Assembly (NCBI RefSeq): GCF_013407855.1
Contig: NZ_JACBZH010000001.1
Coordinates: 3,038,001-3,102,000 of the forward strand
Direction of reading: 5' to 3'
DNA length: 64,000 nt
Origin: Actinopolymorpha rutila
GTDB lineage: Bacteria > Actinomycetota > Actinomycetes > Propionibacteriales > Actinopolymorphaceae
Below are positions 1-64,000 of this stretch, in pieces. The notes below the pieces were generated by a model. The model was not told the origin of the DNA. It saw only the letters and a list, made by a program, of their open reading frames with translations, and ran no database searches. The translations under genes and the position numbers were made by a program. Every line of letters starts with the position of its first letter. Within the stretch, counting starts at the first letter, position 1.

Positions 1-26
1 ACCTTGAAGTAGTCGCGAAGATCCAC
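1..26 (-). CDS. Partial 5' end of a probable polysaccharide chain-length determinant / tyrosine autokinase gene
   Basis: Only the first eight codons are inside the window: a GTG at 26 followed by residues VDLRDYFK, preceded on the minus strand by a GAGATGAGG Shine-Dalgarno four bases from the start. Actinobacterial Wzz/BY-kinase proteins of exopolysaccharide loci characteristically begin MDLRDYL, and this gene is divergent from a glycan cluster, so that identity is the best inference. It would be an inner-membrane protein setting polymer length or export. The sample is far too short for proof; the call rests on the N-terminal motif, the good ribosome binding site and context. Confidence 0.45.
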
Positions 27-309
27 GAAGCCTCATCTCGTTCTCGGACAGGGGCGAGGTCCAGTTGCCATGGCGGATAGCGTGCGCACGGCGAAGAATG
101 CCGAGGCCGCAGGTTGAACGTGCGGAACCGATAGTGGCATCTTCGTCCCTTAATTTCGAGGACATCCGCGAAATAACTCGGGAACCGGATCTTGTTTCGC
201 GGGCGACCTCGAATTCTTGATCTTGTCGGCCGTCCGACTCTGCGCGACACGAATTTCGGAAGGCCCGTCGGCTTTGTTCGGATGCGTACACTGCCGTACC
301 GAGGAGCCT
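27..309. promoter_or_regulatory. Divergent intergenic region of the glycan cluster
   Basis: This stretch separates the leftward partial gene from the rightward glycosyltransferase and has no convincing coding frame. An AT-richer patch around 150-200 (with ttaattt and aaataact) is unusual for this DNA and probably holds promoter elements, but no clear -35/-10 pair could be assigned. A GAGGAG ribosome binding site at 301-306 precedes the ATG at 310. Confidence 0.35.
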
Positions 310-1560
310 ATGAGAATCGGTGTTCTGAGTCAGTGGTTCGATCCCGAACCCGGGCCGGCGAGCCTGCCCGGGGTGCTCGCGCGGGGTCTTGCGGACAGAG
401 GTCACGACGTACAGGTGCTGACTGGCTTCCCGCATTATCCGGACGGTCACGTCGCTGCGGGGTACAGAATTCGACGGCGCCTCGACGAAACATTAGAGAA
501 TGTCCATATCAGGCGGGTGGCGTTGTATCCGAGTCACGACTCCTCGGCAGTCAAGCGCACATTGACCTACGGCTCGTTCGCCGCCTCGGCCCTGTTGTCG
601 GGGGTGGAGCGGCTTCGTGGGATGGACGCCGTATGGGTCGGCAACTCGCCCATCACGGTGGCGGCGCCGATGTGGTGGATTCGGCATCGCTACCGGATAC
701 CTGTCCTCCTGCACGTACTCGACCTGTGGCCGGACAGCGTGGCCGCGAGCGGGTTCGTCGGCGACGGGAGGGCCCGAGCCGTCGAGGGCGTCCTGGGTTC
801 CTGGTGCGGGCACATGTACCGCTCCGCGAGCAGGATCGCCCACATCTCTCCAGGGGTGGGGGAGTTGCTGCGGAGTAGAGGCGTACCCGCGGACAAGCTC
901 ACCTACATTCCGCTGTGGGCAGAGGAGCAGTTCACGCGCGCCCAGGTGGAGAACCTGCGTGCCGAGCTCGGTCTGGCCGAGAACCACCTCGTGCTGGTCT
1001 ATGCGGGCACGCTCGGCAGGACACAGGGGCTGGAGTCGCTGGTCGACGCGTGCGCGAAGGTGGACGATCCCAACTTCCGTTGCCTGGTTGCGGGTTCGGG
1101 GGTGGCCGACGCGGAGCTGCGCCGGCGCGCGCAGGAGGTGGGAGCCGGCAACGTTCGCTTCCTCGGTCGCGTACCGAAGGACCGCATGCCCGCGCTGATG
1201 GCGACCGGTGACATCCACTATGTGAGTCTTCGCCCCTCGCCGATGGCCGCGTACACCATGCCGAGCAAGGTGCAGGCGATCCTGGCCGCGGGCAGGGCCA
1301 TGCTGGTCGCCGCGGACGGCGACGTCGCCGCCGTGGCACGTGAGAGCGGAGCCGGGATCCCGGTCGGGGCCGCCCACGCCGCGGGGGTGCAGGACGGGAT
1401 CCGGCGCGCGACCGCACTGGGGCGGGACAACCTGCGAGTCCTCGGCGAGCGCGGACGCGACTACTACCACCGCACGTTCTCCGCGGAGACAGGCGTGGCC
1501 CGCGTGGAGAGTGCACTGGCTGAGATCGCCCGGCCGGAGGTGGCCCATGTCTCCGGGTGA
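310..1560 (+). CDS. Glycosyltransferase family 4, WbuB/WcaI-like
   Basis: A 416-residue GT-B fold glycosyltransferase that would transfer a sugar from a nucleotide-sugar donor to a lipid-linked acceptor on the cytoplasmic face of the membrane. The N-terminal MRIGVLSQWFDPEPG and the later HVLDLWPDS are typical of WbuB/WcaI-type enzymes, and the C-terminal half carries the GT4 elements VYAGTLGRTQGLESL and FLGRV. In E. coli O26-type clusters WbuB follows fnlABC and is thought to add N-acetyl-L-fucosamine; here the capE- and capF-like genes follow immediately, so FucNAc transfer is a reasonable inference. The start at 310 is chosen for its GAGGAG site; an upstream in-frame ATG at 217 adds residues that do not look like the family. 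Its stop overlaps the next start. Confidence 0.82.
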   Translation: MRIGVLSQWFDPEPGPASLPGVLARGLADRGHDVQVLTGFPHYPDGHVAAGYRIRRRLDETLENVHIRRVALYPSHDSSAVKRTLTYGSFAASALLSGVERLRGMDAVWVGNSPITVAAPMWWIRHRYRIPVLLHVLDLWPDSVAASGFVGDGRARAVEGVLGSWCGHMYRSASRIAHISPGVGELLRSRGVPADKLTYIPLWAEEQFTRAQVENLRAELGLAENHLVLVYAGTLGRTQGLESLVDACAKVDDPNFRCLVAGSGVADAELRRRAQEVGAGNVRFLGRVPKDRMPALMATGDIHYVSLRPSPMAAYTMPSKVQAILAAGRAMLVAADGDVAAVARESGAGIPVGAAHAAGVQDGIRRATALGRDNLRVLGERGRDYYHRTFSAETGVARVESALAEIARPEVAHVSG

Positions 1561-2605
1561 CCCGGCAACCAGACCGGCCACCGACATGGACGGTGCCGTC
1601 GTCGGCATCACCGGCGGGACCGGTTCCTTCGGGGCGACGATGGTCGAGCGGCTGCTGTCGCGGAACGTTCACGCCGTGCATGTTCTGAGCCGGGACGAGG
1701 CCAAGCAGGACGCCATGCGGCGGCGCTTCGCCGACCACCGGCTGAAGCTCTTCCTCGGTGACGTCCGGGATCCGCGAAGCGTACGGGAAGCGGTGTCCGG
1801 CACCGACTACATCTTCCACGCCGCGGCCCTCAAGCAGGTGCCCTCGTGCGAGTTCTTCCCACAGCAGGCGGTGAGCACCAACGTTCTCGGCAGTCGGAAC
1901 GTCGTCGAGGCCGCGGCCGCGGCCGGAGTGCGGTCGGTGGTCTGCCTCAGTACGGACAAGGCGGTTTACCCGGTCAACGCGATGGGCATGTCCAAGGCCC
2001 TGATGGAGAAGACCGCGCAGGCATTCGCGAGAAACAACCCCGGCTCCGCGACCGTCGTCTCGGTGACGAGGTACGGCAACGTGATGTACTCCCGCGGCTC
2101 GGTCATCCCGATGTTCGTGGAGCAGTTGCGGGCGGGCCGGCCGTTGACGATCACCGAGCCGACGATGACCCGCTTCATGATGACGCTGGCAGAGTCGGTG
2201 GAGTTGGTGGAGCACGCGTTCGTCCACGCCGAGCCCGGTGATCTCTTCGTACGCAAGGCCTCCGCCTGCACCGTCGAGACCCTCGCCCGCGCCCTGGCGA
2301 AGCTGCTGGGCTACGGCGAACCGGAGGTCAAGGTGGTGGGACCGCGACACGGGGAGAAGCTCCACGAGACCCTGCTCAGCAGGGAGGAGATGGTGCGCGC
2401 CACCGACCAGGGTGACTACTACCGCGTGCCGTTGGACACGCGGTCGCTGGAGTACGAGGTGTACTTCGACCAGGGTGCCCCGGAGGCCGCGGTGGTGGAG
2501 GACTACTCGTCCGACTCCACCGACCAGCTCGACGTCGGCCAGGCGATGGCTCTGCTCGCGACGATTCCGGAGATCAGGTCGATGATGGAACGGATGCCGC
2601 TGTGA
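1547..2605 (+). CDS. capE: CapE/FnlA-type UDP-GlcNAc 4,6-dehydratase/5-epimerase
   Basis: A 352-residue extended short-chain dehydrogenase. It should convert UDP-GlcNAc to UDP-2-acetamido-2,6-dideoxy-L-arabino-hexulose, the first step to UDP-N-acetyl-L-fucosamine. Visible are the nucleotide-binding GGTGSFG near the N-terminus, the KQVPSCEFFP segment, the active-site region NAMGMSKALME (Met replaces the usual SDR Tyr four residues before Lys, as in CapE/FnlA) and YGNVMYSRGSV. The ATG at 1547 overlaps the preceding gene by 14 bp and has CGGAGG six bases upstream; a second candidate ATG lies at 1586, just before the Rossmann motif. It is coupled to the capF-like gene by a GTGA overlap. Confidence 0.88.
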   Translation: MSPGDPATRPATDMDGAVVGITGGTGSFGATMVERLLSRNVHAVHVLSRDEAKQDAMRRRFADHRLKLFLGDVRDPRSVREAVSGTDYIFHAAALKQVPSCEFFPQQAVSTNVLGSRNVVEAAAAAGVRSVVCLSTDKAVYPVNAMGMSKALMEKTAQAFARNNPGSATVVSVTRYGNVMYSRGSVIPMFVEQLRAGRPLTITEPTMTRFMMTLAESVELVEHAFVHAEPGDLFVRKASACTVETLARALAKLLGYGEPEVKVVGPRHGEKLHETLLSREEMVRATDQGDYYRVPLDTRSLEYEVYFDQGAPEAAVVEDYSSDSTDQLDVGQAMALLATIPEIRSMMERMPL

Positions 2606-3714
2606 AGGTCGTTGTCACGGGAGGGCACGGATTTCTCGGCTGGCATCTCCGGGTGCGCCTGCGAGCGTTCACCGACCACACTGTCGTGGCAATCGGCCGC
2701 GCGGAGTGGGACCGGCTGGACGCCGAGCTGAAGGATGCCGACGCCCTGATCCATCTGGCGGGGGTCAACCGCGGGACGGACCACGAGGTCGAGCACGGCA
2801 ACGTCCGGCTGGCGCAGATGGCCGGCCGGGCGGTTCGCGACAGCGGACAGTTGTCGTGCGTCGTCTTCGCCAACTCCGTCCATGCAGAGGCCGACACGCC
2901 GTACGGACGTGGGAAGGCCCAGGCCGGGATCCTGCTGGCGGACAGCGCGACGACCTGCGGTGCTCGTTTCGTCGACGTGGTGCTGCCCAACCTGTTCGGC
3001 GAACACGGCCGGCCCAACTACAACTCCTTCGTCGCGACCTTCGCACATGCCGTGGTGGACGAACAGAACCCGACCGTGCAGGACCGGCAGGTCGAGTTGC
3101 TGCACGTCCAGCAGGCGGCGGCGGCGCTGATCGACGTGCTGGGCCCGGAGCACCCGGAGATGGTGCGCCCACGAGGCGAGTACACCTCCGTCGGCGAGGT
3201 GTTGGAAGCCCTTCGCGACATGCATCATCTGTACCGGGGCGGTGAGTTTCCGGCGCTGACCACGCAACTCGAGGTCGACCTGTTCAACACGCTCCGGGCG
3301 GCCATGTTCCCCCGGGCCTATCCGATGCGGCCGGCGTCCCATCATGACGAGCGCGGAAGGCTGGTGGAGTGCGTCCGGGCACACGGCGGCACCGGGCAGA
3401 CCTTCGTGTCCACGACCAGGCCGGGGGTGACGAGGGGAGAACACTTCCACCTGGAGAAGGTCGAACGCTTCCTCGTCGTGCGTGGGCGTGCGCTGATCAG
3501 TCTCCGCCGGCTCTTCCACGACGAAGTGATCTCCTTCGCGGTGTCCGCCGACGCCCCCGCGATCGTCGACATGCCGACGATGTGGGTCCACAACATCGTC
3601 AACACCGGCGACGACGAACTTGTGACGCTCTTCTGGACACACACGCTGCACGACCCGCTCGCCCCGGACACCTTCGCCGAGCAGGTCCGGCCGGAACTCG
3701 GGGGCCCGGGGTGA
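2602..3714 (+). CDS. capF: CapF/FnlB-type bifunctional UDP-FucNAc pathway reductase
   Basis: At 370 residues this matches the usual CapF length. The N-terminal SDR domain has GGHGFLG and a YGRGK catalytic pair (YxxxK); the C-terminal third is an RmlC-like cupin with GEHFHLEKVE and a late HN motif likely to bind a metal. In the characterised pathway CapF takes the CapE product, epimerises C3 through the cupin and reduces C4 with NADPH to UDP-2-acetamido-2,6-dideoxy-L-talose. The GTG start overlaps the capE stop (GTGA), and its own stop overlaps the next GTG in the same way, so all four genes from 310 are tightly coupled. Confidence 0.87.
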   Translation: MKVVVTGGHGFLGWHLRVRLRAFTDHTVVAIGRAEWDRLDAELKDADALIHLAGVNRGTDHEVEHGNVRLAQMAGRAVRDSGQLSCVVFANSVHAEADTPYGRGKAQAGILLADSATTCGARFVDVVLPNLFGEHGRPNYNSFVATFAHAVVDEQNPTVQDRQVELLHVQQAAAALIDVLGPEHPEMVRPRGEYTSVGEVLEALRDMHHLYRGGEFPALTTQLEVDLFNTLRAAMFPRAYPMRPASHHDERGRLVECVRAHGGTGQTFVSTTRPGVTRGEHFHLEKVERFLVVRGRALISLRRLFHDEVISFAVSADAPAIVDMPTMWVHNIVNTGDDELVTLFWTHTLHDPLAPDTFAEQVRPELGGPG

Positions 3715-4355
3715 GCTACCCGGGCGTCCGGGAGAGTGACACGGCCTGTCCGGACGTGGGCGCGCTGCGGTCGGACGATGTGGTCGCCGCCGCCCGTCTG
3801 CACGCTCGATCCTTCTCGCGCTTCTTCCTGACCAGTCTCGGTGAGCGGTTCCTCCGGGAGTTCTACCGCGGTTTCGTGGAGGACCCTGCCGCGGTGACGA
3901 TGGTGGCGCGAGATGCCGCCGGCGCGGTCGTCGGTGTGGTCGTCGGGACGGTGGTACCCGATCAGTTCTTCCGTCGCATGCTGCGCAGGCAACTGGGACC
4001 CCTGCTGGTGGCCAGTCTGTTGGCAGTGCTCCGGCGTCCGACCGCTGTGGTGCGCCTGCTCCGTGGGCTGAGGTATCGCGGCGGGCTCCCGATCCTGGTA
4101 CGGGGTGCGCTACTGAGCTCCATCTGTGTCGATCCCGACCTGGAGGCCTCCGGCATCGGGCGCCAACTGCTGGGGGCCTGGTGGTCCGCCGTACAGGCCC
4201 GTGGCGGCACCCACGCCTACCTGTCCACCGACGCCGACGGAAACGATCGGGTCAACCGCTTCTACCAGCGGGCCGGCTGGGAGTTGCTCGGTAGTTATCG
4301 CGTTTCTGGGGGACGACGGATGAACTGCTACGGGATCTCGGCGCCCTCCGGCTGA
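3711..4355 (+). CDS. GNAT family N-acetyltransferase
   Basis: A 214-residue protein with the GNAT acetyl-CoA fold: a long N-terminal part with RSFSRFF, then VVGVVVGTVV, SSICVDPDLEASGIGRQLL (the acetyl-CoA pyrophosphate-binding Q/RxxGxG/A loop reads EASGIGRQL), and NRFYQRAGW near the end. Members of this type recur in polysaccharide loci. Because a 4-aminotransferase and a bacillosamine-type dehydratase are close by, it may acetylate the 4-amino group of a UDP-aminosugar, as PseH does in a related pathway, though the Campylobacter enzyme PglD belongs to another fold. That role is inference. The start is a GTG overlapping the capF stop. Confidence 0.72.
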   Translation: MSYPGVRESDTACPDVGALRSDDVVAAARLHARSFSRFFLTSLGERFLREFYRGFVEDPAAVTMVARDAAGAVVGVVVGTVVPDQFFRRMLRRQLGPLLVASLLAVLRRPTAVVRLLRGLRYRGGLPILVRGALLSSICVDPDLEASGIGRQLLGAWWSAVQARGGTHAYLSTDADGNDRVNRFYQRAGWELLGSYRVSGGRRMNCYGISAPSG

Positions 4356-4507
4356 GACACGGCTTTCCGAGTACGGTTTCGCCGACAAAGGCGTGCGCGG
4401 ATTTCTGCCGTGCGATCCGACGCCGAATTGGGATTTTCTCAGATCGCCCCGTCTGGCGGCCGGGCTCATGTTCTTCGGCTTAACTGGCCCACGGAGGGTC
4501 GTGTCCC

Positions 4508-6400
4508 ATGGGAGCTCACTATGACGCGGCCGGATACGGGGGGATCAGGGTGAAGCGTGAGCTGAGAACTCTCGCCCGGCGGCCGGTTGTACTCGTCGGC
4601 CTGGACGGTGCTGCCTGGCTGCTTTCGATGGCGACGTTCGCCGCACTTCGGATGGATGTCGCGGAGGGAAACGGTCCCGTTCCGTGGGGCGGCGTGATCA
4701 CGCTCGGTCTGGCCGCGACCATGTTGGAGGCCGCTTTTGGCTGGGTGGTGCGTCTGCACCAGGGGCGCGCGACGATGGGCAGCTTCGAGGAGATGCTGCT
4801 GCTCGGCGGGGTGACCGGATCCGTCGGGATCGTCATCGTGATCGCCAACGCGGTAGCCTCCGAACCGCTCGTCCCGAGGTCGGTTCCGGTCGCAGCCTCC
4901 TTCATGACCTTTGCCCTGGTGGCCTGGTGGCGTGCCGGATGGCGGCGGTACCGGGAGATCGGAGGACGGAACCACGCTGACACCGGGAGCACGCCCGTTC
5001 TGATCTTCGGTGCCGGGGACGGTGGCAGCCAGCTTGTGGACTCGATGCTGCGGGACTCCAAGCGGACCTGGCGACCGGTCGGCCTGTTGGACGACGATCC
5101 GCACAAGCGATTCCGACGACTGCGCGGGGTACCTGTGCTGGGCACCTTCGGCGACCTTGCCGGCGTGGTCGCGCAGACCGGCTGCCGCAAGCTGGTGGTG
5201 GCGATCCCCAGCGCCGGTGCGCAGTTGATGCGTACGGTCGAGAGTCGCGCGACGGCCCTCGGCCTGGACCTCAAGGTTCTGCCCGGCGTCGCCGAGTTGC
5301 TCAACGGCCAGGTGGCGGTCTCGGACATGCGCAGCCTGGAGATGGGCGATCTGCTCGGCCGGCATCAGATCGACACCGACGTCGGTGCGGTGGCGGGTTA
5401 CCTCACCGGCCAGAGGGTTCTCGTCACCGGGGCGGGCGGCTCGATCGGGGCGGAGCTGTGCAGGCAGATCCACCGCTTCGCTCCCGCGCAGCTGATCATG
5501 CTGGACCGGGACGAGTCCGCCCTGCACGCCGTCCAACTGTCCATCCAGGGCAGGGCGATGCTGGACACCCCGGACGTCGTTCTGGCCGACATCAGGGACA
5601 CCCAGCAGATCCTCGACATCCTGGAGAAGCGGCGCCCCGAGGTGGTGTTCCACGCCGCGGCGCTCAAACACCTGCCCATGCTGGAGCAGTATCCGGCCGA
5701 GGCGGTCAAGACCAACGTGTGGGGGACGCTCGCGGTCCTCGACGCGGCGAAGGCCGCCGGCGTACGTCGTTTCGTCAACATCTCGACCGACAAGGCCGCG
5801 AATCCGGTCAGCGTGCTGGGCTACTCGAAAAGAATCGCCGAGGGGCTCACCGCCGCCGCCGCCCTGGACACAGGCGAGACGTTCCTCAGCGTCCGGTTCG
5901 GCAACGTGCTGGGAAGCAGGGGATCGGTCCTCACCGCATTCACTGCCCAGATAGCGGCCGGCGGCCCGGTGACGGTGACCGACCCCGAGGTCACCCGCTA
6001 CTTCATGACCGTGCAGGAAGCCGTGCAACTGGTCATCCAGGCGGCCGCGATCGGTGAGGCGGGCGAGGCGCTCGTCCTGGACATGGGCGCTCCGGTACAC
6101 ATCGACGACGTCGCCAGACGGTTGATCGAGATGTCCGGGCGACCTATCGAGGTCGTCTACACCGGACTCCGTCAGGGCGAGAAGGTGCACGAGGAACTCT
6201 TCGGCGCCGGCGAGCCCGACCGCCGGCCCGTTCATCCGTTGGTCTCACACATCGCGGTGCCGGCGGTGGAGCCGGCCACCGTCCAGGCCATCGACCTGTG
6301 GAGTGGTCCTGAGGCGGTGATGGAGACGCTGCGGGAGACCTGCGAGAAGATGAGTGCCGGCGTGAGCACGCGCTCCGTGCCGTCGTCGGTCAGCCGGTGA
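4508..6400 (+). CDS. Membrane nucleotide-sugar 4,6-dehydratase, PglF/CapD-like
   Basis: A 630-residue protein. Four hydrophobic segments occupy about residues 14-140, followed by a first Rossmann domain (VLIFGAGDGGSQLV, about 160) and a second SDR catalytic domain (VLVTGAGGSIGAELC, about 300). Long enzymes of this family (PglF, WbpM, CapD) dehydrate UDP-GlcNAc to the 4-keto-6-deoxy sugar at the inner membrane. The catalytic stretch reads SVLGYSKRIAE: the position four residues before Lys, usually Met or Tyr, is Leu. GGAGG at 4493-4497 supports the ATG at 4508. The 152-bp gap before it suggests its own promoter. Its end overlaps the opposing phosphoglycosyl transferase gene by 11 bp. Confidence 0.86.
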   Translation: MGAHYDAAGYGGIRVKRELRTLARRPVVLVGLDGAAWLLSMATFAALRMDVAEGNGPVPWGGVITLGLAATMLEAAFGWVVRLHQGRATMGSFEEMLLLGGVTGSVGIVIVIANAVASEPLVPRSVPVAASFMTFALVAWWRAGWRRYREIGGRNHADTGSTPVLIFGAGDGGSQLVDSMLRDSKRTWRPVGLLDDDPHKRFRRLRGVPVLGTFGDLAGVVAQTGCRKLVVAIPSAGAQLMRTVESRATALGLDLKVLPGVAELLNGQVAVSDMRSLEMGDLLGRHQIDTDVGAVAGYLTGQRVLVTGAGGSIGAELCRQIHRFAPAQLIMLDRDESALHAVQLSIQGRAMLDTPDVVLADIRDTQQILDILEKRRPEVVFHAAALKHLPMLEQYPAEAVKTNVWGTLAVLDAAKAAGVRRFVNISTDKAANPVSVLGYSKRIAEGLTAAAALDTGETFLSVRFGNVLGSRGSVLTAFTAQIAAGGPVTVTDPEVTRYFMTVQEAVQLVIQAAAIGEAGEALVLDMGAPVHIDDVARRLIEMSGRPIEVVYTGLRQGEKVHEELFGAGEPDRRPVHPLVSHIAVPAVEPATVQAIDLWSGPEAVMETLRETCEKMSAGVSTRSVPSSVSR

Positions 6401-6998
6401 GCACCGCGCGCACGGTCTGGGTGAGGATGCGGAGGTCCCCGGCAAAGCTTCGGCTCTCGACGTATGCCAGGTACATCTCGACCTTGCGGGGGAGTACGAC
6501 GTCGAGATAGTGGCTTTCGGGGTCGGCCGCCAGGGCGAGCTCAGCGGACTCTCGACGGTAGGCGATGGATGCCGGGTCGGTGATGCCGGGGCGCACGGAC
6601 AGGATGCGTTCGCGGGCTTCGGGCGGCCAGCACTCGACGTACTTCGGCACTTCCGGTCGTGGCCCGACCAGGCTCATGTCACCGGCGAGGACGTCGAGCA
6701 GCTGCGGAAGCTCGTCCAGCTTGGTGGCCCGTAGGACGCGGCCCAGGCGAGTGATTCGCGCGTCGGTGTCGGAGGTCACGGCCGGGCCGGCGGAACCGGG
6801 CCGGCGAACGCCGTCCGCCTCCCGCATGGTGCGGAACTTGTGGATGCGGAACCGCTCCCCGCCTTTCCCGACCCGCTCCTGGCGGAACATCGCCTGCCCG
6901 CCGTCCAGCCTGGCCGCGATGGTGAGGACGAGCAGCAAGGGAGAGGCTACGACGAGCATCGTCGCCGCAACGCTCAGGTCCAAAGTACGTTTGAGCAA
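6390..6998 (-). CDS. Small monotopic phosphoglycosyl transferase (PglC-like sugar transferase)
   Basis: At 202 residues this is the minimal PglC-type enzyme: one N-terminal hydrophobic re-entrant helix (LSVAATMLVVASPLLLVL) followed by the catalytic core. The family signatures are all visible: FRQERVGKGGERFRIHKFRTM, TRLGRVLRATKLDELPQL (catalytic Asp-Glu dyad) and GDMSLVGPRPE. Such enzymes move a sugar 1-phosphate from UDP to undecaprenyl phosphate, starting glycan assembly. With a DegT aminotransferase 12 bp upstream in the same operon and a PglF-like dehydratase opposite, a di-N-acetyl-bacillosamine-type substrate is likely, by analogy to pglFEDC. Confidence 0.87.
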   Translation of the reverse strand: MLKRTLDLSVAATMLVVASPLLLVLTIAARLDGGQAMFRQERVGKGGERFRIHKFRTMREADGVRRPGSAGPAVTSDTDARITRLGRVLRATKLDELPQLLDVLAGDMSLVGPRPEVPKYVECWPPEARERILSVRPGITDPASIAYRRESAELALAADPESHYLDVVLPRKVEMYLAYVESRSFAGDLRILTQTVRAVLTG

Positions 6999-7010
6999 CT
7001 TCGCTCCGGA

Positions 7011-8165
7011 TCACCGCAGGACGTCGTGGACCGTCCCGACCACCCGGTCGACGTCCTCGTCGGTCATCCCGGAGTACAACGGGATGCTCACCACCCGGTC
7101 GAACTCGCTGCTGGCGACCGGGAACATCTCGTCCCGCAGTCCGTACCGCTCGCGCCAGTACGAGTGCATGTGCAACGGAATGAAGTGGACGCTGCAGCAC
7201 ACCCCGCGGCGCGACATCTCCGCGATGAACTCGTTCCGGCCCAGCGAGGCGTCGGGCCAGAGCCGGACGACGAACAGGTGCCACGAGTGAACGTCACCGA
7301 CCGGCGCCTCCAGCGGCAGATCGAGCGGGAGATCGGCGAACGCGGCCCGATAACGCTCGGCGATCCGCTCGCGTCGCAGGTGCATCTTCTCGGCCCGGTC
7401 GAGTTGGACCAGCCCGATGGCAGCAGCAGTGTCGGTGAGGTTGTACTTGTATCCCGCTGCCGCGATGTTGTAACGCCAGGCGGGACGGTCGCTGCGGTAC
7501 CTGTCGAAAGCATTGCGGTCGATGCCGTGCAACCTGGTCATCCGGACGCGGTTCGCCAGGCCGCTGTCTCGGGTGACCAGCATCCCGCCCTCTCCCGTCG
7601 TGATCGTCTTCGTGGCATAGAAGCTGAAGACAGTCGCCGCACTGTGCCCGCCGCCGACGGGTATGCCCTCGCTCGCACTGGGAAACGCATGCGCCGCATC
7701 CTCGACGGCGTGCAGGTGATGCCGGGCGGTGAAGTCGTGAAGCTGAGACGGTGACATCGCCCTACCCGCGAAGTGGACCGGGAGAACGGCCCGCGTGTTT
7801 CCTGTGACCTTGCGCTCGGCGTCGGCCAGATCGAGATTGAGGGTCACCGGGTCGCTGTCGACGAACACGACCCTGGCACCCAGGTGAACGACGACCTCCG
7901 CGGTCGCGCTGAACGTCCACGTGGGCACAAGAACCTCGGCGCCGGGACCGATCCCGAGGGCCTCCAGTGCCAGATGCAGACCGGCGGTGGCGGAGTTCAG
8001 AGCGACCGCCTGCACACCGCCACCAAAGAGGGCGGCGAACCGGCGCTCGAATTCCTCGACGCGGGGTCCGCTGGACAACCAACCGGACCGCAGCGCGTCC
8101 GAGACCGCCTGGATCTCCTCCTCGCTTATGTCCGGTAGCGCGAAGGGGAGAGTGCGATCGGCCAT
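7011..8165 (-). CDS. DegT/DnrJ/EryC1 family sugar aminotransferase
   Basis: A 384-residue PLP-dependent aminotransferase for a 4-keto nucleotide sugar. The PLP lysine lies in FYATKTITTGEGGM, and VLVPTWTFSATAE and EDAAHAF are family landmarks. It would convert the product of the PglF-like dehydratase to the 4-amino sugar (PglE-like role), with glutamate as donor. The ATG at 8165 (MADRTLPFALPDI) has a GGGGG stretch upstream; an in-frame GTG at 8210 would add 15 residues that do not resemble family members. It leads a two-gene operon with the phosphoglycosyl transferase. Confidence 0.86.
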   Translation of the reverse strand: MADRTLPFALPDISEEEIQAVSDALRSGWLSSGPRVEEFERRFAALFGGGVQAVALNSATAGLHLALEALGIGPGAEVLVPTWTFSATAEVVVHLGARVVFVDSDPVTLNLDLADAERKVTGNTRAVLPVHFAGRAMSPSQLHDFTARHHLHAVEDAAHAFPSASEGIPVGGGHSAATVFSFYATKTITTGEGGMLVTRDSGLANRVRMTRLHGIDRNAFDRYRSDRPAWRYNIAAAGYKYNLTDTAAAIGLVQLDRAEKMHLRRERIAERYRAAFADLPLDLPLEAPVGDVHSWHLFVVRLWPDASLGRNEFIAEMSRRGVCCSVHFIPLHMHSYWRERYGLRDEMFPVASSEFDRVVSIPLYSGMTDEDVDRVVGTVHDVLR

Positions 8166-8467
8166 GCCAGCCCCCACGAAACGTTGTGAGCGAATAGGTG
8201 AAGAAGTCACGGTTCCCTGTGTTCGGTACGTTCCCCTTCCCGGAATACGGCTAATCAGAGACTGGTGAGAGTTCCCCCAACTCCACCGTTTCCTGTCTGG
8301 ATGGGCACCCGGCTCGTGGACGTTATGAAAATCTCACTCTGCGGTGCCGTGCCGACGGTCCGACAAGAATGCCCCTGATGTCCGTAATACTCGGGCACGT
8401 ACGGTTGGGCGCACCAGGATTCGCCCACGTTTCCAGCGCCGGCTGCGCGGCGGGTGAGGAGTTGTGC
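8166..8467. promoter_or_regulatory. Divergent promoter region between aminotransferase and capG-like gene
   Basis: About 300 bp without a gene, less GC-rich than its flanks. On the plus strand CCGACA (8360-8365) and TAATAC (8385-8390) are a possible -35/-10 pair for the capG-like gene, although the 19-bp spacer is long. GTGAGGAG just before the GTG at 8468 is a clear ribosome binding site. No leftward promoter could be assigned with confidence. Confidence 0.35.
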
Positions 8468-9610
8468 GTGAAGGTCATGACGGTTGTGGGAACGCGTCCG
8501 GAGATCATTCGACTTTCCCGGGTCATTCCTCGCCTGGACTCCGCGTTAGGTCACGTGCTCGTCCATACCGGCCAGAACTACGCCTATACATTGTCGGACA
8601 TATTCTTCGACGAGCTTCGGCTACGACGACCGGACCACTATCTCGGAGTCGACACCTCCACTTTGGGCCGGATGCTCGGTGACACGCTGGCCAAGGGCGA
8701 GGAGATTATCGTGGCCGAGAGGCCCGACGCCCTGTTGGTCCTCGGTGACACCAACAGTTCGATCGTGGCGCTGATAGCGAAGCGACTGCGTGTTCCGGTA
8801 TTCCACATGGAAGCCGGCAACCGGTGCTTCGACGAGAACGTGCCGGAGGAGACCAACCGTCGGCTCATCGACCACATCGCCGACTTCAATCTGGTCTACA
8901 CCGAGCATGCGAGGCGCAATCTTCTCGGCGAGGGCATCCATCCCCGACGTGTCCTCCTCACCGGCTCCCCGATGAAGGAGGTCCTCGACCACTACCGTCC
9001 GCGCGTCGAGGCGTCGACAGTGCTGGACCGCCTCGGCCTGACTGCCGGGGAGTTCTTCCTGGTGAGTGCCCACCGCGAGGAGAACGTGGACGACCCGCGG
9101 CGCTTGGGCGCACTCCTCGACTGCATCACCGGCCTTCGCGATGCCTGGGGCCTGCCGGTGGTCGTGTCCACCCATCCGCGGACGAGGAAGCGCATGGAAG
9201 CGCTCGACGACTGGTCGCCGCCGGAGCGGGTGAACTTCTGCGAGCCGTTCGGCTTCTTCGACTACATCAGCCTGCAACTGGCCGCGCGATGCGTCGTGTC
9301 CGACTCGGGAACCATCTCCGAGGAGGCGTCGATTCTGGGGTTTCCCGCGGTCACCCTGCGTACCTCCGTCGAAAGACCGGAGGCGCTCGACGCCGGCGCC
9401 GTCGTGACGGTCGGACTCGACTCCCGCACGATGCTCGCCGCTGTGGAACTGGTGACGTCGGGCTCGCAGAACACCGCGCCGAGCGCAGCCGTCCCGGAGT
9501 ATCTCGTGGACGACTGCTCGGAGCGGACTGTTCGTTTCATCCTGGGGACGACCCACGCGTACCACGAGATCACCGGCATCAGGGACGGGGCCGCCGACCA
9601 TCTCCGATAG
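8468..9610 (+). CDS. capG: CapG/FnlC-type UDP-N-acetyl-L-talosamine 2-epimerase
   Basis: A 380-residue non-hydrolysing UDP-GlcNAc 2-epimerase family protein. It shows GTRPEIIRLSRVIP at the N-terminus, HTGQNY, the block GNRCFDENVPEETNRRLIDH that distinguishes FnlC/CapG from plain WecB, and GTISEEASILGFPA in the C-terminal nucleotide-binding domain. In the characterised pathway it epimerises C2 of the CapF product to give UDP-N-acetyl-L-fucosamine, completing the set begun by the capE- and capF-like genes 6 kb upstream. GTG at 8468 with GAGGA eight bases upstream is the start; the upstream in-frame ATG at 8369 adds unrelated sequence. It is separated from capEF by the oppositely oriented aminotransferase/transferase operon. 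Confidence 0.87.
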   Translation: MKVMTVVGTRPEIIRLSRVIPRLDSALGHVLVHTGQNYAYTLSDIFFDELRLRRPDHYLGVDTSTLGRMLGDTLAKGEEIIVAERPDALLVLGDTNSSIVALIAKRLRVPVFHMEAGNRCFDENVPEETNRRLIDHIADFNLVYTEHARRNLLGEGIHPRRVLLTGSPMKEVLDHYRPRVEASTVLDRLGLTAGEFFLVSAHREENVDDPRRLGALLDCITGLRDAWGLPVVVSTHPRTRKRMEALDDWSPPERVNFCEPFGFFDYISLQLAARCVVSDSGTISEEASILGFPAVTLRTSVERPEALDAGAVVTVGLDSRTMLAAVELVTSGSQNTAPSAAVPEYLVDDCSERTVRFILGTTHAYHEITGIRDGAADHLR

Positions 9611-9759
9611 CGCGTCGACAGGCGGGAAGCCGCGGTGCGCACGGTCGTCGGGCCGAGGCACGCCGCGCCGGTTGGTGGCGAGGAACGCGGCGCTGATGAT
9701 CTGCGGGCCGGGCGCGTAGAGTCGAGAAGGACACCGCCACCACAGGCCGGGGGGTCCCG

Positions 9760-10530
9760 ATGGAATACGAGCGGTTTCTCACCGTCGTGGACGCTACGGG
9801 TGGACTCGGCCGGGACGGCGCCGAACGCGCCACCACGGCGACCCTGCAGACGCTGGCCGAGCGTGTCTCCCAACAGAAGGCCCGCGAGTTGGCGAGCGCG
9901 TTGCCGCCGCAGTTGGGCCCGCTGGTGACCACCGAGGCTCCCCCCGAACGCTTCGACGTGGACGATTTCCTGCGCAGGGTCGCCGAGCGGGAGGGAACCA
10001 CCCCAGAACCCGCCGAACGCGACGCCGAGGCGGTGTTCACCGCCCTCGCGCAGGCGCTCGGAGATCGCGAGTTCGCCAACCTGGTCGCCCAGCTGCCCAA
10101 GGACTACGCCTGTGTGCTGCCGGGCGGCCCGCCGGTCGTTCCGGCGCAGGAACTGGTGGCGAAGGTGGCCGAACGCACCGGCCTGGACGAGCAGGCCGCC
10201 CGCCGGTCGATCGACGCCGTACTCGAGACGCTGGCCGAGCGCGTCTCGGTGGGAGAGGCCAACCACCTGGTCGGCCGGCTTCCCGTCGCGTTGCACGAGC
10301 CGCTGCGCCGGGGTCTGCGCCACAACCCCGGCCCGGGCCGGCGGATGTCGCTGGCCGAGCTCCTCGCCCACATCGCCGAACGCGACGGCGTTCCGCCCGA
10401 CCAGGCGCTGGAGCATGCCCGGGCGGTGTTCATGGTCGTACGCGAGGCGGTGGGCGAGGAGTTCTTCGACTGCGGCGTGCACCTGCCGCCGGACCACACG
10501 GTGCTCTGGGCGCGGGCAGCATCGTCCTGA
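9760..10530 (+). CDS. Protein with four DUF2267-like repeats
   Basis: A 256-residue acidic, helical protein made of four related units of about 60 residues (roughly 1-55, 65-125, 128-190 and 193-250). Each unit contains a variant of a VAERxG...A..AxxxxLxxxLxxxE/F......LP pattern, for example VAEREGTTPEPAERDAEAV and VAERTGLDEQAARRSIDAV. This matches DUF2267, a family of unknown function frequent in actinobacteria. No signal peptide or membrane segment is seen, so it is probably cytoplasmic. It stands alone between the glycan cluster and the GH127 gene, which converges on it. Most family members carry one or two units; four is long. Confidence 0.7.
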   Translation: MEYERFLTVVDATGGLGRDGAERATTATLQTLAERVSQQKARELASALPPQLGPLVTTEAPPERFDVDDFLRRVAEREGTTPEPAERDAEAVFTALAQALGDREFANLVAQLPKDYACVLPGGPPVVPAQELVAKVAERTGLDEQAARRSIDAVLETLAERVSVGEANHLVGRLPVALHEPLRRGLRHNPGPGRRMSLAELLAHIAERDGVPPDQALEHARAVFMVVREAVGEEFFDCGVHLPPDHTVLWARAASS

Positions 10531-10537
10531 GGTTCCT

Positions 10538-10558
10538 GCCCCGCTGGGACTCCGGGGC
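10538..10558. terminator. Hairpin between convergent genes
   Basis: GCCCCG (10538-10543) pairs with CGGGGC (10553-10558) across a nine-base loop, in the 28 bp between the ends of the DUF2267 gene and the GH127 gene. There is no T tract, as is common in high-GC actinobacteria. It could serve both strands. Confidence 0.5.
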
Positions 10559-12448
10559 TCAGGGGAGCAACGGCAGGAAGACCCGCATCGGCCCGGCCTC
10601 CCGGTTGGCCCATGCGTAGTAGGGCACCGCGGTGACGTCGGCGGCCCGGCTCGGCAGCCGGCCGGCAGGGACGTACGGCCGGTGCAACGGCTCGTCCTCG
10701 TCCACCTTCAGCGCGGTGGCGGTGCTGTGCAGCGTGACCACCCCGCCGAGCAGGTCGGCGGCGAACTCCGGCCGCCAGGTCTCCTCGCCCCTTACCCGCA
10801 GGTCGGCGACCGCGACGTCGGCGTGGTCGGTCTGCTCGACGCAGTAGACGAGCGGACCCCTGGTGAGGGCCACCCGCTGGTGCCCGGCCGCCACCCGCGG
10901 GTGCGTGCCGACCAGTCGTACGGGCATGGCGAAGTCCAGCCGTACCTCGTCACCGGGCTGCCAGGTGCGGGTGAGCACGAGGTAGCCGGAACGGTGTTCG
11001 GGGGTGACGACCTCCTCGCCCACCCGGACGGTCACCTCGCCGGCCCGCCCGGGCACCGGCAGGAACACGCTGAACTCCCGCGGCTCCGCCGGTGTCAACC
11101 GCAGCTGGACAGTGCCCTCCCAGGGCAGCCCGCCGGTGAGCTCCACACCGACCGAGCCGCCGCCGGGCAGGGTCACCCGGGCCGAGTTCCCGACGTACAG
11201 CTGAACCCACAGGCCTTCGTCGGAGGTGGTGTAGACGTAGCCCGGCAGCGAGGCGAGCAGCCGGGCGATGTTCGGTGGGCAGCAGGCACACGTGAACCAC
11301 GGCGAGCGGCGGTGCCGGCCCTCGTCGGCGAGCGGGTTCTGGTAGAAGAACTCCCGGCCCGACTGGGAGAGGCCGGGCAGCACGCCGTTGTAGAGAGCGG
11401 TCTCCACCGCGTCGCGGTAGGCGCCGTCGCCGGTGCGCAGCAGCAGCCGCCAGGCCAGGAAGATGTGCGCGATCGCCGCACAGGTCTCGTTGTACGCGCG
11501 GTCCGGAAGCTCGTACGCGTCACCGAACGCCTCGCCGTCCCAGCGTGCGCCGACACCTCCGGTGACGGCCGTCTTGTGCCGGGACAGGTCGGCCCACAGC
11601 CGGTCCACGACCGCCGTCAGCTCCTCGTCGCCGGTCTCGAGTACGACGTCGGCGGCCGCGGCGTAGAGATAGAGCGCGCGGACCGCGTGCCCGGTGACGA
11701 ACGACTGGTCCCGCAGGCGTGCGTGGTCGAGGAGATACTCGCTGCCGTTGAGAACGCCCACACCGCGGGAGTCCAGCTGCCAGACCGCGAGCCGCAGCCA
11801 CCGCTCGTCGCCGGTGGCGCGGTACAGCTCGACCAGCGCCATCTCCAGGCACGGGTGCCCGCACGTGCCGGGAACGTTCCCAGGTGTGAACCTCGCCTCG
11901 ATGTGACCGCAGGCGCGTTCGGCCACGTCGAGCAGGGCCCGGCTGCCGGTGGCCCGGAAGTGCGCGACGGCGGCCTGGGTGAGGTGCCCGACGCAGTACA
12001 TCTCGTGGCGTACGACGAGATCCGTCCAGCGTTCGGCCACCCGGTCCACCGAGAAGTAGGTGTTCAGGTAGCCGTCGTCGTCCTGGGCGCCCTCGAACAG
12101 TGCGATCACCTCGGCCAGCCGCTCGGCCACCGCGCGGTCGTCGGTCGAGGCCAGGCTCCACGAGGCCGCCTCGGCCCACTTGTAGACGTCGGAGTCGGAG
12201 TAGTACATGCCGTGGAAGGGCTCACCCGGCGCGTCTCCGGCCGCCCGGCGGAAGTTCGTCAGTGCACCGGTCGTCTCGCACTGCTCGTGCTGTGCCGGGA
12301 TCGTCTGCTCGCGGTTCCTGTCAAGGCGGGGTTGCCAGAAGGCGTCGCGCACCTCGACGTCGCCCACACCGACCGGGCGAAGCCGGGCGTGCGGGCTGCG
12401 GGTCGTGTCGACGACTGGGGCGTGCGGGCTGGGTGTCTCGGCGGTCAT
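10559..12448 (-). CDS. GH127 family glycoside hydrolase (beta-L-arabinofuranosidase type)
   Basis: A 629-residue (alpha/alpha)6-barrel enzyme of the DUF1680/GH127 family. Members such as HypBA1 remove beta-L-arabinofuranose using a zinc-coordinated cysteine nucleophile. The equivalents are visible: Glu and Cys of ETC (about residues 321-323) and the vicinal cysteines of CACCPPNIARL (389-390). The N-terminus has DAFWQPRL and TGALTNFRRAAG, both typical. No signal peptide is seen, so it probably acts on imported oligosaccharides. It lies 102 bp downstream of the lacI-type gene in the same orientation, which suggests regulation by that protein. The start is the ATG at 12448 with GGAG upstream. 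Confidence 0.86.
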   Translation of the reverse strand: MTAETPSPHAPVVDTTRSPHARLRPVGVGDVEVRDAFWQPRLDRNREQTIPAQHEQCETTGALTNFRRAAGDAPGEPFHGMYYSDSDVYKWAEAASWSLASTDDRAVAERLAEVIALFEGAQDDDGYLNTYFSVDRVAERWTDLVVRHEMYCVGHLTQAAVAHFRATGSRALLDVAERACGHIEARFTPGNVPGTCGHPCLEMALVELYRATGDERWLRLAVWQLDSRGVGVLNGSEYLLDHARLRDQSFVTGHAVRALYLYAAAADVVLETGDEELTAVVDRLWADLSRHKTAVTGGVGARWDGEAFGDAYELPDRAYNETCAAIAHIFLAWRLLLRTGDGAYRDAVETALYNGVLPGLSQSGREFFYQNPLADEGRHRRSPWFTCACCPPNIARLLASLPGYVYTTSDEGLWVQLYVGNSARVTLPGGGSVGVELTGGLPWEGTVQLRLTPAEPREFSVFLPVPGRAGEVTVRVGEEVVTPEHRSGYLVLTRTWQPGDEVRLDFAMPVRLVGTHPRVAAGHQRVALTRGPLVYCVEQTDHADVAVADLRVRGEETWRPEFAADLLGGVVTLHSTATALKVDEDEPLHRPYVPAGRLPSRAADVTAVPYYAWANREAGPMRVFLPLLP

Positions 12449-12460
12449 CGGAGTACTCCG
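12449..12460. promoter_or_regulatory. 12-bp perfect palindrome covering the GH127 ribosome binding site
   Basis: CGGAGTACTCCG is its own reverse complement and lies directly before the GH127 start codon, containing the GGAG element. It could be an operator half-cluster or could fold in the mRNA and occlude the ribosome binding site. The function is inferred only from position. Confidence 0.35.
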
Positions 12461-12506
12461 TCGTTCGGCTGTATCGGGTGTGCGTGAAGTGTGGTGGGGA
12501 GGGTGT

Positions 12507-12585
12507 CTCAGGCGTCGGGCACCAGCGGGGCGTCGCTCGTCGCACTGGAATCAGGCATCGGGCACCAGCGGGGCGTCGCTCGTCC
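12507..12585. repeat. Imperfect direct repeat of the lacI-type gene's 3' end
   Basis: A stretch of about 34 bp (tcaggcgtcgggcaccagcg onward, from 12508) recurs 43 bp later from 12551 as tcaggcatcgggcaccagcg onward, with one base difference. The second copy is the genuine 3' end and stop of the LacI gene; the first is a duplicate in the spacer before GH127. The 43-bp period is not a multiple of three. Confidence 0.85.
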
Positions 12586-13600
12586 ACACCGGGTCGTCGC
12601 CGGTGGGCGCGGGGCAGGACGCGCGGACGGCGATCGAGCACGGAAGCCGGCTGATCCCCGGAGTCACCGTGCCGTCGATCGACGCCAGCAGCGTCTCCCC
12701 GACGACCCGGCCGAGCCGGTAGAGGTTCATGTCGACCGACGCGACCGCCGGCCTGGTCGAGGCCGCGAGCAGGGTCCAGTTGTCGAAGCCGACCAGGGCC
12801 ACGTCGTCGGGCACGCGGCGGCCGATGGCCGCGAGGCCGTCGGCGGCGCCGCGGGCGATCTGGTCGTTGCCGCAGAAGATCCCGTCGATCTCGGGGTCCC
12901 GTTCAAGTAACCGGCGTACGTGGGTGAACCCCATCTCCTCGCTGAACGGCCCGTAGACCACGCGCGAGTCGGGCAGGTCCAGGCTCTCCTCCGCCAGTGC
13001 GGCCCGGGCGCCGGTGACGCGGTCGCGGACCGCGGCGTAGGACGGCGGCCCGGTCAGGTGCGCGATCCGCCGGCAGCCGTACCGCGCCAGTTGCCGGACG
13101 GCGAGCCGCCCGCCGTGCTCGTCGTCGACCGTGACGCTGGTGTCGGCCGGATCCGCGGACACGGTGTAGGCGTAGACGACCGGGAACGGCAGGTCACGCC
13201 CCACCCGCGGTGCCGGGTCGGTCTCCCGGCCGGTCACGATCAGCCCGTCCACGCGCCGGGCGGCGAGCGCGTCGATGTAGTGGCGTTCGCGTACGGCGTC
13301 CCGGCGGGCGTCGCACAGCAGCAGGCTGCAGGTGTCCGCGGACAGTGCGTCCTCGACTCCGCCGAGCAGGGCAGGTGTGAACCGGCCGTAACCGTTGCGG
13401 GTGAGCAACCCGACCGTGTAGGTACGGCCGCTGGTGAGCGAGCGGGCGTTGCGGTTGGGCCGGAAGCCCAGGTCGCGGGCCGTCTGGACGATGCGTTCCC
13501 GGGTCTCCGGGCGCATTCGGCCCTTGCCGTTGAGGCCCTTGGACGCCGTGGCGACGGAGACGCCGGCGACGCGGGCGATGTCGCGGATGGTCGGGGCCAC
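12551..13600 (-). CDS. LacI family transcriptional regulator
   Basis: A 349-residue regulator with the LacI helix-turn-helix at the N-terminus (TIRDIARVAGVSVATASKGLNG), the hinge region, and a periplasmic-binding-protein-like sensor domain (YTVGLLTRNGYG onward; GIFCGNDQIARGAADGL and PDDVALVGFDNW near the C-terminal lobe). It should bind a sugar derived from the substrate of the neighbouring GH127, barrel-GH and GH2 enzymes and control their transcription. The GTG start at 13600 has GGAGGAG upstream. The gene is divergent from the 13878 operon and co-directional with GH127, a standard arrangement for local control of both. Confidence 0.9.
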   Translation of the reverse strand: MAPTIRDIARVAGVSVATASKGLNGKGRMRPETRERIVQTARDLGFRPNRNARSLTSGRTYTVGLLTRNGYGRFTPALLGGVEDALSADTCSLLLCDARRDAVRERHYIDALAARRVDGLIVTGRETDPAPRVGRDLPFPVVYAYTVSADPADTSVTVDDEHGGRLAVRQLARYGCRRIAHLTGPPSYAAVRDRVTGARAALAEESLDLPDSRVVYGPFSEEMGFTHVRRLLERDPEIDGIFCGNDQIARGAADGLAAIGRRVPDDVALVGFDNWTLLAASTRPAVASVDMNLYRLGRVVGETLLASIDGTVTPGISRLPCSIAVRASCPAPTGDDPVWTSDAPLVPDA

Positions 13601-13625
13601 GGCTCCTCCGGCTCGCGAATGGAAA

Positions 13626-13799
13626 AACGGTTAGTCAAAGGTGTGCTCAGAGCATGCCTGCCGGAAAGCCATACTGGCAAGGCGTCAGGTGGCTGGAAGT
13701 GGAGTGTGGCGCAGTGTGGCCACTCAGTTGCGCCATCTCAGAGAAACAGGTTTCTCGGATGTTGAACCGTTGACGTGTGTTCGGCGCGAGGTCTAGCGT
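13626..13799 (+). promoter_or_regulatory. Promoter and candidate operators of the glycoside hydrolase operon
   Basis: TTGACG (13770-13775) and TAGCGT (13794-13799) with an 18-bp spacer form a good vegetative-type promoter about 80 bp before the 13878 start. The sequence AACCGTT overlaps the -35 (13765-13771), and the same word on the opposite strand (AACGGTT, 13626-13632) lies near the lacI-type start; both resemble the core of actinobacterial LacI operators. A separate perfect palindrome GAGAAAC-AG-GTTTCTC sits at 13741-13756, just upstream of the -35. Which of these the LacI protein uses is inference. Confidence 0.5.
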
Positions 13800-13877
13800 C
13801 GCTCGTCGTCCACATGTTCGCGCGGCGCTACTTCGTGGCGGGGATCGCCCTGTCCGGTGTGAAGGGATGAGGTGGCG

Positions 13878-16043
13878 ATGACCCAGGTGTCGTTCCCGGT
13901 CGACGACTACACGCCGTACGGCTATCTCGACGTTCCCGAGCACACCCGGCGGCTGACCCCGAAGGGTGTGCTGCGTTCGCGCGACGTCGGCTTCGGCTGG
14001 CACTTCCCGGCGCTGGCGACGTCCTACGGCGGCCGCCGCGAGACCTACCGCACCAGCGTCCGCGTCGGGGTGGACGGCGCGCTGGCGATGGCCGACTTCG
14101 ACGAGGTGCGCTCGCCGTACCACTCCAAGGACCTGGTGCGGTTCGTCGCCGAGCGCGGACCGGCCCGCTGCGAGGCCGACTTCGTGGTGGTGGGCTCGGA
14201 CGTGGTCGCGGCGTTCGTCGGCGCGACCGCGCAGCGGCACACCACCGTCCGGGTCGACTACACCCGGCTGGTCGGCGCGGACCACGGCTGGGGCGAGTCG
14301 GGTCTGGTGGGCCGCCGGGACGGGACTGCCGCGAATGTCGTTGTTCTGCAGGGATTCGAGGACGGCGAGGCGTTCGCGCTGACGGTCGTGCCGATGGGGA
14401 GCACCGACGGTGAGACCACCGAGGACGTGCTCGAACTCGTCGCCGGAGTGACCGCGGACAGTGCCGAGGCGGACCGGTGGACCGCCGGCGGCGCACAAGG
14501 CACGCTTGCGGCGCCGGTGACGGTGCTGGGCGAGCCGGGGCGCGAGGTCACGCTGTCGGCGGTCGTCAGCGTTCCGGCGAAGGGACGGCACGATCTCCTC
14601 GTGCTGCTTTCCCGCGGCCGTACCGCGGACGAGGCCATCACCCGGTTGGCCGAGGCGCGAGAGTCCGCCTCGCGGGTGCGGGCCACCCGGGTTCGCTCCG
14701 ACGACGCGTTCTGGTCGCGGGCGCCGCGGTTGACCGGTGACTGGCCGGCCCACTGGCGGCGGGGCCTGGTCTACGACCTGGAAACCCTGCGGATGATGGT
14801 GAAACCGCCGGTCGGGATCTATCACCACGTGTGGGACGGCATGCAGATCCAGGCACCGCGAGTGGTGCTGGGCGAGGCGGCGATCGACGCGCTGCTGTTG
14901 TCGTACGCCGATCCGAGACTGGCCCAGGAGCTGCTGCTCGGCGTGTTCGCGGACGCGCCCCTGCCCAACGTGCCGTGCTCGCGGGAGGACGGCACGTACA
15001 ACATGGTGTCCGCGGACGGGACGGTGTGCGGCACCGGACCGCAGTGGGGATACCCGTGGCCGGTCGTCAGGCACCTGTTCGCGGCCCACCCCGACGACGC
15101 CTGGCTGGCGCGGATCTACCCGCCGATGGCGTCCTACCTCGACTGGTGGCTCGCCCACCGCCGGGACGCCGACGGCTGGCTGGTGCACGCCTGCAGCTGG
15201 GAGTCCGGCCAGGACCTGTCGCCGCGGTTCGGCGACCAGCCGCTCGGCGGCGGGCATCCCACCTGGTCCGTCCGTCCGGTGGACCTGCAGGCGACGTTCG
15301 CCGACGCCGCCGCGACGATGGCGGACCTGGCCGGCGTGCTCGGCCGGGACGAGGACGTGCGGCGGTGGCGGGACCTCGCCGCGGAGTTCTCCGACCGCAC
15401 CGCAAGGATGTGGACCGGCGAGCGGTACGCCGACGTCGACGCCCGCACCGGGCAGTCGACCGAGGTCGACGACGTGATGCTGCTGGCTCCGCTGGCGCTC
15501 GGCCAGTCCGGCGCGGATCAGGTCGAGACCCTGCGCGGGACCGTGCGCGCCGCCGACCCGGACACCACCGTGTGGCCGATGTTCGCCTGGACCGCGGTCG
15601 ACGCGGCCGAGGCGGCGGGGGAGTACGACACCGCGGCCCGGGTGGCCGGGAGAGTGGTGGACCGGGCGTACGGGTTCTGGGACGCGCGCCGGCACGAGCC
15701 GGGCCGCACGCTGCCGGGCGTGGCCTGTGAGTACTGGCCGTTGTCGGGCCGGTGCGGCGGCGAGGGGTACGGCTGGGGCGCGTTCACCACGCACCTGCTG
15801 CTGGGCACGCTCGCCGGCCTGCGTCCGGAGGCCGACGGGTTGCGGGTGCGCCCCAACCTCCCGGCCGACCTGCGCGTGCCGGGCCGCGCCTACCGCGTGG
15901 AGCTGACCGTGCGGGACAGCCTCGTGCGGGTTCGGCTCGAGCCGACGGCGGACGGCGTCGAGGTCACTGTCAACGACCGGTTGGCGAAGCTCACGTGGGG
16001 CGAGGAGGCCCGATGGAACTGGCTCGAACTCACCAGCGGCTGA
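13878..16043 (+). CDS. (alpha/alpha)6-barrel glycoside hydrolase, trehalase/GH63-like
   Basis: A 721-residue protein. The first 280 residues look like a beta-sandwich domain and the rest is an alpha-barrel: PPVGIYHHVWDGMQ, GTGPQWGYPWPV, the WESGQDLSPRF motif (about 441-451) characteristic of GH37/GH63-type barrels, and EYWPLSGRCGGEGYGWGAF near the end. This places it in the MGH1-like group of inverting alpha-glycosidases, but the substrate cannot be read from sequence. No signal peptide is seen. The ATG at 13878 has GATGAGG five bases upstream; a GTG two codons earlier overlaps that site and is less likely. It shares its promoter region with the LacI regulator and overlaps the GH2 gene by 31 bp. 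Confidence 0.78.
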   Translation: MTQVSFPVDDYTPYGYLDVPEHTRRLTPKGVLRSRDVGFGWHFPALATSYGGRRETYRTSVRVGVDGALAMADFDEVRSPYHSKDLVRFVAERGPARCEADFVVVGSDVVAAFVGATAQRHTTVRVDYTRLVGADHGWGESGLVGRRDGTAANVVVLQGFEDGEAFALTVVPMGSTDGETTEDVLELVAGVTADSAEADRWTAGGAQGTLAAPVTVLGEPGREVTLSAVVSVPAKGRHDLLVLLSRGRTADEAITRLAEARESASRVRATRVRSDDAFWSRAPRLTGDWPAHWRRGLVYDLETLRMMVKPPVGIYHHVWDGMQIQAPRVVLGEAAIDALLLSYADPRLAQELLLGVFADAPLPNVPCSREDGTYNMVSADGTVCGTGPQWGYPWPVVRHLFAAHPDDAWLARIYPPMASYLDWWLAHRRDADGWLVHACSWESGQDLSPRFGDQPLGGGHPTWSVRPVDLQATFADAAATMADLAGVLGRDEDVRRWRDLAAEFSDRTARMWTGERYADVDARTGQSTEVDDVMLLAPLALGQSGADQVETLRGTVRAADPDTTVWPMFAWTAVDAAEAAGEYDTAARVAGRVVDRAYGFWDARRHEPGRTLPGVACEYWPLSGRCGGEGYGWGAFTTHLLLGTLAGLRPEADGLRVRPNLPADLRVPGRAYRVELTVRDSLVRVRLEPTADGVEVTVNDRLAKLTWGEEARWNWLELTSG

Positions 16044-18766
16044 GCGACGGCTGGCAGGTACGCCGGGTCGGCACGACCGACTGGCACCCGGTGCGGGTGC
16101 CGGGATGCTGGGAGGACACCGGCATCGCCAAGGACGACCCGGGGCCGGTCGACTACCGCACGAGCTTCGTGGTTCCCGACCTCGCGCCCGGGGAGCGGCT
16201 CTGGCTGCGGTTCGGTGCCGTGAGCTACGCCTGCACGGTGTATGTCGACGAGCAGCCGGTGGGTGAGCACGTCGGCATGTGGGACGCCTTCGACGTGGAG
16301 GTCACTACCGAGGTGCGGGCGGTACGAACCGGCGCGAGGTGCACGCTGCGGGTCCGGGCGGAGAAGCCCGCCAGCCTGACTGGTGGGCCGGACGCGCCAC
16401 CAGTACCCGGCAGCTATCCCACCCGGGAGACGCTGGCCGGCTTCCTGCCGTACGTCTGGGGCCATGTCCACGGCGGCATCTGGCAGGACGTTTCCCTGGT
16501 GGTGACGGGGCCGGTGGTGTTCGACGACGTGCACGCGTTGGGCACACCCGACGGTGCGCTGTCGGTGCAGGCTTCGCTGTCCGGTGAGAGGCCTGGGGGC
16601 AAGGTCGCGTTGACAGTGACCGATCCGGACGGTGCCGTGGTGGCCGAGGACGTACTCGGGGCCGATGGCTCTGCCGACGGCGACGCAACACCCGCCGTGC
16701 GGTTCGACGTCCGGCTGCCGGATCCCCGGCCGTGGTCGCCGGAGCAACCCGACCTTTACACCGTGCGGGTGCGGCTCCTCACCGACGACGGGTTCGGCGA
16801 CGCGCCTTCGGACGAGCGGACCGTCCGGGCCGGGCTGCGGACGGTCTCCGCCGACGGTGCCCGCCTGCTGCTCAACGGCGCACCGATGTATCCGCGGATG
16901 ATCCTTTCCTGGGGCTGGTATCCCGACGTGCTGTACGCCAACCCCGGGCCCGACCGCGTCCGCGCGGACCTGCTGGAGCTGCGCCGGCTGGGATTCAACG
17001 GCGTCAAGCTCTGCCTGTGGTTTCCGCCCGACTACTACTTCGACCTGGCCGACGAACTCGGCATGCTGGTGTGGGTCGAGCTCCCGATGTGGCTGCCGCA
17101 CCCCACCGAGCACTTCCGCGGCCAGCTCGACACCGAGGCCGAACGCCTCGTCCGGGCGGCGCGGACGCATCCTTCCGTCGTGCTCTACACGCTCGGCTGC
17201 GAACTGAGCGCGGTGGTCGGCGACGACGTTCTCGGGCCGCTCTACGCGAAGGTGAAGGCCCTGGTCGGTGACGCACTCGTCCGCGACAACAGCGGTTCCG
17301 GTGAGGCGTACGGCGGTCTGCTCACCGAGTACGCCGACTTCTACGACCATCACCTCTACTGCGAGCTCCAGCACTTCCGGGAGACGCTGGAACACTTCGC
17401 GCCCGGGTGGCGGGAGCCGAAGCCCTGGCTGTTCGGGGAGTTCTGCGACCTGGACACCTTCCGCGACCTGCGCCGGATCGACGCGGCCGGCCCGCGACCG
17501 TGGTGGACCAGCGACGACCCGGCGGTCAACCCGCAGGGCGCCCGCTGGCAGTACGACTCCCACCTGCACGAGGCCAGGCTGCGTGCGAACGGCTTCTGGG
17601 ACAGGGGAAACCAGCTCGAGGAGATCTCCCGCAAGCAGGCCCTGCTGCACCGCAAGGTGACCCTGGAGACCGTGCGGCTGCGGGCCGACACGTCGGGCTA
17701 CGTCATCACCGGGGAACGCGACACCCCGATCAGCACCGCCGGGCTGTGGGACGACCTCGGTGAGCTGAAGGTGGACCCGGAGGAGTTCCGCGGCTTCAAC
17801 GACAACCTCGTCGTGGGGCTCGGCTGGGACCGGCGGCGGACCTGGCTGGCCGGCGGTGACCGGCCGGCGTACGGCGACCCGTGGTGCCACCCCGAGGGTG
17901 CGTCGGTCCGGGCACACCTCGTGCTCGCCCACCACGGTCGCGAGCATGCCACGGTGACGGGGGAGTGGTCGGTCGCCTTCGAGGGCGAAGCACCGTTCGC
18001 GCAGGGCACGTACGCGTCGGCGGGCGTTCGATCACCCGGCACTGTGGGCGAGCTCGCCGTCGCGGAGTTCACCGCGCCGGCGGTGGACCGCCCGCGCCAG
18101 GCGGTCCTGTGCAACCGGACCCGGGTGGGCCGCATCGGCGCGGGTGCGGAGGGCACGGCCGAGGAGACCGCCAACTCCTGGCCGCTGTGGTTCTTCCCGG
18201 CGCGGCCCTTCGACGACGCCGGCCTGCTCACGCTGGCCGACCCGGGCGGACGGCTGGCCGACCTGCCGAAGCCGGCGCCGGAGGTGGGCACGAACGTCGC
18301 GGCCCTGTCACCCACGGCGGTGGTGGTCGCCACTCGCTGGAGCGGCGAACTCGACGACCACGTGCGCTCCGGCGGCCGGGCGGTGCTGCTGGTCGACGCC
18401 GCGACCGGCGGCCCGTTCCGAACGGTCTCCTTGCCGTTCTGGCGGGAGGCGGTGAAGGTGCCCGAGCCCCACCCGGCCTGGGGCGACTTCCCACACCAGG
18501 GCTGGGTGTCGCTGCAGTTCGCCGGCTGCGCCACCGACCTCGCGCTGGCCTGGGACGTGGAGGTCAGCCCGATCCTGCGCCGGGTGGACGCGCGTACGGC
18601 CGAGGTGCACGACTACGCCGCCGAAGTCCGCTGGGGCGACGGCCGGCTGATCGTGTCGACCCTGCGGTTCGAAGGTTCGGCCGGGGACCAACCACGCGGC
18701 CTGGCCCGCAACACCGGTGCGGCGTACCTGCTCAGCCGGTGGGTGCGGCACCTCCGGTCGGCCTGA
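16013..18766 (+). CDS. GH2-like glycoside hydrolase
   Basis: A 917-residue protein with the GH2 layout: N-terminal jelly-roll sugar-binding domain (HPVRVPGCWED, YVDEQPVGEHVGMWDAFDVEV), an immunoglobulin-like domain ending near PEQPDLYTVRVRLL, then a TIM barrel (NGVKLCLWFPPDYY, ELGMLVWVELPMW). The acid/base position reads LYTLGCELS with Glu397, where Cys replaces the usual Asn before Glu; the likely nucleophile is Glu476 in FGEFCD. The large C-terminal region after about residue 560 is not assigned. GH2 enzymes are retaining beta-galactosidases, mannosidases, glucuronidases and relatives. The ATG at 16013 has GAGGAG upstream and lies inside the 3' end of the preceding gene, so the two are coupled. 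Confidence 0.8.
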   Translation: MELARTHQRLSDGWQVRRVGTTDWHPVRVPGCWEDTGIAKDDPGPVDYRTSFVVPDLAPGERLWLRFGAVSYACTVYVDEQPVGEHVGMWDAFDVEVTTEVRAVRTGARCTLRVRAEKPASLTGGPDAPPVPGSYPTRETLAGFLPYVWGHVHGGIWQDVSLVVTGPVVFDDVHALGTPDGALSVQASLSGERPGGKVALTVTDPDGAVVAEDVLGADGSADGDATPAVRFDVRLPDPRPWSPEQPDLYTVRVRLLTDDGFGDAPSDERTVRAGLRTVSADGARLLLNGAPMYPRMILSWGWYPDVLYANPGPDRVRADLLELRRLGFNGVKLCLWFPPDYYFDLADELGMLVWVELPMWLPHPTEHFRGQLDTEAERLVRAARTHPSVVLYTLGCELSAVVGDDVLGPLYAKVKALVGDALVRDNSGSGEAYGGLLTEYADFYDHHLYCELQHFRETLEHFAPGWREPKPWLFGEFCDLDTFRDLRRIDAAGPRPWWTSDDPAVNPQGARWQYDSHLHEARLRANGFWDRGNQLEEISRKQALLHRKVTLETVRLRADTSGYVITGERDTPISTAGLWDDLGELKVDPEEFRGFNDNLVVGLGWDRRRTWLAGGDRPAYGDPWCHPEGASVRAHLVLAHHGREHATVTGEWSVAFEGEAPFAQGTYASAGVRSPGTVGELAVAEFTAPAVDRPRQAVLCNRTRVGRIGAGAEGTAEETANSWPLWFFPARPFDDAGLLTLADPGGRLADLPKPAPEVGTNVAALSPTAVVVATRWSGELDDHVRSGGRAVLLVDAATGGPFRTVSLPFWREAVKVPEPHPAWGDFPHQGWVSLQFAGCATDLALAWDVEVSPILRRVDARTAEVHDYAAEVRWGDGRLIVSTLRFEGSAGDQPRGLARNTGAAYLLSRWVRHLRSA

Positions 18767-18783
18767 CGGTCAGCACCGGCGCC

Positions 18784-19305
18784 TTAGTAGTAGCCCTTCT
18801 CACCGTCCAGCAGCTCGCGGATGGTGTCCAGGTGACCGACGTGGCGGGCGGTCTCCTCGAGCATGTGGAGCACCATCCACCGCAGGCTCGCCCGGGCGGC
18901 GTCGAAGTCGGGGTTGGTGCCCACGTCGTCGAGGGAGTGCGCGGCGATGATGTCGTTCGACGCCGTGCACTGCCGGTCGTACTCCGCCAGCAGCTGGTCG
19001 AGCGGCACGGCCTGGTCGACGATCATGTCCGCGTCCTCGGGGTCCTCGATGAACTGCGGCCCGTCGGCCGGTCCACCGGCGAAGATCACCTCGAACCACA
19101 GCTGCTCGGTCCAGCGCAGGTGGGACAGGACGCCGGCCACCGTCATCAGGGGCGAGTCCGGCAGCACCGACCGGTGCAGGTCGTCGTGACTCAGGCCCTC
19201 GCACTTGTAGTGGACGATCGCGCGCTGGAGGTCGTACCACCCCATCAGCTGGGTGCGCTCGTCGGCGACGTGCGGGGGCCTGATTCGAGCAGGGGGATTG
19301 GTCAT
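18784..19305 (-). CDS. DinB family protein (DUF664)
   Basis: A 173-residue four-helix-bundle protein of the DinB/DUF664 superfamily, whose members include metal-dependent, thiol-linked transferases of actinobacteria. The likely metal-binding histidines are in SHLRWTEQLWFE and in HMLEETARHVGHLDTIRELL near the C-terminus, the most conserved parts of the family. Function in this organism is unknown; mycothiol-dependent chemistry is a possibility from known relatives. The ATG at 19305 is preferred over an upstream start at 19434 that would add a low-quality extension. It converges with the GH2 gene, leaving only 17 bp. Confidence 0.8.
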   Translation of the reverse strand: MTNPPARIRPPHVADERTQLMGWYDLQRAIVHYKCEGLSHDDLHRSVLPDSPLMTVAGVLSHLRWTEQLWFEVIFAGGPADGPQFIEDPEDADMIVDQAVPLDQLLAEYDRQCTASNDIIAAHSLDDVGTNPDFDAARASLRWMVLHMLEETARHVGHLDTIRELLDGEKGYY

Positions 19306-19437
19306 GGCGGCCGAGCGTACTGGTGATCTCGCCGAGTGCCACCGGGGCCCGTACGGGCTCGGCGGAGGGAGCCCTCGGGGCAGCCCCGGGATAACGAGGT
19401 GTCGTAGTTGGCGGCGTTGCCTATCCTTGACCACCGT

Positions 19438-22400
19438 ATGGACACGCCGTCGCGATCATCGCTCGCCCAGCTGCAGGCCCGCCTCCCGGAGTTGATGCAC
19501 CTCGACCGGCGCCGGCTGCAGCGCCGCATCGACGGCGTACGCAACCGGCGCGGCCGCGCCGACCAGCAGGTTTCCGGCGAGGTCCTCGACCAGATCGCCG
19601 CCGACATCGACGCCGCCGAGCAGCGCCTGGCCGCGCGGCGGGCCGGCGTACCGACCGTCAGGTACCCCGACGAGCTGCCGGTCAGCCAGCGCAGGGACGA
19701 CATCCTCGCCGCGATCCGCGACCACCAGGTGGTGATCGTCGCCGGCGAGACCGGTTCCGGCAAGACGACCCAGCTGCCCAAGATGTGCCTGGAGCTCGGC
19801 CGCGGGGTCAGCGGACTGGTCGGGCACACCCAGCCCCGGCGGCTGGCGGCGCGGACGGTGGCCGAGCGGATCGCGGAGGAGCTGGACACCCCGCTGGGTG
19901 AGACGGTCGGCTGGAAGGTGCGGTTCACCGACAAGGTGGGCGACAACACCCTGGTCAAGGTGATGACCGACGGCATCCTGCTGGCCGAGATCCAGTCCGA
20001 CCGGATGCTGCGGCAGTACGACACCCTGATCATCGACGAGGCGCACGAGCGCAGCCTCAACATCGACTTCATCCTTGGCTACGTCAAACAGCTGCTGCCG
20101 CGCCGGCCGGACCTGAAGGTGATCATCACCTCGGCGACGATCGACCCCGAACGCTTCTCCCGGCACTTCGGCGACGCCCCGATCGTGGAGGTGTCCGGCC
20201 GGACCTACCCGGTGGAGGTGCGCTACCGCCCGATCGTCGAGGACGCCGAGGACCGCGACCGGGACCAGACCCAGGCGATCCTGGACGCGGTGGACGAGCT
20301 GTCCGCGGAGGGCGACGGCGACATCCTGGTGTTCCTCAGCGGCGAGCGGGAGATCCGGGACACCGCCGACGCGCTGGAGAAGCAGAACCTCCCGCGGACC
20401 GAGATCGCGCCGCTGTACGCCCGGCTGTCGGCGGCCGAGCAGCACCGGGTCTTCCAGCGGCACAGCGGGCGGCGGATCGTACTCGCCACCAACGTCGCGG
20501 AGACCTCGCTCACCGTGCCGGGGATCAGGTACGTCATCGACCCCGGCACCGCCCGCATCTCCCGCTACAGCCAGCGGCTGAAGGTGCAGCGGCTGCCGAT
20601 CGAGGCGATCTCGCAGGCGTCGGCCAACCAGCGCAAGGGCCGCTGCGGGCGTACGTCCGACGGCATCTGCATCCGGTTGTACGCCGAGGACGACTTCCTC
20701 GCCCGGCCGGAGTTCACCGACCCGGAGATCCTGCGGACCAACCTCGCGTCGGTCATCCTGGCGATGACGGCGGCGGGGCTGGGCGACCTGGCGGCGTTCC
20801 CGTTCATCGACCCGCCGGACAGCCGCAACGTCAAGGCCGGCGTGCAGCTGCTGGAGGAGCTCGGTGCGCTGGCGACCGGGCCGGCCGAGGACGCCGAGCA
20901 GGGCGGGGCCGCCAGGCCGGTCGAGGACGCCGGCCCGGGCAGGCCGGGCAAGGGTGGCCGCAGGTCCCGTGGACGCGGTGAGCGCGGCGACGGCGGCAAC
21001 CGCCTGACCCCGGTCGGACGTACGCTCTCGCAGCTGCCGGTCGACCCGCGGCTGGCGCGCATGGTGGTCGAGGCCGAGCGCAACGGCTGCCTGCGCGAGG
21101 TGATGGTGATCGCCGCCGCGCTGTCCATCCAGGACCCGCGCGAACGCCCGACGGGCAAGGAGGAGGCGGCCACCCAGCAGCACGCGCGGTTCGTGGACAA
21201 GACCTCCGACTTCCTCACCTACCTCAACCTCTGGGACCACCTGCGCGAACAGCAGCGCGCCCTGTCCTCCAACCAGTTCCGCCGGCTGTGCCGCAACGAG
21301 TTCCTCAACTACCTGCGGGTGCGGGAGTGGCAGGACGTCGAGAGCCAGCTGCGCCAGGTGGCCAAGTCGCTCGGCATGACCGTCGGCAAGCGCGCGGAGA
21401 ACCTGGACTCCGACCGCATCCACCAGTCCCTGCTGGCCGGGCTGTTGTCCCACATCGGCCTGAAGGACAGCGAGAAGAAGTCGGAGGAGAACGCCCGTGG
21501 GTCCGGCCGCCGCTCGGCCAACGACTACCTCGGCGCCCGGGGTGCCCGGTTCGCGGTCTTCCCCGGCTCCGCGCTGTTCAAGAACCCGCCCCAGTGGGTG
21601 ATGGCCGCCGAGCTCGTGGAGACCTCCCGGCTGTGGGCGCGGATCGTGGCCAGGATCGAGCCCGGCTGGGTGGAGGAGCTGGCCGGGCACCTGGTCAAGC
21701 GCAACTACAGCGAGCCGCACTGGTCCAAGAAGCAGGCCGCGGTGCTGGCGTACGAACGTGTCACGTTGTACGGCGTGCCGCTGGTGGCGCAGCGGGTCGT
21801 CAACTACGGCCGGATCGACGCCGAGCTGTCCCGCGAACTCTTCATCCGGCACGGCCTGGTGGAGGGCGACTGGGAGACCCGGCACGAGTTCTTCCACGCC
21901 AACCGCGCCCTGCTGGACGAGGTCGAGGACCTCGAGGACCGTGCCCGGCGGCGCGACATCCTCGTCGACGACGACGCGCTGTTCGACTTCTACGACGAAC
22001 GCGTCGGCAAGGACGTGGTGTCCGGAGCGCACTTCGACTCCTGGTGGAAGAAGACCCGCCGGCGCGAGCCGGACCTGCTCACCTTCTCCATCGACATGCT
22101 GGTGAACGAGTCGGCCGAGCAGGTCGACGAGACCGACTATCCGGACTTCTGGGAGGTGCCGGGCGCGAAGCTGCGGCTCACCTACCAGTTCGAGCCCGGC
22201 GCCGACGCCGACGGCGTGACCGTGCACATCCCGCTGCCGATCCTGAACCAGCTGCGCTCGGACACCTTCGACTGGCAGATCCCCGGCCTGCGGCAGGAGC
22301 TCGTCACCGCGCTGATCCGGTCGCTGCCGAAGCCGTTGCGGCGCACGCTCGTCCCCGCACCGGACTTCGCCCGGGCGGCGCTGGAACGCATGCAGCCCCA

Positions 22401-23520
22401 CCGTCAACCGTTCCTTGACAGCCTGGAGGCGGCGCTGCGGCAGTTCACCGGCATCCTCGTACCCAGGGAGTCCTGGGACCTCGACCGGGTGCCGGACCAC
22501 CTCAAGCCGACGTTCCGGGTGCTCGACGGCCGGGGACGAACCCTCGGTGAGGGCAGGGACCTCGCCGCCCTGAAGGAGAAACTGCGCGGTGAGCTGAAGG
22601 TCACCCTGGCCAAGGCGGCCAGCGGGGTCGAACGCGCGAACCTCCGCAGCTGGGACTTCGAGGAGGTGCCGGCGGAGTTCGCCAAGCAGCGGGCCGGCCT
22701 GTCGGTGCGGGCCTACCCCGCTCTGGCCGACGCCGGCGACTCGGCCGCGATCCGGTTGTTCGAGTCCGAGGCCGACGCCCGGCGGGCGATGTGGGCGGGC
22801 ACCCGCCGGCTGCTGCTGCTCAACCTGCCGTCGCCGGTGAAGTACGTCCTGGATCGCCAGTCCTACCAGACGAAACTCGCACTGAGCCACAGTCCGCACG
22901 GCAGCGCCGCCGCGCTCTTCGACGACTGCCTGGCCTGTGCGGTGGACAAGCTGATGGCGGACAACGGCGGCCCGGTCCGCGACCGCGCGGGGTTCGACCG
23001 GCTGAGGGACGCCGTACGCGCCGACCTGCACGACACGGTGGCCGACACCGTTGCCAGGGTGGCCGACATCCTGGCCGTCGCGCACGAACTCGACACCCGG
23101 CTCCGGCGTACGTCCAACCCGCTGCTGCTGCCGGCCATGACCGATGTCAAGGCGCAGTTGGCAGGGCTGGTGTTCCCGGGTTTCGTCACCGAGACCGGCT
23201 GGCGCCGGCTGCCCGACGTGGTGCGCTACCTGCGGGCGATCGACCGCCGGCTGGACAAGGTGGGCGCCGAGACCCATCGCGACGCCGAGCGCATGCGGTC
23301 GGTGCAGCAGGTGCAGGAGGCGTACGAGCAGGCCCGTGCCCGGCTCTCCCGCGACGCCCGGGTGTCCGGCTCGCTCAGCGCGGAGGCGGAGGAGGGGCTG
23401 CGGGAGATCCGCTGGATGATCGAGGAGCTTCGGGTCAGCTACTTCGCGCAGGTCCTGGGGACACCCGGACCGATCTCCGACAAGCGCATCCTGAAGGCGA
23501 TCGACCGGCTCACCGGCTGA
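19438..23520 (+). CDS. hrpA: ATP-dependent RNA helicase HrpA
   Basis: A 1360-residue DEAH-box helicase, the usual size of bacterial HrpA. Walker A is GETGSGKT (103-110), DEAH is at 200-203, followed by SATID, the helicase C domain with ATNVAETSLTVPGI, then HA2, OB-fold and the long DUF3418 C-terminal region. It unwinds or remodels RNA, and E. coli HrpA has been linked to mRNA processing and ribosome rescue. A charged Gly/Arg/Asp-rich insert of about 40 residues (about 480-520) interrupts the region after the helicase core. The ATG at 19438 lacks a Shine-Dalgarno site; TATCCT at 19422-19427 is close enough to suggest a leaderless transcript. Confidence 0.95.
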   Translation: MDTPSRSSLAQLQARLPELMHLDRRRLQRRIDGVRNRRGRADQQVSGEVLDQIAADIDAAEQRLAARRAGVPTVRYPDELPVSQRRDDILAAIRDHQVVIVAGETGSGKTTQLPKMCLELGRGVSGLVGHTQPRRLAARTVAERIAEELDTPLGETVGWKVRFTDKVGDNTLVKVMTDGILLAEIQSDRMLRQYDTLIIDEAHERSLNIDFILGYVKQLLPRRPDLKVIITSATIDPERFSRHFGDAPIVEVSGRTYPVEVRYRPIVEDAEDRDRDQTQAILDAVDELSAEGDGDILVFLSGEREIRDTADALEKQNLPRTEIAPLYARLSAAEQHRVFQRHSGRRIVLATNVAETSLTVPGIRYVIDPGTARISRYSQRLKVQRLPIEAISQASANQRKGRCGRTSDGICIRLYAEDDFLARPEFTDPEILRTNLASVILAMTAAGLGDLAAFPFIDPPDSRNVKAGVQLLEELGALATGPAEDAEQGGAARPVEDAGPGRPGKGGRRSRGRGERGDGGNRLTPVGRTLSQLPVDPRLARMVVEAERNGCLREVMVIAAALSIQDPRERPTGKEEAATQQHARFVDKTSDFLTYLNLWDHLREQQRALSSNQFRRLCRNEFLNYLRVREWQDVESQLRQVAKSLGMTVGKRAENLDSDRIHQSLLAGLLSHIGLKDSEKKSEENARGSGRRSANDYLGARGARFAVFPGSALFKNPPQWVMAAELVETSRLWARIVARIEPGWVEELAGHLVKRNYSEPHWSKKQAAVLAYERVTLYGVPLVAQRVVNYGRIDAELSRELFIRHGLVEGDWETRHEFFHANRALLDEVEDLEDRARRRDILVDDDALFDFYDERVGKDVVSGAHFDSWWKKTRRREPDLLTFSIDMLVNESAEQVDETDYPDFWEVPGAKLRLTYQFEPGADADGVTVHIPLPILNQLRSDTFDWQIPGLRQELVTALIRSLPKPLRRTLVPAPDFARAALERMQPHRQPFLDSLEAALRQFTGILVPRESWDLDRVPDHLKPTFRVLDGRGRTLGEGRDLAALKEKLRGELKVTLAKAASGVERANLRSWDFEEVPAEFAKQRAGLSVRAYPALADAGDSAAIRLFESEADARRAMWAGTRRLLLLNLPSPVKYVLDRQSYQTKLALSHSPHGSAAALFDDCLACAVDKLMADNGGPVRDRAGFDRLRDAVRADLHDTVADTVARVADILAVAHELDTRLRRTSNPLLLPAMTDVKAQLAGLVFPGFVTETGWRRLPDVVRYLRAIDRRLDKVGAETHRDAERMRSVQQVQEAYEQARARLSRDARVSGSLSAEAEEGLREIRWMIEELRVSYFAQVLGTPGPISDKRILKAIDRLTG

Positions 23521-23537
23521 GGTTCACCGGCTCAGGC

Positions 23538-24320
23538 TCAGCTGCTCAGGTTGGCCGCGGCGTCGGTGAAGGCTCCGTCGGCGAGCAACGGGACGCTCGT
23601 ACTCACGTCCACCTCGGCGGCCACGGCGACGTCGCCGGCGAAGCCGCCCGCGCGGAGTTCCCGTCCGGACGAGCACTCGGCGAGCGCGGCGACCGGGTCC
23701 ATGGCCAGGTAACTCGCCCTCGCGGCGTTCGCCTCCGGTGACAGCGGCCCGGCGCCGAGGTTGGCCAGTGCCGCGGCGACCGCCCCGGCGCCGAGCAGGT
23801 CCTCCAGGGCGGGACGCAGGCTCGCGTCCGGCCAGCGTTCACCGGCAGGCACCAACAGCACCGGCTGGTTCGGGGTGCCCGCGCCCTGACCTGCCAGCCA
23901 CCGCGCGACCGCTCCCGCGTTGCGCAGACAGGCCGCGACCACCCGTGAGCCTCGGGCGGTCGCCGCGGCCGCGATCGAGGAGCCGTTGGGGGAGGGGAGC
24001 ACCAGCCGGGGCACGAACGGTGCGTCCCGCAGGGCCGCCGGTGACAGCGACCACGGTGCGTCGGCGGTGACCTGCCGCCGCCCGACGGCCGGCGCGGCCT
24101 GGTGCCGGGCGGCGAAGGTGGCGGCCGTGTCGTCGCGCCACGGGTACGGAAGCACCCGCGTTCCGCGTGCGGTGGCGACGTCCACCGCCGTGGTGAAGGA
24201 CAGCACGTCGACCACCACCAGCCAGCCGGAGCGCTCGCCCGTCAGTCGCTCCGCGCCGGTCGGGCCCCACTCCAGGCGTACGCCGGACGGCTCCTGCGCC
24301 CACCAGCGTTCACCGTGCAC
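23538..24320 (-). CDS. ComB-like 2-phosphosulfolactate phosphatase family protein
   Basis: A 260-residue protein of the ComB family, Mg-dependent phosphatases that in archaeal coenzyme M synthesis hydrolyse 2-phosphosulfolactate. The family signatures VVVDVLSFTTAVDVA, LVLPSPNGSSIAAAA and VPAGERW are present. Actinobacteria carry such genes without making coenzyme M, so the substrate here is unknown. The GTG start at 24320 follows the DUF3099 gene by 12 bp on the same strand, which suggests co-transcription. Its 3' end faces hrpA across 17 bp. Confidence 0.75.
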   Translation of the reverse strand: MHGERWWAQEPSGVRLEWGPTGAERLTGERSGWLVVVDVLSFTTAVDVATARGTRVLPYPWRDDTAATFAARHQAAPAVGRRQVTADAPWSLSPAALRDAPFVPRLVLPSPNGSSIAAAATARGSRVVAACLRNAGAVARWLAGQGAGTPNQPVLLVPAGERWPDASLRPALEDLLGAGAVAAALANLGAGPLSPEANAARASYLAMDPVAALAECSSGRELRAGGFAGDVAVAAEVDVSTSVPLLADGAFTDAAANLSS

Positions 24321-24332
24321 GACGGGTGATTC

Positions 24333-24506
24333 CTACGGTTCGCGGCGGGAGTTGGCGATGATCGCGGCCAGCGGGGGCATCAGCGCGGCCACGACGGACA
24401 TCACGACCGCCGCCACGAGCGAGAAGTGCCGGACGACGACCCAGGCGAGAACGAACAGTCCGACGCAGGTGCCCATCAGGAGAAGGTAGGTCTTTCTGCG
24501 TCCCAT
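24333..24506 (-). CDS. DUF3099-like small membrane protein
   Basis: A 57-residue protein with two hydrophobic segments (LLLMGTCVGLFVLAWVVV and LVAAVVMSVVAALMPPLAAI) ending in IANSRREP. The pattern RxYLxxMG...A...PPxAxxIAN matches actinobacterial DUF3099 proteins, which are small membrane proteins of unknown function. The ATG at 24506 gives the most family-like protein, although longer upstream starts are possible. It precedes the comB-like gene in a probable two-gene operon and is divergent from the ABC transporter genes. Confidence 0.65.
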   Translation of the reverse strand: MGRRKTYLLLMGTCVGLFVLAWVVVRHFSLVAAVVMSVVAALMPPLAAIIANSRREP

Positions 24507-24651
24507 CGTGCATCCAGCATGGCACACGCGAGCAGCCGTTCGGAACCGTCCTGCGCACACTCGCCCACCATCGGCCGGATGCGCCGCGGAAGCGTTCCCA
24601 GCGACTGATCCGCGGCACATACTGGCCCGGTTTGCTCGGAACAGGGGGATC

Positions 24652-26577
24652 GTGGGCGCTGACCGTACGTCAGAAGACGAGAAGACCGTCAGCCTGCGCC
24701 GGCGGCTCGCGGACGACCTCCGGCTCGGCCGGCTCGCGGTCGGCCTGGCCTGGCGGGCAAGCCCGAAGGCACTGGTTGGCGTGGCGGTGCTGTTGTGCGC
24801 ACAGGCCGCCCTGACGCCTCTGCAACTCGTCCTTGCCCGCGAGGTCGTGAACGCCGTCGCGCGGCACACGCCGGCCGCACACCTCGCGGCGGCGCAGAGT
24901 GAGGTGCCACTGGTCGGCTGGATCGCGGCGATGGCGGCGACGTTGGGACTGGGCACGCTGCTCGAACCCTTCTCCAGGACCTGCCAGAGTCTGGTCGGCG
25001 ACCGACTGGTCGGCTTCGTCACCGGTGAACTCGTCCGGGCCGCCAACCGCTGGCAGGGTCTGGCGAGGTTCGAGGATCCGACCTTCGCCGACGACCTGGA
25101 ACGCGTGAGCAACCAGGCGGCCCGCTCCGGCCTGGACCTGATGGCCTACGGCACCCGCGCGGTGCTGATGGCCGTCTCCCTCATGGCCCTCTGCGTGCCG
25201 CTGATCCGGCTCAGCCCGCTCGTACCCTTCCTGCTGGCCGCCGCGTGCCTTCCTTTGCTGGCACGGCAGTTCGACTTCCAGACGACCATGGGAAGCAAGC
25301 TCTACCTGCTGACCCCGCAGGCCCGGACCCTCACCTACAGCAGAGACGTCATGGTGGGCACGGACGGCGCCGCCGACGTGCGGTTGTTCGGGTTGGGAGC
25401 GTTCTTCCGGCGCCGCTACGACGATGCTTTCGCGTCGTCGGTCGCCGAGCTGAACCGGCTGCGATGGCGGCTCACCCTGCCGATGTGCGCGAGTGCCGGC
25501 CTCGCCGCGGCCGCCGTCGGCGGAGTGTTCGGCTACGCCACCTGGCAGGTCGCGACCGGCCGGGGCAGCGTCGGCGACCTCGTGCTCTACGGCGGGACGT
25601 CGGCCGCCGTACTGTCCACGGTCGCCTCGCTGGGTTTCCACATCGGCTTCCTGCCGATGGTGTTCGCGTTCCTGCCCAGCCTGGACCGGGTGCTGAACGC
25701 GCCACCGGACCTGCCCGAATCACCTGACCCGTTGCCCGCGCCCCGGCCGATCCGGACCGGAATCGTCTTCGAGGACGTGCGCTTCGGTTATCCGGGGCGG
25801 GACGAGCCCGTGCTCGACGGGCTGTCCCTGCACCTGCGGCCAGGGGAAAGCTGTGCGCTGGTAGGACCGAACGGGTCGGGCAAGACGACCCTCGTCAAGC
25901 TGTTGTTGCGGTTGTACGACCCGATCGCCGGGCGCGTTCTACTGGACGGGCGCGACCTGCGCGACTACGACCTGACCGACCTGCGCCGCGAGCTGGGCGT
26001 GTTGTTCCAGGATTTCGTGCGGTACGAGTTCACCGCCGGGGACAACATCGGCTTCGGCGACGTCGCCTCGCCCGACCGGCGCGAGGACCGTCGCTCCCAC
26101 CTGCTGGCCGCGGCCGAACGCGCGGGCGCTGCCGACCTGCTCGATCGGCTGCCGGACGGGCTGGACACCCAACTGGGCTTGAGTTTCGGCGGCCGTGAGC
26201 TGTCCGGCGGGGAGTGGCAGAAGCTCGCGCTGGCCCGGGCGTTCGCCCGCGACTGCCAGGTGCTCGTACTCGACGAACCGACCGCTTCGCTGGACACGCG
26301 TACCGAGTACGACATCTTCCAGCGCTTCGCCCAGTTGACGAAGGGGCGGACCGCGGTGCTGGTCAGTCACCGGTTCTCCACCGTCCGGATGGCCGACCGG
26401 ATCGTGGTGCTGCGAGCGGGACGTGTGGCCGAGGACGGCACGCACGAGGAACTGATGGCCGCCGAGGGGGAGTACGCACGGATGTACCGCACCCAGGCGG
26501 CGCAGTACCTCGACGACCTCGAAGACTCCGGCGGAGGCGCCGCCGACCTCGACATCCCGAGCGGGGAACGACGGTGA
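24652..26577 (+). CDS. ABC exporter half-transporter, subunit 1
   Basis: A 641-residue fused membrane/ATPase protein. The N-terminal half has five to six hydrophobic segments (KALVGVAVLLCAQAALTPL, VPLVGWIAAMAATLGLG, AVLMAVSLMALCVPLI, VPFLLAAACLPLLA, SAGLAAAAVGGVFGYATW). The C-terminal half has Walker A GPNGSGKTT, signature LSGGEWQK, Walker B VLVLDEPTASLD and H-loop SHRFS. The GTG at 24652 with AGGGGGA just upstream is the best start. It is coupled to a homologous second subunit through a GTGA overlap, indicating a heterodimeric exporter. Both subunits belong to the bacterial multidrug/lipid exporter type, and the substrate cannot be deduced. Confidence 0.88.
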   Translation: MGADRTSEDEKTVSLRRRLADDLRLGRLAVGLAWRASPKALVGVAVLLCAQAALTPLQLVLAREVVNAVARHTPAAHLAAAQSEVPLVGWIAAMAATLGLGTLLEPFSRTCQSLVGDRLVGFVTGELVRAANRWQGLARFEDPTFADDLERVSNQAARSGLDLMAYGTRAVLMAVSLMALCVPLIRLSPLVPFLLAAACLPLLARQFDFQTTMGSKLYLLTPQARTLTYSRDVMVGTDGAADVRLFGLGAFFRRRYDDAFASSVAELNRLRWRLTLPMCASAGLAAAAVGGVFGYATWQVATGRGSVGDLVLYGGTSAAVLSTVASLGFHIGFLPMVFAFLPSLDRVLNAPPDLPESPDPLPAPRPIRTGIVFEDVRFGYPGRDEPVLDGLSLHLRPGESCALVGPNGSGKTTLVKLLLRLYDPIAGRVLLDGRDLRDYDLTDLRRELGVLFQDFVRYEFTAGDNIGFGDVASPDRREDRRSHLLAAAERAGAADLLDRLPDGLDTQLGLSFGGRELSGGEWQKLALARAFARDCQVLVLDEPTASLDTRTEYDIFQRFAQLTKGRTAVLVSHRFSTVRMADRIVVLRAGRVAEDGTHEELMAAEGEYARMYRTQAAQYLDDLEDSGGGAADLDIPSGERR

Positions 26578-28403
26578 GTACCGTGCCGAGGTCGACGCGG
26601 AATGCCCGGTCCACCGTCCTTCTCTACGTACGCGGGGCACGGCTGGTCTTCGCCCATCGTCCGTCGCTGGCCGTCGTCACCCTGGTCCTGCTCGGTGCGA
26701 CCAGCCTGCTGCCCGTCCTGCAGCCCTGGCTGCTCGGCCAGGTCGTCGACCGGTTGGGCCGTGGTGACGTGGACGGCGGCCGGGCAGGCACTGTCGCGCT
26801 GCTGGCCGTCGGCTATGCGCTGACGCTCGTGTTGCCCGCGCTGCTGATGCCGGTACGCCAGTCCCTGGACTCCTCACTGGACGCCCACGCTGTCGGGGCG
26901 GTGGACCGGAACGTTCTCGACGCGGGTGGCCGGCTGGCCGATCTCACCCGGCTCGAACGACCGGCCTTCCACGACGAGGCTCAGCAGGCCGTCTCCTCGG
27001 CCGGATGGGTGTCACGGTTCGCGGTCTTCACCCAGCAGGCCGCCGGCCAGTGCGTGACGGTGCTCGGCCTGCTCCTACTCGTCGCCGGTCTGTCGCCGTG
27101 GGTCGCCGCGGCGCTGGCGGTGACAGTCGTGCCCCACCTGGTGGCGTACCGGCGAATGCACCGGCGACAGTTCGAGACGATGGCCGACCAGTCCCGTCCG
27201 GCGCGCGAGATGGACTACTGCGTCCGTCTCACCACGTCGGCCGACGGCGCCAAGGAGGTCCGGGTCTTCGGGCTCGGCGGCTGGTTCCTCGACCGCTACC
27301 AGCGCTTGTTCGCCCGGGCGTACGCGGAGGTGCGCGCCCTGCGGCTTCGCTCCCTGCTCGTCTCGGCGGTGTGCGGTCTCCTGCCCGCGGTCACGTTGGG
27401 CGGCGGGTTCTGGTACGTCGCGTACCAGGCCGGCGCGGGCCTGCTCACCGTCGGCGCCGTGGCGGTGTACGTCAACGCGGTCGTGCAACTGGAGGCTGGA
27501 CTGTTCGGCCTGTCGGTGTCGCTCGGCCTGATGTTCGAGGTGGGGCTCCACCTGCGGCAGTTGTTCGCCTTCACCGACGGCGCGTCACCGGGAGTCGCCC
27601 TGCCACCGGCCGGTGCCGCTCTGCCGGCGCCGGCCAGAATCCGGCAGGGCGTGGAGTTCGCCGACGTGGCGTTCGCGTATCCGAACGACCCTGCCGGGAG
27701 CAGGCCGGTCCTGCGCGGTGTCAACGCCGTCCTGCCTGCCGGCACGGTGACCGCGGTGGTGGGCGACAACGGCGCGGGCAAGACCACGTTGGTCAAACTG
27801 CTCACCCGGATGTACGACCCGACCACGGGGCAGGTCCGACTCGACGGGCGCCCGCTGGCCGCGTACGACCTCACCGCCCTGCGCGCCGTGAGCGGGGGTG
27901 TCTTCCAGGACTTCGCCCGCTTCGCGCTCACCGCCGGTGAGAACATCGCGGTCGGAGCCGACGACGGTACGGCCACGCCCGAGCGAGTACGCCACGCCGC
28001 GCGAGCCGCCGGTGCGGACGCGGTGGTCTCCTCCCTGCCCGACGGCTACGACACGCCACTCACCCGGAGGTTCGACGGCGGTGTCGACCTGTCCGGCGGT
28101 CAGTGGCAGAAGCTCGCCACAGCGCGCGGCCTGCTGCGAGACGCGGCCCTGGTGGTGCTGGACGAGCCGACCGCCGCACTCGACGTGGACGCGGAGCGCC
28201 GCCTGTTCGACACCTTCCGTGCGCTGCTGGCCGGGCGGACGGGAGTACTCGTCAGCCACCGCTTCTCCACGGTCCGGATGGCCGACCAGATCCTCGTCCT
28301 CGAGAACGGCGTGGTGGTGGAGGCGGGCGGCCACGCCGAGTTGCTGGCGCTCGGCGGGAGGTACGCCACGATGTTCGAGATGCAGGCGGGCCGCTACCGC
28401 TGA
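26574..28403 (+). CDS. ABC exporter half-transporter, subunit 2
   Basis: A 609-residue partner of the preceding gene, again with an N-terminal membrane domain and a C-terminal ATPase: Walker A GDNGAGKTT, LSGGQWQK, VVLDEPTAALD and SHRFSTVRMADQ. The last block is nearly identical to the first subunit's SHRFSTVRMADR, evidence that the pair arose by duplication. Both ATP sites look intact, because each subunit has the catalytic Glu after Walker B and the H-loop His. The GTG start overlaps the stop of subunit 1. A GC-rich hairpin follows the gene. Confidence 0.88.
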   Translation: MSTVPRSTRNARSTVLLYVRGARLVFAHRPSLAVVTLVLLGATSLLPVLQPWLLGQVVDRLGRGDVDGGRAGTVALLAVGYALTLVLPALLMPVRQSLDSSLDAHAVGAVDRNVLDAGGRLADLTRLERPAFHDEAQQAVSSAGWVSRFAVFTQQAAGQCVTVLGLLLLVAGLSPWVAAALAVTVVPHLVAYRRMHRRQFETMADQSRPAREMDYCVRLTTSADGAKEVRVFGLGGWFLDRYQRLFARAYAEVRALRLRSLLVSAVCGLLPAVTLGGGFWYVAYQAGAGLLTVGAVAVYVNAVVQLEAGLFGLSVSLGLMFEVGLHLRQLFAFTDGASPGVALPPAGAALPAPARIRQGVEFADVAFAYPNDPAGSRPVLRGVNAVLPAGTVTAVVGDNGAGKTTLVKLLTRMYDPTTGQVRLDGRPLAAYDLTALRAVSGGVFQDFARFALTAGENIAVGADDGTATPERVRHAARAAGADAVVSSLPDGYDTPLTRRFDGGVDLSGGQWQKLATARGLLRDAALVVLDEPTAALDVDAERRLFDTFRALLAGRTGVLVSHRFSTVRMADQILVLENGVVVEAGGHAELLALGGRYATMFEMQAGRYR

Positions 28404-28438
28404 CCGCTCGACGGCCGCCCCACGGTGGCCCGAACGGT

Positions 28439-28454
28439 GGCCCCAACGGGGGCC
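28439..28454 (+). terminator. GC-rich hairpin after the ABC exporter operon
   Basis: GGCCCC (28439-28444) pairs with GGGGCC (28449-28454) across AACG, 36 bp after the stop of the second ABC subunit. There is no T tract. The flanking sequence repeats gtggccc words, so alternative pairings exist. Confidence 0.45.
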
Positions 28455-28538
28455 TGCACAGGGGGTAGCAGTGCTCGGACAGACCAAAGCGGTGGCGGCG
28501 GTTCCGATTCGGGAGGGTATGAGTAGTATCTTCCGGCG

Positions 28539-28745
28539 ATGATTCGAATTCGCGGCGACGAGCAAGCCGGTTACCACACGATGGTGACCTGCGACGAGTG
28601 CCAGACCAGCATGGTGTTCCGGCCGGACGACCACGGGCTGTGGGTCGGGTCGTCCCGCCAGGTGCGGATGTACCTCACCGACCACAAGGGCTGGGTCTGG
28701 GATCACGACTCCGACTCGTTCTACTGCCCGCAGCACTTTCGCTGA
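28539..28745 (+). CDS. Small conserved-looking Cys/His protein, function unknown
   Basis: A 68-residue acidic protein. CDEC near residue 17 and CPQH at the very C-terminus form a CxxC...CxxH arrangement that could hold one zinc ion; the middle is rich in Asp, Trp and Tyr (GLWVGSS, GWVWDHDSD). No signal peptide. It has no clear Shine-Dalgarno, but TAGTAT at 28523-28528 lies about ten bases before the ATG, as expected for a leaderless transcript. It sits alone between the ABC exporter and the MarR gene. The family is not recognised; reality of the gene is supported by codon usage and the Cys/His pattern. Confidence 0.6.
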   Translation: MIRIRGDEQAGYHTMVTCDECQTSMVFRPDDHGLWVGSSRQVRMYLTDHKGWVWDHDSDSFYCPQHFR

Positions 28746-28831
28746 GCGTTCACGCACCCGCCCGCTACGGTGGTCGCCAGTACGTCCCGCGGTCGCGTGG
28801 GCGCATTGTCCACTGCGCCGGGAGGACATGG

Positions 28832-29266
28832 GTGAGGACCGACGATCCGGTCGAGGCTGTCGAACGCGAGCTCGCGGTGTTGCTGCGCCGCGCCCGGTCG
28901 ACCTCGGGCACCATCGCCCGTGAGCTGCATCCCGACCTCGGTGCCGCGGCGTACGGCATCCTGTTCAACCTCCAGCAGACCGGCGGCGCCCGAACGACCG
29001 ACATCGCCGCCTACTTCGGCGTCGGCAAGCCCACCATCAGCCGTCAGGTCGGACTGCTGGAGCGCCTGGGCTTCGTCGAACGCGTCGAGGATCCCGGCGA
29101 CCGCCGGGCGGTGACGTTACGGCTCACCGACGAGGGCTCGGCGCGGCTGCTCGAGGCCCAGGAAGCCCGCAGGGCACGGTTGCGCGCGTCCCTGGACTCC
29201 TGGCAGAGCGAGGACCTGGAGACACTCGGCCGGCTGCTGCACCGGTTCAACGACCAACAGGTCTGA
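28832..29266 (+). CDS. MarR family transcriptional regulator
   Basis: A 144-residue winged-helix regulator. The recognition region reads RTTDIAAYFGVGKPTISRQVGLLERLGFVER, followed by the wing DPGDRRAVTLRLTDEG, both standard for MarR proteins. The GTG at 28832 is chosen because GGAGGAC lies five bases upstream; a nearby ATG at 28828 is out of frame. The target is unknown: candidates are the ABC exporter upstream or its own promoter. It converges with the ASCH gene. Confidence 0.87.
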   Translation: MRTDDPVEAVERELAVLLRRARSTSGTIARELHPDLGAAAYGILFNLQQTGGARTTDIAAYFGVGKPTISRQVGLLERLGFVERVEDPGDRRAVTLRLTDEGSARLLEAQEARRARLRASLDSWQSEDLETLGRLLHRFNDQQV

Positions 29267-29290
29267 GCCTGCGTACCTGCACTGGCTCGC

Positions 29291-29307
29291 CGCAAGCTGA
29301 CCTTGCG
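29291..29307 (+). terminator. Hairpin after the marR gene
   Basis: CGCAAG (29291-29296) pairs with CTTGCG (29302-29307) across a five-base loop, 25 bp after the MarR stop. A second hairpin, CGGGTC with GACCCG (29348-29365), stands 20 bp before the end of the opposing ASCH gene. Together they probably terminate the two convergent transcripts. Confidence 0.5.
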
Positions 29308-29386
29308 CCGAGTAAGTAAAGATTGACAGTAGGCAACTGCCCGTTGACGGGTCAGCTTCGACCCGCCGGCGGCCACGCCACCGGCG

Positions 29387-29848
29387 TCACCGGGACCGAA
29401 GGTCGGCCGCCAGCCGGAACCGTTCGAGCACCACGGGAGTGGAGTCGCTCACGGTGAAGTCCGGGTCACCGAGTGCCTCACGGGCCTCCGCGCTGTGCCA
29501 GAACTCCTCGTGGTCGGCCCGCCACGCCTCGACGGTGGCGTGACCCTCACCCTCGCCGGCTGCGTGCTCCTCGTCGACGGCCTCCAGCGGAACCACCTGG
29601 ACGTCGGTCGTCTCGATCACCGCCACCGGTTGGTCCGCGGAGTCGATCACGGCCGACCGGTCGCCGACCGCGGGTAGCGGCTCGCGGGCTCGTGCGTACT
29701 CCACGAGCAGGCTGGTGGTCGTGGTCTTCGTGCCGTCCAGGATCGCCGCGACCAGTCGGTCGCGCAGCGGCCCGGGGAAGGCGAAGAGCGCCCGGGGCAG
29801 TCCGGAGGGGTCCACGGGTTCGTGGGGCGCGGCCTGGTCGGTCGTCAC
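29387..29848 (-). CDS. ASCH domain protein
   Basis: A 153-residue protein with the ASCH domain, a PUA-like fold believed to bind RNA or modified nucleosides. The conserved GTKTTTTSLL (the GxKxxT motif), VGDRSAVIDSADQPVAVIETTDV and a later WRADHEEFW are visible. E. coli YqfB, an ASCH relative, is an N4-acetylcytidine amidohydrolase, so a nucleoside-processing role is possible. Several starts fit: a GTG at 29848 was chosen because the protein from there aligns with the family, although its ribosome binding site is weak. The gene converges with marR. Confidence 0.72.
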   Translation of the reverse strand: MTTDQAAPHEPVDPSGLPRALFAFPGPLRDRLVAAILDGTKTTTTSLLVEYARAREPLPAVGDRSAVIDSADQPVAVIETTDVQVVPLEAVDEEHAAGEGEGHATVEAWRADHEEFWHSAEAREALGDPDFTVSDSTPVVLERFRLAADLRSR

Positions 29849-29977
29849 GTGAAGGAACCCTACGACGCCGGCGTCCGGACCGACAGCCGCCCGGCCGTGC
29901 AACGACCCGGCCTTACCCGGTGCGCCTGGCCCCGGTCGGCCCGGCTCGGTGGGTTAACAACGAGTCACCCCAAGATG

Positions 29978-30020
29978 GTTGCTTAGGGCAGCTAATAGGC
30001 ATATAGTTGCCCGGGGCAAC
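29978..30020 (+). promoter_or_regulatory. Promoter with two MarR-type operators for the marR-MFS-yceI operon
   Basis: TTGCTT (29979-29984) and TATAGT (30002-30007) separated by 17 bp make a strong vegetative promoter. Two copies of GTTGC-N5-GCARC overlap it: GTTGCTTAGGGCAGC at 29978-29992 on the -35, and the perfect GTTGCCCGGGGCAAC at 30006-30020 on the -10 and start site. Their centres are 28 bp apart. Sites of this form, adjacent to a marR gene followed by an MFS exporter, are the expected autorepression operators released by a ligand. Confidence 0.75.
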
Positions 30021-30033
30021 GATGGGGGTGAAC

Positions 30034-30624
30034 ATGGATGTGACCCGCACCCAGCTCGAGGAACTCATCCGGGCGATCCACGACGTGGTACTCATCCGCA
30101 AGGACATCTCGCGGCTGGCGGCGAGCAAGAGCTGCCACTTCGGCGCGCTCAGCGTGCTGGCCACGCTGGCGGCATCCGGTGACGCGAGGGTGAGCCAACT
30201 TGCCGAGACGCTGATGGTCGACGTGTCGGTCGCCAGCAGGCAGCTCGCCCAGTTGGAGGCTCACGGGTACGTCGGCCGCCGGGCGGATCCCGCGGACGGC
30301 AGGGCGCACCTGGTCTTCGTCACCGAGGCGGGGCGGCACGAGCTGGAGTCCGTTCGTTCGGACGTGGTCGACCACTTCGAGTCCGCACTGCACCGGTGGC
30401 AGGGCGCGGACGTCGACACCCTGACCTCGCAGCTGCGCCGGCTGCGGAGCGACCTCGGCCTGAGCCGGCCGGAGGCCCCGCCCGACGCCCAGGTTCAGCC
30501 CCCAGGCCCGAACCACTCCAGGGCCCGCTCCGGCCAGGCATCCGGCACGGACACCGAAGTCCGCGTCGGGCCCGATCACCCGAACCACCAGCAGCACCGC
30601 ACAGGAGTTGAAGCTCTCTCATGA
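30034..30624 (+). CDS. MarR family repressor of the MFS/YceI operon
   Basis: A 196-residue MarR protein. The DNA-binding part reads ARVSQLAETLMVDVSVASRQLAQLEAHGYV, then the wing DPADGRAHLVFVTEAG. After about residue 145 it has a disordered Pro/His-rich tail of about 50 residues that is unusual for the family. The ATG at 30034 has GGGGG five bases upstream. Two palindromic sites overlapping the promoter point to autorepression. The stop overlaps the MFS start (ATGA), so regulator and exporter are translated together. Confidence 0.87.
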   Translation: MDVTRTQLEELIRAIHDVVLIRKDISRLAASKSCHFGALSVLATLAASGDARVSQLAETLMVDVSVASRQLAQLEAHGYVGRRADPADGRAHLVFVTEAGRHELESVRSDVVDHFESALHRWQGADVDTLTSQLRRLRSDLGLSRPEAPPDAQVQPPGPNHSRARSGQASGTDTEVRVGPDHPNHQQHRTGVEALS

Positions 30625-33503
30625 CGACCCAGACCGCTCCGGCAGCTGCTCCGGCAGCCCCCGCGTCCGAGGGGATGACGCACCGGCAGGTTCTGGAGGC
30701 GTTGTCCGGCCTCCTACTCGGCATGCTCGTCACGATCCTGTCCTCGACCGTGGTGTCCACGGCGCTGCCGCGCATCGTCAGCGAGCTCGGCGGCAGCCAG
30801 TCCGCGTTCACCTGGGTCGTCACCGCGTCCCTGCTGGCGATGACGATCAGTACGCCTATCTGGGGCAAGCTCGCGGACCTGTTCAGCCGCAAGCTTCTGG
30901 TGCAGATCGCGCTGGTCGTGTTCGTCGTCGGCTCCGCGCTGGCAGGCCTGTCCCAGAACGTCGGCGAGCTGATCGGCCTGCGGGTCCTGCAGGGCCTGGG
31001 TGCCGGCGGCCTCACCGCGTTGTCGCAGGTCATCCTCGCCGACATCATCAGCCCCCGCGACCGCGGCCGCTACATGGGCTTCCTCGGCGCGACCATGGCC
31101 GTGGGCACCGTCGCCGGCCCGCTCATCGGTGGTGTGCTCACCGACTCCCCGCTGGGCTGGCGCTCGACCTTCTACGTGGGTGTGCCGTTCGCCGTGATCG
31201 CCATCGCCGTCCTGCAGAAGACGCTGCACCTGCCGCGCATCCGCCGCGAGGTGAGCATCGACTACGTGGGCGCGGTCCTGCTCAGCGCCGGCGTGGCGAC
31301 CCTGCTGATCTGGGTCACGCTGGCCGGCAACCAGTTCGACTGGGCCTCCAGGACCACCGCGGTCATGGTGGGCGGGGCCGTCGTGGTCCTGATCCTCGCC
31401 ATCGTGGCCGAGCACCGCGCGAAGGAACCCATCCTGCCGCTGTGGCTCTTCCGTAACCGCACGTTCGTGTTCGCGGTGATCGCCAGTGTCGCGGTCGGTG
31501 TGACGATGTTCGGCACCTCGGTGTTCCTCAGCCAGTACATGCAGATCGCCCGGGGCAAGTCGCCCACGGTCGCCGGTCTGATCAGCATCCCGATGGCGGT
31601 CGGCAGCCTCGTCGCCGGCACCGTGATCGGTCAGATCATCACCCGTACCGGCCGGTGGAAGCGCTGGATGGTGCTCGGTGGCGTGCTGCTGATCGCCGGT
31701 TCGGTGGCGATGGGCACGATCGACTACCACACCAGCTTCGCCCGGATCGGTGTCTCGCTGCTGCTCCTCGGTCTCGGCGTCGGCATGGTGATGCAGAACC
31801 TCGTGCTCGCCGTGCAGAACACCATCTCCATCAGGGAGATGGGCGCGGCCAGTGCGGGCGTGGCGTTCTTCCGGAGCATGGGCGGCGCGATCGGCGTCGC
31901 CGCGCTCGGCGCCGTCCTCGCCCACCAGGTGACCACCGACATCGCCTCCGGCCTGGCGCGGCTCGGCATCAAGGCGGCTCCCGGCGGTGACGCGGTGCCG
32001 GAGGTGGCGAAGCTGCCGCCGCCGGTGCGCGAGCTGGTGGAGAAGGCGTACGGCCAGGGCGTCGCCGACATCTTCATGGTCGCCGCACCGATCGCGGTGA
32101 TCGCGCTGATCGCGATCCTGTGCATCAAGGAGATCCCGCTCGGTACGAAGAGCGGCATCCAGCAGACCCTCGAGGCCGAGCGGCTCGCCGCGCAGGGCGT
32201 CCAGGGTGCTGAGGCCACGCTCGGCGGGCAGCCCGACGAGTCCGACCAGGTGCCCGTGCCGGTGTCGGCGGGCGAGAGGCTGGAGCCGGTCGGCATCCGG
32301 AACGGCAACGGCCACCCGGCCTCCGCCGGCTCCCGGCTCGCGGCCGACGCCGCCGACTGGGCCGGCATGGACGCCGACGGTGCGGGCGGCAAGACCGTCT
32401 CGCAGCGGGATCTGGAATCTCTTGTCGGCGTGGGTGGCCCGGGCAGGGAATGGCAGGCCAACGGCTCGCACCGGCTGGACAACGGCCGTCCCGAGAACGG
32501 CCGTCCCGAGAACGGCCGCCCCGGTTCGTCCGTACGTCCCGGCGTCTTTCCGCCCGCTCACCTGGCCCGCTCGCCCGAGGGGACCGGCGAGGGCGAGGCC
32601 GGGTACGGCCCCGGCGGCGACAACGGCCCCGGCGGCGACAACAGCCCCGGCGGTGACAACGGGTTCGGCGGCGGTGGCTTCGGCAACGGCGGTTCCGGTG
32701 GCGGTGACTTCGGCGGCTTCGGAGGCCGCCCCGCCGGACAGTCCGCCGCGGTCGTGGGTGTCGTCCGGCGTTCGGACGGAACCCCCGTCGCCAACGCGGC
32801 CCTGACGCTGATCAACCTCGGCGGCCACCAGGTCGGGCGTACGGCCAGCGGTTCCGACGGCCGCTACCAGCTCGCCGCCGACCCGGGAGGAACCTACGTC
32901 CTGATCGCGTCGGCACCGGCCAGCGAACCGCGCGCCTCGACGGTCTCCGTCGGCGAGACGCCGGTCACCGTCGACGTCGAGCTCTCCGGTGTCAGCGGGC
33001 TCGTCGGCGAGGTGCGCTCGGCCGAGTCCGGGCTTCCGGTCGCCCAGGCGGTCGCGGTGCTCACCGACGCTCGCGGTGAGGTGGTCGCCTCCCGCATCGC
33101 CGGAGCCGACGGCGGTTTCCGGTTCGACGACGTGGGTGCCGCGGCGTACACGCTGGCGGTACGGGCCGAGGGGTTCCAGCCGGTGGCGTTGCCGGTCAGC
33201 GTGGCCGAGCTCGGTGAGACCCGGCGCGACGTCGAACTCGTCGCCAAGGCAGCCCTGCGGGGGATCGCCCGCGACCGGCACGGCCGGACGCTGCGCGACG
33301 CACGGGTCACGCTGATCGACGCGAACGGCGACGTCGTACGCACCGTCTTCACCGGCGACGACGGCGGCTACGCTCTCGACGACCTCGCGGCCGGCGACTA
33401 CACCGTCGTGGCCACCGGCTACCCGGCGGTGACCAGCTCGGTGCGGCTCGGCGGTGGCGACGTCAGCGCCCACGACGTCGAGCTGGGCCACCCGGAGGTG
33501 TGA
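30621..33503 (+). CDS. DHA2-type 14-TM MFS exporter fused to three carboxypeptidase-regulatory-like domains
   Basis: A 960-residue protein. Residues 20-510 are a drug:H+ antiporter of the 14-helix (EmrB/QacA) family with GKLADLFSRK (motif A) and GLRVLQGLGAGGL. A low-complexity linker (about 515-705) contains three NGRPE units and three GPGGDN-like units. Then three beta-sandwich repeats of about 80 residues follow (about 708-957), each with a GxVR..DGTPVANAALTLI-like start and a GxYxLxDLxxGxYTVxAxG-like core, matching carboxypeptidase-regulatory-like domains. Fourteen helices with N-terminus inside place the tail in the cytoplasm, which is odd for such domains. It is coupled to marR upstream and followed closely by the yceI-type gene. 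Confidence 0.85.
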   Translation: MTTQTAPAAAPAAPASEGMTHRQVLEALSGLLLGMLVTILSSTVVSTALPRIVSELGGSQSAFTWVVTASLLAMTISTPIWGKLADLFSRKLLVQIALVVFVVGSALAGLSQNVGELIGLRVLQGLGAGGLTALSQVILADIISPRDRGRYMGFLGATMAVGTVAGPLIGGVLTDSPLGWRSTFYVGVPFAVIAIAVLQKTLHLPRIRREVSIDYVGAVLLSAGVATLLIWVTLAGNQFDWASRTTAVMVGGAVVVLILAIVAEHRAKEPILPLWLFRNRTFVFAVIASVAVGVTMFGTSVFLSQYMQIARGKSPTVAGLISIPMAVGSLVAGTVIGQIITRTGRWKRWMVLGGVLLIAGSVAMGTIDYHTSFARIGVSLLLLGLGVGMVMQNLVLAVQNTISIREMGAASAGVAFFRSMGGAIGVAALGAVLAHQVTTDIASGLARLGIKAAPGGDAVPEVAKLPPPVRELVEKAYGQGVADIFMVAAPIAVIALIAILCIKEIPLGTKSGIQQTLEAERLAAQGVQGAEATLGGQPDESDQVPVPVSAGERLEPVGIRNGNGHPASAGSRLAADAADWAGMDADGAGGKTVSQRDLESLVGVGGPGREWQANGSHRLDNGRPENGRPENGRPGSSVRPGVFPPAHLARSPEGTGEGEAGYGPGGDNGPGGDNSPGGDNGFGGGGFGNGGSGGGDFGGFGGRPAGQSAAVVGVVRRSDGTPVANAALTLINLGGHQVGRTASGSDGRYQLAADPGGTYVLIASAPASEPRASTVSVGETPVTVDVELSGVSGLVGEVRSAESGLPVAQAVAVLTDARGEVVASRIAGADGGFRFDDVGAAAYTLAVRAEGFQPVALPVSVAELGETRRDVELVAKAALRGIARDRHGRTLRDARVTLIDANGDVVRTVFTGDDGGYALDDLAAGDYTVVATGYPAVTSSVRLGGGDVSAHDVELGHPEV
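32481..32660 (+). repeat. In-gene tandem repeats of the MFS linker
   Basis: Three 15-bp units of aacggccgtcccgag type run from 32481 to 32525 (coding NGRPE) and three 18-bp units of ggccccggcggcgacaac type run from 32607 to 32660 (coding GPGGDN). Such repeats can change copy number by slippage and so vary linker length. Confidence 0.85.
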
Positions 33504-33511
33504 GGAGCCGC

Positions 33512-34348
33512 ATGCGAACGCACTCAGAGGACCGCCCCGTGCTCACCGCGGACCTGCGTACGCCCGACGGCTGGCCGGTACCCCACGGCGTCGTCACGGT
33601 GACCGACCTGCGCGGCCAGCAGGTGGCCCGGGCCGAGGCCGACGACGAGGGCGCTGTCGTCACCAGGCCGCTGCCGGCCGGGACCTACACCGCCATCGTC
33701 ACCGCGGCCGGGCACACCCCGACCGCGCGGACCGTCGTCGTCGGCGGCAGCGGCGCCACACTCGGTGTGGTGACGCTGCCGCGGACGGGCGGCATGCCGC
33801 TGCCGGCGGAGGGTCCGTGGGTGATCGACCCGGACCACTCCAACGTCGAGGCGACCGCGCGGCACCTGGGCTTCTCCAGCGTCAAGGGGCGGTTCACCCA
33901 CTTCGGCGGCCGGATCCACATCGCCCGGCCGATCGAGGAGTCCCGGGTCCACGCCGTCATCACCGCCGACAGCATCGAGACCGGCAACAAGATGCGCGAC
34001 GACCACCTGCGTACGCCCGACTTCCTGGACGTCGCGCGCCATCCGACGATCGAGTTCCGCAGCGAGCGGCTGTCCGCGACCGGTGAGAACCGCTGGACGA
34101 TGGACGGCACGCTCACCATCAACGCGATCAACCGGCCGGTGAGCCTGGACCTGCGCTACCTCGGCGCGGGTCCGGACACCTTCGGTGGCGTGCGGGCCGG
34201 CTTCTGGGCCACCACCGAGCTGAAGCGGGACGACTTCGCGATCAGCTACAACCAGTTGGTACGAGCCGGCGTCGCGGCGGTCGGCGCGACGATCCGGGTG
34301 GAGCTGAACATCCAGGCCGTGCAGGGCGAGGAGCTCCCGTCGTTCTGA
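33512..34348 (+). CDS. YceI family protein with an N-terminal carboxypeptidase-regulatory-like domain
   Basis: A 278-residue protein. Residues 10-90 form a beta domain (TPDGWPVPHGVVTVTD, LPAGTYTAIVTAAGH) like those in the tail of the upstream transporter. Residues 100-275 are a YceI lipocalin-like barrel: WVIDPDHSNVEATARHLGFSSVKGRF, TADSIETGNKMRDDHLRTPDFLDV, HPTIEFRSERL and LTINAINRPVSLDL. YceI barrels bind polyisoprenoids or other long lipophilic molecules. No signal peptide is seen, unlike secreted E. coli YceI, so this one is probably cytoplasmic. The ATG at 33512 has GAGGAG upstream, only 8 bp after the transporter stop. Confidence 0.86.
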   Translation: MRTHSEDRPVLTADLRTPDGWPVPHGVVTVTDLRGQQVARAEADDEGAVVTRPLPAGTYTAIVTAAGHTPTARTVVVGGSGATLGVVTLPRTGGMPLPAEGPWVIDPDHSNVEATARHLGFSSVKGRFTHFGGRIHIARPIEESRVHAVITADSIETGNKMRDDHLRTPDFLDVARHPTIEFRSERLSATGENRWTMDGTLTINAINRPVSLDLRYLGAGPDTFGGVRAGFWATTELKRDDFAISYNQLVRAGVAAVGATIRVELNIQAVQGEELPSF

Positions 34349-34372
34349 CCGGCTCGGGACGGCTGGTCAGAA

Positions 34373-34388
34373 CGTCCGCAACCGGACG
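34373..34388 (+). terminator. Hairpin after the yceI gene
   Basis: CGTCCG (34373-34378) pairs with CGGACG (34383-34388) across CAAC, 24 bp after the stop. It probably ends the marR-MFS-yceI transcript. The remaining 150 bp up to the GH172 gene shows no gene. Confidence 0.5.
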
Positions 34389-34540
34389 CGTGGGCCGTCC
34401 GACGCACCCCTCACGACCTGCCGCGGCCCGCGGTCTTCCCGATAGCGTCGTCGCGTCGGTCCGGACTCGCTCCTGACGGGCTCGCTCTCAGGGGCGAGGA
34501 CGGAACGACTCGACGACGAACATCTGCGGAAGGGCGTGGC

Positions 34541-35632
34541 GTGAGCGGTAATTCGGGTCTCGTGAGTGGCCTCGGCGATCTGGCGCACCTGTCCGGTGCG
34601 GTCACCCGGTCGATCAGCGCGGAGAACCCCACCGGTGAGAAGGGGCGCGGCGGCGCGGCGACCGAAGGTACGGGTGCCAGGGCGGCCCGCGACCTCGGCC
34701 TGGGCTGGAAGGTCTCGCCCTCGATCCGCATCGGAGCGGGGGAGACGGCGAGCCTCGCCGAGATCGACGGCCCCGGTGCGATCCAGCACATCTGGCTGAC
34801 CACGCACGTGTCGAACTGGCGCCGGCTGCTGCTGCGCTTCTACTGGGACGACGACACGCGCCCCGCGGTCGAGGTGCCGGTGGGTGACTTCTTCGGCCAG
34901 GGGTGGGGGAAGTTCGCCCAGCTGAGTTCGATGCCGGTGGCGGTCAACCCCAACGGCGGCTTCAACTCGTACTGGACGATGCCGTTCCTGCAGAACGCGC
35001 GGGTCACCCTGGAGAACCTCGCCGACGAGGACGTCATCGTCTACTACCAGGTGGACTACACGCTCACCGAACTCGGCGCGCAGGGCGACCAGGTGGCGTA
35101 CTTCCACTCGCAGTGGCGGCGGAGCAACCCGCTGCCCAGCAAGGACGTGCACACCATCCTGGACGGCGTGACCGGCGCGGGCCACTACGTCGGCACCTAC
35201 CTCGCCTGGGGCGTCAACAGCGTCGGCTGGTGGGGCGAGGGCGAGCTGAAGTTCTTCCTGGACGGGGACGAGGAGTTCCCGACGATCTGCGGCACCGGGA
35301 CCGAGGACTACTTCGGCGGGGCGTGGAACTTCGACGTGCCCGGGCAGGGTTACACGGCGTTCTCGACTCCGTTCCTCGGGCTGCACCAGATCATCGCGCC
35401 GGACGGGCTGTACCAGAGCCAGCAGCGGTTCGGGATGTACCGCTGGCACGTCCTCGACCCCATCCGCTTCGCCTCCGACCTGAAGGTGACGGTGCAGGCG
35501 CTGGGCTGGCGTTCGGGCGGGCGGTACCTCCCGCTGCAGGACGACATCGCCTCGACGGCGTTCTGGTACTCCGGGGAGACCTCCCACGCGGGTCCGGCGA
35601 CCCCCGACCTGGACACCCTCGAAATCCTCTGA
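34541..35632 (+). CDS. GH172 (DUF2961) family glycoside hydrolase
   Basis: A 363-residue protein of the DUF2961 family, now GH172, which includes difructose dianhydride I synthase/hydrolase and D-arabinofuranosidases. The conserved block WWGEGELKFFLDGDEEFPT followed by GTGTEDYFGGAW is present; the catalytic carboxylates are expected to be Glu255 in TEDYF and Glu233 or Glu235 in GEGE. The length suits a one- or two-jelly-roll subunit that forms oligomers. No signal peptide, so intracellular. The GTG at 34541 has GGAAGG upstream. The gene is monocistronic and ends against a long inverted repeat shared with the GntR gene. Confidence 0.82.
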   Translation: MSGNSGLVSGLGDLAHLSGAVTRSISAENPTGEKGRGGAATEGTGARAARDLGLGWKVSPSIRIGAGETASLAEIDGPGAIQHIWLTTHVSNWRRLLLRFYWDDDTRPAVEVPVGDFFGQGWGKFAQLSSMPVAVNPNGGFNSYWTMPFLQNARVTLENLADEDVIVYYQVDYTLTELGAQGDQVAYFHSQWRRSNPLPSKDVHTILDGVTGAGHYVGTYLAWGVNSVGWWGEGELKFFLDGDEEFPTICGTGTEDYFGGAWNFDVPGQGYTAFSTPFLGLHQIIAPDGLYQSQQRFGMYRWHVLDPIRFASDLKVTVQALGWRSGGRYLPLQDDIASTAFWYSGETSHAGPATPDLDTLEIL

Positions 35633-35652
35633 CGCTCAGAGCGCTTCTGAAC

Positions 35653-35703
35653 GAGGTGGGAAGACTTGTCGGGCCTTATGACACCCGTAGGTCTTCCCAC
35701 CTC
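35653..35703. terminator. Bidirectional terminator, 13-bp perfect inverted repeat
   Basis: Arms gaggtgggaagac (35653-35665) and gtcttcccacctc (35691-35703) are perfectly complementary around a 25-base loop that can form a smaller internal stem. It lies between the convergent GH172 and GntR genes, 20 bp from each end, and fits a shared terminator. Confidence 0.75.
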
Positions 35704-35722
35704 GCCACTCGGCAGGGCGCGG

Positions 35723-36622
35723 TCAGGCGCGGCGGCGGGTCCGGGCGTCGTCCTCCGCGGCCCGGGCGCGGGCGGCGGAGGACGCGGCCGCCAGTGCGGC
35801 GGTGAAGTCCTCGGTCTCCTGCAGATGCTCGTCCATCAGCACCCCGGCCGACCGCCGAGCCTTCCGGCGTACGGCACTCATGATCTTGGCGTGGTAGTCG
35901 ATCGCACGCTCGGCGAGCTCGGCGTTCTCCTCGACGGTGCGCCGGCGGACCGAGCGCAGCGCGCCATCGACGGAGTGGAACAACGTCAGCGCGAACGCGT
36001 TGCCGGCCGCCCGCAGCAGCGCGTCGTGGAAGTCGACGTCGGCGGAGCTGAACGTGTCCAGGTCCTGCGCCGCCCAGGCCTCGCGCATGGTGGCCACGGC
36101 GGCCTCCATCCGGTCCAGATCCTCGTCGGCACGCCGGACCGCGGCGAGCTCGGCGATCCCGCGTTCGACGATGCGGCGTAGCTCGGTGAGCTCGTGCGCC
36201 AGCTCGTACCCCGACTCCAGCAGCGCCCGCGCGTTGAGCACCGTGCTGTCGAACGGCGCCCAGGTGTCGGGCTGGTTCACGAACGTCCCGCGCCCCTGCT
36301 GGACCCGCAGCACGCCTCGCTGGCGGAGGTCCTTGATGGCCTCGCGCAGCGTCAGCCGGCTGACGCCGGCGCGTTCGGCGAGAACGGGTTCGGGTGGGAG
36401 CCGGCTGTCGGGCGGGTAGACGCCCTCGACGATCTCGTCCAGCAGGCGTTCGGCCAGCTGGTCGGCGAGCCCCGAGCGGCTGACACCGGTGAGCGCGCCC
36501 CCAGCGCCAGTGACCCCAGAGCCGATAACGCCTCCCGCGGCCCCGTCGCCTCCGGGTCCGCGCCCGTCGCGGCCGGTCGTGACGCGGGCCGGCTTCCTCG
36601 GTCGTGGTTTCCGGTCGGTCAT
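35723..36622 (-). CDS. GntR family regulator, FadR (FCD) subgroup
   Basis: A 299-residue regulator. A long disordered Gly/Arg/Pro-rich N-terminal segment of about 48 residues precedes the winged helix (LADQLAERLLDEIVEGVYPPDSRLP, AERAGVSRLTLREAIKDLRQRGVL), followed by an all-helical FCD ligand domain (ELTELRRIVERGIAEL, DVDFHDALLRAAGN). FCD domains usually sense small carboxylates through a metal site. It is divergent from the UxaA-LarA pair, whose sugar acid is the probable ligand. The ATG at 36622 (MTDRKPRPRK) has GGGAGG upstream; a start 14 codons earlier is possible. Confidence 0.87.
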   Translation of the reverse strand: MTDRKPRPRKPARVTTGRDGRGPGGDGAAGGVIGSGVTGAGGALTGVSRSGLADQLAERLLDEIVEGVYPPDSRLPPEPVLAERAGVSRLTLREAIKDLRQRGVLRVQQGRGTFVNQPDTWAPFDSTVLNARALLESGYELAHELTELRRIVERGIAELAAVRRADEDLDRMEAAVATMREAWAAQDLDTFSSADVDFHDALLRAAGNAFALTLFHSVDGALRSVRRRTVEENAELAERAIDYHAKIMSAVRRKARRSAGVLMDEHLQETEDFTAALAAASSAARARAAEDDARTRRRA

Positions 36623-36811
36623 GTCCGCCGTGCCTCCCAGGGTGCCCGCCAAGGTGACCACCATCGGACAGGCTGGTGGGTCGACTGCGGCCCAACCCTA
36701 AGGCACCCGCCTGACGGCCCGCCCGAACACGCCCTACGGCGGTCCGCAGCCGCTTCGGAGCGGGTACGATTCCCGACATTGAAACATCAGATGACTTGGA
36801 AGGTGACACAA

Positions 36812-38386
36812 GTGACGCCAGCGACGCCAGGGACGCCAGCCACCGACCAGCCCGCGCTCGCTGAGGTCACGCTGCGGCTGCACGAGACCGACAACGTCGT
36901 GATCGCGATGGGCGACCTCGCCCCCGGCAGCTACGCGCTGCCCACCGGCGGGACGCTGCAGGTCGCCGACGCCGTGCCCCGCGGTCACAAGGTCGCCGTG
37001 GCGCCGGTCGCCCCTGGCGAGCCGGTCCGCAAGTACGGCCAGGTCATCGGTTTCGCCAGTGAGCCGATCACGCCCGGGCGGCACGTGCACACGCACAACA
37101 CGGTGTTCCAGATGTTCGAGCGGGAGTACGACTTCGGCGTCGACGCCCGGCCCACGAAGTACGTACCCGAGAACGCCCGGGCGACCTTCCAGGGAATCGT
37201 CCGCCCCGACGGCCGGGTGGCGACCCGCAACTACATCGGCATCCTCACCACGGTCAACTGCTCGGCCACCGCGGCCAAGCTGATCGCCGAGCGCTTCAAG
37301 TACGACGTCCTCGACGAGTTCCCGAACGTCGACGGCGTGGTGTCGCTCACCCACAGCACCGGCTGCGGCATGGCCGGCCCGGGCAGCGAGGGCTTCGAGG
37401 TGCTCCGGCGTACGCTCACCGGCTACGCCAACCACCCGAACTTCGCCGGATTCCTCGTCCTCGGCCTCGGCTGCGAGGTCAACCAGGTCTCCTCCCTGGT
37501 CGAGCACTGGAACATCCCCGAGCACAAGATCACGGTGCCGATGACGATCCAGGAGCTCGGCGGCACCCGCAAGACCGTGGCCGAGGGAATCGCCCGGATC
37601 AAGGAGATGCTTCCCGAGGTCGACGCCGTGACCCGGCAGACGGTGCCCGCCAGCGAGCTGATCCTGGCGATGGAGTGCGGTGGCTCCGACGGCTACTCCG
37701 GCATCACCGCCAACCCGGCGCTCGGTGCGGCCGCCGACCTGCTGGTGGCCCACGGCGGCACCGCGGTCTTCGGTGAGACGCCGGAGATCTACGGCGCCGA
37801 GCACCTGCTGGCCCGGCGGGCCGTCAGCCGCGAGGTGGGGGAGAAGCTGATCCGCCGGATCCACTGGTGGGAGGACTACACCGCCAAGCACTCCGGCTCG
37901 ATGGACAACAACCCCTCGCCGGGCAACAAGGCGGGCGGGCTCACCACGATCCTGGAGAAGTCCCTCGGCGCCGCGGCCAAGGGCGGCACGACCAACCTGG
38001 CCGACGTCGTGGAGTTCGCCGAGCAGATCACCGCGAAGGGCCTGGTCTTCATGGACACGCCGGGGTACGACCCGGTGAACGCGACCGGCATGGTCGCGGG
38101 CGGCTCTCAGGTGCTGTGCTTCACCACCGGGCGCGGTTCGGCGTTCGGATGCAAGCCCACGCCGTCGATGAAGCTCGCCACCAACTCCGACGTCTACCAG
38201 CGGATGACCGACGACATGGACGTCAACTGCGGGGTCGTCGCCGACGGAGAGGCGTCCGTGGCGGAGGTCGGCAGGCAGATCTTCGACCGGGTGCTGGCCA
38301 CCGCGTCGGGAGAGAAGACCAAGAGCGAGGAGCTCGGCTACGGCGACGAGGAGTTCGTGCCGTGGCAGCTCGGTGCGGTGATGTGA
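36812..38386 (+). CDS. UxaA family altronate/galactarate-type dehydratase
   Basis: A 524-residue sugar-acid dehydratase. The N-terminal SAF domain (LHETDNVVIAMGDL through HVHTHN) and the C-terminal UxaA domain (NYIGILTTVNCSAT, STGCGMAGPGSEG, MECGGSDGYSGITANPALG, NPSPGNKAGGLTT) are both complete, as in E. coli UxaA and GarD. These enzymes dehydrate an aldonate or aldarate to a 2-keto-3-deoxy acid using iron. The exact substrate (altronate, galactarate or another) cannot be read. The GTG at 36812 is preferred for GGAAGG eight bases upstream; an ATG at 36791 is possible without a ribosome binding site. A divergent GntR and a LarA-like gene 46 bp downstream flank it. Confidence 0.85.
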   Translation: MTPATPGTPATDQPALAEVTLRLHETDNVVIAMGDLAPGSYALPTGGTLQVADAVPRGHKVAVAPVAPGEPVRKYGQVIGFASEPITPGRHVHTHNTVFQMFEREYDFGVDARPTKYVPENARATFQGIVRPDGRVATRNYIGILTTVNCSATAAKLIAERFKYDVLDEFPNVDGVVSLTHSTGCGMAGPGSEGFEVLRRTLTGYANHPNFAGFLVLGLGCEVNQVSSLVEHWNIPEHKITVPMTIQELGGTRKTVAEGIARIKEMLPEVDAVTRQTVPASELILAMECGGSDGYSGITANPALGAAADLLVAHGGTAVFGETPEIYGAEHLLARRAVSREVGEKLIRRIHWWEDYTAKHSGSMDNNPSPGNKAGGLTTILEKSLGAAAKGGTTNLADVVEFAEQITAKGLVFMDTPGYDPVNATGMVAGGSQVLCFTTGRGSAFGCKPTPSMKLATNSDVYQRMTDDMDVNCGVVADGEASVAEVGRQIFDRVLATASGEKTKSEELGYGDEEFVPWQLGAVM

Positions 38387-38432
38387 GCTCGTACGCCATG
38401 CGACTCAGGTCGCGATCCAGGGAGGACACGCC

Positions 38433-39767
38433 GTGAGCGACGCCACCAGCCCGACCGGGCTCGGCCCCTTCGAACGCGTACGCGAGCTCAGTCCGCACAC
38501 ACCGCTGCCGCGGCTGATCCCGGTCCGCCAGCACTACGACGTGCCGGCCGAGCCGGACGTGGCCGCCGCGACGGCCCGGGAGCTGGAGGCGCTGCGGACG
38601 CGGATCCGGCCGGGGATGAGCGTCGCCGTCACCGCCGGCAGCCGGGGCATCCACGACCTGGCGACGGTGGTCCGGGCGGCGTGTGACTGGCTGCGCGCGG
38701 CCGGGGCCGAGCCGTTCGTCGTACCGGCGATGGGTTCCCACGGCGGGGCCACCGCGCAGGGCCAGGTCGCTGTCCTCGCGTCGTACGGCGTCACCGAGGA
38801 GACGATGGGCGTACCCATCCGGGCGACCATGGACACCGTCGAACTCGGCCGGGTGCCCGACGGCCCGATGGTCCACCTCGACGCCAACGCCGCCCAGGCC
38901 GACGGCATCCTGCTGGTCAACCGGATCAAGCCGCACACCGACTTCCACGGCGAGATCGAGTCCGGGCTGGGCAAGATCGCCGCCATCGGCCTGGGCAAGC
39001 AGCGCGGCGCGGAGGGCATCCACGTCTACGGCTCGACCGGCCTGGCCCGCTGGATTCCCGCGGTGGGCCGGCACATCGTCGAGACCGGCCGCGTCCTCGG
39101 CGGCATCGGCATCGTCGAGAACGCCCACGAGCGGACCGCCCGGATCGCCTTCGTCGAACCCGACGGCATCGCCGGCCCGGCCGAGACCGCACTGCTCGCC
39201 GAGGCCGGCCGGCTGCTCGGCCGGCTGCCGTTCGACGAGCTGGACGTGCTGGTCGTCGACGAGCTCGGCAAGGACAAGTCCGGCTCCGGCATGGACACCA
39301 ACGTCATCGGCCGGATGTGGATCGCAGGCGTCGACGAACCCGAGCGTCCCCGGGTCACCAACATCACCGTGCACGGGATCAGCAAGGCGTCGTACGGCAA
39401 CGCGGTGGGCGTGGGGCTCGCCGACTTCGTGCCGTTCCGGGTGCTGGAGGACATCGACCTGCACGCGCTCTACGTGAACGCGATGACGTCCGGCATCGGT
39501 GGCGTGCGCCGGGCGAAGCTTCCGATCGCGCTGCCCACCGACGACGCCACGGTGGCCGCGGCGATCCTGATGTGCGGGCGGCCCGACCCGGAGAACGTCC
39601 GGCTGGTCCGGGTGCACGACACCCTGGACACCGTGCACCTGCTCGTTGCGGAGAGCCTGCGCGCCGAGGTGGAGGCACAGTCGCAGCTGGAGATCGTCGG
39701 GGAGCCGGTGGCGTTCGACTGTACGCCGGACGGTGCGTTGCCGGCCTGGCCGCCGCTGGAGGCGTGA
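38433..39767 (+). CDS. LarA-like nickel-pincer racemase/epimerase homologue (DUF2088)
   Basis: A 444-residue protein of the LarA superfamily, whose members racemise or epimerise alpha-hydroxyacids with a nickel-pincer nucleotide. Conserved features include AVTAGSRGIHD, PAMGSHGGATAQGQ, NRIKPHTDFHGEIESGLGK and a later GKDKSGSGMDTNV; the Lys and His of KPHTDFH and SHGG are the expected cofactor and catalytic residues. Known LarA homologues include lactate and malate racemases and a gluconate 2-epimerase. Its position 46 bp after a UxaA-type dehydratase suggests it inverts C2 of a sugar acid to make the dehydratase substrate. The cofactor genes larB, larC and larE are not in the window. GTG at 38433, GGAGGA upstream. 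Confidence 0.82.
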   Translation: MSDATSPTGLGPFERVRELSPHTPLPRLIPVRQHYDVPAEPDVAAATARELEALRTRIRPGMSVAVTAGSRGIHDLATVVRAACDWLRAAGAEPFVVPAMGSHGGATAQGQVAVLASYGVTEETMGVPIRATMDTVELGRVPDGPMVHLDANAAQADGILLVNRIKPHTDFHGEIESGLGKIAAIGLGKQRGAEGIHVYGSTGLARWIPAVGRHIVETGRVLGGIGIVENAHERTARIAFVEPDGIAGPAETALLAEAGRLLGRLPFDELDVLVVDELGKDKSGSGMDTNVIGRMWIAGVDEPERPRVTNITVHGISKASYGNAVGVGLADFVPFRVLEDIDLHALYVNAMTSGIGGVRRAKLPIALPTDDATVAAAILMCGRPDPENVRLVRVHDTLDTVHLLVAESLRAEVEAQSQLEIVGEPVAFDCTPDGALPAWPPLEA

Positions 39768-39886
39768 CTCTCCGGACGTTCCCGAAATTCCGGTGTTGCT
39801 GAACCACCCGGTTCCTCGCCGCGTGTCGTGGGAGAACATCGCTCAGTACGACGCTCCTGCGACCCGCCTGACCGACGGAGGACACC

Positions 39887-40426
39887 GTGGACACACCCGA
39901 GCGCCGCGACGAGGCACAGATGACCCGCCGGCACGCCCTGGGCGGGGTGGCCGCAGCGGCCGCCGCGTTCCCCCTGCTCGCCGCGTGCGGCGGTGACTCA
40001 TCCGGCAATGGCGGCGCCGGCGACTCGTCCGCCCGGAAGGCCGACGACAAGACGCCGGGCAAGGCGGAGAAGACGCCGAAGTCCGGGGACGACACCAAGA
40101 AGTCCGGCGGCGACGACGCGGCCAAGGGCGGCGGCGGTGGCGACTCCCTCGCCTCGACCAGCCAGATCCCGGTGAAGGGCGGCAAGATCTTCGCCGCGCA
40201 GAAGGTCGTGGTGACCCAGCCCCAGAAGGGGACGTTCAAGGCGTTCTCCGCGAGCTGCACCCACCGGGGCTGCACGGTGGGCGACGTGACCGACGACACC
40301 ATCAAGTGCCACTGCCACGGCAGCGCCTTCAGCGCGCTCGACGGTTCGGTCAAGCAGGGTCCGGCGACCAGGCCACTGCCGCCGGTGAAGATCGAGGTCA
40401 AGGGCAGCTCGATCAAGCTGGCCTGA
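39887..40426 (+). CDS. Tat-exported Rieske [2Fe-2S] lipoprotein
   Basis: A 179-residue protein. A twin-arginine signal (MTRRHALGGVAAAAAAFPLLAAC) ends in a lipobox with Cys at about position 34, then a flexible Gly/Lys/Ser-rich linker of about 55 residues, then a Rieske domain with CTHRGC and CHCHGSAF. Both Cys-x-His and Cys-x2-His pairs and the two stabilising cysteines are present. It should be an electron-transfer or redox protein anchored outside the membrane. Canonical Rieske domains have CPCHG, so His for Pro in CHCHG is a small deviation. The GTG start at 39887 has GGAGGA upstream. It appears monocistronic. Confidence 0.88.
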   Translation: MDTPERRDEAQMTRRHALGGVAAAAAAFPLLAACGGDSSGNGGAGDSSARKADDKTPGKAEKTPKSGDDTKKSGGDDAAKGGGGGDSLASTSQIPVKGGKIFAAQKVVVTQPQKGTFKAFSASCTHRGCTVGDVTDDTIKCHCHGSAFSALDGSVKQGPATRPLPPVKIEVKGSSIKLA

Positions 40427-40435
40427 GCGGTCGGT

Positions 40436-40452
40436 TCGGGTCGTTTACCCGA
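40436..40452 (+). terminator. Hairpin after the Rieske gene
   Basis: TCGGGT (40436-40441) pairs with ACCCGA (40447-40452) across CGTTT, ten bases after the stop codon. It separates the Rieske gene from uvrC. Confidence 0.55.
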
Positions 40453-40519
40453 TCCGGTACGGCAGGCACCGGGGCGGCCCGGCGCCCGTATGGGGGTGCC
40501 GTCGCCTAGGCTCGGAAAA

Positions 40520-42805
40520 GTGGCAGATCCCGCGACCTATCGACCCACACCCGGCTCGGTTCCCGACCAGCCGGGCGTTTACCGATTCTCCGACCCTCGG
40601 GGCCGGGTGATCTATGTCGGCAAGGCCAAGAGCCTGCGCTCCCGCCTCGGGTCGTACTTCCAGGATCTGGCCGCACTCCATCCGCGCACCCAGGCGATGG
40701 TGCAGACCGCCGGCAAGGTCGAGTGGACGGTGGTCAACACCGAGGTCGAGGCGCTGCAGCTGGAGTACTCCTGGATCAAGGAGTTCGACCCGCGGTTCAA
40801 CGTCAAGTACCGCGACGACAAGAGCTACCCCTGGCTGGCGGTCACGCTGGACGAGGAGTTCCCGCGGCTGCAGGTGATGCGCGGCTCCAAGCGAAAGGGA
40901 GTCCGCTACTTCGGGCCGTACTCCCATGCCTGGGCGATCCGGGAGACACTCGACCTGCTGCTGCGGGTGTTCCCGGCGCGCACCTGTTCCAAGGGCGTGT
41001 TCAACCGCGCCGGCCAGATCGGGCGTCCCTGCCTGCTCGGCTACATCGGCAAGTGCTCCGCGCCCTGCGTCGGCCGGGTCACCCCGGAGGAACACCGGCA
41101 GATCGTCGAGGACTTCTGCGACTTCATGGCCGGGCACGCCGCGCCCTACATCCGCCGGGTCGAGCGCGACATGCGCCAGGCCTCCTCGGACCTGGAGTTC
41201 GAACGCGCCGCCAAGCTGCGCGACGACCTCAAGGCACTCGAGCGCGCGCTGGAGAAGAACACCGTGGTGCTGGCCGACGGCACCGACGCCGACGTGGTGG
41301 CGCTGGCCGAGGACCAGCTCGAGGCCGCCGTCCAGGTGTTCCACGTACGCGGCGGGCGGATCCGCGGCCAGCGCGGCTGGGTCGCCGACAAGACCGACGA
41401 CGCCGAGACCGGTGAGCTGGTGGAGCGGCTGCTCATGCAGCTCTACGGCGGGGAGGGCGGGGAGTCCGTACCCCGCGAGGTGCTGGTGCCGGCCCTGCCC
41501 GCCGAAGACACGGCGCTGGCCGACTGGCTGTCCGAACGCCGGGGTGCCCGGGTCGACCTGCGGGTTCCCCAGCGCGGTGACAAGAAGGCGCTGATGGAGA
41601 CCGTGGCCCGCAACGCCCACCAGGCGCTCGGGCTGCACAAGACCAAGCGGGCCAGCGACCTGACCACCCGCAGCCGGGCGCTGCAGGAGATCCAGGACGC
41701 GCTCGGGCTGCCCGAGGCGCCGCTGCGGATCGAGTGCTACGACGTGTCCAACCTGCAGGGCTCGGACGTGGTGGCGTCCATGGTGGTGTTCGAGGACGGC
41801 CTGCCCCGCAAGAGCGACTATCGCCGGTTCACGGTGCGGGCCCGCGGTCGCGGCGACGGCTCCAACGACGTCGCGTCCATCCACGAGGTCATCACCCGGC
41901 GGTTCCAGCGTTACCTCGACGAGCACGCCGAGACCGGTGACGTCGGCGCGGCCTCGCCCACCGACGCCGAGGGCACGCCCGCCGAGGCCGCCGGCGGAAA
42001 CGCCGCCGGCAGGTCGAACGGCACCGGTGGTGCCGCCGGCGCCGGCAGGTCGAACGGTTCCGGGACGGCGGCCGCCACGTCCGGCGTGCCCGCGGGTATC
42101 GACCCGGAGACCGGCCGGCAGCGCAGGTTCTCGTACGCGCCCGGGCTCCTGGTCGTCGACGGCGGCCCGCCGCAGGTGGCCGCGGCCGCCCGCGCGATGG
42201 ACGAGCTGGGGATCGACGACGTGCCCGTCTGCGGCCTGGCCAAGCGGCTCGAGGAGGTGTGGCTCCCCGGCCAGGAGGATCCGGTCATCCTGCCGCGTAC
42301 CAGCGAGGGCCTCTACCTCCTCCAGCGCGTCCGCGACGAGGCGCACCGGTTCGCGATCACGTTCCACCGCCAGCGCCGGTCGAAGTCGATGGTGGAGAGC
42401 CTGCTGGACGACGTTCCCGGGCTCGGCACGACCCGGCGCAAGGCGCTATTGCGGAAGTTCGGGTCACTCAAGCGGCTGCGCGCCGCGACGGCCGAGGAGG
42501 TGGCCGAGGTGCCCGGCATCGGCATGCGTACGGCCGAGTCGGTGGTGGCGGCCCTGCACCAGCCCGAGCGGGCAGGCGGCCGGCCGGCGGTCAACACCGC
42601 GACCGGTGAGATCCTCGACGACGCACCGGACCCGGTGCGGTCCCGGCCGGCCGAGCTGCCCGATCGACCCGAGCAGAACGATCAGGCGGAGCAGGACGAG
42701 CAGGACGAACGTACCGACCCGCCGTCGCCGGTCGCCGACGACGACGCGATGATGCGAGATCTCGCACCTACCAGGGGAGCAACCGATGACGACAGACCCT
42801 CCTGA
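40520..42805 (+). CDS. uvrC: Excinuclease ABC subunit C
   Basis: A 761-residue UvrC, the nuclease that makes both incisions in nucleotide excision repair with UvrAB. In order: GIY-YIG nuclease ([20 protein letters not shown], about 18-37), UVR motif ([18 protein letters not shown]), RNase-H-like nuclease ([32 protein letters not shown]) and C-terminal helix-hairpin-helix pair ([26 protein letters not shown]). Unusual are a Gly/Ala/Ser-rich insert of about 60 residues inside the second nuclease and a charged 75-residue tail. The GTG at 40520 sits eight bases after TAGGCT (40507-40512), so the mRNA is probably leaderless. It overlaps rapZ by 20 bp. Confidence 0.94.
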
Positions 42806-43655
42806 GCTGGTCCTCGTCTCCGGCATGTCCGGAGCCGGGCGCAGCGCGGCCGCGCACGTCCTGGAGGACCTCGGATGGTTCGTCGTCGACAACCTCCCGC
42901 CCGAGCTCCTTCCCACGATCGTCAAGCTGGTCGGTGGCGGCGACCGGTCCGTCTCCCGGATCGCGGTGGTGGTCGACGTCCGCGCCGGCTCGTTCTTCGC
43001 CGCCCTGCAGGGTGCGCTGGAGGCGCTGCGGGCCCGTGACGTACGCCCGATGTTGTTGTTCCTGGAGGCCGGCGACGAGGTGCTCGTCCGCCGGTACGAA
43101 AGCGTGCGCCGGCCGCACCCGCTGCAGGGCGACGGCCGGGTCCTGGACGGCATCGCCCGCGAACGCGATGCACTGCGCGAGCTGCGCGCCGACGCCGACC
43201 TGGTCATCGACACCTCGAACCTCAACGTCCACCAGCTCGCGGCGAAGATCGTCAACGCGTTCGGCGGCGCGGACGACCAGGCGCTGCAGGCCACGATCGT
43301 GTCGTTCGGCTACAAGTACGGCATCCCGGTCGACGCCGACCTGGTGGTCGACTGCCGCTTCCTGCCCAACCCGCACTGGCAGCCGGAGCTGCGGCCACGG
43401 ACGGGTTTGGACGCGGAGGTTCGGGAGTACGTCCTGAAGCAGGAAGACGCGTTGCCGTTCCTCGACCAGTACGAAGGCCTGGTGACCCTGCTGGCGCGGG
43501 GCTATCTGCGCGAGGGGAAACGGTTCGCGACGATCGCGGTCGGATGCACCGGCGGCAAACACCGGAGTGTGGCGATGGCGGAAGAACTCGGCGCAAGGCT
43601 GCGGGAGCGTGGCATCGGCAACCTCGTCCTGCACCGCGACCTGGGGCGCGAATGA
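42786..43655 (+). CDS. rapZ: RapZ/YvcJ-type P-loop nucleotide-binding protein
   Basis: A 289-residue member of the RapZ family. The Walker A is GMSGAGRS, followed by [11 protein letters not shown]; the C-terminal domain has [25 protein letters not shown] and [13 protein letters not shown]-like residues ([18 protein letters not shown]). In E. coli RapZ binds small RNAs and controls glucosamine-6-phosphate synthase; in Gram-positives the role is less clear, but the gene is regularly found between uvrC and yvcK-whiA, as here. The start at 42786 lies within uvrC and the stop overlaps yvcK by ATGA, so the four genes form one coupled operon. Confidence 0.93.
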
Positions 43656-44689
43656 GTTCGCCCCAGGTGTCGCCCCAGACGCCGGGCGGGCCGAAGGTCG
43701 TCGCCCTCGGCGGCGGGCACGGCCTGTCCGCGTCGCTGTCGGCGCTGCGCCAGGTCACCGAGCACCTCACCGCGGTGGTGACGGTGGCCGACGACGGTGG
43801 CTCCTCCGGCCGGTTGCGCTCGGAGTTCGGCGTGCTTCCGCCCGGTGACCTGCGGCAGGCGCTGGCCGCCCTGTGTGGCGACGACGAGTGGGGACGTACG
43901 TGGGCCGAGGTGCTGCAGCACCGGTTCGCCAGCGACGGTGAGCTGTCCGGGCACGCGGTCGGGAACCTGCTGATCGTGGCGCTGTGGGAACGCCTGGCCC
44001 AGCGCTCGCCCGGCGTCGTGCCCGGGACGTCGGACGCGGCGGCCGCCGCGGGAGCGGCCACCGACCGCCACGTCGCCGGTCTGGACTGGGTGGCCCGGCT
44101 GCTCGGTGCCCGCGGCCGGGTGCTGCCGATGTGCGCTGTCCCGTTGCGGATCACCGCCCAGGTCGAGGGCCTCGATCCGGAGAACCCCGCCCTGGTGCGG
44201 ACGGTGCGGGGCCAGTCGGAGGTGGCGAGTACGCCGGGCCGGGTCCGCAGCGTGGCACTGGAGCCGCCCGACCCGCCGGCCTGTCCGGAAGCGGTAGCGG
44301 CCGTGCGCGAGGCCGACGGCGTGGTGCTCGGGCCGGGCTCGTGGTTCACCAGCGTCCTCGTCCACCTGCTGGTGCCGGAGCTGGCGACCGCGTTGCACGA
44401 GACGAAGGCCCGTCGCATCCTCACCCTCAACCTCGCACCGCAGGCGGGGGAGACCCGCGGCTTCTCGCCCGAGCGGCACCTGGAGGTGCTCGCCGCGCAC
44501 GCCCCTGACCTGCGCGTGGACGTCGTGGTGGCCGACGACGCGTTCGTCGCGGACCACCCGGCGCTGGTCGACGCGACCACCCGGCTCGGTGCCGAACTCG
44601 TGATGGCCGACGTAGCCTGGACCGACGGTTCGCCGAAGCATGATCCGCAGCGGCTGGCCCGCGTGTATGCCAAAGTGTTATCGTCGTGA
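43652..44689 (+). CDS. yvcK: YvcK/CofD-like UDP-sugar-binding protein
   Basis: A 345-residue protein of the CofD-like YvcK family. It shows [44 protein letters not shown] and [17 protein letters not shown], the last being the conserved phosphate-binding segment. B. subtilis YvcK binds UDP-GlcNAc and is needed for growth on gluconeogenic carbon and for cell-wall balance; the mycobacterial homologue CuvA acts in envelope growth. The ATG overlaps the rapZ stop. It is followed by whiA after 86 bp. Confidence 0.93.
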
Positions 44690-44775
44690 CTCTGGGTAGC
44701 GTAGATGATCCTGAGAAGCCTCACCGGCTCGACCCATTCGCGGTACGAATTCCGCATTCGTGGCAGGATCGGGCC

Positions 44776-45756
44776 ATGGCGATGACGGCGCAGGTCAAGG
44801 CGGAGCTCACCAGTGCGACGGTGACAAAACCCTGCTGTCGCAAAGCCGAGGTGTCCGCGACCCTTCGGTTCGCCGGCGGCCTGCACATCGTCAGCGGCCG
44901 GATCGTCATCGAGGCAGAGCTGGACACCGGCGCCTCGGTCCGGCGACTACGCAGAGAGATCGCCGAGGTTTTCGGGCACGTCAGCGACGTGCTGGTGCTC
45001 GCTCCGGGCGGGCTTCGCAAGTCCAACCGGTTCGTCCTGCGCGTGGTCCGGGAGGGCGAGGCGCTCGCCCGCCAGACCGGTCTGCTCGACGGTCGCGGCC
45101 GGCCGGTTCGAGGGCTGCCGCCGCAGGTGGTCAACGGCTCGACGTGCGACGCCGTGGCGGCCTGGCGCGGAGCGTTCCTCGCCCATGGTTCGCTGACCGA
45201 GCCGGGTCGCTCCGGTGCGCTGGAGGTCACCTGTCCCGGCCCGGAGGCCGCGCTCGCCCTGGTCGGTGCGGCCCGGCGGATCGGCATCGTGGCCAAGGCC
45301 CGTGAGGTGCGCGGCATCGACCGGGTGGTGATTCGAGACGGTGACGCGATCGGCGCTCTGCTCACCCGGCTGGGCGCGCACGAGAGCCTGATGGCCTGGG
45401 AGGAACGCCGGATGCGCCGGGAGGTGCGCGCCACCGCCAACCGGCTCGCCAACTTCGACGACGCCAACCTCCGGCGTTCGGCCCGCGCCGCCGTGGCCGC
45501 GGGCTCCCGGGTCCAGCGCGCACTGGAGATCCTGGGCGAGGATGTGCCCGAGCACCTGCAACTGGCCGGCAGGTTGCGCCTGGAGCACCGGCAGGCCTCA
45601 CTGGAGGAGCTCGGCCAGATCCACGAGCCGCCCCTGACGAAGGACGCGATCGCCGGTCGCATCCGGCGGCTCCTGGCGATGGCCGACAAACGAGCGGCCG
45701 ACCTCGGAATTCCCGGGACCGACGCCAACCTCACCGCGGAGATGATGAGTTCCTGA
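44776..45756 (+). CDS. whiA: Sporulation/cell-division transcription regulator WhiA
   Basis: A 326-residue WhiA. The N-terminal part is a degenerate LAGLIDADG homing-endonuclease-like fold ([50 protein letters not shown]), and the C-terminus has a sigma-region-4-like helix-turn-helix ([21 protein letters not shown]). In Streptomyces WhiA works with WhiB to switch on sporulation septation; in other Gram-positives it affects division. The ATG at 44776 gives the normal family length. The 86-bp gap after yvcK could hold its own promoter (TAGCGT at 44697-44702 is a candidate -10). A terminator hairpin follows. Confidence 0.94.
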
Positions 45757-45762
45757 CCGCTT

Positions 45763-45783
45763 CCCGGCCACCTTCGGGCCGGG
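45763..45783 (+). terminator. Hairpin after whiA
   Basis: CCCGGCC (45763-45769) pairs with GGCCGGG (45777-45783) across a seven-base loop, six bases after the whiA stop. It separates the uvrC-whiA block from the glycolytic operon. The following 190 bp to gap contain no gene; TAGTCT at 45856-45861 may be the gap -10. Confidence 0.6.
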
Positions 45784-45802
45784 TGCCTCACCTGGTTCCT
45801 GA

Positions 45803-48183
<2,381 letters not shown>

Positions 48184-48186
48184 ACA

Positions 48187-48996
48187 GTGGCGACGAAGCA
48201 GACCGGCCGCAGGGTCCTGATGGCCGGCAACTGGAAGATGAACCTCGATCACCGCGAGGCCGTCCACCTGGTCCAGAAGCTCACCTGGATCCTGCAGGAC
48301 AAGAAGCACGACTACGAACGCGTCGAGGTGGCCGTGCTGCCGGCGTTCACCGCGATCCGGTCGGTGCAGACGCTGATCGACGGCGACAAGCTCCACCTGG
48401 TGCACGGTGCGCAGGACGTCAGCCAGTACGACAAGGGCGCCTACACCGGGGACGTCTCCGGTGAGATGCTGTCGAAGCTGGGCTGCAAGTACGTCCTCGC
48501 CGGGCACTCCGAGCGCCGGCAGTACCACAACGAGGACGACCAGCTCGTCAACGCCAAGGTGCAGGCCGCGTGCCGGCACGGCCTGGTGCCGATCCTGTGT
48601 GTCGGCGAGGGCCTGGAGGTCCGGCGCGAGGGACGCCAGGTCGAGCACGCCGTCGGCCAGGTGCAAGCCGCGCTTGACGGGCTGAAGGCCGAGCAGGTCG
48701 CCGACATCGTGATCGCGTACGAGCCGGTGTGGGCGATCGGCACCGGTGAGGTGGCCACGCCCGAGGACGCGCAGGAGGTGTGCGCGGCCATCCGGCAGGC
48801 GGTCGCCGACCGCTACGACGCCAATGTCGCGGACGCGGTGCGGGTGCTCTACGGCGGTTCGGTGAAGGCTGCCAACTCGGCCGGCATCATGGCACAGCCC
48901 GACGTCGACGGGTGCCTCGTCGGCGGTGCGAGCCTGGACCCGGAGGAGTTCGCCGGGATCTGCCGCTACCACGAGCTGCCCAACCTGCCTTCCTGA
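48187..48996 (+). CDS. tpiA: Triosephosphate isomerase
   Basis: A 269-residue TIM-barrel isomerase. GNWKMN carries the active-site Asn/Lys, AGHSERR the catalytic His, [10 protein letters not shown] the catalytic Glu and flexible loop 6, and YGGSVK the phosphate loop. It interconverts dihydroxyacetone phosphate and glyceraldehyde 3-phosphate. GTG start three bases after pgk. In many actinobacteria secG follows; here a RibD-like fusion begins four bases after the stop. Confidence 0.96.
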
Positions 48997-49000
48997 GCAG

Positions 49001-50155
49001 GTGATCGGCGTACCCGAACACCCGTACGTCGTCGCCAGCGCGGCACAGTCGGTCGACGGTTACCTCGACGACTGTTCCGGCGCCCGGCTGGTCCTGTCCG
49101 GTGAGGCGGACCTGGACCGGGTGGACGACGTACGGGCGGGGTGCGACGCGATCCTGGTCGGTGCGCACACCGTCCGGCGGGACGACCCGCGACTGCTGGT
49201 CCGTTCACCCGAACGCCGGCAGGCGCGGGTCGCGGCGGGTCTCCCGCCGAACCCGGCGAAGGTGGTGCTCACCCGGTCCGGTGATCTCGATCCCGGTGCG
49301 GCGTTCTTCACCGCCGGTTCGGCACTCCGGCTCGTCTACGCCCCAGGAGGCTCGGCGGCGCGGTTGCGCGCCCGCCTGGGCTCCTCGGCCACGGTCGTCG
49401 ACACCGACGAGCTGTCCGGCGACCGTCCCGGCGAGGTGGATCTCCTCGCGGTGCTCGGCGACCTGCGCCGGCGTGGCGTGCGCCGCCTGCTGGTCGAGGG
49501 CGGCCAGAGGGTGCTGACCGCGTTCCTGACCGCGGGGCTGGTGGACGAGCTGCACCTGGTGGTCGCGCCGTTCTTCGTGGGTGACCCGGACGCGCCCCGC
49601 CTGGCCGGGCCGGGCGACTTCCCCCACGGGCCGGACCACCGGATGCGACTGGTCGAGGTACGTCAGGTGGGCGACGTGGTGCTGGCCCGTTACCTCCTCG
49701 CCGCCGCCGACGACTACTGGCTGCGGCAGGCGATCGAGCTGTCCCGCGCCTGCCCGCCCACCGAGTCGGCGTACTCGGTGGGCGCGGTCGTGGTCGACGA
49801 CACCGGACACGAGATCGCCAGCGGCTACTCCCGGGAGACCGGCCCGCGTGAGCACGCCGAGGAGGTCGTGCTGAGCCGGATCGCCCCGGCCGACCCGCGG
49901 CTCGCCTCGGCGACGATGTACTCCAGCCTGGAGCCCTGCAGCGCCCGTGCCTCCCACCCCGTGCCCTGCGCGGACCTGATCATCGGCGCGGGCATCCGCC
50001 GGGTGGTGCTCGCCTGGCGCGAACCCGCGCTGTTCGTCGACTGCCACGGCGTGGAACGCCTGCGCGACGCGGGCGTCGAGGTGGTGGAGCGGCCCGAGCT
50101 GGCTCGGCTGGCCCGCGACGTCAACGCCCACCTCCTCGGCCAGGGCAGACCCTAG
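49001..50155 (+). CDS. RibD-like fusion with reversed domain order (reductase then deaminase)
   Basis: A 384-residue protein. Residues 5-225 are a RibD C-terminal-type reductase (VASAAQSVDGYLDD, GAHTVRRDDPRLLVRS, RLLVEGGQRVLTAFL, DELHLVVAPFFVG). Residues 235-380 are a cytidine-deaminase-fold domain with HAEE (zinc His and catalytic Glu) and EPCSARASHPVPCADL (two zinc cysteines). Canonical RibD has the deaminase first. It may perform both steps between the GTP cyclohydrolase II product and the 5-amino-6-ribitylamino-uracil phosphate of riboflavin synthesis, or be specialised for another pyrimidine. GTG start four bases after tpiA; its TAG stop overlaps the opposing gene's stop at a shared CTAG. 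Confidence 0.8.
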   Translation: MIGVPEHPYVVASAAQSVDGYLDDCSGARLVLSGEADLDRVDDVRAGCDAILVGAHTVRRDDPRLLVRSPERRQARVAAGLPPNPAKVVLTRSGDLDPGAAFFTAGSALRLVYAPGGSAARLRARLGSSATVVDTDELSGDRPGEVDLLAVLGDLRRRGVRRLLVEGGQRVLTAFLTAGLVDELHLVVAPFFVGDPDAPRLAGPGDFPHGPDHRMRLVEVRQVGDVVLARYLLAAADDYWLRQAIELSRACPPTESAYSVGAVVVDDTGHEIASGYSRETGPREHAEEVVLSRIAPADPRLASATMYSSLEPCSARASHPVPCADLIIGAGIRRVVLAWREPALFVDCHGVERLRDAGVEVVERPELARLARDVNAHLLGQGRP

Positions 50156-50589
50156 GAGAATGCCTTCCGGGCGTCCTGATGCACGGGGTGGAGGTACTGA
50201 ACGGGCTTGCCGATCGTGGTGGCATAGGCGATCTCGCGGCTGGTGGACTCTCCGACGTAGCCGCCGATGTTCAGCACCAGCACCTCGTCGGCCAGGTCGA
50301 TCTTCCGAAGGTGCAACGCGTCGAGCCGCGCCTTCAGTTCGTTCAACTCGCCCACGTCGTCCGACTCGTCCCTGCCGCCCATGCCGAACAGGTCGCCGTC
50401 GGACCTGGTGTCGCAACCGATCGACAGGACGATTGCACCGTCCAGGGTGAGACGAAGGTTCTGCCGGCGGAACTCCTCGTAGAACCTCGTGGAGCCGCAC
50501 AGGACCACGATGCGCGGTCGGTCCCCGCCGAAGTCGCGCACCAGGTCGTGATGCCCGGTGCACTCGGCCGTGTCGTGGGGAGAGCTCAT
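50152..50589 (-). CDS. Nucleoside 2-deoxyribosyltransferase-like protein
   Basis: A 145-residue protein with the Rossmann-like NDT fold: VVLCGSTRFYEEFRRQNLRL at the N-terminus, IDLADEVLVLNIGGYVGESTSREIAYA in the middle (the Glu of GESTSREI is the likely nucleophile) and IGKPVQYL at the end. Enzymes of this type exchange bases between deoxynucleosides or hydrolyse modified nucleotides, and relatives are common in phages and bacterial accessory genes. The substrate is unknown. The ATG at 50589 has AAAGGAC upstream. No obvious operon partner. Confidence 0.65.
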   Translation of the reverse strand: MSSPHDTAECTGHHDLVRDFGGDRPRIVVLCGSTRFYEEFRRQNLRLTLDGAIVLSIGCDTRSDGDLFGMGGRDESDDVGELNELKARLDALHLRKIDLADEVLVLNIGGYVGESTSREIAYATTIGKPVQYLHPVHQDARKAFS

Positions 50590-50690
50590 TGCTAGTCGTC
50601 CTTTCCGTACGGCCTGCCGTGCCGTCGCCACAGCATGAGGCCCCGACGCGTCGGTGGTCCGGTGAATCATGACGATCCACGTTCGCCACC

Positions 50691-50730
50691 GCGTGCTCCC
50701 GATTCTTCCGCGGAAGAATCGGGAGCACGC
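50691..50730. repeat. Perfect 40-bp palindrome
   Basis: The two 20-bp halves, gcgtgctcccgattcttccg and its exact reverse complement, meet with no spacer. It lies 54 bp after the stop of the ABC-2 permease gene and about 100 bp before the NDT-like gene start, both on the minus strand. It may be a terminator for the permease transcript or a large operator; nothing of comparable perfection was seen elsewhere in the window. Confidence 0.9.
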
Positions 50731-50783
50731 CAGGACTCCTCCTTCGGCGCTGTCCGTCGCGGTGCGAGACCGGTACCCCCGCA

Positions 50784-52283
50784 CTATCGCCGGTCGGTGT
50801 TCGCAGCGGGTTTCCGGACGCTCCGGCCGAGGGCCATTCGCACCACGACCGCCGTGTACGCGCAGAGCAGGGCGAGCCCGGCCCACCACGGGAGCGGAAA
50901 GTACCCGGCCGACGGCGCGTAATGCGCGGTCACCTGCGGATACTTCACCATCGTCTGCATGACGGCGAAGCCTGCGGCCGGGGTGAGTCGCAGCAGCCAC
51001 TCCGACACCGTGTCGGGCAGCAGCGGGAGCGCCGTGACGGCGTAGGGCACGGCGATCAGCGACGTTCCGATGAGGATCGCCGCCCAGCCGCGCCGTAGCA
51101 ACACACCGAGCCCATACGTGAGCACGGCGCACAGCGCGAGCACTGCCGCGACTCCGACGATCACCCGCGCGCCGGTCGGAACGGACACCGGCTGCACGGG
51201 GATGCCGTTGCCCTTGAGGGCCGCCAGCCCCACCGGGAGGGCGACGCCGGCAGCGACCAGACCGGTGACGAAGATGGCCGCCCCGACGATGGCCGCCCGG
51301 GCGGCCATCACCCGCCGGGAGTCCGTGTCACGAGCCGTACGACCCCCGTATCGGCCCGCGACCACGATCGCGACGATCAGCGCGACCGTCAGGCCGACCA
51401 GCGTCAGCGCGACGGATGGCACGCCCTCCTCGCTGTGTGGTCCGATGTCGCCCGTGCCACTGACCGTGAGGACACCGTCGTGCTGCACTGCTCCGGACGC
51501 GTTGTGGTCCTTCTCCCAGTCCGTGTGGTTCATCTGGCCGACCGGGTCGCTGTCCCACGAGCCGGTGGCACTGCCCTCGACGGTGATGTTGTCGAAGGTA
51601 CCCACGGCCTGGGTGAAACGGACCTCCTCGATCGCGCCGCCGAGGCCGACCTTGCGGAGGGTGAGGTCGCCGGGGGAGGTGGCGAAGAGCCCGACCTGCA
51701 CGGTGTTCGGCAGCCCGGCGAGTTTCACCGTCCCGACGGTGTGCCACCGCCGGCCGTCGGTGGACTCGGCGCCGGTGATGGTGTCGGCCGAGCGTGACAG
51801 GCGCAGCCAGCGCGGGGACTGCTCCGACACGCCGCCCACGCTTCCGGCGATGTCGTGCTTGTAGTCGTACTGGAAACGCACACCGTGGCTGCCGGTCATC
51901 ATCAGCGCGGCGTACTGCGAGCCCTGCCGCAACCCGTCCTTGACGATGATCCCGGCCTTCGCCCACGGCACCAGGCCGGACACGATCTGGTCGTGGTTCG
52001 GCGGGGGGTAGGTGATCGTCCCCGTCATCGAGGTCATCCGGACCGTGATGCTGCCCTCGGGGGCCAGGTCACGGTGCAGAAACCAGAACCTGTCGCTGAC
52101 GGTGGAACCGTCGCCGGCGATCGGAACGGCCGGGCACCGGCCAGGGTCGCAGGACGAGCGGTTGCCGAGGCTGAACAGCAGGGCGAGGGCGATGACGGTG
52201 AGAGCTGCAGCAGCCAGGGCGATCAGCCGGCCAGGGCGGCGGAACGCGGTCCATTCCCGCTGAAGGAGTTCGGTGGTCGACAT
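50784..52283 (-). CDS. ABC-2-type permease with a large extracytoplasmic lectin-like (DUF1349) domain
   Basis: A 499-residue membrane protein. One helix (LIALAAAALTVIALALLFSL, about 19-38), then about 250 residues outside the membrane with jelly-roll features (SITVRMTSMTGTI, WAKAGIIVKDGLRQGSQYAALMM, RWLRLSRSADTITGAESTDG), then five or so helices from about residue 290. The outer domain resembles DUF1349/concanavalin-like folds. Similar actinobacterial proteins are annotated as ABC transporter permeases. No ATP-binding gene is adjacent, so either it works with a distant ATPase or it is a sensor. It is divergent from a two-component system, which may control it. Confidence 0.68.
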   Translation of the reverse strand: MSTTELLQREWTAFRRPGRLIALAAAALTVIALALLFSLGNRSSCDPGRCPAVPIAGDGSTVSDRFWFLHRDLAPEGSITVRMTSMTGTITYPPPNHDQIVSGLVPWAKAGIIVKDGLRQGSQYAALMMTGSHGVRFQYDYKHDIAGSVGGVSEQSPRWLRLSRSADTITGAESTDGRRWHTVGTVKLAGLPNTVQVGLFATSPGDLTLRKVGLGGAIEEVRFTQAVGTFDNITVEGSATGSWDSDPVGQMNHTDWEKDHNASGAVQHDGVLTVSGTGDIGPHSEEGVPSVALTLVGLTVALIVAIVVAGRYGGRTARDTDSRRVMAARAAIVGAAIFVTGLVAAGVALPVGLAALKGNGIPVQPVSVPTGARVIVGVAAVLALCAVLTYGLGVLLRRGWAAILIGTSLIAVPYAVTALPLLPDTVSEWLLRLTPAAGFAVMQTMVKYPQVTAHYAPSAGYFPLPWWAGLALLCAYTAVVVRMALGRSVRKPAANTDRR

Positions 52284-52369
52284 GCCGTCGGTTCTACGGA
52301 TCGGCAGGTGACACGGCCCGAACTGGTGTTGTCATGCCTTTGTTAGGTTCTGCCGGGCATCCTGGAGGC

Positions 52370-53554
52370 ATGACCAGGCTGCGCAGCGGAACGGTAGGCG
52401 TGCGCTTCACGATCTTGTATGCCGTGGTGTTCCTCCTGTCCGGCATCGGGTTGCTGGGCCTGACCTTTCTCCTCTCCGACGTCAGCATGAGCAGGTCGGT
52501 CCCGGCCGGGAATGCCCCCGCCCAAGACAGCCTGGCCGTGGCGCAACAGCGCATCCGGGAACTGGAAGACCAACTGGGCGCGGTGCACACGCAGCAGTCC
52601 CGCCAGTTCCTGGCGGGCTCGCTGATGGCGCTGATCGTGATGGCGGTCGCCGCATTGCTACTCGGTCGGATGCTGGCCAGGCGCGTTCTGCGGCCGCTGC
52701 GACTCCTCACGAGCGTCACGCGGCGCATCTCCGCGGACAGCCTGGATCGGCGGCTGGGCGTGACCGGACCGGCCGACGAGGTGAAGGAGCTCGCCGACAC
52801 CATCGACGAGTTGCTCGGGCGGCTCGAGGCGTCGTTCACCGCGCAACGTCGCTTCGTCGCCAACTCCTCCCATGAGCTGCGTACGCCGCTGGCGACGATG
52901 CGGGCGTCGCTGGACGTCGCGGTCGCCAAGCCGGACCCTCCCGCCTCGACGGTGGCCCTCGCGGACCGTCTGCGTACGCAGCTCGACCGGGTCGATCACC
53001 TGCTCGACGGCTTCCTCGTACTGGCGCGGGCTCAGCACGGCCCGCTGCCCGACACGGCCTCGGTCGACCTCGGCGGTCTCGTCGACGGGGCACTGAGCGA
53101 GAGGTCCGCCGACGCACAGGCGAAGGGGCTCCGCGTGACGGTGGACGTCCAACCGGGGACGGTGACCCAGGGCAGCCCGGCGCTGCTGGCGCGGCTGGTG
53201 GGTAACGTCGTCGACAACGCCGTGACGCACAACGAGGACGGCGGGTGGATCGCGATCACCGGGTGCGCCCGCGAGCAGGAGACAGCGCTCGTCGTCGAGA
53301 CCGGCGGGCGAGCCCTCGACCAGCGGGAGGTCGACCGGCTGGCGCACCCCTTCGAGCGGCTCGGCGGCGAGCGTACCGGCTCCTCGGGCCTGGGTCTGTC
53401 GATTGTGGCCGCTGTCGCCGCCGCCCACGGTGGCCGGCTCGCCCTGTTCGCCCGGCCGGAGGGCGGTCTGCGCGTGTCGGTCACACTCCCGGCGAGGCCG
53501 GCCGACCACGACGCGACACTTCCGGCGAGCATCGCGGGGGTTCCGGCGGCATGA
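52370..53554 (+). CDS. Sensor histidine kinase
   Basis: A 394-residue kinase. Two transmembrane helices (about 12-34 and 82-99) enclose a short outer loop of about 45 residues, followed by HAMP, the phospho-acceptor His168 in SSHELRTPLA, the N box NVVDNAVTHN and the G box GSSGLGLSIV. The G1 region reads VETGGRALDQREV, a degenerate form seen in actinobacterial kinases. The small sensing loop suggests membrane or cell-envelope stress detection. The ATG at 52370 is adopted although GGAGG lies only one base upstream; GTG at 52400 is an alternative. Its stop overlaps the response regulator start. Confidence 0.87.
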   Translation: MTRLRSGTVGVRFTILYAVVFLLSGIGLLGLTFLLSDVSMSRSVPAGNAPAQDSLAVAQQRIRELEDQLGAVHTQQSRQFLAGSLMALIVMAVAALLLGRMLARRVLRPLRLLTSVTRRISADSLDRRLGVTGPADEVKELADTIDELLGRLEASFTAQRRFVANSSHELRTPLATMRASLDVAVAKPDPPASTVALADRLRTQLDRVDHLLDGFLVLARAQHGPLPDTASVDLGGLVDGALSERSADAQAKGLRVTVDVQPGTVTQGSPALLARLVGNVVDNAVTHNEDGGWIAITGCAREQETALVVETGGRALDQREVDRLAHPFERLGGERTGSSGLGLSIVAAVAAAHGGRLALFARPEGGLRVSVTLPARPADHDATLPASIAGVPAA

Positions 53555-54207
53555 GGATCCTCGTCGTCGAGGATGAGCACGCGCTCGCAGACGTCGTCGT
53601 GGAAGGGCTCCGCGACCAGGGGATGGCCGTCGACCTCGCGCGCGACGGGCTGGCCGCCGCCACCAAGCTCGACCTCACCGCGTACGACGTGGTGCTCCTG
53701 GATCGTGATCTGCCCGGCTTGCACGGCGACACGCTGTGCCAGCTGATCAACGAGCGAGTGGCCCGGCCGATGGTGCTCATGCTGACCGCGGCGAGCGCCC
53801 CCGGCGACCGGGTCAGCGGGCTGACCATGGGCGCGGACGACTATCTCGCCAAGCCCTTCCACTTCCCGGAGCTGATCCTGCGCATCCGGGCGCTGGCCCG
53901 CCGCAAGCCGGATGCGCGGCCGAGGAACCTGCACGCGGCCGGGATCGAGCTGAACCCGGTCCGCCGTACCGCCGTCCGCGACGGGCGGGACCTCAACCTC
54001 TCGGTGAAGGAGTTCGCCGTGCTGGAGGCCCTGTTGCGGGCGAGTCCGGGTTTCCTGAGCGCCGAGGCCCTGCTGGAGCAGGTCTGGGACGAGAACGCCG
54101 ACCCGTTCACCAATACGGTGGCGGTGACGGTGGGCAGGCTTCGGCGCAAGCTCGGCGACCCGCCAGTCATCACGACGACGCCCGGAGTCGGCTACCGGAT
54201 CGGGTGA
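53551..54207 (+). CDS. OmpR/PhoB-type response regulator
   Basis: A 218-residue regulator with a receiver domain (acidic pair Glu7-Asp8, phospho-acceptor Asp51 in LLDRDLPG, Lys101 in LAKPF) and a C-terminal winged helix (LSVKEFAVLEALLRASPGFLS, TVAVTVGRLRRKLGDPPVI, TTPGVGYRIG). The ATG overlaps the kinase stop, so the two are made together. Kinase before regulator is the less common order. The divergent ABC-2 permease gene is a likely target. Confidence 0.92.
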   Translation: MRILVVEDEHALADVVVEGLRDQGMAVDLARDGLAAATKLDLTAYDVVLLDRDLPGLHGDTLCQLINERVARPMVLMLTAASAPGDRVSGLTMGADDYLAKPFHFPELILRIRALARRKPDARPRNLHAAGIELNPVRRTAVRDGRDLNLSVKEFAVLEALLRASPGFLSAEALLEQVWDENADPFTNTVAVTVGRLRRKLGDPPVITTTPGVGYRIG

Positions 54208-54276
54208 TCCGACGAACCCATCGGCGCGCAGGCGAATGGATGAGGCCCGCGTTCGGGTTGGACGGTCCAGGGTTGT

Positions 54277-55164
54277 TCAGCCGGCGGACTCGCCACCGGA
54301 GGACTCGGGCCCGACGGACCGCGCGTGTTCCTCCACGACGTCGGCGAGGGTCTGGGCCAGCAGCCCGGCGACCGGCATGGCCACCCCCGCGACCCGGCCG
54401 GCGGCGACCACCTCCCACAGGTCCTTGCTCCACGGCCGGGACCGGACGGGCACCTCCGACGCGTCGTAGGCCTGCGCCGTGCGGTCGAAGAAGCCCCACT
54501 CACGCGCCGACCAGGAGTCGCCGGTGCTGGTGCGGGCGACCTCCAGGACGGTCTCGACCGGGACCTCGTGTGCCTGCGCCAGGCGCAGCGCCTCGTGGGT
54601 GCCGGCGAGGGAGGCGAACATCATCAGCTGGTTGGCGAGCTTGACCGCGGCACCCGCCCCGGGCGGCCCGGCGTGCACCACCTGCTCGGCGATCGTGTCG
54701 AGGTAGGGCCGCGCCGGGTCCAGCGCCCCCTCGTCCGCACCGACCATGACCGTGAGCGCCCCTCGTTCAGCACGTTCGGCCCCACCGCTCACGGGCGCGT
54801 CCAGGAACGCCAGCGAACGCTTCCGGGCGCGCTCACCGAGCTCCCGTGCCGTCGCGGGCAGCACCGTGCTGTGCACGGCGAGCACCGCGTCGTCGGCCAG
54901 CTGGCCGAGCAGCTTCGGGGTGTCCAGTACGGCGGTCACGGTGTCGTCGTCGGGTACGGCGAGAGCGAGCACCTGGCAACCGGCGAGGTCGCCGAGGGAG
55001 TCCGCGCCGTCCGCACCACGCTCGGCCATCGTGGCGACCGGGCCCGGGTTCACGTCGTACGCCGTGACCGACCACCCGGCCCGAACCAGCGCGGTGGCCA
55101 TCGGGAGTCCGAGGTTGCCCAGCCCGACGAACCCGATCCGGGCCGATTTCGGTAGCGCGGCCAT
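54277..55164 (-). CDS. 3-hydroxyisobutyrate dehydrogenase-type NAD(P)-dependent oxidoreductase
   Basis: A 295-residue beta-hydroxyacid dehydrogenase. GFVGLGNLGLPMA binds NAD(P), DAPVSGGAERAERGALTVMVG is the substrate-binding signature, and the Lys of GAGAAVKLANQLMM is the catalytic residue. Family substrates are 3-hydroxyisobutyrate, tartronate semialdehyde, or related 3-hydroxy acids. The ATG at 55164 has GAGGAG upstream. It is divergent from a GntR regulator across an 87-bp gap holding a GntR-type operator, so it probably belongs to the same catabolic pathway as the importer and CoA genes. Confidence 0.87.
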   Translation of the reverse strand: MAALPKSARIGFVGLGNLGLPMATALVRAGWSVTAYDVNPGPVATMAERGADGADSLGDLAGCQVLALAVPDDDTVTAVLDTPKLLGQLADDAVLAVHSTVLPATARELGERARKRSLAFLDAPVSGGAERAERGALTVMVGADEGALDPARPYLDTIAEQVVHAGPPGAGAAVKLANQLMMFASLAGTHEALRLAQAHEVPVETVLEVARTSTGDSWSAREWGFFDRTAQAYDASEVPVRSRPWSKDLWEVVAAGRVAGVAMPVAGLLAQTLADVVEEHARSVGPESSGGESAG

Positions 55165-55202
55165 GGGCGGTCTCCTCTGGTCGGCGGTGATCTTGGTGAC
55201 TA

Positions 55203-55212
55203 TTGTCTACAA
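55203..55212. promoter_or_regulatory. Candidate GntR (FCD) operator
   Basis: TTGTCTACAA is a dyad (TTGT and ACAA around CT) of the TNGTNNACNA form bound by FadR-like GntR proteins. It lies in the short divergent gap between the dehydrogenase gene and the GntR gene, where one bound dimer could repress both. Confidence 0.65.
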
Positions 55213-55251
55213 CAGGCAAGCGCCTTCCACAATCGCCGAAGGGAACGCTTC

Positions 55252-55974
55252 GTGGCCGGACGTCGCCGCATCGACCCGCCGAGCCTGGTGCAACTCGCCG
55301 CCCAGGAGCTACGCCGGATGATCCTGGCCGGTGAGCTGGCGCCCGGTGAACGCCTGATCGAGGAGCGGCTCACCGAGGAGCTCGGGATCAGCCGGCCACC
55401 GCTGCGCGAGGCGATGCGGACGCTGCAGCACGAGGGCCTGGTCGAGATCACTCCGCGTCGCGGTGCGTCGGTGACCCGGTTGGCCGACAGCGACGTCGTG
55501 GAGATCCTGACGCTGAGGTCCGCGCTGGAGCGGCTGGCCGTCGAGATGGGCGTACCCGTGACCGATCCGGCCAGGCTCGCCCGCTGCCATGCGGCGCTGG
55601 CCGAGATGGAGCGCTGCGCCGAGCAGGCCGACCGCGCCCAGCTGGTCGAGCGGGGCTATGAGTTCCACCGCGCGATCGTCGGCCTTGCCGGCCACCGGCG
55701 GCTGGAGGGGACCTACGACTCGCTGCACCAGCAGCTCCTGTGGTGCATGGCGATGAACCTCCACACCCGCGAGCACTACTACGAGGATCTCGCCACCCAC
55801 GTCGCCCGTCACCGTGACCTGCTCGACCTGATCGAGGCCGGCGACCCGGACGCCGTACTGGAGTCGCTGGCGCACCACGGCGAGCGGTCGTTCACCCACG
55901 GCTTCCACCAGCCACAGCAAGGCGCAGGAACCGCAACAGACGCAACAGACGCACCAGACGCAGTGAGCAGGTGA
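55252..55974 (+). CDS. GntR family regulator, FadR (FCD) subgroup
   Basis: A 240-residue regulator with the winged helix at the N-terminus (LVQLAAQELRRMILAGELAPGERL, LTEELGISRPPLREAMRTLQHEGLV) and an FCD ligand domain (VEILTLRSALERLAVEMG, YEFHRAIVGLAGHRR, THVARHRDLLDLIEAGD), whose His and Asp/Glu residues normally hold a metal that contacts a carboxylate ligand. The last 20 residues are a Thr/Asp/Ala-rich tail. GTG start at 55252 with GAAGGGA upstream. It heads the transport/CoA operon with only 40 bp to the next gene and probably senses the imported acid or a derivative. Confidence 0.89.
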   Translation: MAGRRRIDPPSLVQLAAQELRRMILAGELAPGERLIEERLTEELGISRPPLREAMRTLQHEGLVEITPRRGASVTRLADSDVVEILTLRSALERLAVEMGVPVTDPARLARCHAALAEMERCAEQADRAQLVERGYEFHRAIVGLAGHRRLEGTYDSLHQQLLWCMAMNLHTREHYYEDLATHVARHRDLLDLIEAGDPDAVLESLAHHGERSFTHGFHQPQQGAGTATDATDAPDAVSR

Positions 55975-56014
55975 CAACGGCTACGCCCGACCAGCACCCC
56001 GAGAGAGGTGGACC

Positions 56015-57409
56015 GTGCACGGTAGCTCCGCACCTCACGATGTCGCTCGTCCCGACCTGTCCCGGCGAGGCTTCCTGGCCCGTGCCGGATTCGCCGCCGC
56101 CGGCCTCGGCTCCGTGGCCGCGGCGTGCTCACCGTTTCGTGGTGAGGTGGACGACGAGAAGTCCGGTTCCACCACGATCCGGTTCATCACCCCGGCCGAC
56201 CTGGGGCTGGAACGCACGCTCTACAAGCGTTATCTGAGGGACTTCGAGAAGGCTAACCCGGGCACCAAGGTCTCCGTGACCTTCGAGGCCTGGGACGACT
56301 ACATGACCAAGCTGCCCACGTTGCTGGCCGGCGGTGCCGTACCCGATCTCATCCACCAGCACCAGAGCATCGTGCAGGACTACGGCCACCGCGATGCGCT
56401 GCTCGACCTCGCGCCGTTGATGAAGCGGGACGGCATCGACCGGTCCGCGTTCGTGCCCGCGCTGATCGACGACTTCAGCGACGGCGGCAAGATCTACGGC
56501 ATTCCCAAGGACTCCGCGGCGTGGGGCGTCTACTACAACAAGGACATGTTCGACGCGGCCGGCGTGGCATATCCGAAGGACGACTGGACGATGGACGACC
56601 TTCGCGAGACCGCGCGGAAACTGACGCGGGACAAGCAGGGCCGCGGGCCGGGCGACCCGGGCTTCGACGGCAGGCAGATCAAGCAGTGGGGGCTGAACTG
56701 GCTGGCCCCGACGCCGACCGACTCCGAGACCAGCCGGGCGTTCGTACGGGCGTTCGGCGGTGACTGGTACGACGCGAAGTACCAGAAGACACTGGTCGAC
56801 CAGCCTCCCGCGCTCGCCGACTTCGAGTTCTTCCGGTCGATGCGGTGCGAGGACCGCAGCACGCCCTCTCCGTCGCAGGAGCTCGGCCAGGGTGACCCGT
56901 TCCGGTCCGGGCTGACGGCGATGTCGGTCAGCTTCCACTCCCAGGACTTCTTCCTGCGGCAGGAGAAGGCGAAGTTCTCGTGGGGGATCACGTTCGTGCC
57001 GAAGGGGCCGGGCGGGCAGTTCGTCGCGGTCGGCTGCAGCGGCTGGGCGATTCCCAAGCAGGCCAAGAACAAGGAGGCCGCCTGGAAGCTGCTGAAGCAC
57101 CTCACCAGCCCGCCGGTGCAGCAGGGTTTCGCCAAGCAGCACAGGTGGGGGCCGAGCGTGCGGGCGGCACTTGACTCGCTGGTGCCGAAGGACCCGACCG
57201 ACGGGTTCGTCAGGGTGCACGTCGACCCGTTGCTCGACCGCAGCGACCGTACGGTCATCAGCTTCAAGTTCCCGGCCAACCAGTCGCGGATCAAGGAGAT
57301 CTACGCCACGCAGTTCGATCCGCTGTGGACCACGTGTGCCACCAAGGATGTTCGTGGTGCCGCCGCGCAGACCAGGGCGCAGGTGGACTCGATCCTCGCG
57401 CAGGGGTGA
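56015..57409 (+). CDS. ABC importer extracellular solute-binding lipoprotein (family 1, Tat signal)
   Basis: A 464-residue binding protein. SRRGFLARAGFAAAGLGSVA is a twin-arginine signal ending in a lipobox with Cys at about 38, so the mature protein is a membrane-anchored lipoprotein. The mature part has the family-1 pattern: TTIRFITPADLG, LLAGGAVPDLIHQHQ, KIYGIPKDSAAWGVYYNKDMFDAAG, and GWAIPKQAKNKEAAWKLLKHL near the end. This family binds sugars and sugar derivatives. GTG start at 56015 with GAGAGAGG upstream. It lies between the GntR gene and two permease genes. Confidence 0.9.
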   Translation: MHGSSAPHDVARPDLSRRGFLARAGFAAAGLGSVAAACSPFRGEVDDEKSGSTTIRFITPADLGLERTLYKRYLRDFEKANPGTKVSVTFEAWDDYMTKLPTLLAGGAVPDLIHQHQSIVQDYGHRDALLDLAPLMKRDGIDRSAFVPALIDDFSDGGKIYGIPKDSAAWGVYYNKDMFDAAGVAYPKDDWTMDDLRETARKLTRDKQGRGPGDPGFDGRQIKQWGLNWLAPTPTDSETSRAFVRAFGGDWYDAKYQKTLVDQPPALADFEFFRSMRCEDRSTPSPSQELGQGDPFRSGLTAMSVSFHSQDFFLRQEKAKFSWGITFVPKGPGGQFVAVGCSGWAIPKQAKNKEAAWKLLKHLTSPPVQQGFAKQHRWGPSVRAALDSLVPKDPTDGFVRVHVDPLLDRSDRTVISFKFPANQSRIKEIYATQFDPLWTTCATKDVRGAAAQTRAQVDSILAQG

Positions 57410-57415
57410 TCGGCG

Positions 57416-58402
57416 ATGGTCACGCAGACGGCGAACCCGCGGGAGGAGCCGGCGACCCGCGGACGGGGCGGCCTCGGCGGCCTCGGCGGGAGGCGCGGGT
57501 CACGTGGCCCGCTCGGCACCCGGCGCCGGGAGGCGATCGACGGCTACCTGTTCATCGCGCCCTGGCTGGTCGGGTTCGTGTTCCTGGTCGCGGGTCCGAT
57601 GCTCGCCTCGCTGGTGATGGCCTTCCTGAACTGGGACCTGTTCAGTCCGCCCACCTGGGCGGGCCTCGGCAACTTCCGGTTGCTGCTGCACGACCGGCTG
57701 GTGGGGATCTCGTTGTGGAACACCGCGTTCTTCACCGTGATCAGCGTCCCGCTCAACCTGGTGACCGCACTCGGCGCGGCGATGCTGCTCAACCAGCGGG
57801 TGCATTTCCGCTCGGTGTTCCGGACGTTGTTCTACCTGCCCGCGGTGATGCCGGCGGTGGCGAACGCGATCCTGTGGTTCTGGATCCTCAACCCCGAGGT
57901 GGGCCTTGCCAACTCGCTGTTGCGCATGGTCGGGCTGCCCGAACTCCAGTGGCTGCAGGACCCGCACACCGCCAAGCCGTCGTTCATCCTGATGAACCTG
58001 TGGGGGATCGGCAACACCATGGTGATCTTCCTGGCCGGCCTGCAGGGCATTCCGCAGACGCTGCACGACGCCGCCCAGGTGGACGGCGCGAACTGGTGGC
58101 ACCGGTTCTGGGCGGTGACCGTGCCAATGCTCTCGCCGGTGATCCTGTTCAACCTCGTGCTCGGCGTCATCGCGTCGTTCCAGATCTTCACCAGCGCGTT
58201 CCTCCTTGCCGGGAACGGCGGACCGGAGCAGTCCACGTTGTTCTCGGTGCTCTACCTGTATCGCCTGGGGTTCGAGCAGTTCCGGATGGGCTACGCCGCG
58301 GCGTACGCGTGGGTGGTCTTCCTCGTCATCCTGGTCTTCTCGCTGGTGCAGTTCCGGCTGTCGCGGTCGTGGGTGCACTACGAGGGTGAGGACGCACGAT
58401 GA
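57416..58402 (+). CDS. ABC importer permease, MalF/UgpA type
   Basis: A 328-residue inner-membrane protein with six predicted helices from about residue 45 (YLFIAPWLVGFVFLVAGPML onward) and the cytoplasmic EAA loop DAAQVDGANWWHRFWAVTVPML that docks with the ATPase. The first 40 residues are a Gly/Arg-rich cytoplasmic extension. Starts six bases after the binding-protein stop and overlaps the second permease by ATGA. No ATPase gene is in the operon, so a shared MsiK/UgpC-like subunit encoded elsewhere is expected. Confidence 0.91.
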   Translation: MVTQTANPREEPATRGRGGLGGLGGRRGSRGPLGTRRREAIDGYLFIAPWLVGFVFLVAGPMLASLVMAFLNWDLFSPPTWAGLGNFRLLLHDRLVGISLWNTAFFTVISVPLNLVTALGAAMLLNQRVHFRSVFRTLFYLPAVMPAVANAILWFWILNPEVGLANSLLRMVGLPELQWLQDPHTAKPSFILMNLWGIGNTMVIFLAGLQGIPQTLHDAAQVDGANWWHRFWAVTVPMLSPVILFNLVLGVIASFQIFTSAFLLAGNGGPEQSTLFSVLYLYRLGFEQFRMGYAAAYAWVVFLVILVFSLVQFRLSRSWVHYEGEDAR

Positions 58403-59289
58403 GCGCGACGAGGGTGAGCGCGACGAGGGTGACCGCGACGAGGGGCGGTGCGCGGAGGGGCCCTGCGATCGCTCGGCAGACGGTTCTGTACGCCGTGCTG
58501 GCGGCCCTCGCGGCCGTCTTCTCCATCCCGATGATCTGGCTGGTGTCCACGTCACTGAAGGCCCAGGGGCAGGTGTTCGCCTATCCGCCGGTGTGGGTGC
58601 CGAGCCCGGTGCGGTGGGTCAACTACCTGGAGGCGATGGACCGGGCACCGCTCCTGGTCTGGCTGGCCAACACCGCCATGATCACCATCCTGGCGATGGC
58701 GGGGACCCTGCTGTCGAGTTCGCTGGTGGCGTTCGGCTTCGCCAGGTTGCGGTTCCCGGGCCGGCGGCTGCTGTTCTACCTGCTGCTGTCCACGATGATG
58801 CTGCCGGACGTGGTGACGCTGGTGCCGCAGTTCGTGTTGTTCCGGTCGCTGGGCTGGGTGGACACGTTCGCGCCGCTGGTGGTGCCGGCGTTCCTCGGCG
58901 GCGGAGCTTTCAACATCTTTCTGGTGCGCCAGTTCTACCTGACGATCCCGCGTGACTTCGACGAGGCGGCCCGGCTCGACGGCGCCTCGAACCTGCGGAT
59001 CTGGTGGCACATCCTGCTGCCGCTGTCCCGGCCGGTGCTGGTCGCGGTGGGCATCTTCTCGTTCGTCTATCACTGGAACGACTTCCTGCTGCCGCTGATC
59101 TACCTGCAGAGTGAGGGAAACAAGACGCTGGCGCTCGGGCTGCGGGCGTTCATCTCGCCCACGGACGCGTCGTGGAACATCAGCATGGCGGCGTCGATGT
59201 TCCTGGTGGTCCCGGTGCTGATCGTGTTCTTCGTGGCGCAGCGGCAGTTCATCCGGGGCGTGGTGATGACCGGCATCTCGGGCAGGTGA
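58399..59289 (+). CDS. ABC importer permease, MalG/UgpE type
   Basis: A 296-residue membrane protein pairing with the preceding permease. Six helices, the periplasmic FAYPPVWVPSPVRWVNY segment and the EAA loop DEAARLDGASNLRIWWHILLPL are all as in MalG-type subunits. The N-terminus begins with three SATRV-like units encoded by 15-bp DNA repeats. The ATG overlaps the previous stop. Confidence 0.91.
   Translation: MSATRVSATRVTATRGGARRGPAIARQTVLYAVLAALAAVFSIPMIWLVSTSLKAQGQVFAYPPVWVPSPVRWVNYLEAMDRAPLLVWLANTAMITILAMAGTLLSSSLVAFGFARLRFPGRRLLFYLLLSTMMLPDVVTLVPQFVLFRSLGWVDTFAPLVVPAFLGGGAFNIFLVRQFYLTIPRDFDEAARLDGASNLRIWWHILLPLSRPVLVAVGIFSFVYHWNDFLLPLIYLQSEGNKTLALGLRAFISPTDASWNISMAASMFLVVPVLIVFFVAQRQFIRGVVMTGISGR
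58401..58445 (+). repeat. Three tandem 15-bp units at the start of the second permease gene
   Basis: Two identical copies of gagcgcgacgagggt and one near copy (gaccgcgacgagggg) directly follow the ATG and encode SATRV-SATRV-TATRG. Gain or loss of units would keep the reading frame. Confidence 0.9.
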
Positions 59290-59300
59290 GGGGAGCGCAC

Positions 59301-60524
59301 ATGGACCAGGCGAGCCTTTCGGGGGTACGCGTGGTGGAGGTCGGCGTCTTCATGGCCGCGCCGTTCGCCGGGATGCAACTCGCCGACCTCGGCGCCGACG
59401 TGGTGAAGGTGGAGCCGCCCGGGCGGGGAGACCCGGCCCGCCAGGTCGGGCCGTACCTGCGGGGTGAGGGGTCGGCGTTCGTCCGGCTCAACCGCAACAA
59501 GCGTTCGGTGGCGGTCGACCTGAAGCACCCGGACGGCAAGGTGGTGTTGACACGGTTGCTCACGACCGCCGACGTGTTCCTGCAGAACCTCCGCCCGGGG
59601 GCGATGGACGCGCTCGGCTTCGACTACGAGAGCGTGCGGGCGCTGAACCCGCGGCTGGTGTACGTGTCGCTGTCGGGATGGGGACAGGACGGCCCGCGGG
59701 CGAGCCTGCCCGGCCTGGACGTGATGACGCAGGCGCGGGCGGGGCTGATGAGCATCACGGGGGAGCCGGACGGCCCGCCGGCGAAGGTGGGCGTACCGCT
59801 GTGCGACCTCACCTGTGGGCTGTACGCCGCGCTGGCGGCGCTGGCCGCGTTGCGTGCGCGGGACGCGAGCGGGGAAGGGCAGCACGTCGACGTGTCGCTG
59901 TTCGAGTCGGCGGTGTCGATGGGCATCTGGGAGGCCGGGAGGTACTTCGCCACCGGCGAGGTCGGCGGCCGGCTGGGCTCGGCGCACCAGAGCACCGCCC
60001 CGTACCAGGCGTTCGCCACCGCCGACGGATGGGTGACGTTCGGCGCCGTCACGCCGCGCTCCTGGGTCGCGGCCTGTGACGTGCTGGGCCTGGGCGAACT
60101 GGCCGACGACCCGCGCCTTGCCGACGCCTACCAGCGACAGCTGCTGCGGGCCGAGTTGTCCCCGGTGATCGAGCGCGCAACCCGCGGTTGGCGAAGCGAC
60201 TACCTGGTGCGGGCGCTGGAGAAGGCCGGCGTTCCGTGCGCTCCGATCGCCGACTACGCCGAGGTGTTCACCGACGACCACCTGGGGGAGCGGGGCTACT
60301 ACTGGGACGCGCCGCACCCTACGCTCGGCGAGGTCCGCCAGCTCGGCTCGCCGATGCGGATGTCGGCGACCCCGCCGGTGCGCGGCCGAGCCGGCCCGTC
60401 GCTGGGCGCCGACAGCCGAGAGGTCCTGCGCGAGGCAGGATTCGCGATGTCGGAGATCGAGCGACTGGAAGCCGCCGGCGCGGTGCGGTGCGGTGCGACG
60501 GACCGGGAAGGACGTACCGAGTGA
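59301..60524 (+). CDS. Class III CoA-transferase (CaiB/BaiF family)
   Basis: A 407-residue family III CoA-transferase, which moves CoA between a CoA ester and a free carboxylic acid. The N-terminal VRVVEVGVFMAAPFAGMQLADLGADVVKVE block, NRNKRSVAVDLK, and SGWGQDGPRASLPGLD with the catalytic Asp140 are characteristic. The ATG at 59301 follows the permease by 12 bp with GAGGGGAG upstream, and its stop overlaps the crotonase gene by GTGA. Its place in an importer operon suggests that the transported compound, or a breakdown product, is activated as a CoA thioester. Confidence 0.9.
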   Translation: MDQASLSGVRVVEVGVFMAAPFAGMQLADLGADVVKVEPPGRGDPARQVGPYLRGEGSAFVRLNRNKRSVAVDLKHPDGKVVLTRLLTTADVFLQNLRPGAMDALGFDYESVRALNPRLVYVSLSGWGQDGPRASLPGLDVMTQARAGLMSITGEPDGPPAKVGVPLCDLTCGLYAALAALAALRARDASGEGQHVDVSLFESAVSMGIWEAGRYFATGEVGGRLGSAHQSTAPYQAFATADGWVTFGAVTPRSWVAACDVLGLGELADDPRLADAYQRQLLRAELSPVIERATRGWRSDYLVRALEKAGVPCAPIADYAEVFTDDHLGERGYYWDAPHPTLGEVRQLGSPMRMSATPPVRGRAGPSLGADSREVLREAGFAMSEIERLEAAGAVRCGATDREGRTE

Positions 60525-61309
60525 GTGACGACGGAGCCGCGGCGGAACTGCTCGTCGAGCGCGACGGTCCGGTGCTGCGGGTGACGTTCAACCGGCCGAA
60601 GCGGCGCAACGCCATGACCTGGGCGATGTACGACGGGCTGCTGGCCGCCTGCGACCAGGCCGAGTCCGACTCCTCGATCCGGGTCATGGTGCTGCGGGGC
60701 GCCGGTGACGAGGCGTTCGTCGCGGGCACCGACATCGGGCAGTTCGGGGAGTTCACCGACGGCGACTCCGGCGTGGCGTACGAGCGGAGGATGACCCGGC
60801 TGCTGGAAGCGGTGGCAGGGGTACGGGTGCCGACCGTCGCGGTGCTCACCGGCTACTGCGTCGGCGCGGGTCTCGCCATCGCCGCGTCGTGCGACCTGCG
60901 GATCGCCGCGCGCGGCACACGGTTCGGCGTACCGATCGCGCGGACCGTCGGCAACTGCCTGTCCACGGCCACGGTCGCGTTGCTGGTGGACAACCTCGGT
61001 CCCGCCCGCACGCTGGACATGGTGTTACGGGCCAGGCTGCTGGACGAGACCGAGGTCGCGGCGGCGGGATTCCTGTCGCAGGTGTGCGAGCTCGAGGACG
61101 TCGACGATGCCGCCGAGGCGCTGGTCGCCAGGCTGGTCGAGCACGCGCCGCTGACGATGTGGGCCACCAAGCAGGCCGTACGCCGGATCATGGCCGCGCG
61201 CGTTCCCGACGGCACCGATCTCGTGCACCGCGTCTACGACAGCGCGGACTTCCGGGCGGGCGTGGCGGCGTTCGTGGCCAAGCGGCGCGCCTCTTGGACC
61301 GGCACCTGA
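60521..61309 (+). CDS. Crotonase superfamily protein lacking both usual catalytic glutamates
   Basis: A 262-residue member of the enoyl-CoA hydratase/isomerase superfamily. The fold markers VTFNRPKRRNAMT, FVAGTDIGQF (oxyanion hole) and GYCVGAGLAIAASCDLRIA are clear. Aligned to rat mitochondrial enoyl-CoA hydratase, the two catalytic glutamates (144 and 164) fall on Ala119 and Ile139, the latter in GVPIARTVGNCLS. Simple hydratase chemistry is therefore doubtful; another crotonase reaction is more likely. It is translationally coupled to the CoA-transferase through GTGA and ends the operon; a strong terminator follows. Confidence 0.85.
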   Translation: MSDDGAAAELLVERDGPVLRVTFNRPKRRNAMTWAMYDGLLAACDQAESDSSIRVMVLRGAGDEAFVAGTDIGQFGEFTDGDSGVAYERRMTRLLEAVAGVRVPTVAVLTGYCVGAGLAIAASCDLRIAARGTRFGVPIARTVGNCLSTATVALLVDNLGPARTLDMVLRARLLDETEVAAAGFLSQVCELEDVDDAAEALVARLVEHAPLTMWATKQAVRRIMAARVPDGTDLVHRVYDSADFRAGVAAFVAKRRASWTGT

Positions 61310-61460
61310 AGTCTGTCCGCGGATCGACCTAGGGCGTGTTGCGACGGGGACGTCCTCAACGGGCGCGCCGCCCGCGGTGTAGGAGCTGAGACCGTCCCGC
61401 CAGGACTTCGGCAACCAGGGCAGCGAGGTCGTCAACCGTTGCTTCCTTCACGAACGCGAG

Positions 61461-61491
61461 CGGTGGCCGGGCCCACCGGGCCCGGCCACCG
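61461..61491. terminator. Strong bidirectional hairpin
   Basis: Fourteen-base arms cggtggccgggccc (61461-61474) and gggcccggccaccg (61478-61491) are perfectly complementary around a three-base loop. It sits between the convergent crotonase and secreted-protein genes, 30 bp from the latter. The 150 bp before it (61310-61460) show no convincing gene. Confidence 0.8.
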
Positions 61492-61521
61492 TGTCTCACC
61501 GTCGACTTCACGGTGTTGCTG

Positions 61522-62490
61522 TCAGAGCCGAGCCTTGCCGGCCGCCTTGGCCTCGGCCTGCGCGTCGGCCCGACGCTCCTTCACCTCACCGGACAGTTCG
61601 GCCTTGCGGTCCTGCGGCGCGGCCATCCGCATGGCGGCCGGAGCCTTCAGGTCCACGAACTGACCCGACACCGTGCCACGTACGCGGTTGTTCTCCCCGG
61701 TCGGCGCCGGGTCGTTCCCGGTGCCGGACAGGTTGCCGCGCACGATGTTGTTGCTCACCACGACGGTCCCGGAGTTGTTCGAGACGTCGACGTTCCCACC
61801 CCAGTAGCTCGTGCCGGAGCACGGAGCCAGCGGCCCGTCGGCCCCCAGCTGCAGGGTGTCGGAGTTGCCGGTGTAGCTGGCGTCCCCGTACACCTCGCTC
61901 TCGCAGAAGACCGAGCCCTCCTCGTTGTCGGCGACCATCAGCTTGCCGTCGATCGAGGAGTTGTAGACGTCCAGGTAACGCGTGCCCTGGCCGGTGAGCG
62001 CGCCACCGATCTGCGAGCCGTCCACGACGACCTCGCCCGGGACCGAGGCGTTGACCCGGCCGGTGACCTTGGAGTCGACGGCGTAGACGAAGCCGTCGTA
62101 CTCAGAACCCTCGTCGGACTTGGCGTTGACCGCGCCACCGAGGTTGCTGCCGTAGAAGTACGATCCGAACGCGTTGTCGGCCGTGACGTTCTTGATGATC
62201 GTGGTGTTGGAGGTGTCGACGTAGCCGTTCTCCGCCACGGTGACGGAACCCTTGAACGTCGCACCGTCCACGATCAGGTCGGCACCGGCCATGACCCGCA
62301 CGTTGCCCTCGATGGTGGTGCCGTTGAGCCAGCAGGCCTTGCCCGCCGGAACAACCAGGTCACCCGGAACGGTGACGGCACCGCCCTCGCCGACGCAACG
62401 AGTCACCAGGTCGGCGTTGGCCGGCATCGCGAACGCGATCCCGCCGGCTGCGACCAGAGACGTCGCGGCGATTGCGCTTCGTAGCTTCAT
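61522..62490 (-). CDS. Secreted beta-repeat protein, function unknown
   Basis: A 322-residue protein with a Sec signal (MKLRSAIAATSLVAAGGIAF, cleavage after ANA at about 26). The mature part to about residue 275 is a run of short hydrophobic/Gly/Asn units of about 20-25 residues, such as TTIEGNVRVMAGADLIVDG and SKVTGRVNASVPGEVVVDG, that suggest a beta-solenoid. Four cysteines (TRCVGEG, KACWLNG, VFCESE, APCSGT) could form two disulfides. The C-terminal 30 residues are a highly charged helix (DRKAELSGEVKERRADAQA). Resemblance to polymer-forming (bactofilin-like) or adhesin solenoids is only structural. ATG at 62490 with GGGGAGGA upstream. Confidence 0.75.
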   Translation of the reverse strand: MKLRSAIAATSLVAAGGIAFAMPANADLVTRCVGEGGAVTVPGDLVVPAGKACWLNGTTIEGNVRVMAGADLIVDGATFKGSVTVAENGYVDTSNTTIIKNVTADNAFGSYFYGSNLGGAVNAKSDEGSEYDGFVYAVDSKVTGRVNASVPGEVVVDGSQIGGALTGQGTRYLDVYNSSIDGKLMVADNEEGSVFCESEVYGDASYTGNSDTLQLGADGPLAPCSGTSYWGGNVDVSNNSGTVVVSNNIVRGNLSGTGNDPAPTGENNRVRGTVSGQFVDLKAPAAMRMAAPQDRKAELSGEVKERRADAQAEAKAAGKARL

Positions 62491-62636
62491 ATGGTGCGGT
62501 CCTCCCCTGTGTTGGTGGTCGGCCCGCGAGGAGGAACACGTGCAGATTCAAGAAAGTCCCCCCGTACGGACAAACATCATCTTTCACGAAAGGTCCGCTA
62601 TGTGAAGCTTGGTTCCATATGCTTCCGGAATCGGAC

Positions 62637-62658
62637 GTCCGTTCCGAATCGAACGGAC
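62637..62658 (-). terminator. Hairpin downstream of the lipoate-ligase gene
   Basis: GTCCGTTC (62637-62644) pairs with GAACGGAC (62651-62658) across a six-base loop, 80 bp after the stop of the ligase gene on the minus strand. The rest of 62491-62738 shows no gene and must include the promoter of the secreted-protein gene. Confidence 0.5.
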
Positions 62659-62738
62659 ACCCGCCGGCCATTTCCCCGCGTCGGCGAAATGCACTCCGTC
62701 CGCCCCGGCGCGTTGGTGGATTCGTGAGAACGCAGCCG

Positions 62739-63791
62739 TCAGGGGATGCGCGCGGTCCACTCGGGGGTGGCGAACTTCGTCGCCGCCAAGGCCGCCGCGG
62801 CGTGCTGCTCGCCTGTCGTCAAGGTGTCGTTGACAAGGCCGTAACGCCGGCGGAAGTGCCCGACCATCCTGTCGACGATCTCCTCCCGCGGCAGTCCGGT
62901 CTGGCGCCGCAGCGGGTCCACCCGCTTGCCCGCGCTGGTCGTGCCCTTGTCGGACAGCTTCTCCCGGCCGATCCGCAGGACCTCCAGCATCTTGTCGGCG
63001 TCGATGTCGTACGCCATCGTCACGTGGTGCAGGACCGCTCCGGTGGCCAGCCGCTTCTGCGCCGCGCCGCCGATCTTGCCGCCGTCGGAGGTGATGTCGT
63101 TCAGCGGTTGGTACCACGCACGTACGCCGAGGTCCTCGTTGAACGCACCGAGCACCCAGTCGTCGAGGTAGGCGTAGGAGTCGGCGAACGACATCCCGTC
63201 GATGAGCGACGTTGGGGCGTACAACGAGTACGTGATCGTGTTGCCCGGCTCGATGAACATCGCGCCGCCACCGCTGATCCGGCGGACCACCTCGATGCCG
63301 TGCCGGCGCGCGCCCTCGGCGTCGACCTCGTTGCGCAGCGACTGGAAGCTGCCGATCACCACGCAGGGCTTCGCCCACTCCCAGATCCGCAGCGTGGGCG
63401 GACGGCGCCCCGCGGCCACGTCCACGGCCAGCACCTCGTCGATCGCCATGTGCATGGCCGGGTCCTGTGGACCCTCGTGGACCAGGTGCCAGTCGTGGTC
63501 GTGCCACTCGGTGGCCCGGGCCAGAGCGCGGCGGCAGGCGATCGCCACCGCCTGGGCGGAGAAGCCGAGGAGTACGGCGTCCGGACCGAGCCCCGCGTCC
63601 ACGCGTTCGGTCAGCACCCGGGTGTCGGCGGTGGCCGGCAGCCCGGTCAGCGCGGCGTTGATCGCGTCCAGGGCCTCGTCGGGCTCGAGGAAGAAGTCAC
63701 CGCTGACCCGGACGTCCGCCAGCAGGCCGTCGGCGACGTCGAGGTCGACGACCACCAGCTTGCCGCCCGGCACCTTGTACTCACCGTGCAC
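62739..63791 (-). CDS. Lipoate-protein ligase family protein with N-terminal accessory domain
   Basis: A 350-residue protein. Residues 1-90 (YKVPGGKLVVVDLDV, VSGDFFLEPDEALDAINAAL) resemble the small accessory domain that is C-terminal in E. coli LplA or separate as LplB in archaea. Residues 110-340 are the BPL/LplA catalytic domain: DEVLAVDVAAGRRPPTLRIWEW, RRISGGGAMFIEPGNTITYS (lipoyl-AMP binding) and KIGGAAQKRLATGAVLHH with the catalytic Lys. It would activate lipoate or a related acid and attach it to a carrier domain, or transfer octanoyl groups. GTG at 63791 with AGGTGG upstream. The order of domains is reversed relative to LplA. Confidence 0.82.
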   Translation of the reverse strand: MHGEYKVPGGKLVVVDLDVADGLLADVRVSGDFFLEPDEALDAINAALTGLPATADTRVLTERVDAGLGPDAVLLGFSAQAVAIACRRALARATEWHDHDWHLVHEGPQDPAMHMAIDEVLAVDVAAGRRPPTLRIWEWAKPCVVIGSFQSLRNEVDAEGARRHGIEVVRRISGGGAMFIEPGNTITYSLYAPTSLIDGMSFADSYAYLDDWVLGAFNEDLGVRAWYQPLNDITSDGGKIGGAAQKRLATGAVLHHVTMAYDIDADKMLEVLRIGREKLSDKGTTSAGKRVDPLRRQTGLPREEIVDRMVGHFRRRYGLVNDTLTTGEQHAAAALAATKFATPEWTARIP

Positions 63792-63874
63792 TTCGCCACC
63801 TGCCTGTCCAGTTCGCGGTCGGCGCCACGACCGACGTGGTGTCAACGCCTGCGGACGCCGAGGTCCTTCCCGCC

Positions 63875-64000
<126 letters not shown>

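Follow-up and report, generated by a model that had tools for sequence, protein, structure and literature searches.

The window, a 64,000-nucleotide stretch of the 6.95 Mb genome of Actinopolymorpha rutila, carries three consecutive genes for a MarR-family regulator, an MFS exporter with a long C-terminal tail and a YceI protein, which lie on the same strand with a 4-nt overlap at each junction and so form one operon (Table 1). The first-pass annotation had described a marR-MFS-yceI operon; its coordinates and gene order were right, and each domain that it named was confirmed by Pfam. Translation of the exporter and YceI genes is likely to be coupled through the GTGA overlap. A second MarR-family gene is located upstream of the operon at 28598-29266, and MarR-like neighbours at a similar place were seen in loci L038, L042, L043 and L045.

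Table 1. Features of the operon, in window coordinates (CRD, CarboxypepD_reg domain, PF13620)
Feature	Position	Strand	Evidence and remarks
MarR-family regulator, first gene of the operon	30007..30624	+	PF01047 3.6e-12; alternative starts 30022 or 30034 possible
DHA2-type MFS exporter with C-terminal tail, 960 aa	30621..33503	+	PF07690 3.8e-49; PF13620 x3
14 transmembrane helices, residues 21-500	30681..32120	+	AlphaFold2 model, pLDDT mostly >85; family hydropathy profile
Linker, mostly disordered, Gly/Pro-rich	32121..32735	+	pLDDT <50 at 535-705
Tail CRD 1 (T1)	32739..32990	+	PF13620; position-sorted on the CRD tree, 77 systems
Tail CRD 2 (T2)	32991..33236	+	PF13620; model strands 792-868
Tail CRD 3 (T3)	33237..33491	+	PF13620; model strands 871-955
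GTGA, exporter stop/YceI start overlap	33500..33503	+	Coordinates; identical overlap in L038, L040
CRD-YceI protein, 282 aa, no visible signal peptide	33500..34348	+	PF04264 2.7e-41; PF13620 2.8e-8; model pLDDT 90
CRD of the YceI protein (Y)	33542..33793	+	PF13620, model; GxQxxR in 77/77 systems; W25 in 96%
YceI (bacterial lipocalin-like) barrel	33818..34318	+	Foldseek and sequence profile matches to solved YceI structures

In Pfam the exporter matched MFS_1 and, over three stretches, CarboxypepD_reg (2.4e-34, 118 bits). Its score against TIGR00711 for the DHA2 subfamily, 227.6 bits, was just under the cut-off of 230.2, which was exceeded by four of eight relatives (L067, L108, L101 and L047) and not reached by the other four (L050, L055, L063 and L126); the models nearest to the window exporter were those of Tcr3, OtrB and EmrB. 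An AlphaFold2 model built from 40 rows (mean pLDDT 78) placed 14 helices of at least 15 residues between residues 21 and 500, which together with the PF07690 match identified the 14-helix MFS fold of DHA2 exporters. The helices are followed in the model by the unstructured linker and by three ordered beta domains at 709-955 with pLDDT mostly around 90. About 460 residues thus come after helix 14, some 250 of them in folded domains, in agreement with the earlier description of a 14-helix exporter with a tail of about 450 residues ending in three CRDs. The length of the linker ranged from 41 to 206 residues among 77 systems, a set used for all such comparisons and omitting L069 (contig end), L086 (frame-broken) and L116 (no pump).

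Mean hydropathy over the 77 systems gave 13 peaks above the threshold, helix 2 falling slightly short of it. A motif-A-like loop follows helix 2 at about residues 82-92, and since we take such a loop to mark the cytoplasmic side, the exporter would end inside the cell. An independent topology clue came from L116 (Actinocatenispora comari), where the gene upstream of CRD-YceI, located within 6754-8813 and overlapping it, encodes one hydrophobic helix, RRARR and three CRDs instead of an exporter. No exporter stands directly upstream of this gene, the next frame further upstream resembling a GGDEF protein by eye. The order of helix and RRARR hints at a tail inside the cell as well. The even helix number and the inward C-end that had been proposed for the exporter, and with them the cytoplasmic tail, are accordingly supported by prediction only. 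The accompanying remark on the rarity of such folds in the cytoplasm was overstated: DUF1416 matches the tail, an intradiol dioxygenase gives a sub-cut-off match to CarboxypepD_reg, and proteins of both kinds are soluble and cytoplasmic. A tail and YceI protein lying outside the membrane and shuttling lipid, like LprG with Rv1410, would have a precedent, since the known pair of MFS exporter and lipid protein uses an outside partner according to the accessible part of the report (PMC10576003); such an arrangement is scarcely credible here, because the helix count of 14, the loop resembling motif A and the positively charged residues that follow the L116 anchor place the tail inside and the YceI protein shows neither a visible signal peptide nor a lipobox.

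Both the family score (PF04264, 141.9 bits against a cut-off of 23.7) and the lipocalin-like barrel fold identified the downstream protein as YceI. It begins with one CRD, as the first reading had it, the PF13620 score of 34.4 bits being marginally above the cut-off of 32.3. Foldseek searches with the CRD-YceI model (46 rows) returned 7bwl ('antibiotic sequester') as the best match to the barrel (4.3e-18), with E. coli YceI (1y0g) and the polyisoprenoid-binding TT1927b (1wub) among the nearest folds, all three at TMt values of 0.88-0.92; 5ixg and 5ixh of the BcnA/BcnB type were also found, and sequence profile matches led to the same three entries. The roughly 14 residues before the CRD contain no hydrophobic stretch, consistent with the absence of a signal peptide noted before, and several relatives begin directly with the CRD. 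Long YceI frames that might have represented pump-YceI gene fusions (e.g., 1185 aa in L051, 1200 aa in L060) were rejected as high-GC open frames, in another frame over the exporter gene. In the accessible parts of the published reports, the YceI lipocalin BcnA binds hydrophobic antibiotics, BcnA and BcnB were crystallised with octaprenyl pyrophosphate (PMC5350466), and a Marinobacter yceI raises pinene tolerance (PMC4596283). The YceI proteins described in those parts are secreted or thought to be periplasmic rather than cytoplasmic (PMC5350466, PMC4596283), from which the predicted cytoplasmic site beside a pump sets CRD-YceI apart.

Contigs were scanned with eight CRD-YceI query proteins and the best 80 of 578 matches were kept, comprising 17 genus names, one of which (Frankia) is a misreading for Nocardia alni, and five loci without a name. 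An exporter ORF was found less than 700 nt upstream on the same strand in 75 of these best 80 loci. The five others are L095, cut at a contig end; L097 and L119, which are cut by contig ends and yet retain a CRD tail upstream; L116, with its single-helix anchor and three CRDs in place of the pump; and L127, a remote-type CRD-YceI beside frames that by eye resemble ComEC and N-acetyltransferase genes. The 8-9 best candidates of each of 296 genomes of the class were scored, and CRD-YceI proteins with E <1e-65 and a match starting at query residue 19 or earlier were regarded as the close type. Among the matches listed, a tail match was present in 38 of the 296 genomes, weak ones (e.g., in G137) possibly representing another kind of tail. 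All 25 close-type CRD-YceI genes listed for these genomes, including the window's own copy, lie next to a tail on the same strand, at most ~420 nt away, while none of the 12 listed remote full-length CRD-YceI (37-45%) does, nor do any of the 21 YceI-only places listed in tail-bearing genomes. The pairing of tail and YceI is far beyond chance, and the gene pair is confirmed as real, recurrent and specific; the co-occurrence of the two architectures as neighbours, which the first-pass annotation had put forward for checking, thus holds across many genera. As to plasmids, 54 records matched query P0002, 10 of them over at least 80% of it, and the best of the 20 listed was only 43% identical, so no close type was seen on plasmids among these. 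A second candidate for a single-helix anchor, in G086 (L180, L156), was dropped because its frame is cut by the end of the stretch and begins with the last MFS-like helix. No paper on the pair of tailed exporter and CRD-YceI appeared among the matches listed in a literature search of papers outside subscription.

The number of CRDs is strictly kept. Using a profile built from these same proteins, exactly three CRDs were counted in 79 of 80 tails, the 80th (L086) being frame-broken, and exactly one in all 84 YceI proteins. On a FastTree tree of the 308 CRDs of the 77 systems, calculated from few columns, T1, T2, T3 and Y separated with three changes, the minimum. Such sorting by position suggests that the 3+1 set was probably assembled a single time and not mixed by conversion. 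A GxQxxR motif occurs in T1 (75/77) as well as in every Y, in neither T2 nor T3, and in 2 of 13 remote CRD-YceI proteins; its sharing by T1 and Y is a hint that Y arose from T1 or imitates it. As a signature of YceI docking the motif was ruled out, since 15 of 16 unpaired tails have it too and it is therefore no marker of pairing. Position 25, usually W in close-type Y, is most commonly E in remote CRD-YceI.

Spearman correlation of pairwise identities over the 77 systems was 0.84 between tail and barrel, and 0.47 between exporter (MFS) part and tail, although the latter two share one polypeptide. The two operons of Streptacidiphilus fuscans (L052 and L053) encode pumps that are 44% identical, tails that are 82% identical and barrels or whole YceI proteins that are 98-99% identical, with unlike linkers and the change in identity at the linker/tail border; between L050 and L063 the corresponding values are 27% for exporter, 66% for tail and 80% for barrel. 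In AU tests on the exporter tree, with clades chosen after the identities were known, grouping in one clade was rejected for the 11 Nocardia-titled rows (p 1.7e-7), which are grouped on the tail+YceI tree, as well as for L052 and L053 (p 5.2e-6). When exporters were divided into eight classes, cut at 50% mean identity, 10 class changes were counted on the tail+YceI tree, 11 on YceI alone and 11 on the tail alone, against a minimum of 7, a count of exchanges that depends on the classes. The exporters are also nearest to different DHA2 models, namely OtrB/Tcr3 (L108, L047), EmrB followed by LmrA/TcmA (L067) or EmrB only (L050, L126), mostly with scores under the curated cut-offs. Judged from these sequence comparisons, pumps are exchanged while tail and YceI stay together, pump co-descent being rejected by the AU tests, and the conserved unit is the tail with CRD-YceI, reused with different DHA2 pumps. 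This is the stronger finding and new here; it had escaped the first-pass annotation.

Because yceI lies downstream of the tail on the DNA, linkage may explain part of the joint inheritance. Taken as the whole explanation, recombination in the linker would move everything downstream, and tail and yceI would travel without joint function, which fits the L052/L053 breakpoint at the linker/tail border with yceI included, the overlap or close spacing of the two on DNA and a case in which yceI is missing beside a kept tail (L047). This reading is highly improbable, as it leaves unexplained the location of the close CRD-YceI genes at a tail in all 25 cases listed for the 296 genomes, the L116 anchor and tail with their overlapping CRD-YceI, and the very presence of a CRD on YceI. 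That the close type was not seen apart from the tail, together with the single-helix anchor, argues for a functional unit.

Neither element is strictly tied to the other, since tails occur without CRD-YceI and remote CRD-YceI without tails. Among the matches listed, 13 of the 38 tail-bearing genomes are devoid of a close-type CRD-YceI, 12 having no full-length CRD-YceI and one the remote type only. Sixteen of 117 distinct tails examined were unpaired, in a sample rich in pairs for which many loci had been drawn by YceI. The window's own genome bears a second tailed exporter (L047 5972-8830; 6.48 Mb), OtrB-like and lacking an adjacent yceI. Its counterparts in two genomes of the genus, L039 (G003) and L041 (G005), have exporter parts 84% and 81% identical to its own and do adjoin a CRD-YceI, so that pump and tail can persist where the partner gene is lacking. 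The window's CRD-YceI might serve both tailed pumps of its genome. In L041, the yceI of the second G005 operon (5900-7000) is frame-broken in the assembly. Another tailed exporter with three CRDs (L205 4824-8051) is fused at its C-end to DUF1622 and has no adjoining CRD-YceI.

Remote CRD-YceI proteins of Streptomyces share the CRD-YceI architecture with the close type (36-47% identity) and differ from it in having no adjoining tailed pump (0/12) and, in all but two of 13, no GxQxxR. No three-CRD frame was found in L186-L197, the loci of the 12 remote CRD-YceI genes. The remote gene is located just downstream of a ComEC-like competence gene in L187, L189 and L192, next to an N-acetyltransferase gene in L197, and directly after genes for an FAD hydroxylase, a catechol dioxygenase and an Fe-alcohol dehydrogenase, an aromatic-degradation setting, in L191 (2486-7277).

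Unpaired tails bear on a regulatory reading, in which the role of the three CRDs is to gate the pump or to cluster it, and CRD-YceI acts as a sensor that, once loaded with ligand, alters the activity or assembly of the pump and delivers no substrate. Tails without CRD-YceI imply that the tail must act alone, and one tail common to pumps of different DHA2 types would suit a general regulator; a tail also sits on the single-helix anchor of L116 with no pump directly upstream. A pair that includes a lipocalin-like barrel, on the other hand, suits carrier and sensor equally and nothing specific for sensing was seen in it, and we consider this reading rather unlikely.

A MarR-like gene neighbours the MFS or YceI gene in 49 of the best 80 of 578 loci; beside the pair in the other 31, some of them truncated at contig ends, none was found. 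Sixteen Actinomadura loci carry a gene whose matches are TetR-like (one member scanned). MarR- or TetR-like genes are usual for efflux operons. This regulation would also agree with scavenging and efflux side by side, in which YceI binds a toxic lipophile in the cytoplasm, the pump exports compounds of that class, and the CRDs reflect common descent or a joint location at the membrane, with no hand-over; the occurrence of remote CRD-YceI without a tailed pump points the same way, as does the sequestering of hydrophobic antibiotics by BcnA-type YceI proteins, as far as the accessible text goes (PMC5350466). More than co-regulation is suggested by the strictness of the 3+1 count and by the persistence of the tail-YceI unit when pumps are exchanged, and a mere side-by-side action is distinctly unlikely.

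Other neighbours were seen in single genera. A member of an F420-dependent PPOX oxidoreductase cluster (TIGR03618 in the only gene scanned) lies at most 170 nt downstream of yceI in 10 Streptomyces loci (e.g., L054 8858-9328), and a DedA-like gene (one member of the cluster scanned, below curated cut-offs) lies 120-576 nt downstream in seven Amycolatopsis loci (e.g., L083 9027-9620). The DedA family includes undecaprenyl phosphate transporters. Since each of the two was seen at this position in a single genus, they were dropped as substrate clues.

Among known systems, the DHA2 drug exporters OtrB, Tcr3, TcmA, LmrA and EmrB are nearest to the transporter part. Models of DHA2 drug exporters, at 484-563 aa, leave no room for a tail, and the scores obtained here are far under the curated cut-offs of the named drug pump models. 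In the usual view, MFS pumps pick up their substrates directly from the cytoplasm or the membrane. The fold of LprG, the partner of mycobacterial Rv1410, differs from the YceI barrel, and we know of no CRDs on Rv1410, LprG or BcnA. As described in the accessible parts of two reports (PMC10576003, PMC4709180), Rv1410-LprG likewise combines an MFS exporter and a lipid-handling partner for lipophilic cargo; LprG is a periplasmic lipoprotein, whereas the partner here is a YceI barrel without a visible signal peptide. BcnA/BcnB and the BcnA-LcoA system involve the same barrel family, which in the accessible text binds hydrophobic antibiotics and octaprenyl pyrophosphate (PMC5350466). BcnA is secreted, and the linked upstream gene encodes a cytochrome b561, not a pump, in the available part of a further report (PMC9113575), while the upstream neighbour here is an MFS exporter, in the window as in 75 of the best 80 of 578 loci.

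The first-pass annotation had proposed that a cytoplasmic lipid carrier docks on the transporter tail and hands over a lipophilic substrate under MarR control. Its interpretation is partly supported, and docking is the most likely reading, with about an even chance of being correct. Extended by the exchange of pumps, it would describe an efflux system under MarR control whose substrate-binding partner is cytoplasmic, with tail and lipophile-binding YceI forming a portable cassette for DHA2 pumps, a proposal that we hold to be as probable as not. The DHA2 pump would end inside the cell, its flexible linker and three CRDs making a membrane-tethered scaffold. The YceI barrel would bind a lipophilic compound in the cytoplasm or at the inner leaflet, candidates being a toxic hydrophobic metabolite, a quinone- or prenyl-like lipid or a drug, and its own CRD would keep YceI at the pump tail, from where the ligand would be loaded into the pump. 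Joined to different DHA2 pumps, the cassette would leave the substrate range to be set by pump and barrel together, and MarR might sense the ligand of YceI. CRD-CRD docking, the ligand, the hand-over and the sensing of the same ligand by MarR are what we infer. Weighing against the proposal are the unpaired tails, the remote CRD-YceI without a tail, the 31 loci in which no MarR-like gene was found, the possible effect of linkage and the secreted or supposedly periplasmic site of the YceI proteins in the accessible text. A dedicated loading cassette, made up of a receptor of three CRDs on a linker tether and a lipocalin-like carrier that bears a CRD tag and brings lipophilic cargo from the cytoplasm, grafted onto different DHA2 pumps and once onto a bare membrane anchor, is possible and is put forward tentatively.

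The pair is spread over many soil actinobacteria and offers natural contrasts, including tails with and without a partner, a genome in which two pumps have almost the same cassette, and a genus in which one pump occurs with and without its yceI. If the proposal is true, a cytoplasmic carrier that stays with the tail through pump exchange would add an extra layer of substrate delivery to drug-type efflux, and would give a testable role to one branch of the YceI family, whose function is largely unknown.
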